Part shown: piece after piece, positions 1-64,000 of the stretch
How positions within the stretch are numbered: position 1 is the stretch's first letter
Layout of the letters: the number at the start of each line of letters is the position of its first letter
Origin: Cucumis sativus
Lineage: Eukaryota; Streptophyta; Magnoliopsida; Cucurbitales; Cucurbitaceae
Length of the DNA: 64,000 nt
Reading direction: 5' to 3'
Assembly: GCF_000004075.3 (NCBI RefSeq)
Contig: NC_026659.2
Span: 2,356,001 to 2,420,000, forward strand
The notes under the pieces: generated by a model
What the model saw: only the letters and a program-made list of their open reading frames with translations
What the model was told of the DNA's origin: nothing
Databases searched by the model: none
Made by a program: the position numbers and the translations under genes

Positions 1-616
1 TTGTAAACTTACTAACAATACACATAAGTTTCTTTGCTTCTTTTGCAACTCTACCAAGCCACATATTTATTATTTTTGTTTCCAACTTCTTTAAAGTTTC
101 AAACACCATTTTTCCTTAATAAGTTCCGAGGGTTTTGAAATTAGCAATATAAATAATGATAGGAAAAAAAAAATATTTTAAAAAATATCCATTTAAAAGT
201 ATATAAAAAAAATGTCAAATATAGAACATTTTGACAAAATATTTATACGTGATAATGAATTGAATTAATTCACTATGTGTAAATAGTTTGTCAAAATCCC
301 TTTAAATATTTAGATCATCTCTAATCTTTAAGAAAATTTAATTTGGGTTAAAATTAGTAGTTAAGTCTAGGCTGAATTTATTAGCTTACAGATATAAATA
401 GTATGCTTCTTGCCACAAATGTCCAAATTCAACCTGATATAGACCTAACCGATTGAACCATGTTAGAAAAAATTAACAAACATAATGTTTCCAAAAATCT
501 TCCATTTAAATATAATGGATCAAAACTAGATACGAACTTTCATAAATAAATTATAATTAATTAGTTGTGTGCTTCATGTGAGCCTAAAAATAAACATGTG
601 AAGGATTTACTTAACT
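1..616. other. AT-rich flank 3' of CLPR2
   Basis: No coding signal was found here. The stretch lies downstream of the CLPR2 stop and probably holds that gene's 3' UTR near its right end. No clear poly(A) signal can be assigned. Confidence 0.5.
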
Positions 617-3600
617 CTAACCAAGCCCTGTTCCATCATCCTTGCGAGGTGCATCAGCCTTAATGCGAGCTGGCCTAGCTATACGGTCAATAAGTCCATA
701 CTCAAGAGCTTGCTGCGCATTAAATCGCTTAGTTCCACTCAAGTCCTTGTGAATCTGCATTTATCCATTTATAAAAAGTCTTTAAGTTAAGGTTGTATTT
801 TTCAAAAACGTTTTCAAATCAGTACAATGTAAGATTCACAACTCAAAATTCAAATTTGGTGTTTGCGAGCTATGTTGCAAGTTCGTAAAAGCTCAAGACT
901 AATAAACCAAAAAAGTCATGTTGGTTATCTCACTAGTAGCAAGAGTAGCTCAAGATTAATAAACCAAAAAAGTCATGTTGGTTATCTCACTAGTATCAAG
1001 AGTAGGTTTTGTCATGAATGAAGATATTATTATATATTTATATGCTATGGTGCTGAGGAACCGACCTTTTCAACAGGCTGGCCTGTTTTCTTAGAAAGCT
1101 CATCAAAAAGATAATCCCTGATTTTTAAGAGCTGGTTTGCTTCATTTTGAATATCATCAGCCTGTCAAGACGATTTTCAAACAAAAATGTAACAGAACAA
1201 AATGTTTAGAACTTAACAAGGCAATACATGATCAATGTGTGTGACGTGATATAACAAATTAATGATACCCGGCCACGAGCAGATCCGGCTGGGGATTGCA
1301 AAGCAATTCGTGATAGTGGCATAGCAGAGCGGTTACCCTGGACAAGGAAAGGCGTGGTAAGATTTAAAAGAGATAAAAAGGAAGGAGACAGTTAGGCAAA
1401 AGGAATGAGCATTTCCAATTTTATTTAATGCAAATAAAGAGGTTGAGATTTATCTTATGAAGTTGCATAAGATATGTTTTGATGAATATGAATGATGTGA
1501 CTGATTGAAAAAATAGTGTTCACGTTTAATATATCGAAAAACTCCCTACAAAATCCAACATTTCTTTAACAATAATTGAATCTGTATACCTTTTCTCCAG
1601 CTGCTAGAAGAAAGGCTGCCATATTATAGGCCTGACCCATACAATGTGTAGCTATAGGACTCTTCAAACTTTGCATTGTATCGTAGAGGGCCAAAGTTGG
1701 AGTTAGCTGCAGAGATGCAAGGTTTCATCAGAAAACTAATAATACTAAATGAACCACTAGAATATAATTGAGAGAACAGAAAATATAAAGGATAAATATG
1801 GTGGAGCGGATCCAAATAAAAGATATAAATTTGTAAACATATTTAACTCACATCTCCACCTGGGCCATTTATGTAAATATAGAGTTTCTTGGAAGCTTCA
1901 ACGCTGTCAAGATACAGCATTGTTGCCAAAATTTGATTGCTAAACTCTTCATCAACGTAATCCCCAATGAAGATAACTCGTTCTCGATACTGAACACAAG
2001 AAAAATCGTGAGGTTATAAAAGTTCGGTACTTTATATATTTATTTACCAAAAAGTTGGTTTTTATATTCAGAGATTCTAGCCAAAAGAATTAAATTTGGT
2101 ATAAATGGACAGGAAAGAAAATAAAGGCAATAATGTAACAAAATGATAAAACCAACAGCAGCATCTTTCTACTGTGAAAAATACACTGATGCTAATAGTA
2201 AATTTTGTGGTAACTTAATTGTAGGAAACTCGTGTCGTGGCTGATGAGTCTCATAATGTCAAACTGAAATTCTGCTCAGCCTTAGTCAGAGCCAAAATTA
2301 CATAACTAGATCTATCACTTACCAGTGCATTCCACAAATCAACCCATTGCCAAAATCCCTCCCCAGGAGTTTTGTAAGGCACCCTTGGAGTCCCTATAGG
2401 CATCATCTGAAATTGTGCACGAGCAGCCTTTTTGTTATTTGTCCTGCATGTAAAGTAATGAATTAGAAGAAACACATTAACTGCCAGATGAATGCACGTT
2501 GCAACAGAAACACCTCTTTTAATTGCTCTTCAACTTTGTAGTCCTTACAGATGTCATTGACACAGAAAGCACCAATCAGTAGAATCAAAATGTAGGAAAT
2601 AAAGATTTTGAATGGAAAATGTAGGAAATAGCAGGCCCCGTTTGATAATGATTCTTTTTTTAATATATATATATACACACACATATATTGTGCTTGACCA
2701 TTGTTCCTTGAGTATGATTTTCAAATTTATTTAAAAAAACATTTGAATTCTTGTCAAATTTCAAGAAGAAAATTAAATTTTTAGAAATTAAAGAAAGGTA
2801 GTTTGCAAAAACTTGTTGGTCTATTTGAAATTTGGCTAAGAATTCAAATGTTTCCATAAGAAAGATGAAAATGATTGTAAAGAGAATTTGAGAAAACAAA
2901 CATAAATTTGAAAAACAAAAACTAAATGGTATGTCAATCAGGGCTAAATGTTTACAAATAGTTGCATAATATGTATGTATCTATTGTATGAAAATCACAG
3001 CTTTCGTTGAGAATAAAAATGAAAGAATACACAGGCATACAAAAAATCAAGTCGACAAAAAGAGGAAACTCCCTTTACAAGAAGGGACTCCAACTATGCG
3101 AGGTAACACCTATAAAATAATTACATAAAATTATTGAAATCGAAGTCCTAAGATAAACATGATAATGATCAAGGGACCACACCTCTCTAAGATCCCTTTC
3201 CATTCGCCTAAACATCTTACTGTTACATTCACCCCATAAAACCCAGAGAACTGCACACACTCAAGCAAGCCAGAGAAATTGGCCTTTCTCTCCAAAAGAC
3301 AGATCGAGGAGGAACTCCTCGGTCATAAGGTATGACCATGTTATGATAAATTTCAGCACACATCCACTGTCCGTCAAACACTCGGATTCAGTAACTGATG
3401 GGAAAGAAATGATATCCAAAAGAAGTAGTGCAATTCCCATATTCAGTTAGAACAGGAATAAAATCGATAGTATTTTCTGCACGCCACCCACTATAAGAAA
3501 AGATTTCAAGTCAATCTCTCCTTAGTCTAGCATTTATGTCACATGATTTTTCAAACAGGAAAACGATACTATTTCATGAAGGAAACAAATGAAACATTAT

Positions 3601-4181
3601 GTATAAATAGTCATTATATATAGCAACCTAGGAGCTAGCAGTAATAAAGGAAGAAATTTTAGCAAGATAAATATATTTTAGGAAGAACGAGAACTTAAGA
3701 ATAAGCATAGAATGTCATGAAGGTCCAAGAACTCTAATTGATTAATATCATCAGAATTTAGTTCCAAATGCAAAACAGGATGCAGGCTTAGCTAAAGCTA
3801 CAATTACCTGGTCTGCAAACTTTTGTGAACTTTTCCATAGAATTCAGCAGTAATATTAGGTTTTGCTCCTCCGAATGGACCTTAAAATTTGAAAGAAAAA
3901 AACAAACAAACAGATACCATAAGTGAATAACAAGCAGTCAAACAGATGAGTAACAAGCATCAAGAAAAGGAAGGGAATGGAAGCTCACTAGCTGATTGAG
4001 GCTTTAATCCCGTGTAAACCTTGGTTGCAACGCTAGCAAAATTCAGAAACCCGAAACGAAATCAGGTAAGCGGTGAGAGTAGCATAAAGATAAACTGATA
4101 ATCGGAAGAGAAGGAAAACCTGAGAGAAGGCTGAGAAACTTTGATTTGAGGTTGAAGACAAGGAATAGAAGTGACTGCCAT
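617..4181 (-). CDS. CLPR2: ClpR2, non-catalytic subunit of the plastid Clp protease
   Basis: This subunit assembles with ClpP and ClpR partners in the chloroplast-stroma Clp core that degrades unfolded proteins. Nine exons join in frame (minus strand): 4181-4120, 4032-3989, 3880-3808, 2443-2323, 1989-1852, 1706-1590, 1337-1269, 1161-1066, 754-617, giving 285 aa. All junctions are GT-AG. The first two exons are Ser/Lys/Gln-rich and fit a transit peptide. Exon 4 has the ClpR2 signature [11 protein letters not shown] and [10 protein letters not shown]. The ClpP fold follows ([25 protein letters not shown]). All three catalytic positions are replaced: Asn stands where the Ser of GxSxA should be (AYNMAAF), Leu replaces His (RIALQSP), and Lys replaces Asp (GTKRF). 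That is the ClpR condition. Length matches the Arabidopsis protein (about 279 aa from memory). The start is the first ATG of a frame that splices cleanly. Site II-like motifs lie upstream. Confidence 0.96.
891..1006. repeat. 57-bp tandem duplication in CLPR2 intron 8
   Basis: Two near-identical copies of a 57-bp unit beginning gctcaaga start at 891 and 948 and differ at few positions. They lie wholly inside the intron, so the protein is unaffected. Confidence 0.85.
3000..3490 (-). mobile_element. 3'-terminal relic of a non-LTR (LINE) retrotransposon
   Basis: On the minus strand a 61-codon open frame (3260-3075) reads [16 protein letters not shown], then [13 protein letters not shown] and a closing SWSPFL just before a stop. 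This is the usual C-terminal end of plant LINE reverse transcriptase ORFs (zf-RVT end, 'LWxLWxERNxRIF...W'). Further upstream (to about 3490) the frame is broken. Downstream, the minus strand reads into a tail resembling LINE 3' UTRs (TTTTTGTATGCCTGTGTATTC, then TTCATTTTTATTCTCA). It is a 5'-truncated dead copy in CLPR2 intron 3, in the gene's own orientation. The family call is by eye. Confidence 0.65.
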
Positions 4182-4299
4182 TTCCAAGTCGATTACAGAA
4201 CTCTCAATGCAAAAGAACTTAGACCCGTTTTGGGTCTAATTCTGGAGAAGATGACACAGCGGCCAGCGCCGAAGGATCAGATAACGTCAGCAAATTCTA

Positions 4300-4372
4300 A
4301 ATTAGGCCTTTTGGGCTTCTACGAAATACGCTCAACCCGATAAATTATTAGTGGGCTCCAATTAGGCCCATT
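4300..4372. promoter_or_regulatory. Site II-type promoter elements upstream of CLPR2
   Basis: About 120-190 bp upstream of the CLPR2 ATG lie aggcct (4304-4309), tgggct (4312-4317), tgggct (4352-4357) and aggccca (4364-4370). TGGGCC/T site II motifs bind TCP factors and are typical of plant housekeeping and organelle-protein genes. Assigning them to CLPR2 is inference from position. Confidence 0.45.
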
Positions 4373-4437
4373 GTGTCTGCGTTTGAGTATTTAATATTAA
4401 GAAAAATTGGAATGATGACAATAATAATTAATGAAAT

Positions 4438-4975
4438 AGTAATATTTTTAAAAATTGTAAATATAGCAAAACTATCACCGATAGACTTGTATCGTTGATA
4501 GACTTCATATGATATATCAATGATAGACCAATATTTGCAACATAGTCTATTAGTAATAGACTTATATCAGTGATAGAATTTGACAAATTTTGCTATATTT
4601 GCAAATTTTTTAAAATTGTGCTATATACTTAATTAATTTGAATTTAATTGTTAAATTTGCAACTATCTCAATTATAATTGATAGATCATTCATCGTAATT
4701 ATAATTGATGATCATTTTATGAATTATAATTAAGAATATAGCAACATTTTAAAAAAATTATAAATATAGTAAAACTATCATTGATAGACAGACTTGTATC
4801 GCTGATAAATTTGTATGATTTATTAATGATGGACCAATATTTACAACATGGTCTATCAATATTTACAACATGGTCGATAGACATCTATCATTGATAGAAT
4901 TCGACAAATTTTGTTATATTTACAATTTTTTTAAAATAATTAATAATGTTATATACTTAATTATTTTACCTTTAA
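4438..4975. repeat. Two adjacent copies of a MITE-like dispersed repeat (family A)
   Basis: Copy 1 (about 4438-4645) opens with ttgtaaatatagcaaaacta and closes with the near-inverted ttttgctatatttgcaaa. Between them are several tctatcantgataga half-palindromes. Copy 2 (about 4731-4970) repeats the plan, with a 22-bp internal duplication around 4850. Related copies lie near 6.29-6.54, 45.8-46.0 and 56.16-56.3 kb. There is no coding capacity. The structure fits a non-autonomous inverted-repeat element, but no clean target duplication was found. Confidence 0.6.
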
Positions 4976-5736
4976 TGACTAAATTTGCAACTATCCCTTG
5001 AGTATTTAGGGATATTTAATATTATGTGGTGTAGACTTAGTAATTCATTTAATCTCTTTTAGTTTTTGCAGTATTTTAGGATGTTTTTAATCATATTGTG
5101 GTGTGGCTGAAACCTAAATCTAATGAATAACCTTCATTATTATCTTTGTAAATCTATTTCTTGCATAGACAATATGACTTCGAACCTTCCATAAATTATG
5201 AAATTTAGTAGATAATCCATATCAATGCAAGAGCTGATTATGGACGAATTTCTCTCTCGATTATAATAATGCAAACAATTGACTTCCAATTCTCAAACGA
5301 CGATCGTCTTCAATCTCCATTAACACATATCAAATTGGTGCAAGTATTCTTTTATGCATTATTATTATTTGAACTAAATTCTTCCTAAAATTCTTACATA
5401 ATTAACATAAAAAAGCGATTTTTTTGACAAATGCAAATACGTCTTCGGTCCATAAACAAACTCTATTCTCTTACATCATGTTAAAGGCTTTCTCTAAACG
5501 TAACAAGAATCTCATCTTTATAGTTTTTAAAATTTTCGTTTATAGACATCACTGCAAAACAGGGGCAGCATTTGGTGGCTATCAAAACCTTTAGACCTTA
5601 CTCACAAGGCAATTATTTGTCAAAAATTACAACACAAAGAAGATACCCTAAGACAAGTTTTACACAAAGCTTTGTAGTGAGCCGCACAGTGGCATTATCT
5701 CCTACAAGACAACAATTTGCACTTTGCAGAATCTAT
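4976..5736. other. Intergenic, no gene seen
   Basis: This stretch lies between the family A repeats and the 3' end of the cornichon gene. Short open frames here (5572-5772 and its neighbours) lack homology and overlap the cornichon 3' exons. The right part is probably cornichon 3' UTR. Confidence 0.5.
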
Positions 5737-7419
5737 TCAAGACTCGTGATCCTCCAACGCGCTGTAAATTAACCTGCAAATTGGAGAAACAAAGAAGAGA
5801 GAAGACAATGATTAAAACAAATGATGTCAACAATAAGATCTCAAACTTTGAAAACGCTCTCTTCAATTGGATTACCAAAATATGGAAAGAAAGAGAAGAG
5901 AAACAAGATAGACAAGTTTGAAAAGCCTTTGCTTCTTTTCCCAAGGTAACTGATTAAATATCTCAGTAACATCTACCAAGTGTTTTCGTTGAGTGTACCT
6001 AAATCATGAGAAAACACACATTAGACGGATTTAAGTTGGCATGAAGAATTACCAACAACAAACAAGTCACGTAATAAACCATACGTGCACCAACCCAATC
6101 TCAAATACGAAAGTTTGGCTTATCTCAAATGATATCCATTCAAGTTCCAGTCACAGAACTGTAGTATGAAAGTTCAAAGGGATTGTCCATGAGACGTCCC
6201 TAGTCCTTTACATTCTTAACCATCCCAAAAGATTAACTTATCTGAAAACTAACACTATTAATCTAAATCTCAGAAATTTTAGGTGCTTTGACAATTGCAA
6301 ATGTAGCAATTAGTTCCAAAGTATTTGTAGATATAGCACAACACAAAATAATTTGAAAATATGGCAAAATTTAGATCTAGTTCCCAAAGAGTATCAATGA
6401 TAAACCACATCATTGGTGGGAGTCTATCAATAATAGACCATATCACTGGTAGAAATCTATCAACGATATAGTATATCACTAATAGATTTTGTTATATTTC
6501 TAATTCTTTATAAATGTTACCATACACTAAATTATTATCCCTAAAAGTGTTACCACTGCAATTACCCTTGAAGCAATTCATACATTTAAAAGGAAAGGTT
6601 GTAAAATTCAGTACTTAGATGCTTTCACCCGCTATCCACTCAACAGGACTTGGCTACTAAGTGTTACCAACTTACCCGGGCATATAAGAAGAGATAGGCA
6701 AGCCCCTTCATTCAAAATATACACATTTCATTTTTCATTTGGAATCCAGAGGATAGAATATGAAATTCAGATAGCTCAAATTGGGAACCAACATGAGGAT
6801 AGTACGTACAGCCCACTAAATATTATGCATCTATATCTCTAATAGTAAAAAGTCCGATCAAAGACGAAAGAAATAGAGAAACTTACATTCGTAAATTATA
6901 ATAAAGGCACGGCATACACAATAATGACATAACCCAATGCCCTGACAAGAGATAGAAGATGCACAAGACTCCTTGGGTGATGAACTCAGGCACAACTACT
7001 TTGTTTATCCGTGATGAGGAGTCGTAAGGGTTGATATAATCAAACTCAAGATCAGCTAGGCACATTAGCTGCAACAAGTTTCAAAAGTATCATAAGTTCC
7101 ATAGTTCCAACATTGTTTCACTTTCACCAATGATATTAGGCAATTAACAACAATATATGCTAATTCAAATATTCATATATAAGACATACTTGGAGAATTA
7201 AGACATCAATTCTACAGAACTAACCCAATAAACATATATAATAAGCCAGAAGATTTCCATCATCGAGTAATTTAGTTATAACAAATCAAGAGAAAAAAAG
7301 TGAAGGAAATGGTTATAAAAACAGAAATTCTAGGGTTTAGAGAGAACCTGAAAAACGACAAGCATGAGAAGGGCAATGATAAAAAAGAAGGAGAGGAGCC
7401 AGACGTAGATATCAGCCAT
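5737..7419 (-). CDS. CNIH4: Cornichon-family ER cargo receptor (CNIH4-like)
   Basis: Cornichon proteins are small ER membrane receptors that load membrane cargo into COPII vesicles for export to the Golgi. Four exons join in frame (minus strand): 7419-7348, 7068-6887, 5998-5876, 5773-5737, giving 137 aa, the usual plant length. Residues 1-24 ([20 protein letters not shown]...) form the first membrane segment. Next comes the family hallmark [20 protein letters not shown], then two hydrophobic segments ([19 protein letters not shown] and [14 protein letters not shown]). Between these lie [22 protein letters not shown] and, at the end, [12 protein letters not shown]. The C-terminus is acidic. 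CLPR2 lies downstream in the same orientation. The symbol is by resemblance to Arabidopsis CNIH4; other plant cornichons are close, so the exact paralogue is less sure than the family. Confidence 0.94.
6290..6545. repeat. Family A MITE-like repeat in cornichon intron 2
   Basis: The left edge has gcaaatgtagcaat and the middle has several tctatcaataataga-type half-palindromes. The right edge has ttttgttatatttct. It is a more diverged member of the 4.4-kb family. Confidence 0.5.
6608..6685 (-). pseudogene. Possible LSU rRNA-like fragment (organellar?)
   Basis: The + strand reads tacttagatgctttca, then ctatccactc and acttggctac. From memory these words match, with small gaps, the reverse complement of the 3' region of plastid/bacterial-type 23S rRNA. 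The match covers only about 60-70 bp and is diverged, so it would be a short old nuclear plastid or mitochondrial insertion inside cornichon intron 2. Chance resemblance is not excluded. Confidence 0.35.
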
Positions 7420-8889
7420 AGTAATGCCCTAAACTTGTGTGTCTGTGTCTCCACTTGCTCCCTGTGTGTTTGATTTGAAATCAACCTCAATGCCGCAATA
7501 TGGCCATCGGAAATACACGCGCCGGCGGCAGGGGAAATGAATTGAAGGAGGTGGTGAAGGAGTTTAAAAGAAATATGCAGAGTGAACGGCGCCGGAGACA
7601 AATTCCTGGGTGCAAACGACCGATCGCATCGGGATGATTAAATTTTCTCAAGGCGACGGCAGGCTCTCAACACCACCTCTTTTTTTCTTTTTCTTTTTCT
7701 TTTTCTTTTTTTTTCCTTTTTTTTCCTTTTTTTCCTTTTTTTTCTTTTTTTGATTTTTTCGTCTTCTGAAACAGAAGTGCTTGAAGTTTCTAAACTGCTT
7801 TCTTCTTCCAGAGGCGATTCCATTTTCTTTTATAGTCCACACAAAAGTATATTTCTCGTCCTCAAATTTATTTTTAGTTGCATTTGGGTCCTTTCAAACT
7901 TTGTTTTTTAGCACCTCTAATCGATTCAACACTCCCACGTGGCATTTTCTTTTTTTTTTTTTGGACAAGATGTATCATCCTACTTTAATCAATAATCACA
8001 ACAAACCTAAAGGATGAAATAGTAATACTTTGATCCATTCTAAGATACCTATTCACTTACATTAATGAATTTTAAAAAATCACTAGAAAATTTCAAGAAA
8101 AATGCAGAATTTGCCACCGTCGCAACGTTTGATTGGACAGTTTTGTAAGATGTGGAAAAATAGTTGTCGCCCTAAATGCACCTAAAAACTCTTCAAATAA
8201 AAATATTTTTTTAAAAAAAAGTGAATTTGACATGTGACAAACAATCAAATTTAATGGGATGCATTCCAAGCATTTTTTTTTTTTTACCAAAACAGAATAC
8301 CCAATGTGTAATTAAGTCCTACAAGATGAGATATAATTATAGTTTTCATATGGATCAATAATATATTGAGAAAATCCAAAACAAAACATTGATTGTTTAG
8401 ATGTACGATGAACATAAATAAAACATTTTTACTCATACGTTATGTTGCTTATTTTGATTAAAAACATTATTTCAATAAACGAAGATGTTAATAGTGAAAG
8501 ATCAAATAAATTAAAAGTTATTTCTACCCTATTTGGACTAGATGGTTGAATCAAGGTAGAAGAGAATCAATCATTTAAAGAAGAGTACATACACATGGAT
8601 AGAAACCACATAATGGAGAATGTGAATAAAAGTTTAGGAATTGAATTCTCTCTATTTACTATAACAATCTTGTAACCATACAATGTTCAATGGTTCACAA
8701 ATAAGAATATATGCTATATACAATTAAAGCCTAAATCAAATGGTATTTCTTTCCATTAGTAAGCTTGACAAATCTCCTCTTATGAAATGACAAAATAACC
8801 AAATGATAAAGAAAATAGAAATGGAAAAATAAGGTTAGAGAGTGACATATATATGTTGTGTTACTCTTTGAAATTTGTTAGACACGATC
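7420..8889. other. Intergenic between cornichon and the DUF7054 gene
   Basis: It holds the cornichon 5' UTR and promoter, a polypyrimidine tract (about 7678-7751) and a G-box (CACGTG, 7935-7940) about 0.5 kb upstream of the cornichon ATG. The Lys/Arg-rich frames at 7638-7842 only translate the low-complexity tract. From 8000 on it is AT-rich with nothing recognised. Confidence 0.5.
7678..7751. repeat. Polypyrimidine (T-rich, TTTTTC) low-complexity tract
   Basis: This run of T blocks broken by single or double C lies about 260-330 bp upstream of the cornichon start codon. It may be a diverged microsatellite. Confidence 0.8.
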
Positions 8890-10276
8890 TTACTTCAAAC
8901 AGATAATAAAATTCCAGAGCTTTCTTGTTCTTCTTACAATTTTGCCCATTTTTCTAGCAAAGAAGCTAGAAAGCAAGAAACCAGGAGGAATTGGTAAGGC
9001 AACATCGTCCATTGTTTCTTTGGTAATACCTCGTGGTGAAGTAGTCGATGATTCTCCTCCATGGGTCTTTCGAAGATAAAAACTTCTACTACCAAGTTCT
9101 CCAATAATGTCTCTTCTGTCAAGACCTAAGCAAATGATATAGAATGACAACTCAATTGTCGTTTTCTTAAATTTCAAAGCGAGTATAGTAAATTAAGAAA
9201 TAATTTGTCATACTCTGGAGGCTGAAATAAGAGCGATGCAATTCAAAGGAGGATGGTGATGTAGTTGGTTCAAGCTTTGGAGTTCTTCCTTCTTCAACAT
9301 ATTTAGCAACAACTAGTTTAATTGTGTCGTCAACATTAGATCCTAGTTTAACCATGGCTCGTACTGGTCCTGGGCTCCCTTCAACCGTCACATTGATCAC
9401 TACTTTAGCATCTTTCTTGTAGCCCTGCATTAAAGAATCCCTTTTGAATATCAATAATGTTTTGTATACTAAAATTAAGATGAAGTTAATTTAAAGAAAT
9501 ATACTTGTTATGAAATCTACAAATAAAGAAGAAGAAAAAGTAAACAACAACAAATCGATGCATAGATATATATGCTATGAACTAACTCTAACTTAGTTAC
9601 ATTTTAGGTAGAATCAATTTTTATAAAAACATTTAGAGAGTTAGTAGACTATGAAAGTTTATATAAAACAATTATTTAAATCTTTTTTGGTCAAAATCAG
9701 AAATAGCACGCCAACTAAATTTCACTGTAAGAAATTATGCTTGGTCATATAGAGCAGTAGATAACATATTCAAGATGTTCTTAGTCATCCTAAACAAATC
9801 AAGAGCCAAACCAAAGAATACACTAACATGATAGAAATGGAAAATAAATATCTAAAGAAGCGAAGAATTAGGCCATAATTATATCTCCTAATTTTCTGAT
9901 TATCTGATTTAAAGAAAAGCAATAATCGCTGATTTGCAATAACAATAACCGGAGCCCTAACCTCGAGTAGTTGATCGGTTGAAGGAATCAACAGAGGAGA
10001 TGAAGCAAAGGCTTCCGAAAACGTATGAGGACGAAAAATAACAACCTCTTCCCCTTCCTTCTCCGAGGAAAAATTCCGATCAGCGGCGGCGCTGGTGATG
10101 GCAGTGGTCCAAAGGTTGGGTTCCGAGGAACATCTGGTGAATTTGGAGGGCTTGGAAGGAGTGCGATTCGTCGAGGGAGTTCTCCGGTGGGGAGATTGAA
10201 AGAGAATATGGCGTGTGTGGTTGTTGGATGTACTGGAAATGGCCGGAATTCTTCGCCGGAAACTGGTGGTCGACAT
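8890..10276 (-). CDS. DUF7054 protein (At4g22758-like)
   Basis: The function is unknown. Three exons join in frame (minus strand): 10276-9962, 9424-9214, 9125-8890, giving 253 aa. Residues 1-50 are Ser/Thr/Arg/Pro-rich and likely disordered. The conserved domain starts in exon 2 ([20 protein letters not shown]) and runs through [23 protein letters not shown] and [29 protein letters not shown]. This is the DUF7054 pattern I associate with Arabidopsis At4g22758, which has a ubiquitin-like look (inference). A basic C-terminus follows ([12 protein letters not shown]). Acceptor and donor sites are clean; intron 1 is 537 bp. The downstream gene on the same strand is a PPR protein matching the At4g22760 neighbour, which supports the call. 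Confidence 0.88.
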
Positions 10277-11982
10277 AAATGGGTGAAGGGAAAGTGATTG
10301 GGGAAAGGGGTAGTTGACAGTTTTAGCGTGGGAGTTGAGGGACCTTGGCTTTTCCGCGGGGGATTGTTTTATGGTCGTTTTCTTCGATAGGAACGGCGTC
10401 GTTTATATGTTGAGGTTAGAAAACGCCTTCTCATGACTTTGTTTAGGCATCGAGGTGGGCCCCCGCCGTAGCCGACCATGCACGTCATCTTCGTATTAAA
10501 AGTTCACAGTTTCTTTTAATCAAACCCAAACGCGTATTCATACTTCTAATTCTACTTTGTAATTTTCTGATTTTATACTCTTCTAATAAAGTACTAGTGA
10601 AATCCAAATCAGCTTAAGCTTTTTTAGTCATTTAAAAGGGTTGTATATAATATTTAAAATATCGATATAGTGTCATAATTTTATCGAAATTTCAATGATC
10701 TATAAAATTTTAATTCTAATGGATATTTTTTAAAAAATATAAAAACAAAAAAAAAATCAAAAGCTAAATTTACGATAATTTAAATAGGTTGTCTATCCAA
10801 AACTATCCATGGAAATTTAAAACTATGGTTATATATGGTTGAATTAAATAAAAAAATAATAATAATGATAACTCGTAACCTTGAATTTCGACTTAAATTG
10901 TATGTGCACCACTATGAGTAATTAGTTGTAACAATTTTAATTCTAGCATTTTAAATACTCATTTTCAAAAACAAAAAGTTAAATAGTTAAAAAATGATGT
11001 ACAAGTAATTTAAATCTTAAATACCATATTTGTTTTAAAAAAATAGTTTAAGTACTTTAAATTATTAAATTTAAAATGAGTAACAATTTGATTCTTTTAC
11101 TTTGAAAATTATTATAATTTAATCTCTATTAAGATAAATCTCTAACAAATAAAGTCAAACTTCTGATAAATAAAGTCAAACTTTTGGTTGATAACAATTT
11201 AGTATTTAGAGTTTAATAAATAGAAAAATTAAGAAATTTGCTACTTCTTCTATTGTCAATTTGATTTGATTTGAGATATAACTATATCTTATCGAATATG
11301 GTTTCAGAAGTCATGAAAACAAGAGTTGAAATCATAAAAATAATAAAACTAAAATTCAATGAGTAGAAAATTTGATGGAAGTATTTAAACCCGAGGTTGA
11401 AATCATGCATCAATACTATGTCAATAAATTGACAGGGTGGTTTTAATTTTAAAAAATGATGTGATGACATATAATCATGTTGCAGTTTGATACATTTATA
11501 GATTATAAATTTGTCTGACGTATTCCTATTTTTTCTAAAATAAAAAATAAAGACAAATTTGAGTTACATAAATTATCTTCCTTGTTGATTTTCTCATCTT
11601 CCTCACCTCTGGTTGGATTTTGATCTGAGCGATTTTTATATCGCTAGGCAACAGTGAAAGACCCAATATTAATTTCACTCAAAACATCAAGATAAAGATT
11701 AAACTTTTTTAGGTAATTTTCCTTAAATAAAATTATGTACAAGTTAACAATTGGAACTAAGTAAAATACAAATGAGGAAACAGGATGGACATTTCCAGCT
11801 ATTTCAAAGAAGCCAATTCATGAAAATAATTCATCTTAGAAGTGAAATTCGCAAGTTAACAATCAAGAACTTAATATTAGGAACAGAAAGGACTTAAGGA
11901 TCAAGAACTTATAATTTTTAACTTTAGTACCTGTTTTTTCATGGAGAAAGGATGTTTGAAGCAAAATTCAGAGGATATTTAT
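10277..11982. other. Intergenic; DUF7054 promoter and AT-rich spacer
   Basis: The first 230 bp upstream of the DUF7054 start are relatively GC-rich (around ccttggcttttccgcggg) and look like leader plus core promoter. From 10.5 kb to the PPR stop the sequence is AT-rich and I see no gene. Confidence 0.5.
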
Positions 11983-13725
11983 TCAGCTTTCAGATTGCTC
12001 CATCCAACTACACCCAGATATCTTGGCAAATATTTTATTTCCCATGGCTTTTCTCATCCTCTTAGCATCATCCCACCTCTCCATAGAAGAGTAAATGTTG
12101 GCTAGAAGAGACCGATATCCGGTTGTATCAGTCACCAACTTCGAGCAATTTCGAGCTGCTATCTCACCAAGCTCAACATTGTTATGTAATTTACATGCAT
12201 GAAGCAAGGCTCCCCAGACACCGGCATTTGGCTGCACTGGCATACTGTGTATAAGCTCATATGCTTCTTCTAACCGCCCCGCCCTCCCCAACAGATCCAC
12301 CATGATCCCGTAATGATCAGCTAGTGGCGCAAGTCCATGGTCCTTCATGGACGAGAAGCAAAGGTAACCTTCATCAACTAAACCGGCATGATTATACGCT
12401 GTAAGAAGTCCAGCATAGGTCACTAGATTCGGGCAGATGTTAACTCTTAGCATCTCTTTGAATAACCTGATTGCTTCATGGGCCTTACTATTTATTCCAC
12501 ATCCAAAGATCATAGCTGAATAAGCGACTAAATCCCTCTTTTTCAGACCATTAAACAGCTCAAATGCCCTGTTGATGTTCCCGGATTTTGCATATAGATC
12601 TACTAATGCAGTCGCCAAATGATCATCTAACTCAATCCCAAGTTTTTCCATATATGACTCAATCCAAGTACCATAGCTCAGATTTCCCAGCTGAGTACAA
12701 GCAGATATAACGCTAGCAAAAGTCATCTCATCGGGTTGGATATTCACATGGGGTTGAAGCATTAGGTTGAATAACTCCAATGCTTTGTTAGGCATACTAT
12801 TTTGTGAATAGCAAGCAATCATGGCGTTAAATGAGAGAAGCTCCTTCTCACTTTCCTCCATCTTATCAAAGAGCTCATAAGCAGAATTAACCTCCCCAAG
12901 CTTCGAATACCCAGCAATCAATGTAATCCGTGTAACATTATTTCTGTTAGGCATTACATCAAACAGGTTTCTCGCAGCCTTCATGTCTCCACAATTCACA
13001 TAGCCACCGATCATCGCATTCCAAGAAGCCGAACTTTTCTCCCCCATTTGTTGAAATAAACAGCACGCTCGATCCATATTTCCAGAATTGGAGAATCCTG
13101 TCAACATCGAATTCCAAGATATGGCATCTTTCACAGGCATTTCATCAAACAATTTTTGAGCGTCAACTAAGTTCCCAATTTTCACATAACCAGACAAGAT
13201 TGAATTCCACGAAACCACATTTTTCTCGGTCATCTCATCAAACACCTTCTGAGCAAAACCCATATCTCCCAGCTTTGAGTAAAAATCCACAAGAGCAGTT
13301 TGCACGTAAACACAGCGACAAAATCCCAACTTATAAACCTGAGCATGAATACACCACCCACGAAACTTACACATAATCCTACCGCAAGCTCTCAAAGTCG
13401 AGGATACGGCAAAAGTGCTCGGATGCAGTCCCAATCTCTGCATCTGAACATAATGGGCAATTGCTTCCATGAACTGACCATTCTGGGAAAAGAACCGAAC
13501 GGCGCAGGCCCATGTGAAAGCATCTGGATTTCGTGAATGGTGAAGAATTCGTTGGAGATAACGGGATACAATTCTGGCGCAAGTGAACTGAGAACGAGTG
13601 ATTTGACGGACCAAGCAAGACTCGAGATTTGGAAGCCCATTGACAAGAATCTGGGCATGAATTTGAGTAGCTTGTTTGACATGTACAGAGCTGTTCAAGA
13701 AGAACTTTAGATCCGAACCGAGCAT
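11983..13725 (-). CDS. PLS-class pentatricopeptide repeat protein (At4g22760-like)
   Basis: PPR proteins of this class bind organellar RNA and act in editing, splicing or stability. This one is a single exon of 580 aa. The open frame extends to a GTG at 13755, but an in-frame stop lies just before it, so the first usable ATG is at 13725. That gives a length like the Arabidopsis match (about 578 aa). At least ten degenerate 31-36-residue repeats are visible, e.g. VVSWNSILSGYVKIGNLVDA, AISWNSMLTGFSNSGNMDRA, SASWNAMIGGYVNCGDMKAA and LVAYSAMIFGCGINSKAHEA. The end has E-type motifs (PNAGVWGALLHACKLHNNVE; YRSLLANIYSSMERWDDA) and stops at ISGCSWMEQSES with no DYW deaminase domain, so any editing role would need a DYW partner. 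The N-terminus is a weak organelle-targeting candidate. The target RNA is unknown. Confidence 0.93.
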   Translation of the reverse strand: MLGSDLKFFLNSSVHVKQATQIHAQILVNGLPNLESCLVRQITRSQFTCARIVSRYLQRILHHSRNPDAFTWACAVRFFSQNGQFMEAIAHYVQMQRLGLHPSTFAVSSTLRACGRIMCKFRGWCIHAQVYKLGFCRCVYVQTALVDFYSKLGDMGFAQKVFDEMTEKNVVSWNSILSGYVKIGNLVDAQKLFDEMPVKDAISWNSMLTGFSNSGNMDRACCLFQQMGEKSSASWNAMIGGYVNCGDMKAARNLFDVMPNRNNVTRITLIAGYSKLGEVNSAYELFDKMEESEKELLSFNAMIACYSQNSMPNKALELFNLMLQPHVNIQPDEMTFASVISACTQLGNLSYGTWIESYMEKLGIELDDHLATALVDLYAKSGNINRAFELFNGLKKRDLVAYSAMIFGCGINSKAHEAIRLFKEMLRVNICPNLVTYAGLLTAYNHAGLVDEGYLCFSSMKDHGLAPLADHYGIMVDLLGRAGRLEEAYELIHSMPVQPNAGVWGALLHACKLHNNVELGEIAARNCSKLVTDTTGYRSLLANIYSSMERWDDAKRMRKAMGNKIFAKISGCSWMEQSES

Positions 13726-14876
13726 CAGAACTGGAAGCGGTTCTTGAATCCACACCCTTTGCGTTCATCTGACTCGTCGCTCAACGGGAAATTTCCCATC
13801 TTTTGGGCTCTACAGTCTATTTCTTGCCTACCTATGCATTGGATTTAATGATAATAGATGAGTAAATTACTAAATTATATTCATATTTATTGCGTGTAAT
13901 ATTTTTGTTTAAGCAAACTTTATAAAAAAAATAAGATTAAAAGATTTACAAAAACAAGAATAATAGTAATAAAATTGTTGTAAGCCCATTGTAAGATATA
14001 ACATCTTAAGTGTTGATATTCAATATCAAAACATTAACAACATCTCTAATCCTCGTCTCAAGAGAAGTTTGACATTCAATATCAAAACATTAACAATATC
14101 TCTAATCCTCGTCTCAAGATAAGTTTGTTCAGGCTAATAAAAATATTATATTTAACATGAGAACTAACATGATAGATTAAAGTTTAGAGAGAAGGAAGAC
14201 AAGAAGATTCGAAAATGAAAGATTGCACAGCATTCTCGTTCTTGTTAAAACTTATCTTCCTTTAAAAAACGATTATCCTTCCCTCTAATCTAAAAAAATT
14301 TAAATATTGTGGTCCATGTTAACGACATAACAAAAACTTCTCTAGCTCATCAAACATTCATTTTCATACGCACGTGAATTTCAATAAATAAAATGTTGAT
14401 TGTACTACAAATTAAAGAAATTGTAAAAATAGTGGTAAAATTGAAAGAAAAAAATTATACCCTTCATGATGTGTAGTGTTTTTTTCTCTTAGTGGAATTT
14501 TTTTCATGAGTATAAATATTTTGTTTATTATTATTTTTATAAGAGCGAATAAATTATAGAGAGTTAATTTTTAATGAAATTGAATAAACAATAACAATGA
14601 ATTCCATTTAAGCAAATGTCAAATGTGAATAGGTTTTTAACATTAAAAATGTTGAAAGTAAATAATGAAGACTAAGTTTAAAATAATTTTTAAAATTTTA
14701 AATATTAAAATTAGACATTTGAGGGTATAAATAGTAAAAGTGAATAAATCAAAAGTAAAAAAGACCTACTAATATTTTAACCTAAAGATTTAAGATTAAG
14801 CAACCAAATTAAATCAATCTCTCAAAAAAGACTTATAGTTAAATATATACTATAGTGTCATATTTTATAACATCAA
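13726..14876. other. Intergenic between the PPR gene and tRNA-Lys
   Basis: It is AT-rich, with a 56-bp tandem duplication at 14015 and a CACGTG at 14371-14376. No coding signal was seen. Confidence 0.5.
14015..14127. repeat. 56-bp tandem duplication
   Basis: Two copies start at about 14015 and 14071. They share attcaatatcaaaacattaa and tctctaatcctcgtctcaag and differ at only a few bases, so the duplication is recent. Confidence 0.88.
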
Positions 14877-14949
14877 GCCCGTCTAGCTCAGTTGGTAGAG
14901 CGCAAGGCTCTTAACCTTGTGGTCGTGGGTTCGAGCCCCACGGTGGGCG
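14877..14949 (+). tRNA. trnK-CUU: tRNA-Lys (anticodon CUU)
   Basis: A 73-nt cloverleaf can be drawn. Acceptor GCCCGTC pairs with GGTGGGC (two G-T pairs), with G as discriminator. The D arm contains the A box TAGCTCAGTTGG. The anticodon stem CAAGG/CCTTG encloses loop CTCTTAA, so the anticodon is CTT (codon AAG, Lys). The T arm contains the B box GGTTCGAGCCC. CCA is not encoded, as expected for a nuclear gene. A CAA-like motif (acatcaa) sits immediately upstream, and an eight-T terminator follows at 14968. It is intronless and looks functional. Confidence 0.97.
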
Positions 14950-14967
14950 ATTCATGATTTACATCTA

Positions 14968-14975
14968 TTTTTTTT
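14968..14975 (+). terminator. RNA polymerase III terminator of tRNA-Lys
   Basis: Eight consecutive T lie 18 bp downstream of the tRNA end, the usual Pol III stop signal. Confidence 0.9.
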
Positions 14976-15843
14976 CGAATATTTTTTGCTATCTAATATA
15001 ATTATACTCCTTTAAAATGAACATATGCTTTTAATTATTTCTAAAATTTTATTTTGTTTTAAATAGTAAAATTTTTGTAACTACATTTTAAAATTGAAAT
15101 ATAGCAAAACAGAATAATCGATAAATTATGAAAATTTTATTTTGTCATATAATAAAATTAAAATAAAATTTAAACTTATATATTATAGGATTCATTTATT
15201 TATTTTCTAGAAAAATTAGATGGAAATCGTGTCAAGCCCCTCTCAAGAATAAACCTCACAAATGAATTATATTGCTCTCGTGACTCAAAGAAAGTTTGGA
15301 GTCATAAGCCCGTCCTAAGAACAAATATGTGTTTATTAAACTCATCATTTTCTAGTATACTAAGTAAGAGTACGATATCTTTTACTCATTATCACTTTTT
15401 TCTTGTTTTCATTCCTTCAATCCAAATGAAACATCAATTGTCACAATTATTTAAACTTAGGGCTAAATACCAAATTTGATTTGAAACTTATACAATTCTT
15501 TCTTTCTTTCTTCCTTTCTCTGTTTTTTTTTTTTTTTTTTTGAATGAATTTAGTGATAACAAACACAACAATCAACTTTCACACGTATACTCTATATCCT
15601 AAATTGTGCCATAAGTCTATTATTCAATCACTATCTACTTTCGATACATACACGTGACAATATCTTGATAAACATATTATTTGTTGGAGTTATTTAATTC
15701 AAAATCCTTATAAATTAAACATGACGTCGATTCAATATTCTCCAAAATCAACTTAATTAAAACAATACATTTTTTATTATTATTAAATAAGATATTCCAA
15801 AGAAATGGAAAGATTAAGTGTAATTATGATTAAGTATTGTAAG

Positions 15844-16225
15844 CACGTGGTAAATAACTAGTGGATGGTGGGGGCAATTGAATTACATTGATTTGAACAA
15901 ACGAAGCTATTTCCATTGGCCAATATTCCCTTAAAAGAAATCTTATCTATTTTCCCCTAATTATTACTCCTAACTTTAATAAATTTAAAAGAAAAAAAAA
16001 TGATTCTCTTGTTTTAATCATTTGCTGGACTTTTTACGGCTTTTCTACTGTATGGCTATAATGGAGAATAATGTCACCCACTTCATCTTTACCGTACACG
16101 TGTCCACATACTTTGTAATCATAGGCCGACATGTACGGTCATGGGCCCTACTCCTTTTCCTTTAATCGAAGCCCAATAACTGAGATAAGCCCAATTTAGA
16201 ACAATCATAATGGGCCTAGGCCATC
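15844..16225. promoter_or_regulatory. Promoter-like motif cluster without an obvious gene
   Basis: It contains G-boxes CACGTG at 15844-15849 and 16097-16102 and several site II-like words between 16140 and 16220 (gggccc, gcccaat twice, tgggcctaggcc). A pyrimidine-rich stretch (tctctcttcttccg) follows at about 16.32 kb. No coding frame follows in either direction. It could be a relic promoter, a noncoding RNA promoter, or chance. Confidence 0.3.
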
Positions 16226-17137
16226 ATTAAGATTCTCTTACATTTTTGAAGTTGCAATTCATGCGGTGCCTCTTCCAAATCTCATCAATTATACTGAAAT
16301 TTAATCATATCTACCAACCCTCTCTCTTCTTCCGAATTTACTTCATAAAATAATAAATCATAATATTTGTTTATGATGTAATCAAATGTGGAGAATAAAA
16401 CTTCAACTGACAACTTGTTCTATTTAATATTATTCAAATTAATATATGAGTGATCTCATGGGCCGAACGGTTGTGATTTCAAGCCCAGTGAGGGCATAAG
16501 TGTAATTATTCATTCAATAAAATTACACAAACAAATAGTTTAAAGTACTGATTTGGTAGTATGGTTGGACTTATTCTACATATTTTTTAACCTTTTATTT
16601 TGTAATTATACTTTGGCCAATCACAATATGGTTAAGAACACGTATATATCTTCAAATCATGGAATATATTTAAATCTTTCCGCTAAGGTGCCAAAACCAA
16701 CACAATTTAACTTTGTTATAATAGTTCAATTTCATTTTTGAAAAAAAAAACATTAAAGTTAGAAGATGATGACTATGTAATCTTATTTAAATAACAATAA
16801 CAAATGGTAAGTTAATTAAGAATATGGATGAGATTTATGCTAGTTAGATAATTTAATCTAAAAATCAATATAAATTATATAGAAACTTCAAGACATTTTG
16901 TTTGACTTTTAGTAGAATAAGTAGTTGGTTTTTTTTTTTTCTAAGAAAACGATGTGTGTAAGTACTATGAAAATTGTGGTTTTAGATCTAAAGATAATAA
17001 AAATAATAATCGTAAACCATGATTTTCTCTTTAAAGTAGTGGATTATTAAATAAAAAGTATATATGTATCATAAAATAGGAAAATGTAAAATGAAGATAT
17101 AATTCCATGGTACCTAAAGCATTAATTTAAGGGAAAT

Positions 17138-17140
<3 letters not shown>

Positions 17141-17168
<28 letters not shown>
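17141..17168. repeat. (GA)14 microsatellite
   Basis: This is an uninterrupted GA run of 28 bp. A (CT)13 run follows at 17591, so the two could pair as an inverted repeat about 420 bp apart. Confidence 0.98.
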
Positions 17169-17172
<4 letters not shown>

Positions 17173-17585
17173 AAAAAGAAAAAAGAAAAAAAAGTAAGGG
17201 GGGTTTGTTGTGATTGAATAACCAATTGAAATTAGAGTTGGAAAAAGAAGAGATATAAAGAGGGAAAAGAAAAAAGGAGTTTAAACAAGTTTTGTTTTTA
17301 TTTATGATTGGGAGTAGAAAATGAAATATTAAAGGCTAATTAATTATGCAAATTGGGTCCATAATATATAATACCAAACAATGGAATTTAATCATCGAAT
17401 TGCGACGGGAGTACGCCAAATAACAAAGTTAATAAAAACTTATTCATTATTATAATCTTAATTAATTATATACCTTTGCACACGCTTTTTTAGTTTTAAT
17501 TACAATAAAATGCTACTACCTATTAATTAATACAATACTTATGCTGCCTTCACTCATTGCAAATACTTTTCTTTTTTCTTTTTTT

Positions 17586-17590
<5 letters not shown>

Positions 17591-17616
<26 letters not shown>
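17591..17616. repeat. (CT)13 microsatellite
   Basis: This is an uninterrupted CT run of 26 bp, complementary in sense to the GA run at 17141. Confidence 0.98.
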
Positions 17617-17622
<6 letters not shown>

Positions 17623-20600
17623 AAATACACAATTAGAAATTAATAGAAGACAATTTCATCCTTTACATCACTTATAAGTATCAAAATTATCGTTGAATTA
17701 TGATTTTTTTATATATATAAATTGATTTTTAATTGATCAGCATTGGGTTGTAATAACTATATGTGTGTGTGTGTAGTTAACAAAAGAAGGAAAGATTAAT
17801 GATATGAGACAAAATGTGGGAGAAAAGGTTTGTAGTTGTTATTTGGTTGCAAAGATGCACAAAAATACATAGAAATTGAGAAGCCACCAAACAACACAAG
17901 GTTCTTTGAACATCTTCCAAACCTTTCTTTTCCAAACAAACAAAAAACTGTATCACCAAAATTTTAGCTAAATTATACACAAATATACCTTGGATTTTGA
18001 CATTTATTTTTAAAAAAATATATTCATAACTTACACCTTTTTAACTTTCATAAATATTTCAAAAATACTTTTGAATCATGAATCTTTGTGACAATTAATA
18101 CCACCAAGTTTAATTTGTCCAAAACTCAAAAGAATATTCTATGTAAAAGTTGAAGGATGAAGAAGAGAGATTATTTTTGAGTAAAAAATGATAGAGGTTA
18201 ATCAAAGGCAAAGCAGAAGGTAGTTTGTTTGTGTAATGGTGGGAGATTTGTTAATATAATGAGCAGTCAATTTAGGAGAAAAGTATGGTATCTGTCTTAA
18301 TGGGTTCATATTTTCAGCCTACAAATTAAGGTGGATTACAGTTGGGCTTTCTCTCCCTTTTGATGTTGACCATTTTAATCCCATCCCTTAATTATATTCC
18401 TCAATTTAATTCCTCCTACCATCCACTCAATTTTGTTATTACCTCTCTTATTAATTTACGTTAATTTCTATGCTTAAATAAGTTTTATACACGTGTCACA
18501 GTCTCATGTAACTATCTAAATTGTGATTCACTTAAAATTGTGAGAATTCTCTCTCATTAGTTACCCTCAAAATTATGGTCTAAATTCTAAATTGTCACGT
18601 TTTTTATACTTGAGTTTTAAGTATATATCCATGCATATTCAACTATTAACGTATAACTTATTTTCAATCTTAATTATGGTATTTTCAAGTTTTCACAAAA
18701 GGAGAGTAAAAGTGTATCGAAAAAGAAAAGAAAATTAAGAGAGTGTTAGACGGTAGAAAAAAAAATAGTTGCCAAACGAAGTATAAAGCAAACAATGTTT
18801 CTCACTTTTTAATTTATGTACTAACATCTTTTATTTATAGACCAATACTAATTTTTTTCAGTGTACATGATTGTATTGGTAAAAATTCGAAAAGTTTAAT
18901 TTACAAGTGTTTAAAAAGAAAAACTAATCGTTTATGTAAAATAATTAACGATAAATTTATTTCTTAATTTTGATAAAGTTTGTCAATATAGTCTTGTTGA
19001 GTATTCAAATCATTGGATTATATATGTACCGTATTGTGCTAAAATTAGCCAAGTTTTTTCACCATAGAATGACAACTAATTTCTTTTTTAAAAATTTGAA
19101 GATAAAATATAGATGAATGTATATGATTTACAATAATACAAAACTAATATTGAAATGGAAGACATTTCAACGATTAATAGTCTTGTCCCATCTCTATCAT
19201 CTAAATCACTTTTTATTTTTTTGGATAGTCGAGCATATAATTAAGGCTAATCTACTATTGTTTGTATTTATGCAATTCTATTTATGTGGGTATGTTTCTA
19301 TAAATAATTAATCATTTTATTTGAACACAAGAGAAAATAATAATAACAATTATGAAGTACTATTTTAGACATCCTACCAAAGAATAGTTCTCAAATCTAG
19401 CTATTAACATTTTCTATTTGATTTTTCTTTCTTGTTTCTCATTACATAACAATCTTTTTAACTCCTACTTTCAAGTACATTTCTTAGTGGATGACATTGT
19501 CATTTTCTTCCATTTCTTTATCTACGTACAAAAAAATAAAAAAAATACTATTAAATTAATTTCTTTAATGCTAGCTAAAATTCAAGAAATAATTTTCTTT
19601 AAAGTATTTAACATATTATAGTTTCTAAACATTTGAAAACTATCATCATGCATTTTAGTTTTACAAAGCATTACAACTTACAAGTAAATATGTACCACAT
19701 AAACCTAGCATTGATTTAAAATCTATGTTGGCATGGCATTAATTAATATGTGCAAATGTAAACTTAAATAAGTGGTTAAAAACATCGGCTCATTTCTTAC
19801 CACCATGTACTTAATTAGAACAAATCAATAAAATATGTGTAATAAATTAATTTAATAAAAGAAGTAGAAAGTGAATACATGTTTTAAGCATCACCACACA
19901 AATTAAACTATTTCTCCCCTATCTAGATAGATTCAAATGTGTAAAATAAGAATGCATACAAAATATCGTCCACTAATGGTTGTTTAGCAATAGTGATTAA
20001 GCTCAAATACCCAAATAATAAATTATTGCACAATTTGGTGATGGAAATTTATTATTGTCTTTATTCAATGGAAAAGGAAAGGACAAGGAGAAAAAGAGTT
20101 TTATATTAAGACACAAGAAAATAAAAGTGTTTTTAATTATTTGTTGAGTGTAAATTAGAATACCACAACCTTACATGGCTAAAGACAACAGTAAATTAAA
20201 GTTAATTTTTTTGAAAAAAAGTGTATTTATGTTAAGAAAAATTAGGGATGGGACAAATAAAGGCTAATCAATGTTTTGTGCCCATGCCACATCTACCAAC
20301 ATCGTACTATATCGCGTTTCACTATGTCTATGTCCAAACACTTCAATTTCCTAACATTATCCAACTCATTAATTCATTTTCAAATAACTATTTTTGTCAT
20401 TTGTTTTTAATTGTAAAATTGTAGTAAACTTTTATTCATTTTCTATTTTTTTTTTTTAAATACGTTAAAGAAATCTTCTTGTTTTAGAGAAATTGTACTA
20501 AAATAAAATAATGGATTAAAAATGAAAAGGAAAAAAAAAGTAATTAATGAGATTACTATGAAATGGTACTGTATATATATGTTCAACTTTACTTGCACAT

Positions 20601-21440
20601 TGAAAGAAAATAGACATCTCGATGTAGTGATTTAATTTTCTTTTTTAATAAATATTTTCATAACAAAAATTACTCATTTTAATATATTATATTAAATATT
20701 AATGTATTTATCTTTTAGGAAGGATTTGAGCTACCACATGTATTAGAAAAATTATACTAAACAACGTTATTCATAACAATTTGATTTTTTTAAAAATATC
20801 AACCGAAAATTATGAACTATTATTCCTAACAATTTGTTTTTTTTTTAAATATCAACCAAAAATTATGAACTATTACTATGACGGAATAAGTGATCATCGA
20901 TACAATTAAAATAACACCTTGAATCGATGTGGTGCTAGCCACAAATACTCAAGAGCTTAAGTTTGTATAAGATATTGAATAATGTAGTAGAGTTTTTTTT
21001 TTTTAGAAGACCCACGCACTCTCTTTAGTTCGATAATAATATGTCTATAAAATAAGTAAACCTATGATTTTTCCTATTCACATTTTCTATAGATTTAAAA
21101 AAAGTATTTTCAATTAAAATCAAACGAGAGACCAATTGCGTTATGCAAGAATCGAGTCAAAAAACTTGTAATGGAACATGTCCACCTCGATCAAGGTGAG
21201 CAATTGAACCATTTCACTTGATTACCTCGTTATGGTTCGAACATGTGTTGGACATTTAGACAAAAACACATATTCATTCCAAATTTAAATTGAAGTAGGT
21301 ATTTAACTCGAATGCTGTTTTTTTGTTTATGAAATTTATCCTTCTTTTAAGTCCAAAATTATATAAAGAATGGATTTTATTTTTGAAATATATCATCATA
21401 CTGATTAAAGTTATAAATGGTTAAAAGGTTTTTGAATGGG

Positions 21441-21457
21441 CACGTGCAAATCACGTG
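21441..21457. promoter_or_regulatory. Paired G-boxes (CACGTG x2)
   Basis: Two perfect CACGTG palindromes (21441-21446 and 21452-21457) have starts 11 bp apart, about one helical turn. G-boxes bind bZIP and bHLH factors. No gene is assigned nearby, so any function is inference. Confidence 0.35.
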
Positions 21458-22559
21458 GCAATAGATTGTCCTTAATAAATGTTCCTATTTTCAACCGTAA
21501 AAAGATATTGTTTGCTACTTTGTTTGGATTTCATTTTTTCTTCTTTCTCAAAATTGGTGCTTATACCAAAAAAGTGCTTCTTCGTATAAAAGTTCTATAT
21601 TTCTATTTTATTTTATTTTATTTTTAAAAAAGTGTATTTATACAAAAACAATTAATTCTTTCACCCCCTTTTCATAGGAAAAAAATATTATTACTATATG
21701 AGGTCATCATATTTGTAGGATTCTTTAAATAACTTTTATTTGACTTGACTCCTTTTAATATCATAATAATCAATATCAATAATACACTTTTTATAATTGG
21801 TAGAAGGATAGCCCTAATTAAATATACTATCAAATTATAATTAAAAAGTCCGTTTCTATTAAAGAAAAAATATAAACTCTTAAATTATTATTTTAATAGT
21901 ACATGTTTGAGATGTAAACTATTACGAGATAAAATTAATATAATATACAAGATTTATTTTTCACAAACATAGAAAAATCAATCTCAAAAATGAAAATAAA
22001 AAATAATCGGTAGAAGGAAAAGAAGAAAGGAAGAAATGTGTCACGTTGTATTTGTTCGACTTTTTGAAAACATTTTATTTTAACTTTTGGTAGTCAACTA
22101 TGCCCCCTTGAAATTACAAAATCTCTTATTTACCCCTATGGCGTCTAAATCATATCCCAATAACCACATGAACAAAATGCCACAAAAAAAACCTCCCTTT
22201 TTATTTTTCTAATATTATTGTTTTTTTCCCCCACAAATTTTGGCCTAAAGTAATTCTTCCATTTAAATTTCAAATACTTAAGGGATGTTTTAGCTTTTTC
22301 TTCTTTTGACCCATCCCTATCCAACCTTATAAATTTAACTACATATTAATAATCTTTTTTTAATAAATTATATGTTTATGAATCTGATCTTTAATCTGTT
22401 CGTAGCTTAAAAAGAATATATGTTTTCCTGCCTTGAGAAATTTTTATGTCAAAATAAATACTAAATATTTTTCTAATATAAAAATCGTGGAAATGGAGGT
22501 AGAATTTTCAAATTTATCAAAGTTGGACCTACAAGAATGTGTATATATATATATATAAA

Positions 22560-22870
22560 CACACATATCTTTTAGGTTAAATTATAAAATATATTTATAA
22601 ACTATGTGGTTTGTGTAAAAAACACTCATAAACTTTAAAAGTTTCAAAAAATGTCTTTAAACTTTTAAGAATGGTTATAAAATACTTCGTTAGTTTTGGA
22701 TGGAAATCGTTAAAGTTTTGTTCATAAAATACTCAACATTATGAAAAAATTTCATAAATACCTTTAATTTTTTTTAAAAAAAACTTTCATAAATCCAAAA
22801 GTTACACCAAAATTGTTAGCAACCAAAATAAAAACAAAAATTTTAAGTTAAAACATTTTTCACCTTTTCA
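22560..22870 (+). repeat. Dispersed repeat family B
   Basis: It shares the words gttaaagtt, ataaatacctttaa, caaaataaaaacaaaaa and ttttaagttaaaa in order with 44.80-45.01 kb, and in reverse with 45.35-45.59 kb. There is no coding capacity. It is probably a non-autonomous element or its decayed end. Confidence 0.5.
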
Positions 22871-24599
22871 ACAGTAGAGGTGAATCCTATATTTTCGTTA
22901 CATCTTATAAAATTTATAAACCACAATAAAATAAATATCAATATGACATTAATAAATATAATATAAATAATAGCTATATTTACTTCAATTTTAGGTTTTT
23001 ATTTTATCTTAGAATTTAGTTGAAGAAAAATAAATAAATAGAGAACCATTATTTATATAAAAAAAAACAATAACGAAATATAATATTTACAGTCTACATG
23101 AACGATTTAGCCACTTATAATTTCAACCTCCAAGTTGATATTTTCAATTATTACCATCTACAATGAACTTACTATATTATTATTTAAAATCTCTCTCTTG
23201 TTATTTCTAATAGATGTTAAAATAGTTCCCTACAAACAATTAACAACCAACAAACTACCATAATTTCACCCTTTTAATTTAGTTTAAACTTTCATTGGAC
23301 AAAAATTAAAAACCATGTTAGTAAAATGACAATTTTTTTTATCAACAAAATTTTCCATTTTTAAAAAAACTATTTATCCAAAAGGGTTGGCTCCTCCCCA
23401 ATCACTCATAGGATGTTTTTTTAAAAATAAAAGGAAAGAAAAAGAAGAAATCTAACTAAAGAAGGTCAAGAAAAAAAAATGGAAGGAAAAAGTAAAAAAT
23501 GTGAAGAGGGAAAAATGAAATAGAAGGAACAGTGAAAGTATAAAGTTCCATTATGAGAAGCTATTATTAATAACCTAATTTAAATCCAACTTGACTTTGT
23601 GAAAGAAATCATTTCCAAAGCCTTTTTTTTTATAATTTATTTAAAATAAAAAAAATAAAAATAAAAAATCAAATTAATGACTTTATTATAATGTTTTTTT
23701 ATAAATATAATAAATATTTAAGAAAGGAAATGAAAAAGAAAGAAACAGACAAAGAAAAGGATACCCCACAAAGACCCACAATAAGAAGACCCAACAACAT
23801 AAAGAAATTAAATTAAAATTAAAATAAATAAACTTTTATTGTTATTATTAATTATCTTTTTTGTTTTTTGAAATTAAGAAAAACATGAATTGAAAAGATT
23901 CATAAACATTAAAATAAAAAAACGAAACCCCGTAATGCGCGTGAATTACACTATCCAATCAGGAGAGATTCATAAAGTATACAAAATACACATTACATTT
24001 CACAATCTTCTCCTACCTGAGATTAACATCCTAATCCAATATTATATTAAATTAGTATCTACACCACCGTTTTTCAATCAATATTTATACCTTTCAACTT
24101 TCAACAAAAATATATAATCTATATATCCATTATATCTTTAAATCCAAACATCTTTCCATATTCATTATCCCATACGTATTTCTCGTAACATTTACTTAAT
24201 TTTCAATCTAAATAACTTTTATAAAATTTGTGTCTTTTTAATATTTAAAATCATCGTTACGGTGATACAACCGGTAAAATATTTACTAATGTGAATGAGA
24301 TTATATAATTTTGAAAAAGATAAAATATTTAATTAACGAATTTAAACCTTAATAGCCTTTAAATATTGTTTTTTTTTTTTTTTTTTTTGTGTTATTATTT
24401 GTGGTTATATTGAGACATAGAAATTGATGTAAATAATTTGTAAAACATAAAAAGTTTGATTAGAGGATAGTAAAAAAAAAAAAAAATTTAAAAGAAAAAA
24501 TTTCCCACGGGCATGAACTTGAGCGTAGGCGCGTGACATTTAGAAACACACAGATCTCTTTTCTCGTCTCGGTCTCCTTATTTCTCCTCCTCGTAGTGT

Positions 24600-24608
24600 T
24601 TTATTCTC
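24600..24608. repeat. Left 9-bp target site duplication of the MULE
   Basis: TTTATTCTC directly abuts the left GGGG terminus. The identical 9-mer follows the right terminus. A 9-bp duplication is diagnostic of Mutator-like transposition. Confidence 0.93.
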
Positions 24609-24720
24609 GGGGAATTGACAAAAATAGGCCAAAAATGGGGTAGAAATAGAGTTTTAGGATTGATTGTAAAAAAGTTGAGATTTAGGATAAATTGGAGGTG
24701 AAATGACGAAAATACCCTCT
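24609..24720 (+). repeat. Left terminal inverted repeat of the MULE
   Basis: It aligns with the reverse complement of the right end over roughly 105 bp. The first 20 bp differ at two positions; similarity then becomes patchy, with indels. Confidence 0.85.
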
Positions 24721-24839
24721 TTTATTTTCCTTTCTCTTTTCTTCTTTTTCCTTTTCTTCTTTTTCCTTTTCTTCAACCCGAAGACAGAAGGCCGTTCAAA
24801 AGAAAAACGTAAACCAGAGCATTTGAACTCTCCCGCGTC

Positions 24840-25139
24840 TGCAGTTACCCCCTTCAACTCTCTCCCGCCTCTGGTGAACGTTTTTCTCTTCCGTCCATTT
24901 CTTCTCCACTTCCATCCATTTCTTCTCCACGACTCTCCGCTATATTTTCCGATTTCAACTTGTTCACGGAACGTCTCCATTTCTTCTGCACGGGTCTCTG
25001 TTTTACTTTCGACTTCATCTCCGGCGGACGCTTCTCCACTTCCATCCATTTCGATTTCAGGTTTGTTTTCACCGGACCTCTCCATTTCTTATCCACTCCT
25101 CTACATTGGCAGTGCCGTATCCATCATCTTTGAAGTCAA
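24840..25139 (+). other. Leader-like GC-richer arm of the MULE
   Basis: This C/T-rich stretch repeats the word cttccatccatttc three times (near 24.91 and 25.04 kb) and ends at a GTGAGT donor-like site. It is open in one frame (24703-25143), but the translation is low complexity, so I read it as 5' UTR-like rather than coding. Confidence 0.4.
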
Positions 25140-25532
25140 GTGAGTAATAAAATCTCAGTTTTTTTTTAGAGTTAGTCTGTTGTAGCTTATTTATTATTAC
25201 AGTATTCCATCTTGTTTGTTTAAGTTGTCTGTTGAGATGTGAGTTTTTTGTTTTTGGCACATTTTAGAGAAGAAATGCATGTCATATGCACACAGACATA
25301 GAGAACCGTGGGAGCCATTCTGTTTTTAGGAAGAAAAACCATTTCCTTTGCAATGTACTGTAATAATAGAAAAACCATACCTTGGAGTTTAGAACTTGAA
25401 TTCGAACATATATTTGGTATCCCATATAAACTCTGCAAAGTTACCAGTACAATAGATATGTGCTAAACATGCATTCTAAAGATTGTATTCTAAAGACATT
25501 ATCATAAGCTGCATTGTTGAAAGACCATTTCC

Positions 25533-26450
25533 TTTGCCTTGAATTTTTCCATCATCTCACACCTATCAGCACCTATCTCTCACCTTCCAAAATTTTGAGT
25601 AGAAGTCCCAATATAAGAGTGTTAACTTCCTAAACCGTTTAGAATGCATGTTTAGCTAGTCTACTAGGTGTTAAGGCTTTAGGGTTAGCAATTGTATTAG
25701 ACTTAGCAACTTTGCCTTGAAGTTTTCCATCATCTCGCACCTATCAGCACCTATCTCTCACCTTCCAAAATTTTGAGTAGAAGTCCCAATATAAGAGTGT
25801 AAACTTCCTAAACCGTTTAGAATGCATGTTTAGCTAGTCTACTAGGTGTTAAGGCCTTAGGATTAGCAATTGTATTAGACTTAGCAACTTTGCCTTGAAG
25901 TTTTCCATCATCTCTCACCTATCAGCACCTATCTCTCACCTTCCAAAATTTTGAGTAGAAGTCCCAATATAAGAGTGTTAACTTCCTAAACCGTTTAGAA
26001 TGCATGTTTAGCTAGTCTACTAGGTGTTAAGGCTATAGGGTTAGCAATTGTATTAGACTTAGCAACTTTGCCTTGAAGTTTTCCATCATCTCTCACCTAT
26101 CAGCACCTATCTCTCACCTTCCAAAATTTTGAGTAGAAGTCCCAATATAAGAGTGTAAACTTCCTAAACCGTTTAGAATGCATGTTTAGCTAGTCTACTT
26201 GGTGTTAAGGCTTTAGGATTAGCAATTTTATTAGACTCACCTTCCAAAATTTTGAGTAGAAGTCCCAATATAAGAGTGTTAACTTCCTAAACCGTTTAGA
26301 ATGCATGTTTAGCTACTCTACTAGGTGTTAAGGCTTTAGGGTTAGCAATTTTATTAGACTTAGCAACTTTGCCTTGCAGTTTTCCAGCATCTCGCACCTA
26401 TCAGCACCTATCTCTCACCTTCCAAAATTTTGAGTAGAAGTCCCAAGATG
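25533..26450. repeat. 178-bp minisatellite inside the MULE
   Basis: Copies begin at 25533, 25711, 25889, 26067 and 26368, anchored on tttgccttg. The first three intervals are exactly 178 bp. The fourth (301 bp) holds one full unit and one shortened by 55 bp. The last copy is cut off at about 26450. Units are highly similar (shared words gagtagaagtcccaatataa and aatgcatgtttagctagtct), so the array is young or homogenised. It lies between splice-like sites and would be intronic. Confidence 0.95.
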
Positions 26451-26515
26451 CTAGTGCATCCATGTTTAGTAAGTCTCTTATGCAATTATATTTAATTAGT
26501 TTTTTTTTTATGCAG

Positions 26516-27080
26516 GTTTCAGTATGGCTTCGACATCAACTAACGGTCCCATGTACAAGATTGACCCTGCTCATCATTTTCAGTCTATAGTAAGTAGTTT
26601 ATCACATTTAGTAAGCAGGTTGACTATGTTGTCGGATCAAAACAAGACTGTCAAGATCCTTGGGTGAATGTTGATTACATTTACTCTCCATTCAATATCC
26701 ATGGCAATCATTGGATTCTATTATGCTTGGACTTGGTACGTTGTCAAGTTAAGGTATGGGATTCGCTTCCGTCGCTGACGAGTGCCGAAGATATGAGAAG
26801 CATATTAGAGCCAATTCAAGAGATGGTGCCAAATTTGCTCGATGCTACTGGATTCTTTGTTAGGAGAGGCGGATCATCAACACACAAGGAACCTTGGCCA
26901 CTTGTCATTGTCGACTCCATTCCACTTCAACGCAACAATAGTGATTGTGGTGTATTTACAATTAAGTATTTCGAATATGAAGCTTCTGGTTTAGATGTAG
27001 CTACATTATGTCAAGAAAACATGTCATATTTTAGAAAACAATTGGCATTTCAATTATGGACCAACAATCCCATGTATTGA
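26516..27080 (+). pseudogene. Ulp1-like (C48) cysteine protease domain carried by the MULE
   Basis: The C-terminal catalytic domain of a Ulp1/SENP-type SUMO or ubiquitin-like protease is open from 26619 to 27080. Catalytic positions are all present: His in GNHWILL, Asp in KVWDSLP, Cys in NNSDCGVF, and the oxyanion Gln in PLQRNNSDC. The last residues are QLWTNNPMY. Upstream, an ATG at 26524 opens a 22-codon stretch in the same phase (MASTSTNGPMYK...). A 29-nt insert that begins GTAAGT and ends GCAG (26590-26618) breaks the frame. That is too short for a plant intron, so the unit is probably a decayed fragment of a longer MULE-borne gene. The domain call is firm; coding function is doubtful. 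Confidence 0.82.
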
Positions 27081-27599
27081 CTTTTAGTTCCAAACTTTTG
27101 AAGGAATTGTATATGTTCCAAACTATGTACATAAATAGTTTTATATAATGGAATGAATACCATTTTTGTTTTTTGGTATGCAATTTTTATTTCATTATCT
27201 TGGAAAATTGTAAAGTGTGCAGAACTTTTATATAATGTACAACAATGCAGGTGAGAGCAACATTCTCATGCTCTTAGAATTAGGAAGGCCAATTTATCCC
27301 ACAATGTATGAAAATGGAGAGAGATGAGAGAAAAATGAAATATTCTTTTTGGAAGTGAGAAAATGGAGAAAATGGTTTTCAAAGGCCGGTGGAGACCATG
27401 GGAAGAGCTTGAGAAAGAAATTTCAAGAAAACGAATTAAAGAATGGAAAAGGAAGAAAAAGGAAATTTCGTGAAAATGAAACACCAGAGGGAGGGATGAG
27501 AGAAAAATGAAACATTTTTAGAAAGTGAAAAAACGGAGGGAGAAGGAGAAGGAGAAGAGAGGATTCATAAATTGATTTTAGGATATTTTTTAACTTGAG

Positions 27600-27707
27600 G
27601 GTAATATAGACTTTTTCCAACTAATTTGTCCTAAAAGTCATCTTTTTTAAAATTCATCTCAAAACTCTTTACATCCTTCCAAATTATCCTATTTTTGATA
27701 ATTCCCC
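27600..27707 (-). repeat. Right terminal inverted repeat of the MULE
   Basis: This is the counterpart of the left TIR, read on the minus strand. It ends in CCCC at 27707. Confidence 0.85.
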
Positions 27708-27716
27708 TTTATTCTC
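27708..27716. repeat. Right 9-bp target site duplication of the MULE
   Basis: TTTATTCTC is identical to 24600-24608. Removing the element and one copy would join ctcctcctcgtagtg...tttattctc to ctcctgaatttcg. Confidence 0.93.
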
Positions 27717-27832
27717 CTCCTGAATTTCGTCTTCAAACAGTTTGAAAAAACTTATTTCATATCAATCACTGAATCCCCAAAAACTGACCCTTGACCCTTT
27801 TTCCCAAAACCCCCGGATCACCGGCCTCCGCC

Positions 27833-27904
27833 ATGGGAACTCGCCGGAAATTCCAGCGGCGGCTCCGGCCGGTTCAATGCACTCGACAATCACGAAGAAG
27901 TTAG
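27833..27904 (+). promoter_or_regulatory. Upstream ORF in the leader of the hAT-like gene
   Basis: An ATG in strong context (gccATGg) opens a 23-codon frame, rich in Arg (MGTRRKFQRRLRPVQC...), that stops 99 bp before the main ATG. A second uATG at 27877 (18 codons, ending 27933) and a third near 27922 overlap or follow in other frames. If the leader is transcribed unspliced, scanning ribosomes would meet all three first. The peptide itself is not recognised. Confidence 0.5.
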
Positions 27905-28003
27905 AGGGGGGGCAAGGAAAAAATGAAGTCTAGATCCTGAAAAAGAAACAGGGTGTTCGAAAATTGTTGAAAATTCAAAGCTTTTTTTTTGGGGGGGGCG
28001 GCA

Positions 28004-30373
28004 ATGGCGGCTACGAACGCGTCTACTACAGCAGCAGCAACGGCAGCGGCTCCGGCAGTGGAGAGTGGGAGTTCCTCAGCTGATGAGGTGACTGCTAAAG
28101 CCGTACAGAAGCGATACGAAGGACTGGTAATGGTACGGACGAAGGCTATAAAGGGTAAAGGGGCTTGGTACTGGGCTCACCTCGAACCCATCCTCGTCCA
28201 TAATACTGACACTGGTTTGCCCAAAGCCGTTAAACTCAGGTGTTCTTTATGCGACGCCGTTTTCTCCGCCTCAAACCCTTCTCGAACCGCCTCCGAGCAT
28301 CTCAAACGCGGCACTTGCCCCAATTTCAACTCCCTCCCTAAACCCATTTCCACTGTTTCCCCTTCTTCCTTTCTTCCTCCAACTCCCACTTCTCCACCGC
28401 CTCTTCACCATTCCAATAACCGCAAACGGACCTCCTCCGCTGTCGCCGCCTCTTCCGGCGACCGCGCCGGAGGTGGCGGGTCTTCTTACCAAGTCCCACC
28501 TCTTGCGATTGTGGATCCTTCACGGTTCTGTGGGGAACTGACGTATTCACCGTCGGTGGGGGTGAGCGGTGGCGGCGGAGGTGGGGGCTTGTTGGGGCAG
28601 CAGCCGCATTTGATGCTGTCAGGGGGGAAGGAGGACTTGGGAGCTTTGGCTATGTTGGAGGACAGTGTGAAGAAGTTAAAGAGTCCAAAAACTTCACCCG
28701 GGCCAACGCTGAGCAAGACGCAGATTGATTGTGCAATTGATTTTCTTGCCGATTGGGTGTACGAATCCGGTGGCTCTGTGTCGTTTTCGAGCTTGGAACA
28801 TCCTAAATTCAGGGCATTTCTTAACCAAGTTGGACTACCTGCAATCTCTCGCCGGGATTTTACAAATTCCCGACTGAATTCGAAGTTCGAGGACGCTAAA
28901 GCAGAGTCTGAAGTTAAGATTCGAGATGCTATGTTTTTCCAGCTCGCCTCCGATGGGTGGAAGGACAAAAACTACGCCGTTTTTGGCATTGATAAGCTTG
29001 TGAATCTCACTGTGAATCTCCCTAATGGGACTAGCTTGTACCGGCGGGCTGTGTTCGTGAGTGGCTCTGTTCCTTCTTCTTATGCTCAGGAAATTTTGTG
29101 GGAAACCGTCGCTGATATCAGTGGGAATGTTGTTCAACAGTGTGTTGGGATTGTAGCAGACAAGTTCAAGGCTAAGGCATTGAAGAATTTGGAGAATCAA
29201 AATAACTGGATGGTTAATCTCTCTTGTCAGTTTCAGGGTTTTTCCAGTTTGGTTAAGGATTTCAGCAAACAGCTCCCATTGTTCAATAGTGTCACTGAGC
29301 ATTGTATGAAGCTGGCTAATTTCGTTAATTACAAGTCTCAGATTCGTAATTGTTTTCATAAAGTTCAGCTGCAAGAGTACGGTAATGCCATGTTACTCCG
29401 CGTGCCACCCCGTAACCACGAGAAGCTCAACTTTGGGCCTGTCTTCACGTTAATGGAAGACATTCTCAGCTTCTCTCGAGCTCTGCAGCTGGTAGTACTT
29501 GATGAGACCTGGAAAATCGCTTCGGTGGACGACCCGATAGCGAGAGAAGTTGCGGAGTTGATTGGGGATGTGGGATTTTGGAATGAATTGGAGGCCGTTC
29601 ACTCATTGGTTAAATTAATAACAGACATGGCTGTTGAGATTGAGAAAGAGAGGCCACTAGTTGGGCAATGCCTTCCATTGTGGGATCAACTGAGGGGGAA
29701 AGTCAAAGATTGGTGTTCAAAATTTCAGATTGCTGAAGGTCCTGTTGAGAAAGTGATTGAAAAGAGGTTCAAAAAGAACTACCACCCGGCTTGGGCTGCG
29801 TCGTTTATCCTCGATCCATTGTATTTGATAAGGGACACAAGCGGGAAGTATCTCCCACCATTCAAATGCCTGACTCCTGATCAAGAGAAAGATGTGGATA
29901 AACTCATAACCCGGCTCGTGTCGAGTGAGGAAGCTCACATTGCATTAATGGAGCTTATGAAATGGAGGACAGAAGGGCTTGATCCAGTTTATGCAAGAGC
30001 TGTGCAAATGAAAGAAAGAGACCCTATAACTGGGAAGATGAGAGTTGCTAATCCACAAAGCAGTAGACTTGTTTGGGAAACTTATCTTACAGAATTCAAG
30101 TCCTTAGGCAAAGTTGCCGTGAGACTCATATTCCTTCATGCCACTTCCTGTGGTTTCAAATGCAATTGGTCTTTGTTGAGATGGTTGTCTTCTCATACTC
30201 ACCAAAAGGCTGGTATGGATAGGGCACAGAAGTTGATATTCATTTCAGCACATTCGAAGCTCGAACGGAGGGATTTTTCCACCGATGAAGACAAGGATGC
30301 CGAGCTATTCTCCCTAGCCAATGGTGAGGATGATGTGCTTAACGAAGTCTTCGCGGATACATCCTCGGTGTAA
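28004..30373 (+). CDS. Domesticated hAT-type protein: BED zinc finger and DUF659
   Basis: It is a single exon of 789 aa. The open frame extends to a TTG at 27989, but the first ATG is at 28004 in good context (gcaATGg). The N-terminus is Ala/Ser-rich. A BED-type finger follows: Cys80 and Cys83 in RCSLCDAVF, His99 and Cys105 in EHLKRGTC. A Pro/Ser/Thr and Gly-rich linker (SGGGGGGGLL) leads to DUF659 (FRAFLNQVGLPAISRRDF; IRDAMFFQLASDGWKDKNYAVFGI; VQQCVGIVADKFKAKALKNL) and a C-terminal region like a worn hAT dimerisation domain. No TIRs or 8-bp duplication flank it and the frame is intact, so it is a host gene. From memory it resembles Arabidopsis At1g12380/At1g62870. The likely role is DNA binding in the nucleus (inference). 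A MULE sits 296 bp upstream. Confidence 0.92.
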   Translation: MAATNASTTAAATAAAPAVESGSSSADEVTAKAVQKRYEGLVMVRTKAIKGKGAWYWAHLEPILVHNTDTGLPKAVKLRCSLCDAVFSASNPSRTASEHLKRGTCPNFNSLPKPISTVSPSSFLPPTPTSPPPLHHSNNRKRTSSAVAASSGDRAGGGGSSYQVPPLAIVDPSRFCGELTYSPSVGVSGGGGGGGLLGQQPHLMLSGGKEDLGALAMLEDSVKKLKSPKTSPGPTLSKTQIDCAIDFLADWVYESGGSVSFSSLEHPKFRAFLNQVGLPAISRRDFTNSRLNSKFEDAKAESEVKIRDAMFFQLASDGWKDKNYAVFGIDKLVNLTVNLPNGTSLYRRAVFVSGSVPSSYAQEILWETVADISGNVVQQCVGIVADKFKAKALKNLENQNNWMVNLSCQFQGFSSLVKDFSKQLPLFNSVTEHCMKLANFVNYKSQIRNCFHKVQLQEYGNAMLLRVPPRNHEKLNFGPVFTLMEDILSFSRALQLVVLDETWKIASVDDPIAREVAELIGDVGFWNELEAVHSLVKLITDMAVEIEKERPLVGQCLPLWDQLRGKVKDWCSKFQIAEGPVEKVIEKRFKKNYHPAWAASFILDPLYLIRDTSGKYLPPFKCLTPDQEKDVDKLITRLVSSEEAHIALMELMKWRTEGLDPVYARAVQMKERDPITGKMRVANPQSSRLVWETYLTEFKSLGKVAVRLIFLHATSCGFKCNWSLLRWLSSHTHQKAGMDRAQKLIFISAHSKLERRDFSTDEDKDAELFSLANGEDDVLNEVFADTSSV

Positions 30374-33300
30374 CGGTTTTCAATATATATTTTTTTCCCC
30401 AATCTAAATTTTTAGATTCTTAGGATTTATTGAATTCTTTTCACCATTTTTCTCCTTTGATTTGTACCAAATTTATTTCACCTTCCTTAGAAGATTTTGG
30501 GGGATGTAGGGTGGAAGAAACAGGGTTGTTCATATGAGATTTGACTTTTGTATTCCTCTCGAAATGCATTGCGCCCTCGTGACTTCGGCGATTGCTTGGC
30601 TTATCCTTATTGTTCTTCTATTTCTTCTCCATGTCAGTTCAGTTTGCAAAAAAAGAGAAGAAAAGCTTCCATATTGGAGAATGATGGTTTAAGAAAGCCA
30701 CAAACAACATTAGAACTCTGTAAACTCTTTTACTAGTTTAGCATTGTTGTCAATACTCATTACTAAAAAGGAATCTCTTTTTTCATTTTTCATTCATAAC
30801 GTTCCTCATTTTTCTTAGAAACATCGTCATGTGATCTTTAGAATACCCATTTCTTGCCTCTCCAATCTTTTAGCTTAGCAAGGTTTTATAGTATATGAAT
30901 AGGGTTCTAAGATTCTGTTTTGAATTTTTCCCACAGTTAAATTGAACGCGCTGCTTCAAACTGCTATTCGACGTTGTTCGCTCCGTCTGTCCGTCCTATC
31001 TTTTATATTCCTTAAGTAATAAGCATTACTGTCAGTACAGTTTTTTATGTCTGGTCCTTTTTTGTAGATAGGAAAATGATTAAAGGCAGATTCGTTTGAA
31101 ATTGTTAAATTTATATCATGAGAAATTATATTGGGCCCATTCCATCACAATCTCCTATAGCTGAAGCTGAGCTTCATTTTCTTTCAGCACCAAAAGAAAT
31201 AAAAAAGAAAAGAAAAGCAAGCTCTTCTTGCATTTACTTAAAAACATCAAAAGTATGTCTTGTTTGATTCATTGAAACAGTCGCACGTTTCGTCGTTGTG
31301 TTATTACAACGAAATATCGACGTCTTACCTGGAAGATAATTGTGTTTGAATTTCTGTTTATTCTTTGCAGACACATTTGACAAAGATATCCTAGGACTTG
31401 AAAGACCACCTTAACACACACAAACGTGGTGGGTTGTTCGATAAACTGAACGCCTAACGATTTGAGTTGAAAATTCTGGCGTTCGAAAAAGAAGGCACAA
31501 CAAAATGGAGAACTGTCGGGTTGCCGAGACGAATGACGAGGTGCAAGGGATATGATACGAGCAAGGAAAAGAGGAAAAGCAAAGGAAGAGGAGAAGAAAG
31601 GAGGAAGCTTTTTAGCTGGAGAAGCACTTAAGGGAGTGATTTGTGTTATACTATTAGAAGCTCAGTCCAAAATTGTCCTGTTTTTTTTGTGTATTTGTGA
31701 AAGAGAGTGGAGACCCACCATTGAAAGAAAGGAGTGGAAGTCATTTTCTAAGCTTTTTGGGTTTGTGACTGTGAGTGATGGAGAGACAAAAACCAGAGGG
31801 ATAAAGGGAAAAAAAAAAAAAAAAAAGAAAAGGAAAAGAAAAGAAAAGAGAAGGAGAGGAGTTTTGCCATCAAATCAAAGCCTTTGTTGGTAACTTCTCT
31901 TTTAAACATTCTAAAATCCTCAACTCATGGACATTTGTTTTCATGTTGACTCTATTCGCTCAATTTATGTCTTTAAATTCTTTTCTTTTTAATCCTTTGA
32001 TGCATCCCATGATTGTCATAAAACCTCCTCAAAAATGCATCATAAACTTCAATTTAAAACACATTGATTGACGGAAGAAGGGAAAGAATTGAATCATTAA
32101 CCTATCTAATGAGTCGTACTCAAATTGTTGTTATGAACATGATAGGTAAATTTGAATATTTGTGATTATAATTCAAAGTACTACGAAAGTTTTCTCGCAT
32201 AATGCCAAGTAGACTGATTTGTAATACCACTTACATATTTCATGGAGGAAAAATTGTGAAGTAGTAGGAAGAAGAAGAAAACAAAATATCACATCAATAT
32301 TTTTTTCCTTTGGAAGAAAAAACCACAATGTCATAACTTTTAAGGGACAAAAAGAATTGCATTTTCCCCCTTCTATAATTTGTGCTTAACTTTTGAAAAA
32401 ATAAATAAAGAAAGAGACTGGGAATGCATGAATTTGTTGAAATTCTAAACAAATAAATAAGAATATGATGCAATCTTATTTTTAGTTATTGAATTGTCAT
32501 CACATGATTTCATTCATCTTTTTATTATTATTATCTGCTTTAAAGTATTTTGTTTCAAAATTTCAACTTGAATAAGATTTTTAATAAATACACATACTAT
32601 AGTTGTATAGTGATGAAAACTATAATGACATTGAAATCTAAATTTTGTAATCAAGTGTAATGATGTGTCGTATTGGGTCCTCTTCAACATAATTTTCTCA
32701 CTATGATACAAAAAGTCAAATTGATTAAACTTAAACTAATAAGTAAAAAGAAGGGTTTTTGAAGTAATGTAATTGAATGAAGAAAGAAAAAGAAAAAGAA
32801 AAAATGCTGAAAAATAGAACGGGGTTTCTAATTTCATTTCAACTTTGCATTATTAGGGCTACTTCTATTTAGGGAGTAATGCCCTATGCTTAGGACACAA
32901 GGGAAATAATTATCCACTTTTTTCTTCTTCAAATATATATATATAATATTTTTTGCTGCTTTGAGTCACAGCAAAACAGAGAATTGAGCCATTTTGACAA
33001 TGGCTACTCATCAACCAATTCCAATCTCTTTTTCTAAAGCAAATTCCCAATTATGGAAAGCCACCATCCTTTATTTTTCTCTCAGTCTATAGAACATTGA
33101 AGAAACAACAAAACCCACTTTTTTTTTTCTTTTTCCTTTCCTTTTTTTTAAAAAATATTACAAATAATAATAATAATAATAAAATAACTCAACCCTTCTC
33201 TTCATCATTCACACATTCAAAAGCTGTTTCCAAAAGCCTGTTTTTCCTTTTCCTTGATGGAATTGGAAAATCATTATCCTTCTCATCATTTCTTCTAAAA

Positions 33301-36300
33301 TTCCAATTCTATAATAACCATTTTTTTTATCAAGTTAACTAGTGATATCAAATACTCTCTCAGTCTCACCAACATTTAAATAATAATGCTAAAAAGATAT
33401 GGTGAAATACAACCATTTCAAGGATTCTCAAATTATACGGAAAAAAAACAAAAACAAAAACAAATTAACTACTCACTTGCAAAAAAAAAAAAAAATGATG
33501 ATAACTGATACATTTTTTTTTTTGTCCAAGTCTATATATGAATTGCACAAAATTAATCTAAAAAAAGAGGAAATTTTTAATATTTTATGACTTTTTTTTT
33601 GGGGGGGGATGGAGCAACCGCATGAAAGAACACAGTGAAAAGCAAAAGAATATAAGTGGGTCTCCTCTTTCACTTTTTTATGGTGATGAATGAATAGAGT
33701 ATAAAAGTATAGTAAATAATAATATATATAACGTGTATTTGTTTTAGGTCATTGGTTGAGGATTTTAATTACTAATTTTAGTGGACAGACAAATTATTGT
33801 CGGCAAACCTCACTAATGCTGACTGCTCACCAACCCATTTTTTTCCCTTTGCTATTTTACTTGTATGCTATACAAATACAATATTTATAATGTGATCGTT
33901 CATAGAAATGTCATATCAATTTTAGGATGAAATAATGATAATGTTGATGTGGATGGATAATTTTGAAAAATAATTTTAAATATTCTTTTTACCCTATTTT
34001 AGTTAATATATTTTTTAAATTGAAAAATAAATGACATTTTATGCTTCTTAAACAAAATTACGAATTCATGTACACAGTGAAATGATGGAGGCAGATTTTA
34101 CACCACGAAGGTATATCGGATTTTTGTCTAATGAATTATTATTTATTTCTAAAAGAGAAAAAAAGAAAAAGAGAGATAATGATTAGTATTAGACGACAGC
34201 CTCACCTTTACACAAAGAATCTTTCCCCCTTCCAATGCTCTCTTAATTATACTCTCTCTTTCTCTCTTAATTACCCCTATGTGTTATGATTAATGTTTCT
34301 ATTTTCTTTCTTCTATTTCATCCTTAACAAATATATATATGTATATATATTTCTTTTTGCACTTCTATATCATTTTGCGTCTTTGAAGCCATCAATGTTT
34401 CCATCGTTAAAATTTCAAGTGTTATCGATTTTTTTTCATATTGTGTCACTTCAAAATACTTTTAAAATAGAATAAAACTTATTAATATTAATATAAAATC
34501 TATTGATATTTATGAATAAAGGGATGGATAATTCTGTACTAAAAAGTTTTCTTTCTTTTTTCTTTTAGAAGTGTTTATAGAAATGAACAATAAAGCTTAC
34601 ATTTTTATGGTATATTATTCCAAATACTTTTTGTATTCTAAATATTTGATCATTATTTTGTCTTTCACATATGTTTTGTTCTTTCATAATCCCTTTTGCT
34701 AAGTTTTTCACTATTTAAAAAAAACAAGAATAATTCTAAGCTACATTCATTTTCTTAATTTTACAGATATGGCCTATTTTCTATAATATGTTTAAAAGGT
34801 AGACAACACAAAAACAAGAATTAAAAAAAAAAAGAAGATAAAAATATATAATTTTGTTATATTTGTTAAAATAAATTTACAATTTATAATAATTATCCTT
34901 TTTCAAAAACTCTCATAACAAAAAAAAGATTAAAGGTCGTATCATATGCTAATTTTATTGTTTCTATTCACTATGAACAAGGTTGTTTGGTAAACTTTCA
35001 CATAAGGTTCGGACCACGATGACATAAATGGACAATGAAAACTAAAATTAAAATGTAGAAAATAAGAATTGTTATTTAATTAAATAATTAATTATTTATT
35101 TTGCACCAACTCAATCATTCAATCAATCAAATTAACTAGTTATAGTTAAATGGACTAAAATGATTTAATTTATAAGTTAACCCTCCTAAATCACACTTCT
35201 ATAAATATCGAGAAATAAGAAAATGCCAAATACCCTTCAATTTAATTTGAAAAAATTAAATCATGTTTCACTAAATATACAAGAATTAACTGAATGTAAA
35301 AATAGAAGATGAAGAAGAAAATTGTTCACAATATTATTATTAGATACCTTCGAGGGAGTGTTGGTTGAGAAAGTACTTTTTGTCATTTAATGAACTATTT
35401 TTAAAAATCGATTTACTTGATTAATACAATAAATAAAAAGTTGTTTTACTTTAAAAGAAATTACAAAGATGTCACTATAAGTAATAATTCGAAAGGTACA
35501 GTGAGCTTTTAATTTAATTTAAATGACTTGTCTTATTCTCATTACATAAAACAACTTATAGAATATGTACCATAAATTGAATGATCAAATTGTACGTTAC
35601 ACATAAACATGAGAAAACAACAAACAAAAGTTTATATCTTCCGAATTATATAGTACTATATATATGTATGTATAATTTTCAATCCAATAATCTCAACTTT
35701 TTTAAAAAAGAATTGACCTTATAATTATATATTGAATTCAACTTACTTTAACACTTCATATGTACATCTGATTTAAGAAAAGCAAATGGTAAACATGTAT
35801 ATATTATGGCAAAAAATATATATCAAATAACAAAAAGCAAACACATTAATTAATGTACCATGAGTAAACATGATGGACTGAAAAATCGAGTCAACTGACT
35901 AAAACGACTATGATCGGTTTTGTAAATAATTAAACAAATTTCAACTATGAAGAACTACAGACCTATTGTTAGATGGTTGATCAGTCGTTTTAAGACTTAG
36001 AAATTTTTTAAAATTTTTGTTAGTTTGAATTTTTTCCAACTTGACAATGCTTGAACACCTTAGATTCGATCGATTTTAAGCAGTTGGATTGAGTTTTCGA
36101 TATATCATACTCAACTCTGCTGGTTTGTATACTTTTTGTTTCATTAATTCCTTTAGTTTTAAAGATCATGAAATATTTTGACCCACAGTTACAAAAGTTG
36201 TTAATGGTTGAACCAAATGTTAAAATTCAATTAAAAAGATGAAAAGAAAAGATATTTAAAATGAATAGAAGATATAGTTGAATAAATAAAATAAGCAATT

Positions 36301-39300
36301 AGACAGGGAAGTGTACAAAAAAGCTTGAAAATTCATGTATGGGGAGCCAATAATTTAAGGTAAATAAATAAATATAGAGATGCAAGTAATATAGGTAAAA
36401 TTTGAAGTAAATAGGGGTTTAGGGTTGGGTGTTGAACAAAATAGTGTCAATATTGGAAAGAAAAAAGAAGTCAGAAACTCTAGAAAAAATAAAACTTTTT
36501 GGTTGAATTATTATTACCAAATTGTCCTCCCCATACTACACTGCCCTAAAATGGTCAATACTTGTCAGTTCCTTACTGGGTTTTTATTTTTCATTCACAT
36601 AACCATTTTGGGAAAAAATAAAGACCAAAAGAGTAAAAAGAAAAAAGAAGAAAAAAAAGGAAAAGAGTGTATTTAATTTTGGGAAAAAAGAGAGCATATT
36701 TTTTGATTGAGTTTCTCTCCTGTTCCTTCACATGCTCTTCAAAATATTTCCTAATAAAATACCATTACTTTATAGGGCAATAACTAACTATGCACAAATG
36801 TTTTTTTTCCCCCTTTATTTATTTATTTTTGTTTTTAAAATTTATTATCTACAACTTGGGTTTTGTTTTTATGTCCTTTATTTTGTCCTCTTAGTAATTC
36901 TTACTTACTATCAAATAGGGTTTCTGAATTTTGAAATTTTGGAAAATTAAACAATCTGTTTAATGGAGATTAATTAAGATAGGTAAATAAAGTTTCAAAT
37001 TTTATATGATTCGTATTGTCCTCTCCCTAATCAATATGTTAATAATGGATGGAGACCTATATTGAGGATCTTGACAAATTTGATCTGTACAAATAATTTA
37101 AGCACTTGTTTCAAAAGTTTTCTAAACCCTATTTAATATTATATGCTTTTTTTAGTGCACTTTCTTAAATATGTATACCTACTACTCTTTCACATCTACT
37201 ACCTTTTCAAACTACTTTTCTAAATATCCACTAATTACTTTTTTACATTTTACTTCTAATTCCCACCTTCATTTGGTTAATTAAACTGAGATAATTCTTT
37301 TAATTAATTGTCAATGACGGAGAGTGAGAGAGAGCGAGTATTTAATTAAAAATGTAAAATTGTAAACTCAACCAGCCAAAATCTTGAATTTTGATAAGTA
37401 AACGTTTGAAATTGGTGCATAGAAGTTTCAGCCCTAAAATGGTGTATTAAATACTTACAATATAGAAAAGTAAAAATAAAATTAAAGATGTAATGTTGGA
37501 ATATTTGAAAATATAAACATATAAAAGTTGTGGTAAATAATAAAGAAAAGTGAAATGAATAAATTTAGGTTTTTGAAAAAGATGAGGGCAGGTGGTGGGA
37601 GTAGCAAAATTGGGGAAACAGATAACACATAATAAGTAGAAAAATTATTGTTTTTATAATATATATTAAAAAAAAGGTAGTGTGAAAAAAAAAGAGTGTA
37701 GAAATAATAAGAGCATCGGTATCCGAGGCACGTGTCACTATCATGGTGTTTATAAAGTGCTTGAGGGCGTACGGTGTGGCCCACCACTCAACTAATAATG
37801 ATACCTGATTTATTTGGAATCATAATACTTTACCTACATTTGGGTTCTTATACGCTGCATGTCCCTACACCATACTCCCCACTCCACTTCACTCCTCTTC
37901 TATTTTATTATTATCTGTTTTTTTTTTTTTCACGCTTTGGGTTCCCTTCGCCATTCTTCTTTGACTTTTCTGGGTCCCACCCCCACTCTACCTCTTTAAC
38001 TCCAACCTAACTTCAATACACTTCCCCCTCCCCCTTTTTATGCAATTTTTGTTTTCATTTTTATTATTTTATTATTTTTATTTTAAACTACTACTACTTC
38101 TTTTTCATTACGTCTCCAAATCCTTTAATTAATTACAGTTACTACTAATTAAATAAGGTTCCCTTTTGATATTTGGTCTTAACTTTTAAATTGTTGATTT
38201 AATAGAAAATTAAATGATAGATGATTACAGTTGAATTAAAATGAAAAGAAAATAAAAAGTTATGTGTATATATAATGTCTCCGTCTCGTTTACAATAAGT
38301 TATAAAAAAAATTGAAACATTTAAGAAGAAGTTCAGGGAAGAGGTAAGCAGAAGGAACGTGTGTATGTAGTTGAGAACTTGAGAAGAAGAAGTATGGTGG
38401 TGAAACTTTGTGGTGTAAAAAAAGAATAGTAATGAGGGAAATATAAGAAATATTGGTGTGAACCCACGTGCAGGTTATTGCCAACTCTGGAGTGTACTGT
38501 AGAAAATAATATAATAATAAAAAAGAAAAAAGGAGTCACGTGGTCCCCGTGAGCGGAGGAGAAGGAGGATAGATTCATGGGACGAAGAGATCTACTTCTA
38601 CTTCAGTCAAAATATATCCGTACATAAATGATGTCACCATTCCTTTCTTTCTGATGTCACTCACTCTACCTCTCTTTACACTTCTAGCCCTTTTCTCGTC
38701 ATTTCACACCCCCCCTTCCCCTTCCTACTTTGACTCTACAGTTACCATATTTACGTCTCTTCAAACTTCAATTATTTTCTTTCTTTCTTTCCCTATTTCC
38801 TTTTTCCTCTTCTTTTCTTTCCTAATAATAATTAATAACTCTACCTCAATTATTCACCACTATTTCAATCATTTATTATTACTTATTACTATTTCTTTTT
38901 CTTTTCTACTTCCTTTTACTAATTTTTAAATAATTAAAATTTAGTTTCATAAATACACTTTTACTTTCAAATCATATCAATACTCAAATTATTTCATTTA
39001 TGTGATTAATAACTACATCTTCTTCTTCTTTTTTTCTTTTTATTATTTTTTATCATTATTAAATTCCATACCTATGCAAAGTATCCAATATTGAATTCAA
39101 AATAATATTAATAAAAGTGCCTATATCATCAACTACACAATAATTTGGCTCAATTATACATTTGGGCCCCTCGGCTAACAATCCATTTAAACCCAACCTT
39201 CCACCATAAACCTAAACATTACACTTTTTACAAACTATTTTTACATATCTCTATATTTTTAAAACATCAAAACAAAATGCTTAATTAAGATTTATATTCA

Positions 39301-42300
39301 TTATAAACTCACCACTCAAACTAGCATTTATAAACATTGTATTTTCAATTGAACACGTAAAAACAATTAGGTTCAAAACCGACCTAGAAAAAGACATTAG
39401 CTTAGGCATCGACCCAAGTAATGCCTTACCGACATGCTTTAATTTATGCATCTCAAACCCAAGATATCAACTTAGCTTTAGAATATATCTAACCGTAGAT
39501 TTCTTTGCCAACTTTTAAAACTAACTTTCTAAAATATATTACTATAAGTTTATATGACTTGAACTTTTGATTTTGATTTTTTTTTTTTGTTATTCTCTAC
39601 CCTAATCTTTTGGCTATAAAATAAAATTTCTTTGTTCGGCCAATCTTCTGTTTTTTCAAATTACAAGTTTTATTTGTTTTCTCTATTTGAAAATCAATCA
39701 TAACTTTTGAAAAGTAAAAATAAATAGTAATTTGCTTAATCTTTTCAGATTCTTTTCAAGGAATGTAGATGGTAAAAATCAAGAATATAAAACCATATTT
39801 GTTCTATCAAGAATACTTTTATATGAGAAAGTTTGAGAATTGAAGATAACGATTCATGTTGTAAAAGAAAAAAGAAAAAAAACTTAGATATGATTGATGC
39901 TTGGAATATGTTCATATGTTATCTAATTACAACACAACAAATATTTGAGAAAAAGTATTTTGAGTAACTATGATATTCTTTTTATAATATTTTCAAATAT
40001 GTTGAATTAAAGTATGGAGTTGGAGTGAGAGAATTATATTTTTAACTCTAACTTGAGGTTGATAGCACTGTAACACTATGGGTTAAAACTCATTTTATTC
40101 CAAACTCTAATTTTTATGATTAGTAGTTACTAAATATTTATATCCCATTTTGTAATATTTAGTTTCTTATTTCTAACTTTTTTTTAGAAATATTTTTAAA
40201 GATGAAATAAAATATTTGTCTTGTTTCTTTTTTTTTTTCATTTTCATTACATTTCTCTTTTTCTCTCCTTTCTTCGTTGTACTTTCTTCAAAGTTTTGAA
40301 AACTATTTGTTCTTCAAAACACTCCTTACTGAAATTGTCAAACATTCACGTGCTACTACAAGATTCTCCTCGACAAATAGCTTGGCATGCAACAATCAAA
40401 GTCCTCACACCTCTGCTTACTATATAGTCAGCATGCCTGTTAATCTATCCCACTCCACAAACACCAAATACAATTCCCTTGAGACATATATAACTTCATC
40501 CTCTTCTTCTATAACCCAAATCTCCAACAACAATCATAAGAAATTGTTATAAGTCTATTGTTTGATATTGTTCGTTAGTGAAGAAATTGATACAAGTATA
40601 TCCGTTTCTTTTGTTGCTATTTTGGTAAATAGGTTAATATTTTTTCTATTTGTGAAAGCCTCACGAAATTATTAAGATATTTCACAATCATTTATTTCCA
40701 AAGAATTCGTTCTCTCTCATTTTTAGATTTTAGATTTATTTTTATAATGGTCTAATTTGGACTAAATGTCGAATATTAGATAACGTAAATTAGTTGAAGT
40801 GACATATGACATTGTGCCTGTTAAAAGCATTGATAAACACGGTGAGAATAATAAAAATTATCATATAATCATATTTTTAAAATTTTTCTTTGTGCTTGAA
40901 ATTATATATTGAGTCCTGTTTAACTCTTTTCAATGGTTTTAGGTTTGTTTTAACCCTCTTATCTACTTTATAGTTTATTATACTATATGTAATATCTAAT
41001 TTGTAATAATTTCACTTAAACAAAGAAGAAAAGAATATCAAACATTTTTTCTTTCCAAAAATAGTTATTAAACATGTTTAAATTTCAAAATCTTAGAAAA
41101 AATGAAACAAAAGAGGTAAAATGAAAACGTTCTCAAATGTATCCTAAGAAAACTTCTATTCACAATTGTGATTTATCGGTTTAGTTTGATTAAGGTTTTC
41201 GTGGGATTAGAAAGTAGGTGTAGACTATATAGTGCATTTGAATTGATGGCAAAAATCAGCTAAAAAAAGTTCATGGGATAATGCTCATATTGTAGACAAC
41301 AATCTTAATCTCCAAGATATCACTATCTATATATTAATCTCTTCTTCTCCTTTTTCTTTACAACATATATTCTCTTCTTCAATATTCACATTAAAAATAA
41401 TGTTAAACAAATACAGAAAAATAAAGCAAATAATAAAGAGTTTATATAAATTTAAGAATCAAGGAATAATAATTTCTTTCTCAAAACAGTAATAAAAACA
41501 ATTGTGTCAGCCTTTTTTTCTTAAAAAAAAATAATAAACTATATCAAGTACTTATCCAAATCGGTGTGTATCACACTTTGTTTAACTCTTTTGGATTTGC
41601 AAACCTTTGGCTTAACTATTTTATTTTTATTCTTTAATGTTATGGAATCCATAAATAAATAAGGTAAAATAATTTTAAAAAATTCAACATAATAGTTTAC
41701 ATGGTACACTCTTTTATTAGAAAAAAAATTAGAATATATAACCGAAGTTTAGATGGGACATCTTTAAAAAGTAAAAAAAACGTAAATAATATCTATACAT
41801 GAGATTTGGAGGATAATTTCAGAGATTAAATCAATTGTTTTATTCAAAATTTCACGCATGATTATTCCATTTATGAATTATTATAGAGCAGGTTGACTGG
41901 AAAATAATGTTCACATTTTCCTAGGCATATTTGAATAAAAAAGATATACCCATTTCATTGTTTATTTAGAAGCACGAAGCTGGTCATGTTAGCCAATAAT
42001 ATTGGAAGGATGAAATTAGAGTGGAGAATAATATAGCCGTACATAGAAAGAGTATAGTATTACAATAATCAATGTGTTCCATAAAATATTACTTTTCTGC
42101 TCACAAGCAGACTCATTTCATCACATTCAACCAATTATATGTCATCAGATTCACTTATTAGTTGGAGATTCTCTTTTAGATTATTTGTACTATTTAATGT
42201 GATATTATCAAAATATTACTGAATAGGAAAAGAGTCTTTTTGGGACGGAATTATCGATCAAATTATGCTTGAAACTCACACGAGATTACCAAACTTAAAA

Positions 42301-43761
42301 GCGTGGCGAGAAATTATTTGTTTAGATAGTGTCAAATGTGAGGTAAAAAATTAATCTAAAATACAATCACTCATGTTTACTGTGTAAACTTTTAATAAAC
42401 TTGAAACTTATAACTTAATATTATTAGAGCCTTTTTCTCGGGTGAGTAGAAGTCAAGTTTTTATGTAATATATGTTCTCTATATGTGGATTACATATATT
42501 TTGTCCTCAAGATTATTACTTTTGGAGAAAGATACAAGTCAGCTGAAATTAAATTTAAATTAGAAAATCGATAGAAAACAAAACTTTAGAAACTGACTTA
42601 AAGCAGATGGGTTTAAGATTTAATTTACTTCAATGGAACAACCATACAATATTTCATGGGTTAGGAATTTCTACTGTCAATCGCTCTTAAACATAATTAA
42701 TTCTTAAATTAAGTAAGAAACTTGTCTATATTTAATTTCTATTTAGTTTTACTTATTAAGACAAGAAAGATTTAGTTTTATATTCACAGTATATAGTTAA
42801 AGCCTCTTCTAACTATTCACCTTCTTTATAGCATAAGATTTATGAAAATTAAAGAACATTCAATTTAAGAGTCAAAATGTAAAAACATTAATAATATATA
42901 TTGTATAGATGAAAAATAAGCATTCAACCATAATTCATAACCACGATGATCAATTGTTACATAAACTCCCGAGACAAATAGTCTAGTCATTTATATCCAT
43001 AAAATAACAATAAATCCAAGGTAAAATCTGCAATAAAGTGATCAATGAGATAAAAATTAGGGTAACTTTTCCAATACAATCACTAGAAAATGCTCATGAT
43101 TTTTACAAAATAGAAAATATGGCATCCAAATATTATGAATGTAAAAATTCAATAAGTTGATGTAAAATACGTCCATGCATTTGTGGTTCATAAATAAACT
43201 TGCATTTGACATCTTTAGAGAGTTGAGTGGTTATCACTCTATCAATAGGTTGTTTGGCTTGGACCTTTGACATAGCTTGATGAGATTGTTTGATATAGAT
43301 TCTCTCATTTTGATTTTGATTTATTTTATTTTCAATTATTTTTTAAAAAAATGATTTTTCTTTTCATTATAACATCATTTAATATGTTTTTGCTCCAAAA
43401 CTTGGTTTTTATAAAACGAACAAACAAACTATGTATATATATCCTCATCGTAATCACCATCAAACACAACACCACTTAAATAACTAGTATGTGTTGTTCA
43501 TACTCGAACTTTATGAAACAAATAGTACACACGGTATAAATTAAATGAAATTGAAAATTGAGTTAAAAGTAGGATTCACATTTGACTAGTTTGTGTTTGA
43601 TGCTGTGAGGCCACACCTAATTTGAATCATATTAATGGAAGACAAAACCCTTTAGTTGAAACCTTGATCTCAAAGGGGTTGCTATGTGTGTCTAAGTAAA
43701 GATAATCTATATATCTAAATATATAGAAAAAGACTTTTTGTTAGTCTATATATATAAATTG

Positions 43762-43765
<4 letters not shown>

Positions 43766-43812
<47 letters not shown>
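43766..43812. repeat. (TA)23 microsatellite
   Basis: This is an uninterrupted TA run of about 47 bp. It can extrude as a hairpin and will be length-polymorphic. Confidence 0.98.
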
Positions 43813-43814
<2 letters not shown>

Positions 43815-44799
43815 TTTCAAAACTGAAATTGATTGATAAGCCAAATGGATGGGCTTTTCTATCAAAAGGAGGAATAAAATTGATTAAAGAGAAGTATAGA
43901 AAGACTCATCCATCATCATGGTGTCTCAAATGCTCATTCTAAATTTGTTGCCTATTTACTCAATCTTCTTTTCCTATGATTATTCCTAATCACTATCAAC
44001 ATTTCCCAAAAGATTAAAAAAATAATAAAAAATATCTTTGAATGTTTGGATGATGATCCAAACTCTGTTATTTTATGTTTTTAAATTATTAACTTCAACA
44101 AATACAATCTTTTCTAGATAATTCGAATTCAATATCCAAAAAATATTTACGAAAGATTTTGTAATCGAAAACAGTGTTAAATGTTTTTTTTTACCTTTTT
44201 ATTGCATCATTATTATGAATTTTCGATTTTAAATTGCATAATTATCTTAAATTAAGATTAAAATATCTAAAAAAAATAAAATATGCATTATATTATGTAA
44301 TGGTGTTTTAGATTATTTAATAATATTACACACTTGTAATTACTTTTAAAAAATCGAATAATAAAAAACATTTTTGTTGGTTTTGTTGGTTTTGTTGGTT
44401 TTTCTTTTTCTTTTTTGTTGGCCAAACTTAGATGTTAAGATAAAAATATGTATAAATCTAAAAAATTCATAAATCTACAAACTTATATATAAATACGAAA
44501 ATATAATTTATGTTTGTGAGGGGGTTAAGATTCCAATTTAATTTGCTCATGTTATATGAACAAATATCATAATATTATTTTAAGAAAATATATATAATTA
44601 ACACATTTTTTCAATTGAGGTAATGTCTCTTATCCCTGGAATTTATTAATGAGTTCCATGTATCTCCTCAAATAAATAAATATAGATATATATTCTTATT
44701 TTGGTTATGAGGTTTCATGTAGAACTTGAAAACGGGACAAGGGAATAGTGATCAATCATTTACGTTGGTGCATCTTTTATATATATTTAATTATATTTG

Positions 44800-45600
44800 T
44801 CTCTCAACTTTAACGTCAAAAATAAAATTTTAAAAAGGCTCAAATTATCTTTATGTTTTGAATAAAATCGTTAAAGTTATATTTTACATTGAAATATTAA
44901 AAATTTACATAAACACCCTTAAACTTAAAAGAAAAAATTTCATTAATCCAACTTTTACACGTTTTAGTAAGCAAAATAAAAACAAAAACTTTAAGTTAAA
45001 ATCATAATTTTAAATTTTCATCATATATGCGGATATTTCTAGTAGTAGGTTCTTATTTCCATGAGTTTGATAATGATAGAAGGTCGGGTAACTTTGATAT
45101 ATCAATCAACAAAAATATTTTAAACCTCGGCTAAAACATAAAATTTCACAAAATCTCGTAAAAAAAATTATCCTTAAACATATTATAACAATAATAATTA
45201 AATAATAAAAAAATTTACCATATGTGTTAATAATCAAATACATTTTTTATTTGACAATTAACTATATGTCAATTACAAGTATAACAATTGAGATTGATAT
45301 TAATAGTCAAATAAATTCAAAATTTTGGTCAACTTAAAATTTTGATTTTGATTTTGATTTTGGTTCGCACAAAATTGGTGTAAAATTTGGTTCTAAACTT
45401 TCCTTCAGCTCAAGGGTTTTTTTTAAAAAAATTCAATAATTCAGTGGTATTTTTTAAACAAAATATTATAGATTTTCATCCAAAACTTTAACGGTTTCTG
45501 TCCAAAACTAATGGTAAGGGTATATTTAAAGCATTTTAGAAAAGTTAAAAAAAAAATTATATATATTTTACACAAACATCAAAGTTCAGAATCACGTTTA
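44800..45600. repeat. Inverted pair of family B repeats (possible MITE-like unit)
   Basis: The left arm (44.80-45.01 kb) matches 22.56-22.87 kb in direct orientation. The right arm (about 45.35-45.59 kb) matches it inverted (tcaacttaaaattttg; ccaaaactttaacg). Together they make an 0.8-kb unit with an AT-rich centre. No target duplication could be confirmed. Confidence 0.45.
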
Positions 45601-45814
45601 ATTTTTTCAATGTATATTTATATATTATTTTAATTTTCAACTATTTTTTTCAAATAAAAAATTTCTTCCTTTCCTTCTGATAAACTACTTTCGACTTTTG
45701 AATGTGCATTTGAAAATTATGAGCAATAAATTTTCAAAGTTTCACAATTTTATTTTAACAAACTCTTCAAAAATGTTTAATAAATCTCTAAACTCTCAAT
45801 TTTATACCTAGTAT

Positions 45815-46000
45815 ATTGTTGTATATTTTCAAATATAGCAAAATAAACCAAAATATTACCGATCTTATATTCTATCAATGATAGATTAAATGAACAAAAA
45901 TATTTAAAAAATGTAGCAAAATGAATTATATCAATGATAAATAATGATAGTCTATTATTGATTAAACCAATTTTGGTAAATATTTTCAACTTTATGATGT
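45815..46000. repeat. Family A MITE-like repeat
   Basis: It has tttcaaatatagcaaaat on the left and tctatcaatgatagatt and tctattattgatta half-palindromes inside, as in the 4.4-kb copies. Confidence 0.5.
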
Positions 46001-46610
46001 AGAGGAAGTTTTTTAATAGGTATAAAAAATATTAAAATGTTTTAAAATGAACCAAATTTTTTCTTGAGAACCTTAAATTTTCAAATTTAAATTAGTAAAC
46101 ACATTAATTTAAAAATTATATTCAATAGAACCTATTTTAAACATATTTGGATGTACAATATAACATTTGATTTTTAACCTATCTAGATGTAAAGTCAATA
46201 TTTTATGATCTAGTGCACAAAAGTTGAGAATTCATAAGTCTGTTCATTATTTTTAAAAGTTTTGAAACTATGTATATGTAGAGATTATAAATCTAAACAT
46301 TTATAAATTAACGTATTTGTTCTTCTATTATTAGATATGTGATCGAGTAATACAGTTTATTTTTCTAAATTAAATTAAAAGTTAACACTTGCTTTGAGAT
46401 TATGCCCAAAAATAGAGATGAGGTCGAGCATTAAATCAATTTTAAAGTGAGTGAGAAACAATAATCTAAAGGTAATTTATGAAGTATAACATAAGTATTA
46501 AACCTAGATTGAAGATTAAAAAAAAAAACAAAAAAAAAACATAATTAAATGATTAAAAAAGAGAGAGTTGGGTTAAATTTGGGGTGAAAGTTAGTAATTT
46601 ATAAGGAAGT

Positions 46611-46636
46611 CACGTGCGTTGTCAAGTGGTCACGTG
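46611..46636. promoter_or_regulatory. Paired G-boxes in the gene desert
   Basis: CACGTG occurs at 46611-46616 and 46631-46636, with starts 20 bp apart (about two helical turns), inside a short, less AT-rich island that runs to about 46.68 kb. No gene follows within several kb. Confidence 0.35.
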
Positions 46637-49600
46637 ATACCACCCGACACGGAGACAGTTGGGATCTCATGCGACAAATACTCATAGGACTTTGCAGCTT
46701 AGTGTGGTTTGTCAAAATCTCTTTTTTCTTTCTTTTTCTTTCTTTTTTTTCCCTAAATTGTTATACTTATATTTATTTTTATAATTGAGCTCTCTCTTTC
46801 ATGTGCCCAAATACAATTCGTTAAAAGAAAAAAATCTCTGTTATTATTATTTATTTCACCTTTTTAGCTAAAATTTTGCTTGCTTTTACAGATAATAAAC
46901 AAAATTATTGATGCCCATAACTTTCCCCCATTTATCTTATACATTATTGTCACCAATAACATTTTACTTGGAAAAGGAAACTTTATGGTTTAATTTTTTT
47001 TTTTTTTACCGAAAAAAGTTGGAAAGATATCTAATCAACTCTATCTATCAACTGACTAAAGTTAAAATGATTTATGAAATCTCAACAAAGTTGATTTAGA
47101 CAATATATATATCAATTGAAAAACTTGTATTCTTAAACTTCAAAATAATTCCATTATTTTTCTTAATGATTTTGTTTTATAGTTTGAAGAAGATATATTT
47201 TTGGGTGCAAAAGGCCAAAACTAGCTCTAATTTTAAATCGTTTTTTAATGCACTTGTAAAATACCTGTTTTTTGAAAGTTAACGTTTTGAAACAAAAAGG
47301 TTAAATTTGTTTTTGTAAAGAAAATTATTGTTGACTTCCATGTAAGCAGCATTTAGGTGATTGGTTAAAAGAGAAGGGTCTAGAAATTGCTTCCAATATT
47401 AATTGTTGAAGAGAGGAAAGAAAAAAGAAAAGAAAACTAAGAAACAAAGTCATAATTAATTCGAGTGTAGGAATGTAGGGTTTTATGGAGTTGATTACTT
47501 TATTTAATTGATATGTTGAAAATTGTGGCAAATGTGGGGCATCTCCATTTTTACCATAATTATATTTGAGTACACTAACTAACTTTGGTTATTTAATTTA
47601 TTCTTTGTATTTTTAAATTAATAATTTGCTCTTTTTCCCTTTAAACTTTATGACCTCTCAATTATCATCCTTTAATTTATTTTTGGGGTCATTATACTCT
47701 CTACACATATAAGGTATAATCATTTGTACATGTGCTTAAATGAATAATAAATACACAAGAGTAATTAGTATTTGATGACCAAAATCCATTCCCCCTCCCC
47801 CATTATTTAAAATTGGCAAAGTTCAAAAGTATCCTCTCCTTTTTGACCTAAACTACTAGCTATAAAAACTTTGACCTCCATTTGATATTATTTATTAATT
47901 CAAAGGCTACATCTACTATTTTTAAACAAAGTTGTAGAGATATTTTCTTTTAAGATATCATTTCATTAATATTTAATGAATTTAACTAGTATGCCATGTA
48001 AAGAACTTTATAAATAAATGAAAAGAGAAACAAATTCATAAACTCAAATTAATTAGTTGGTGGTATTGATTAGTAATAATTTTAATTTAATTTATGGAGG
48101 ATGAAATGGTCATTTGACATGGGGGGGCATGGTGAACCCCTAAGTTCAAAAAGAGGGTGGCTATATGTCTTTAAGACATTGTATAGAATCTGATAATGAG
48201 ATATGGTAGGTATAGTATAGCTTAGCAAAAAAGCAACTTATATAATTGGATCCTTCATTTTTATTTTATTTATTACTAAAATAAACATATTATTATTACT
48301 ATTACTATTATTATTATTGTTATTAAAGAAGATGACATGTGTTTTTTTGTACCGTTTCACGTGACCTCTTTTATTAAACACATTATTCTAATTCTATTTT
48401 CAAGTACGAACTTCTTCAACAATATGATGAGTAATTATCACTATTTCTTAAGATGCAATCAAAACTAATTAAATATCATATAAATTATATATTAATTATG
48501 CATTTTATATTCATTCATTTATTAATTTGCGGTTCAAAATTATTATTGAAAATTCCTTTTTTCCCACTTTATTGAATTTTCAATTTGGGATAAGAAAAAA
48601 AAAACAATAATGAATCTATCTAGTGATGATTTTGTTTGATTTATCTAGGAACTTTATTTGTCAAATTCTAATAATGGGTACTATATATAGAACATATATA
48701 AATTAAAGTTATTTACTCATAATTAATTAGTTGTAAGATTTAAGTAGTGGACGAAAAATGTGATACAATCCTTTGAAAAAAAAAAAAAAAAGTGATACAA
48801 TATTACATTCAGTCTATTGAAGAGACAAAACATATTCTTACAACAATAAATAAACTATTAACAAATATGAAACTTTAGAAATCCAACCAACAACAAATGA
48901 GTGGTTACATACCAAACAATATAAAATTGATTGGCTGTTAAAGTGAGTATAATTCTTTTTTTTCAAAAATGAAGAATATAAAATTGATTTTCTATAAACA
49001 TGTTAAAAAAATTAATATTTAGAATGTGTTTGGTATAACTTATCAAGTGATTTTTTAGATATAATAGTGACCATTTCTTAAGAAAATCTTAATAAATAAG
49101 CATTGTTTATAAAATTTAGATTAATTTAAAATTCTTTTTAAAAAGTAAATTATGATCTTTTTGCCTTGTTTGAATCCTTAATTAAATCGACCTAACTCAA
49201 CGCAATATTTAATTGAATTTAAGATTGTGTAATATTTTTGAATTGTAAAAAAAGAGAAAAAAAAAAACATGAAAATTGTGAGTTACACATTTGATTTAGA
49301 ATCAAAGAACAAATCCTTAAAGAAAATTAAAGGGACTATCTTTAGAAAAGGCTAAAGTTGGTTAGATGAATTGGAGGAGTTGTTAGGACTCTTAAAGTTC
49401 CATTGATTATTGGATGAGGAGCCATATATTGATTGAAGGACATGATGCTTTTATATATATGAAGAAGAAGGTCAAAGTTCTCAATAACACACCACTCATT
49501 ATGGAGAAACAAATAGAATCTATGTCTAGGGTTTTTAATTGAAATTTAGATCTACCATTTCCCTTTTCTTTTTCACTACATCTCTTAAAAATTTCATAGT

Positions 49601-51139
49601 TTCTTCTACTATGGTCGGAGAATCAGATCTTTAATTTTGAAGCTAATAATAAAAATATTACATCAATTAACTATTTTATTGAATGCTCTAAATTTTTTTT
49701 TAAAAAAATTGCTACTAAAATATAATTTATTTTGAAAAAGTTTACTTTGAAGGTAGGTTGATAAATTTTCAATTTTTAGACATAACCAAGATTTTGAAAA
49801 TTATCATCCAATGATACCAAAGTAAATTTTGTGTTTTTAAAAATCATTTAAGACGTGAAAAATAGTTAAAAAAATCCCAACAAATTAGAATTTTAAAAAA
49901 CCAAAAAAGAGTACCAAAACAGTCTAAGATATGTGGGTTTATGAAGTCACATGAATGCATGTTATTCTAATAGTGAGAAGGGGAAAAAAAGAGAAGTTTG
50001 AGATTTATGTGTATGACTTGAAATGGAAAGAAAGTATTAATTATTGATGGGGTTGAAAATGAGAGGATGTGTAGAAGATATAGTGAGTGAAACAACAAAC
50101 AAAGAGCATTTGGGATTATTTAGGAACTTAACTTTGCATACCTAATTAGCATGTGATTCGTTTTTCAAACATTAACTGCTTTTTGACTCATAATTTCTAC
50201 TCATTTTCCACCTATATAATTATTAGTTTTAGACCCAAACCAAAGTATAAAATTTGTCCCCCAATAATCAATTTCTTTCCATCTCACATTTATGTAGGAT
50301 CTCTACCTACGTATACATATTTATAAGAGTGCAAAAAATAAAAATAAAAAATCGTAAAATTGTAAAATCAAATAAAATTCATCAACTAGTTTGGTTTGGT
50401 TCTTGGATTAATATAAAATCAAACCATTTGATTTACATTTGGAGAAAACAAAAAGTTATGAATTTGAAACGATGGTTTATTGTTAGTAAATCTCTTTTAG
50501 AGTTTAAATATTACGGTGTAAATGTATTTTTGGGTTGTTATGCTGTGAGCATGATTTTTTTTTTTTAAATAACCAACAGAAATGTCAAACTTTATTTCAT
50601 TGGAAAAGAAATAGGCTAAAATTTAATTTTAAAATAGCAAAAATGACCAATTAAAAATAAAAGTGAAAAAATTGAATACAAAATATAAGGTAAAAAAGAA
50701 CCCAATTGATAATAAACTGAATTAATTGGTTTTGTTTTGTGTGAGTGGACATTGGTTTGATTCATTTTTATAAAACCAATAGGTTTGATTTGGTATTTTA
50801 TTGACATCAACCCTATTAAAATTGAATCGACTCAAGAAGAAAAATGCGTACACGACAATTCATATGACAACAACGGTAAATTTGTAATATGAAAAATAAC
50901 AGGATTTGCAATGTGGAAAGCATGCTTGCCATACATGCACCAATGGTTAAGTCGGAAAGTGTGTCGAGAAAGTAGAGAAGTTGTATATTGTAATGAACTT
51001 TTTCTCCCCAGCTATCATGATGTAACTATAGGTGTAGTTGATCACCTATGTTCTTCCCCATTACGATTTTTGAGTTGGATTGGAGTTATCCTTTGACTTT
51101 TTGACTTTTGGATTGGGCAATCCACGACTAACATTTGGG

Positions 51140-51310
51140 TAGGCTAGGCCTCAACTAATTAAGTCGAACCCTTTTGGGCTTAAAACGATTCTTTTGGTTG
51201 GCCAGAGCTATGCTCAAGGCATGTCTTATTAGAACTTGGTTAGGTTTTACTTCGATTTTGGGCGAAGTAAAGAACTCTAGCTTGGCCCAAGGCCCATGGC
51301 AACCCCATTC
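51140..51310. repeat. Copy of the 'cctcarctartt' dispersed repeat
   Basis: gcctcaactaattaagtcga followed by cccttttgggctt resembles the unit of the array at 57863-58120 (acctcagctagttcaagcc, then tttgggctc). It has no coding capacity. It may be a degenerate transposon part. Confidence 0.35.
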
Positions 51311-51904
51311 TTTAAACCCAAATTTAATAAGGTTTTAGGATACATCAAAATTGACTCATTTCTTGTTGTCTTTGTTATTTTCATCCTTACTCTGCCCTTT
51401 TATCTAAAATTGTCCATAACACCTATCATAACATAATTTTTTTTAAAATGGAAGAATTGGAGTCCTGACGATAAAGTTATTGTATTTGTATAGATGGTAG
51501 TTAGTCTTCCTACTAACGCTTCCTATCTTTTTCATTAAATTTTGTATGTATTTTTCATAAATGTTTTTGAACAATAACCCTTGAACTTGAATTTTGGCTT
51601 GTTGGGTCGTGAAACAAACAATAATAATCATAATTAGGAAGAAAAAAACTTATAAGAAAATTAAATACAAACCAACTCAAAAAATGTTTGTAATACAAAA
51701 AAAGTTGGTGTATTTAATCTGATAGGAATAGCAAATAGTTATACCCATATTTTAGTTTGAGTGTAAAAATAAGATTATTAATATTTCAAACCATGGTTTC
51801 TAAAAAAACAAATAACGATAATAATTTTTTAAAAATAACATCGAGAAACGTCAATATATTAAAGTTTTATTTAAAAAATGAAACTCAACGATATAAACTT
51901 CCAC

Positions 51905-51937
51905 CAGACACGTGTCGCTTAATAAACTGTCCACGTT
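51905..51937. promoter_or_regulatory. G-box in the PHR1 promoter
   Basis: The palindrome gacACGTGTc (CACGTG at 51909-51914) lies 227 bp upstream of the PHR1 ATG, followed by tccacgtt. PHR1 in Arabidopsis is induced by light and UV-B through HY5-type bZIP factors that bind such boxes. Its use here is inference from position. Confidence 0.5.
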
Positions 51938-52140
51938 TTGCTATTCAAAACCACAACTTTCACTCTCAATTTCCCTCCAATTTTCCTCTCTTTCCTCGCC
52001 TCCGATGATCGCACGCGGGTTCGAAATTTCTACAATCTGTCTCAACACTCTCTCCGCTGCGCTGCACCCCATTTTCCGGCCAAATACCGGCAACTTAGAC
52101 TCCTCTTTCGGGTCCCTTACCTGTTCATATTCAAACAGGA

Positions 52141-55104
52141 ATGGCCTCAACCCTCTCGAATTCTGTTCAACCGTGTCGGTTTCGGGTTCTCAAAGATGGA
52201 ACGGGTTCTCTTGGTCCAGTGGTTTATTGGATGTTCAGAGATCAAAGGGTTAAAGACAATTGGGCGTTGATACACGCCGTTGATGAAGCCAACAGAGCCA
52301 ATGTCCCTGTTGCTGTTGCCTTCAATTTGTTCGATCGATTTTTGGGGGCGAAATCTCGGCAGTTAGGGTTTATGCTTAGGGGGCTGCAACAACTTCAACA
52401 TGATATTCAAGAAACGCTTCAAATACCATTCTTCTTGTTTCAGGCAAGTTCATTTACTGTAAATGTTTAGGTACTAATGTTATTTGTTATCATTATCCCT
52501 TTCTTATAGAATCTGGGGTAGACGTAATTTTTTATTTAGTCTAAACTCATAAATATACATTTTCTGTGACTGTTTGGTGCAGTAACTACAATTGAGGGAA
52601 TGAATAAACGGGAGTGTTCCTTCCTGCTAGTTTTTGGTATTGGGTTCTTGGCACTTAGAAACGTCTTGAATCTGTTTTATGACATTACAATTTTATATGG
52701 TGATTATTGTTTCTGTTCTCATTTTGGGCTCTAAGTCGTCTGGGCCTACATTGTTTAAGGTTTAGGGTTTAGGGGCACAGTATATAACCTTCTATTCTTT
52801 AACTGTAGTGATTTTTGTATTTTGTACTATGTTCCTTTTCGAGATAATAAAACAGTTTCTCTTCTTACTTGTGGATGTAGTTAATATACTATATTGAACT
52901 ATGTTAATCTGTGTGTCAATTTCTTCTTATTTGATCCTTTGCTTGAGTGTTTCTGTCATCACACATTACCTATGTTTTATGTATCACCATGCCTTTTAGA
53001 TTTGTGTCATTGATTTTTTTGAGACAAATTTTGCTAGCAAAGCGTCGATAGATTGCTGTAGTTTTGCATTACCTTGACTAATAGTCTTCAGGGTTGACAT
53101 TCCTTAAGGGGGAAGCTGAACAGACTATACCAAATTTCATTAGAGAATGTGGGGCTTCACTTCTAGTCACAGACTTCTCACCCTTGAGAGAAGTTCGAAA
53201 GTGTAAAGAAGAAATTTGTAAGAGGGTAGAGGAATCAGTTAAAGTACATGAAGTCGATGCCCACAATGTAGTACCTACTTGGGTTGCATCCGAGAAATTG
53301 GAGTACAGTGCAAAAACTTTAAGGGGGAAGATAAACAAAAAGCTCCCGGATTACCTTATAGATTACCCTTCTATGGTCATACCAACTAGAAAATGGCCTT
53401 CCGCTGATAAGTTTATTGATTGGGATAGACTTATTGATGATAACTTGAGGTTAGAGCATTTTATTATTTTGCATTTTATTATCACTTCAAGTTTGTTTAA
53501 GTTGACATTTCCCTATTACTAGGAAAGGAGCAGATGTTCCTGAACTTGAATGGTGTAAACCAGGGGAAAAGGCTGCAATGGAAGTATTGATGGGTAGTAA
53601 AGATGGGTTTTTGACTAAGAGGTTGAAGGGCTATGCAATTGATAGGAACAATCCATTGAAACCCAAGGGGCTCTCTGGCCTCTCCCCATATTTGCATTTT
53701 GGGCAAATATCTGCACAGCGTTGTGCCTTAGAAGCACGCAGCATTAGAAAACTCAATCCACAGGTAACCAAAGAAACGGTTTGGTAGTAACCCCTTCTAT
53801 CGTTTAATAATATACCATTGGTGCAAATGGTAGCTTGGCAGTATACGTTCATTTAAACAATTAGTTTAGTTTGTCTAACCCTTCTGTTATCTTCACTTTT
53901 GCATCATTTTTAAGGCAGTTGATGTGTTTCTTGAGGAGTTGATTGTTAGAAGGGAACTTGCTGATAATTACTGCTACTACCAACCTCACTATGATTCACT
54001 GCTGGGGGCTTGGGAATGGGCACGTAAAACCCTGATGGACCATGCTTCCGATAAGCGAGAATATATTTACACGTAGGTGGGCTTTTCCTGTAATTGCTGT
54101 ACTATTATCCACTATCCAGTTCTACTTGGTTTTGAAATTATTTAGTTGCTGCTGAATTTTCAGGAGGGAGCAACTGGAGAAGGCGCAAACTGCTGACCCA
54201 GTTAATACATGAACTCTTAGAATCATTATCTTCTCAGTACTCGTTGCTGTGATCTTTTAATTTTTTGCTGTTGTTTCTATTGGAAAACTCACATTTACTA
54301 TAACACTTATCAGCTATGGAATGCTGCTCAACTGGAGATGGCCCACCATGGAAAGATGCATGGTTTTATGAGGCAAGTATTGATGAATTTTCGTCAAAGT
54401 ATTGTTTTATTATATAAAATCCAGCATCTTCTGTTTGAAACATTATTTCTCCTTTTCTCTTTCTTTGTCCTTTGATGTTATTTTTCTGCTCCTAAAGCCC
54501 TGGAATGGCATTAATAGAATTCCATTCATCTTACAGAATGTACTGGGCAAAAAAGATTTTGGAGTGGACAAGAGGACCTGAGGAAGCCCTTGAAATCTGC
54601 ATATACTTGAATGACAAGGTATATTGTTACTGATCTACAATTTCATTGGCTTCTATTGAAGTATCTAATGAAGAAGGGGAAATGCAGTATGAAATAGATG
54701 GGAGGGATCCGAATGGATATGTTGGCTGCATGTGGTCAATCTGCGGTGTTCACGACCAGGTTTATCATCACATTTCATTTAGTATCAGATACTCTTCCTC
54801 ATTGGATAACCTGAAGTTGCTAGGATTATTTTTCTTGCATGGTCTACTTGTTTATGTGTTTATTTCTCAAATGATCACGAAAAACCTATAGTTGATCTTA
54901 TACAGTTTGGGATTTTTGGCGTTTCAGGGTTGGAAAGAGCGACCGGTATTTGGGAAGATTCGATACATGAACTATGCTGGGTGCAAGAGGAAATTTGATG
55001 TGGATGGCTACATTGCCTATGTGAAGAGACTAGTGGGTGAAATCAAGAAAAGAAAACCAGAGGAAACTCTGGAGGATAGAAAGCCAAAGGGAATTCGGTG
55101 CTAG
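52141..55104 (+). CDS. PHR1: Class II CPD photolyase
   Basis: This FAD enzyme uses blue/UV-A light to split UV-induced cyclobutane pyrimidine dimers. Nine exons join in frame: 52141-52443, 53109-53449, 53523-53763, 53915-54072, 54164-54200, 54314-54372, 54537-54618, 54688-54759, 54928-55104, giving 489 aa (Arabidopsis about 496). It starts [11 protein letters not shown] like the Arabidopsis protein. The N-terminal antenna-binding-type domain has [20 protein letters not shown] and EVDAHNVVP. The C-terminal FAD domain has [69 protein letters not shown] and [12 protein letters not shown]. Introns 1 and 6 use GC donors (AG|GCAAGT); the others are GT-AG. A 5-residue in-frame alternative donor exists at intron 1. 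The short basic C-terminus (KKRKPEE) may aid nuclear import (inference). Confidence 0.96.
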
Positions 55105-56154
55105 TTAATGAATTTCAAGGCGTTGAGAAGCCTAACAGTAGTGACAGTTTCATGAAAGGTAATACTAATACATTTTTACTATGAGTGTGATCTCCAGCCC
55201 CTTAACTAACTAACTTACATATTGTAATTTGTAACTTGTAAGCCGTAGTTCTTTGATAAGCTACTTTGTCGTGGCTTTATTTCACCTTCCCTTTTGCTGA
55301 TGAATCCATTAATCATTATTCTGAAACGTAAGCCAAGAATTGACTTTTTGATTTTGTCGTCTTGAATCTATATTTTGTTTTTCAAAACATTTTATTACCA
55401 TTTTCCCATTTAACATGTTATAGGTTTTCCAATGAGTTGTTTGTTGAAGGTATTGTGTTAACATTGGGTAGCAATTGACATGAGACGGTCAACACTAAAA
55501 TCGGATCAAAATTATAAATAGAGAAAGAAAGCTAGACAATGAGATGAAAAACGACGATAGTGATGCTGAGGAACTTTACTTTGTAAAACTGGGAGAAAAA
55601 GAGAAATTTTGTGAATTTACCTCTGTATTTTGAAAACGTTTGATGAATGAAGATTTGCTGTTGCCTTCTTGAGAGTGGATGTTGGTAAAAATCACTGAAG
55701 CAATTTACACTTTTGTTTATCCTTCTTCCATCGATCTTTATTGCTTCATTGTTTTTGCTTGAAGAATTCTTCTCTACTGCTATATTTACAAGTTTGACAG
55801 TAAGTACACAACAAACGAGTAAAGTTCCTTTTGATATGTTATTTATGTGATTTGTACTAAAAACGTTGAGGAAAAGCAAACCATAAAAGTGGACAGAAAA
55901 GTCTAATGTGAGATAATTTTTTGATCGACGGCTCACTTTCCATTAAAAACTTTCTAACCAACACATTACATCATGCAACCAAACCTTTATTTTCTTTTCT
56001 TTAATGACACAAATAGTTTGCATCGCATGAATAGGTTTACAATAATTTCGTTTTTCATAAGAGAATAAAGAGATCTAAGATATTACAGCCAAAACCAAGA
56101 TAGGAAGGTCCTTAAACTAAGCTCCATGGGATATTTTTTGGTCCATTAAAAATT

Positions 56155-56310
56155 TTAAGAATATTTTGAATTTTTTTGTTTAAAACTTTTATAAATAATT
56201 TTTTTAAAAAATATTTACAAATATGACAAAATATCAACATTTTGCTATATTTTGTATGATAGATTATAATAAATCTTATAAGTTCGTCTTTTGATTTAAA
56301 AAGAAAATCA
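56155..56310. repeat. Family A-like repeat, short copy
   Basis: aaatatttacaaatatgaca and ttttgctatattttgtatga flank a shortened core with one tgatagatta half-palindrome. Confidence 0.4.
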
Positions 56311-56760
56311 TAATGGTTGAAAATATAGCAATCAAATTATAAATGTTCGAACATAAAACAGAATAAAAAAGAATTTCATAATATAAAAAATTTTAGATTT
56401 TGATTTCAAAGTTTATGAGTGATACTATCATTAATTGGAGTTTACCAACAAATAAAGTTAAAGTTCATCATGAATAAACTTTACTATATTTACCTTCTTT
56501 AAAATGTTATGTACTCAATTCTAAACCTTGAAAATGTTACCTATTGAATTTATTCTTAGAAAAAGAGATACAAATTTAGTATAAGGGTAAACCTTTTTTT
56601 TAAAGTAAGATATATGACGGCTTGAAGTCAAAGTAGTGTTTTGCAATAAATTAATTGTAGACATAGTCTAGGCAAGAACCAAAAAGATTAATTTATTCTG
56701 GAAAATGTGGTTGGAATTCTTTCAGTACAACCATTGTTAAATAGATAATGAGATCTTTAT

Positions 56761-56822
56761 CCTCATGTCAATGTTATCGAATCAAACTCATCCTCATGTC
56801 AATGTTATCGAATCAAACTCAA
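56761..56822. repeat. 31-bp perfect tandem duplication
   Basis: The unit beginning cctcatgtcaatgttatcga occurs at 56761 and again at 56792 without mismatch through atcaaactca. It is a recent duplication in intergenic DNA. Confidence 0.93.
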
Positions 56823-57862
56823 TAAAGATGGTTAGGTTTATTTATTACAATATAAAGTTTTTTACTTATCTTCACTTTTGCCAGGCTTTTACTACTCTAA
56901 CCTCTTTTTACAAGTTTTTCTCAAAGAAGAAAGAAAGAAAGGAGAAGAACCAACATTGGATAATTGGAGGGAAGAAGAAACTGCCTATGATAGGAAATGT
57001 TCGAATCAATCTTTTGAGAATTGATGTATGAGAGCATGGGTATAAGGAAGCCAACTAGAGAGCATGCAACTACTACCAGTGGGTTGGGATTGATCAAGAT
57101 TTTGGGGTCATCCAATTTTTTTAACACTTCTATTAAGAGCTTTAAAAGTATATCTCATTAAAACGATATGAATTTTTTTTTAATTCAACATATGTAGGGA
57201 TAAATAATCAAACATCTCTCATATCTAGATGAAAGACCATGCAATTATCGTTGAACTAAGCTCACTTTGACTTGTATGCGCTGAAGACTCAAATTTGTAT
57301 CATAGTAATTTGAAAGAATCTATAGGTAGGGCCTTGGTTGAATGATGTGTGATTAGTGTTCATGGATTTGGTGGCCAATGATGTATGTTTTAGTTTTGTT
57401 GATGCCAAAATTTGATCAAGGAAAACACATCTGACTTCACCTTAATTTGGCGACATCAATGATAAATTTGTGATTTGGAAAAGAGAACATGCAAAACAAA
57501 AGGAAAAAGATAGCTCTATCACATACTTCTCCTATAATATTTAGAAAATTTAAGTTAACTTTTCCTATAATTCGATCACATACTCTCAATTCTCTTTGGA
57601 ATAAGAATCTCTTATCCTCATGGACCTTGAATTTCAAATTATTTTATTTCCGATCTCAGTTTAAGAATGGATTGGTGTTCTAAAATCAACAATTAAATAA
57701 TAGAGAGAATTTAAAGATCGACACACTCATAAACATGGTTCACTAACAATGTGTTAGTTACGTCTACAAATAGGATGACAACAAATATTATTAAAGAATA
57801 TCTCCATAATACAATATGACGTCGCTAGATTAGAGAGACCTTGCGCTATGTATTCTTCTCAA

Positions 57863-58120
57863 CTCATACTTAGCTCAGGTTGGGCCGAGCTAAACTACAA
57901 TTGTTTCATTCGGCTCGACCTCAGCTAGTTCAAGCCTTTTTTTTGGGCTCGTACTCAACTCAAGTTGGACCGACCTAGACCTGTAATTATTCCTTTGGGC
58001 GCCCCTCAACCAAGTCGAGCCTATTCTTCTAGGCTTGTGCTCAGCTTTGGTTGGATCCAGCTAATTGCAATTGTTCCTTGGGGTCGGCTCCGAGCAAGCT
58101 GAAGCGAGCTGAGTCCATTC
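57863..58120. repeat. Degenerate 85-bp tandem array, three units
   Basis: Units start at about 57863 (ctcatacttagctcaggttg), 57948 (ctcgtactcaactcaagttg) and 58034 (cttgtgctcagctttggttg), with periods of 85 and 86 bp. Each has a later gagc/aagc-rich half and a pyrimidine block. Copies are diverged. A related unit lies at 51.14 kb. The family is not recognised. Confidence 0.7.
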
Positions 58121-59436
58121 CGGCTCCCATTGATTTGTCCAAAAATTCTCATTTTCCCCTCTCGATCCAAATTGGCACAACAAATTTTATGTCATGCGGC
58201 AAAATACAGTTTTCGTTCAAAACACTATATATATTTATTTACTTATTTATATATATATACACATATATATTATAGTCAAACAAAAATGTGTCGCTATAAT
58301 ATATGATACGACAGGGAATTAATATACTTTTATTCTAATGTTTGGTAGGATTCTAAAAAAAGTTTAGAACAAAAGTAAAACTAAAAGAAAGAAAACCTAC
58401 CCATAATAAGTTATCACAATTTATAGTTGAAAGTTTGGCAACTGTTATATGACATTAGTCATCATTGATTATGCATTTATATAAAAGAATGATAACCTAA
58501 AAATGCTACCTAAAGCTATATATATATATAAATAAGGTGCTATGGTCCATTGACACAATTTCTATTGGATGATTTCCTTATTTTACCTTTTGACTTTTAT
58601 AATTTGTTACTGAGATTTCACATTTTAAATTATAAGTAAAGTAAAACCATGTTGAAGGGTGAAAAAGGTCATAAAAGATTTCAGAGGCATTAAAAGTGGA
58701 AGAGACGTGCTTGAAGAAAGTAAAATAGAATACTATGAAAGATACACATAGGAAGGTAAGTTTTTGGCCAAACAGTAGAAGCATTGTCTCCAAACAGTGT
58801 AGAAGAAACTTAGGACTTTGACATCATGAAAGTATCTCTTTAGTTCTCATGCAAGATGTAACATTTAAAAAAGAAAAGTTGGAAAGGTTATTTGATAAAA
58901 TATATTCTTAAAAAGTGGAATGGTTAAAGATTTAAGTAAACACAAAGTGTAGGGCCAAATTGTGAAAATAATGTTAGATAATATTGACGTACAAAAGACA
59001 AAGGTTGAAGAGAAATATGAATTGAAAGTTTAAAAAGATAGAAAAGAGGTTCAGAAGTGAAAGCAACTTGACTCACATGGGTTGCATCCCTTCATCTTCC
59101 TTGGATCTCTCTTCAACAATAAAAAGCCAAAGCTATTTCTCAAATTCCCAAAAGAAACAAAAAAAACAAAGAATTAGAGAAGTAGAGAAGTAGACCATTC
59201 AAAAGAATACAACCCAAAATAATAAATTCACAAAACAAATTGCAAATTTGTTTCCTCTTCAAACTTAATTATTATTATGATTATTTTCTTCAAACACTAA
59301 ATTAGCAAACCCCACACCACTAATAATCCTAAAATTCTACTTTCATTATACCAAAATTCAACCACCCCTAAGCTAATGGATAAACCAAAACAAAATGAGC
59401 CATAAATTTTGTTTTTTTGTTTTCTTCTCCCTTCGA

Positions 59437-60964
59437 TTAAGGTGACAATGCGGCGGCGGTTACGGCGGACGCGGTGGCGGTGGCGGTGGCGGTGGCGGTG
59501 GCGGTCGCGGCGTTATACCTGCACAACACCTTGCATTTAACTACACTGCCGTAAACATAGAAACCAGGGGCAATCATTATTCTGACCAACGACGGTATCA
59601 GCTTTCTTGCCTTGTCCCCGCCCATGTCCTCCATGTAAACGGAATCGAAATCGGCTTCTTTCTCCACTCTGAAAATCGGTAGATTTGGATGGACGGAGTT
59701 CGCCAGCAGGTGCAGAAGCCACACGCTCTTCGACGCGCTGAAGAACGCCTGCAGCAGTGGCTCCGGCCAGGCTCTGTTCCATCCCAGCATCGCCACGATC
59801 TCGCTCATTTTCCGGTCGCAAAACCGGCTGAAATCCTCGCTGAAATGCTTTGTGCCTTTGCTTAGAACCTCCTCCCAGGTTAATTCATGGAGAAAATTGA
59901 AACATTCGAAATTTGCTTCGCATCTTTCGATTGGATTTAGAACTTGAGTCGATGCGTTCTTTTGAAACCCAATTGATTCGAAATCCTCGAAGAAAGCTTG
60001 GTTAAGTAGAGCTTCAAGGTAGAAAAGCATGCTTCTGGGGTTTTTGGAGAACGAGGTTTTGATATCGTAAGGTTGAAGAAGAACGGAAATTCGTTCGTAT
60101 ACTTTGGCTCCGACGTGACGGAGTTGCAGAGTGAGTGAACGACTAAGAAGACGAATCGAAGATCGAGACTCCGATACTGAAACTAAGAAATGTTCTATTA
60201 CTTGCTTCTGATTACTCTGTTGAAAACTCTGAATTTGATTATACTTCCCAATTTGGCAAGGCGAATTACCGCTACATTCTTCGATCCCGGATTTCAAACT
60301 ATGGCAATACGTCTCGAGTTTGTCCAGTTTCTTCTCCAGTTCAGCCATGGCGTATTTTAATCTAGAAGCTTCCATAACAGCCTCATCTCTCTTCCTTGTC
60401 GCCTGAACTAGCTTCTGCGACAACTCCGTCACGGCAGCTCTCCATTGCTCCTCTCGAGCCGTTAGAGCCGAAGATTCATTAATCGATTTCGGACTCTTAC
60501 GCGTTAACGAAGAAATTAGCGATTTGAAAATACCATTCGGACTCGCCATGGAAAAATACGTTTGTTTATTAACACCATTGTTGTTATCCAAGGGAACGAC
60601 AGAGATCTTCTCCCGCGCGTGAGGACGACACCGGTTACACGACACCGGGCCATCAGAACTGGAGACGGAATCAGACTCGGACTCAGACCGTTTCTTAATC
60701 GTCTGTGATTTCCCATTCTTGTTCCGATTCAAGGGCGTCGGGTAATGCTTCGGACTAGTTCCCCGGTCCGTACATCCACCGGCGGCGGTGGCTGAGGTAT
60801 CCTCCCGCTCTTCTCTGTCGCATTCTTGAATCTGAAATGAAATTCATCAAATGGGGGAGGGAAAAAAAAACATGGGAAATTGTAGAAAAAGTGGTGGAGA
60901 AGAGATCACTCACCGGCGTGAAATGGGAAGAAGAAATGAAGGAAGTGGGTGAAGGAGCAGCCAT
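59437..60964 (-). CDS. DUF641 / IRK-interacting-protein family member (At1g12330-like)
   Basis: Two exons (minus strand), 60964-60914 and 60831-59437, give 481 aa starting MAAPSPTSFISSSHFTP|IQECDREE. An ORF-only reading would miss exon 1; the 82-bp intron is GTGAGT...TTTCAG. Residues about 60-130 are Ser/Lys-rich. A coiled coil follows (about 143-205; EEQWRAAVTELSQKLVQATR, then RLKYAMAELEKKLDKLETY). The conserved C-terminal region includes FCDRKMSEIVAMLGWNRAWP, LLQAFFSASKSVWLLHLLA and SLVRIMIAPGFYVYGSVVKC. This is the GIL1/IRKI/DUF641 family; IRKI binds the receptor kinase IRK and GIL1 acts in gravitropism and phytochrome signalling. Which role this copy has is unknown. The tail is an odd (Ala-Thr)n run from a hexanucleotide repeat. 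Confidence 0.9.
59473..59505. repeat. (GGTGGC)n hexanucleotide repeat in the DUF641 gene
   Basis: About five and a half GGTGGC units on the + strand read on the coding strand as GCCACC, encoding alternating Ala-Thr in the last 25 residues of the protein. It keeps the frame, so length variants would add or remove Ala-Thr pairs. Confidence 0.95.
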
Positions 60965-63900
60965 GGCGGAAATGAGAAAAGGGAGAGGCAGAGCCACATC
61001 CAGTTTGTTGGTTTGTTGGTTTGTTGGGAGGAAGAGGTACGTGGGAGAGAAAGAGGGAATTAATGGCGATTGAAGCAATCTTTATCGTTGGGTTTCATTT
61101 TCTTAGGTAGCAGTTTCGTCGTGTTGTAATGATGAATTTGGATTCAGAGCTGTGGTCAGCGAAAAGATTAAAAACAAAACGGTCTGAATTCCTTTTTCTA
61201 AAAAAGAAATTCTTGAGGGGTGAAGAAGAAGAAGAAGAAGAAGAGGGGAAACTAATGAGTAATGAGACTCGTTCCTATGGGAACCTAATTTAGCTTCCAT
61301 TCCCAATAAACCTATTTAATTGGAAATTCGATAAATAAATTTATTTTTAAAACAACTATTTTAATTAATTACCAGCACTCACTTCCTCACTTCACAACCT
61401 TTCTTTCATTAAATCCAACCGCTCTCCCCCCCACAACAACTTTCAAATCTCTGCACACTTATTATTAAGTTCAACCTCACCTTTGGATCATCTAATCTAA
61501 CATACTATCATTTCAGTTGAAAACAGGAATATTATTTAAGACTTCAAATATTATTTATATTCAATTTTATAAACTATAATACTTGCTTCTATACATTCAT
61601 TTAAATTTCAAATACCAAATACATAGAATTTTAAATTATAATTCTTTAAGCATCATCAACGATAAAAGAAAAAGAAATGTAAAAAGAACAAACAATAACT
61701 CCAAAACAAATAGTTCAAACCCCTCTTTTTTTTTTTCTTTTTTTTTTTTGTTTCCTAGAGGTAATGAATCCAAACATTGTTTCTCTTTTTTTGGATAAAT
61801 GCAATGAGTCCAAACTTTAAGGCACCAATTGTCCCAAGATTAATTAATCATATACTTCTCAAAAGCTCTAAACAAACAGATTCTATATTAGGCCCTATTC
61901 TATATATATGTGTGTGTTATTATTTTGTTCCAATAATAATTATTTATATACATATATTGAGGGCTGATACAAATAGATTCTATTTAGGCAGCTTCCGCTA
62001 CAGATTAGATGCCCCCAATGCCTAAATTTATGAATGTGACTTTACTTTTCTAATTCCAATATTAATTAAAGTTCAAATTTAATCAAACCAATAGTTATTT
62101 TAGAAACAATAATCATAAATGTATTTCTGTGATTATAATTTATTAATCTAACCAATTGACTCTTTTTCTTTCTTTCTAAATTATGTTTTTTCAAAAAAAA
62201 AATTGTTAACAACATTTTAGCTCAATCATAAATTATACATTTTATAATTTGTCTAATTTTGTTGTATTAAAAAATTGTTGTTTGGATTCTTTTCCATTTA
62301 AAATTAACTTAAACAACATTCAAAACTTAAAAAGAAAAAGAGAAAAAAAGAAGGTTGAATTTGAAATATATTGATTAGGGATATTTAGATTGAATATTGT
62401 TTAGGGTAAAAAAAGGAAAAGAGAATAGGAGGAGGTTGGAAGGAAATAAATGAAGGGGATGGTGGTGGAAGGAGGATGGTGGAGAAGCGAGTTAAATGAA
62501 AATGGAATGGGAAGGAAAGCATTTAATGATGAGAGTGTAGGCTTAGGCTTATGTGGTTGTTGTCAACATTTAACTCTCACATCCAATCCTTCCCTTCTCC
62601 ACCTGTCCTCATTTATTACTCTTTTTTTCCCCTCCCTCTCTCTCTCATTTCATTCTCCAAAAATTATTTAATGAGGACATGATCAGAAAGAAATTTCAAA
62701 GTAGGTTGGTTAAGTTCATAATAATAACAGTAACAGCCTACTTAGATCATCATTATTACATACAAAATTCGAGGTATTTATTTCTAAGGATTATCCATTA
62801 CATGGTAAATTCATCCAATGATTTCTATTGTTTTTGCTTTTACTGGATCGTGGATAATGAAATTACAATCTTACGAACAACAAAATAAACAATCAGTTTT
62901 AATACAATTTTTATGATTATTTAGAAAGAAAATTACGATACCCATCAAGAGGTTAAGTCCTATTTCTTAGAACGGAGAGGTGAAGGTTTGATGTATCACT
63001 CTTAATTTATGGTTGCATCTAAACAAATCACCAATACCGAAACCATTTTTAATTAATACAACTTCTCATTATTTAGAAAGTAATTATTTAATTTGTGCCA
63101 AAAGACTTTTTTTTTTATATTTTCTTTTACTCTTTCCAATATATGAGTTAGGGTTTATATTTATTTCTGGATGGTTGATCTTAAAAAGGGAAATTACAAA
63201 ACTAGTAATATAAAATATGTGTGTGTTATAGTTTGAAATGAATTTATATTTTGTGGCTTATTAAAAAAAAAAAAAAGACCATGTCAGCTTACTCAGTTTA
63301 AACAACAATTTTAGTAGTTTTGTCAATCAAATATGGCATAGAGATTTGAACTATAAAACTTATAGATACTAACATATCTATGTGTCAATTGAAATATGTT
63401 TGTTTGAGTCGTTTCAACTTAAAAATTAAAGTTTAATAATGTGACATATGTTCTAAAACTTTGTTGATTGAATCAACAACTTTCAACTTTAATAGATAAA
63501 TAATTATTGTTAATTTATAAATATATTTATTTAAGTTAGTTAAAAATCTAACTGTAAAAGCTACATAAATATATATAACAGTACAATAGTACAATAATTA
63601 TTAGGTAGTTTTTCTAAATAAACAAAAAGAAGGATAAGTAATGGCTCAAACACTTAACTTCAGTATTTATTTGCAAAGTTACATCAATCTTTAACTTAAT
63701 TCGTTTATAAAAGATGTCTAAACCTATAAACATTTGAGTGTCAATAAACTAATTAGGCCAACTCATGATAGTTACTAATAGATTAATTTAAAACAACTAG
63801 ACAAGGAACAAAATAGTCTTCTTAGAGATTTAAAGTTTGATTTTCCATGTCTAGCAAGTTTAGAAAAATGTCAATCCCTACAAAATTATGCCTAGAAACA

Positions 63901-64000
63901 AAATAAAATTAGGCAAAATTTTAAAGATATATCATTGTTAAAAAGTTTCAATCACTCAATTTATTGATTAGATACAAAATTGATTAAAAGAAAAAAAAGA
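60965..64000. other. Intergenic, DUF641 promoter and AT-rich flank
   Basis: The first 350 bp are the probable 5' UTR and promoter of the DUF641 gene, with a ttggtttg triple repeat (about 61003-61026) and an AAG run (about 61220-61243, purine-rich on the + strand). From 61.4 kb to the end I found homopolymers and short frames only. Confidence 0.5.

Follow-up and report, generated by a model that had tools for sequence, protein, structure and literature searches.

A non-autonomous CsMULE-family transposon upstream of the cucumber gene LOC101211194, and phased octamer arrays as candidate anti-silencing targets

The element and its neighboring gene

We analyzed a window of 64,000 nucleotides, C5:2356001-2420000 of the 226.6-Mb Cucumis sativus genome, in which a non-autonomous CsMULE-family element precedes LOC101211194, a conserved gene for a DUF7963/hAT-like protein (Table 1). 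A first-pass annotation had described a MULE with both ends intact, a perfect 9-bp duplication and about 105 bp of inverted repeat, located 296 bp upstream of a host start codon. Our analysis bears out this description: the target-site duplication (TSD), TTTATTCTC, is perfect at 9/9 positions, the terminal inverted repeats (TIRs) measure 111 bp per end with 83 identities over 116 aligned columns (71.6%, score 67), and the end of the element at 27707 lies 296 bp from the ATG of LOC101211194 at 28004. None of 500 shuffles reached the score of 67. As a control, the best score among 472 random 250-base pieces of the window was 58, and this piece probably owes its score to a C/T-rich tract adjoining the terminal repeat.

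Table 1 Features of the locus (positions in the window)
Feature	Position	Strand	Basis
GC-richer, C/T-rich block, candidate old promoter or leader of LOC101211194 (putative role)	24500..24599	+	measured as 24500-24608
Left target-site duplication TTTATTCTC	24600..24608	.	read from sequence
CsMULE-family element, non-autonomous	24609..27707	+	3,099 bp; ends and sister copies C4:3955060 and C1:21592181
Left terminal inverted repeat, 111 bp	24609..24719	+	83/116 aligned columns identical
Predicted leader intron (GTGAGT ... TTATGCAG) of the element's plus-strand gene	25140..26515	+	sequence; arrangement as in L069
Tandem repeats in leader intron: 178 bp x 4.0 (25532-26237), then 123 bp x 2.0 (26113-26360)	25532..26360	+	
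Stretch with all nine ATCTC[G/T]CA octamers of the element	25575..26417	+	
DUF1985-Ulp1 gene start, out-of-frame fusion by internal deletion, 47 codons and stop	26524..26667	+	
Ulp1 (Peptidase_C48) exon remnant, open frame without ATG start	26664..27080	+	PF02902, E 3.4e-24
Right terminal inverted repeat, 111 bp	27597..27707	-	alignment with left end
Right target-site duplication TTTATTCTC	27708..27716	.	read from sequence
LOC101211194, 789-aa DUF7963/hAT-like protein	28004..30373	+	ORF, protein matches

While the termini are intact, the interior of the element is defective. The window copy tracks a 9,157-bp relative, L069 (C2:9403169-9413100, TSD AAAAAAGAG), from the left end through the leader, the intron repeats and the first codons, and then jumps from L069 position 1611 to 4005, within the DUF1985-Ulp1 gene. 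The copy retains its two ends as well as the leader and the 178-bp repeats of the intron, and of the DUF1985-Ulp1 gene only a frame-broken remnant. No MULE transposase was found in the window copy, either among its open frames or by comparison with L069, which has a transposase of its own; the window copy is accordingly classed as non-autonomous. We rejected the view of it as a coding element since the fused frame ends after 47 codons. Direct descent from an L069-like copy was likewise not supported, as the right ∼450 bp are not in L069 and belong to another end subtype.

The neighboring gene appears to encode an unaltered protein. Isoforms X1 and X3 of LOC101211194 match the window ORF at 100% over 98% and differ from it at the C-terminus only. 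The protein carries the precomputed label DUF7963 (PF25908), and no Pfam family was found in it up to E 5. A melon protein is 99% identical to it, the 120 listed of 844 matches are mostly eudicot or unnamed proteins at ∼70 to 80% identity, and the cucumber genome has two paralogues, at 61% and 63%. The same initial methionine was present in six proteins (the window ORF, X1, X3 and those of melon, wax gourd and Cucurbita moschata), and an altered protein start was not seen among these proteins and gene models. With the coding start unchanged, any effect of the insertion would therefore fall on the leader, on expression or on methylation.

A DUF1985-Ulp1 gene and phased octamers in the larger relative

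L069 carries what the window copy has lost. Its minus strand contains an 810-codon open frame with the Pfam domains MULE, DBD_Tnp_Mut and SWIM of a MuDR-type transposase, its plus strand contains frames with DUF1985 and Peptidase_C48, and its ends are 90.6% inverted-identical over 159 columns. Joining seven exons of the DUF1985-Ulp1 gene at predicted GT-AG sites, all of them multiples of three, gave a protein of 804 aa with both DUF1985 (PF09331, 6.5e-15) and Peptidase_C48 (PF02902, 2.4e-28). Melon proteins align with the cucumber protein at 57 to 67% over 99 to 100% of its length, which supports the predicted seven-exon structure, and cucumber gene models match parts of the 804-aa protein at 99 to 100%. 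DUF1985 and Ulp1, as predicted here within one gene, are the domain pair of the VANC/KIU anti-silencing genes.

In the VANDAL elements of Arabidopsis, VANC proteins (DUF1985) are reported to bind short noncoding motifs and to cause loss of methylation; the bound motifs form tandem repeats, among other places in VANC introns and upstream of VANA (PMC5735166, PMC10398659). KIU genes are described as Ulp1-bearing VANCs (PMC13317346). The CsMULE family likewise pairs a DUF1985 gene with a transposase and has Ulp1 as in KIU, and the placement of its repeats agrees with that described for VANDAL21, whose short-motif tandem repeats lie in introns of VANB and of VANC as well as upstream of VANA. Two differences stand out against the published descriptions. 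VANDAL TIRs are described as degenerate whereas those of CsMULEs are long, and the octamer of CsMULEs (below) is unlike either the VANC21 motif YAGTATTAY or the VANC6 motif AGTTGTCC/AC. We therefore rejected the class VANDAL in the strict sense, with degenerate or absent TIRs, for elements with 111-bp TIRs and, in L069, ends at 90.6% over 159 columns. TIRs and an Ulp1 domain are also combined in other Ulp1-bearing MULEs and in CUMULE of melon (van Leeuwen 2007, as cited in PMC5299730 and PMC2528002), the latter compared here by description; the window copy differs from these elements in that it encodes neither whole protein. In a literature search run without the octamer as a term, we recognized, among the papers listed, none that links VANC-type anti-silencing to cucumber transposons.

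The repeats of the leader intron contain a recurring octamer. Units of 178 bp were found in 2.0 to 8.0 copies in 15 loci (Tandem Repeats Finder; some arrays are cut by the locus end); the arrays of L005 (C6) and L006 (C3) are expanded to eight copies each, whereas the window copy has four and L069 has 2.4. Each unit holds two ATCTC[G/T]CA octamers, 21 bp apart. Nine such octamers occur in the window copy and two in the remaining 60,901 bases of the window. L069 has 10, of which the intron array holds six; the other four lie upstream of the transposase, and among these, three are spaced at 11- and 22-bp steps. The octamer is absent from the coding sequence of both L069 and the window copy. In a word-enrichment analysis of L069 noncoding DNA, GCGAGAT/ATCTCGCA came near the top (7-mer, 4 observed versus 0.1 expected), together with further enriched words; the exact octamer ATCTCGCA has four sites in L069, all upstream of the transposase. 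Sasaki et al. in 2022 reportedly described anti-silencing in eudicots with targets of helical periodicity.

Genome-wide, we found 482 pairs of the form ATCTCGCA-N{2,14}-ATCTCGCA (10-22 bp spacing) compared with one for the reversed control, although multiple copies of the same transposons account for many of these pairs. Spacings of 10, 11, 21 or 22 bp account for 476 of them, and only 6 fall at 12 to 20 bp (control 1). Among 100 pairs listed, 48 were spaced by 11, 34 by 22 and 18 by 21 bp, in 23 distinct strings. The sequence ATCTCGCACCTATCTCGTACACATCTCGCA occurs at five C1 places (594923, 3417377, 5340830, 7968583 and 18867627) far from the listed transposase or DUF1985 matches (compare L085); these are perhaps a non-autonomous family carrying the phased array.

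We hypothesize that the phased octamer arrays are VANC-type targets. Under this proposal, CsMULEs would run a VANC/KIU-type anti-silencing system in which ATCTCGCA arrays with helical phasing, located both in the leader intron of the DUF1985-Ulp1 gene and upstream of the transposase, are read by the DUF1985-Ulp1 protein, while gene-less copies keep the array and are de-silenced in trans. This proposal is a tentative one, and we judge it somewhat less than probable. The phased octamers could instead be a mere minisatellite carried by a few transposon families, with no protein reader, and we see the chances of this as evenly balanced. An 11-bp tandem repeat would by itself yield 11- and 22-bp spacing. 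Nor was the motif block conserved above the rest of the 178-bp unit when we tested for this: across 24 distinct units (101 in all), 106 of 139 windows of 31 bp were less variable than the motif block, which is more variable because one octamer position is G or T. A minisatellite would also be in keeping with the L069 unit and the transposase-upstream region, which have no repeated octamer in common. The unit of L007 does have ATCTCGCA in common with the transposase-upstream region, but some repeated word was shared in 398 of 2,000 shuffled units (102 of 2,000 for words with three or more different letters). The 178-bp-unit region and the transposase-upstream region may be distant copies of one unit.

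Three observations argue against a mere minisatellite. All 10 octamers of L069 are noncoding and sit in the intron array or upstream of the transposase. Phased pairs also sit in varied flanks, as seen in 20 small regions (16 C1 clusters and four of the six off-phase places), although the exact search fixes the octamer and the variety of linkers is thus partly a matter of ascertainment. Lastly, 14 of 37 ATCTCGCA-pair clusters on C1 have a listed DUF1985 or MULE transposase match no farther than 10 kb away, whereas 2,000 random C1 placements averaged 1.0 such cluster and never exceeded 5. This contrast is overstated, since random placement ignores transposon crowding and several clusters among the 14 belong to CsMULE copies.

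Family copies, recent mobility and the likely effect on LOC101211194

The window element belongs to a sizeable family. The whole element as query gave at least 113 matching pieces (best 40 of 435 candidates scored), its first 152 bp at least 41 matches, 40 of them at 98 to 100% including the window (best 40 of 344), and its right 453 bp at least 40 matches (best 40 of 221), of which at least 25, the window included, matched at ≥94% over at least positions 1-448. These counts are lower bounds, with the best 40 candidates scored per query. A search for the transposase returned 28 matches at the same score (77.6 bits), 16 of them with the 810-aa frame, and at 11 of these 16 loci a family-like DUF1985 match lies within 6 kb, from a set of 20 such matches chosen by score (58.2-60.2 bits).

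Some of the matches have a local context of their own. L032 and L033 (C4:12785721 and C4:12698409) share their match pattern and lie 87 kb from each other; they look more like the products of a segmental duplication than like two insertions. L025 (C6:13738010-13738127) is an 81% inverted copy of the left end, 20 bp past the left end of the C6:13737990 copy, and is a neighboring or nested relative. Window positions 45091-45527 and 22617-22854 match the flanks of L007, outside its CsMULE-like element, at 68 to 81%, and are probably an unrelated dispersed repeat.

Upon comparison with its closest relatives, the window copy was found to differ at 3 of 3,098 aligned bases from C4:3955060 (99.87% identity), at 6 of 3,097 from C1:21592181 (99.71%) and at 11 of 3,069 from a third close copy on C6. 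The C4 and C1 copies each have their own 9-bp TSD, and a single-copy or old insertion was rejected on the basis of these near-identical sister copies. A perfect 9-bp duplication was present in seven of 10 copies whose flanks were compared (the window copy, C4:3955060, C1:21595278, C3:9804087, C7:14079256, L069 and C4:643788). The duplication of C7:11795275 is 8/9, that of C6:2238684 merges with a terminal G run (5/9 by script), and the right end of C6:20174093 was not found in this comparison.

The first-pass annotation had read the perfect duplication as a sign of a fairly recent event. The event does appear recent, and it is the near-identical sister copies, not the perfect TSD alone, that carry this point. 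When the window copy is set against those at C4 and C1, none of the substitutions is private to it and its only private change is a 1-bp indel, which implies a young insertion; the C4:3955060 copy has three private substitutions. Assuming a plant substitution rate of 7e-9 per site per year, the window and C4 copies split ∼69,000 years ago, and at the same assumed rate zero private changes place an upper bound near 138,000 years. Cucumber and melon separated millions of years ago, and an empty site is therefore predicted in melon. Taken together, the window element is a young member of a known family and ordinary in kind; its value lies in a family that looks recently active and is linked to a trait.

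The surroundings of the element suggest what the insertion may have done. A GC-richer block at about 24.50 to 24.60 kb had been put forward as the original promoter or leader of the gene; the block itself is real, at 46% GC and 63% C+T in 24500-24608 (109 bp through the left TSD), with 15% GC upstream at 24300-24499 and 23% at 22000-24000, while its old role is a putative one. The 287 bp past the right TSD (27717-28003) are 47% GC. This base composition fits a LOC101211194 leader that was split by the insertion. We propose that the element was recently moved by the transposase of a relative and landed in the proximal promoter or 5′ leader of LOC101211194. There it would introduce parts of its own gene, namely leader, intron and 3′ end, in the orientation of the host gene. 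Because these parts are added in the same direction, the native promoter has probably been parted from the coding sequence. The likeliest effect would be lower or methylation-dependent expression, by analogy with the CsMULE in CsMYB60 described below; in the main alternative, LOC101211194 would be transcribed from a start within the element or within the 296 bp that remain. The first-pass annotation had suggested that the gene may now begin in the element or be spliced from it. Overall, we consider it likely that this non-autonomous CsMULE (MuDR-type, TIR, Ulp1-carrying) lies in the leader or promoter of LOC101211194 and cuts off the promoter, leaving the protein unchanged.

The insertion could also be neutral, with LOC101211194 starting in the downstream 296 bp or with the element spliced out or read through harmlessly. 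This would agree with the gene-like composition of the 287 bp after the right TSD and with the NCBI gene model, whose isoforms X1 and X3 exist despite the insertion. However, the leader-like C/T-rich block is on the far side of the element, and the element, which reads in the orientation of LOC101211194, places 59 sense-strand ATGs and the 3′ end of its own gene in between. We thus regard a neutral insertion as the smaller, though still appreciable, possibility and favor the loss of the native promoter.

A copy at C4:636794-643788 connects the family to a known trait. This copy is 6,995 bp long, has its left end at 643788 and carries the TSD AAGTTTCTT on both sides; its flanks encode an R2R3-MYB, as named from translated motifs, with exons 1 and 2 on one side of the copy and exon 3 on the other. 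Its left end is shared with the window element (C4:643638-643788, 99% over query positions 1-151). CsMULE as published (GenBank MG558001) measures 6,994 bp, is flanked by a 9-bp TSD and interrupts the second intron of CsMYB60, a gene of the distal short arm of chromosome 4; it has TIRs of 117/115 bp and a MuDR-like transposase, and 9930 is reported to carry it (PMC6305189). We take the C4 copy to be this CsMULE on the basis of place, size and TSD. That it is a separate insertion, which would reduce the trait link to family resemblance, is very improbable: the 1-bp difference in length would allow it, but size, 9-bp TSD, second intron of an R2R3-MYB, distal chromosome 4 and presence in 9930 all agree. 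The window copy and this CsMULE share the 9-bp TSD, TIRs of ∼111 to 117 bp and the left end, and differ in that the window copy is 3,099 bp long, lacks a transposase and has the other right-end subtype.

By our count of the published Table 1, CsMULE is present in 11 of 22 lines, nine white-spined and two black-spined, and both black-spined carriers also hold a 2,759-bp insertion (PMC6305189). Within that table, the CsMULE insertion is therefore not always equivalent to the white phenotype. In the white line RNS8, lower CsMYB60 expression and higher promoter methylation were reported (PMC6305189). The 2,759-bp insertion, listed there for RNS14 and RNS15, is close in size to the 2,752-bp copy at C7:14079256-14076505 and may be another CsMULE. 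Some of the published lines carry the insertion and others do not, which suggests movement of the family within cucumber; the family looks recently active.

Implications for promoter variation and a possible escape from silencing

Through CsMYB60, the CsMULE family is linked to an allele of horticultural relevance, that for white spines (PMC6305189), and 16 places in the genome hold an 810-codon transposase frame with equal domain score; the family has therefore probably contributed to recent promoter variation in cucumber. What could be new here are the phased octamer arrays. The window copy, although gene-less, keeps its repeat array, through which elements of this kind may escape silencing. 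If the anti-silencing reading is true, host genes with promoter copies, such as LOC101211194, would answer to the anti-silencing factor of a transposon. The octamer is short enough for direct binding and methylation tests. To our knowledge, the VANC-type mechanism is known only from experiments in Arabidopsis; if the octamer arrays are VANC-type targets, its range would come to include a MULE with TIRs in a crop plant.
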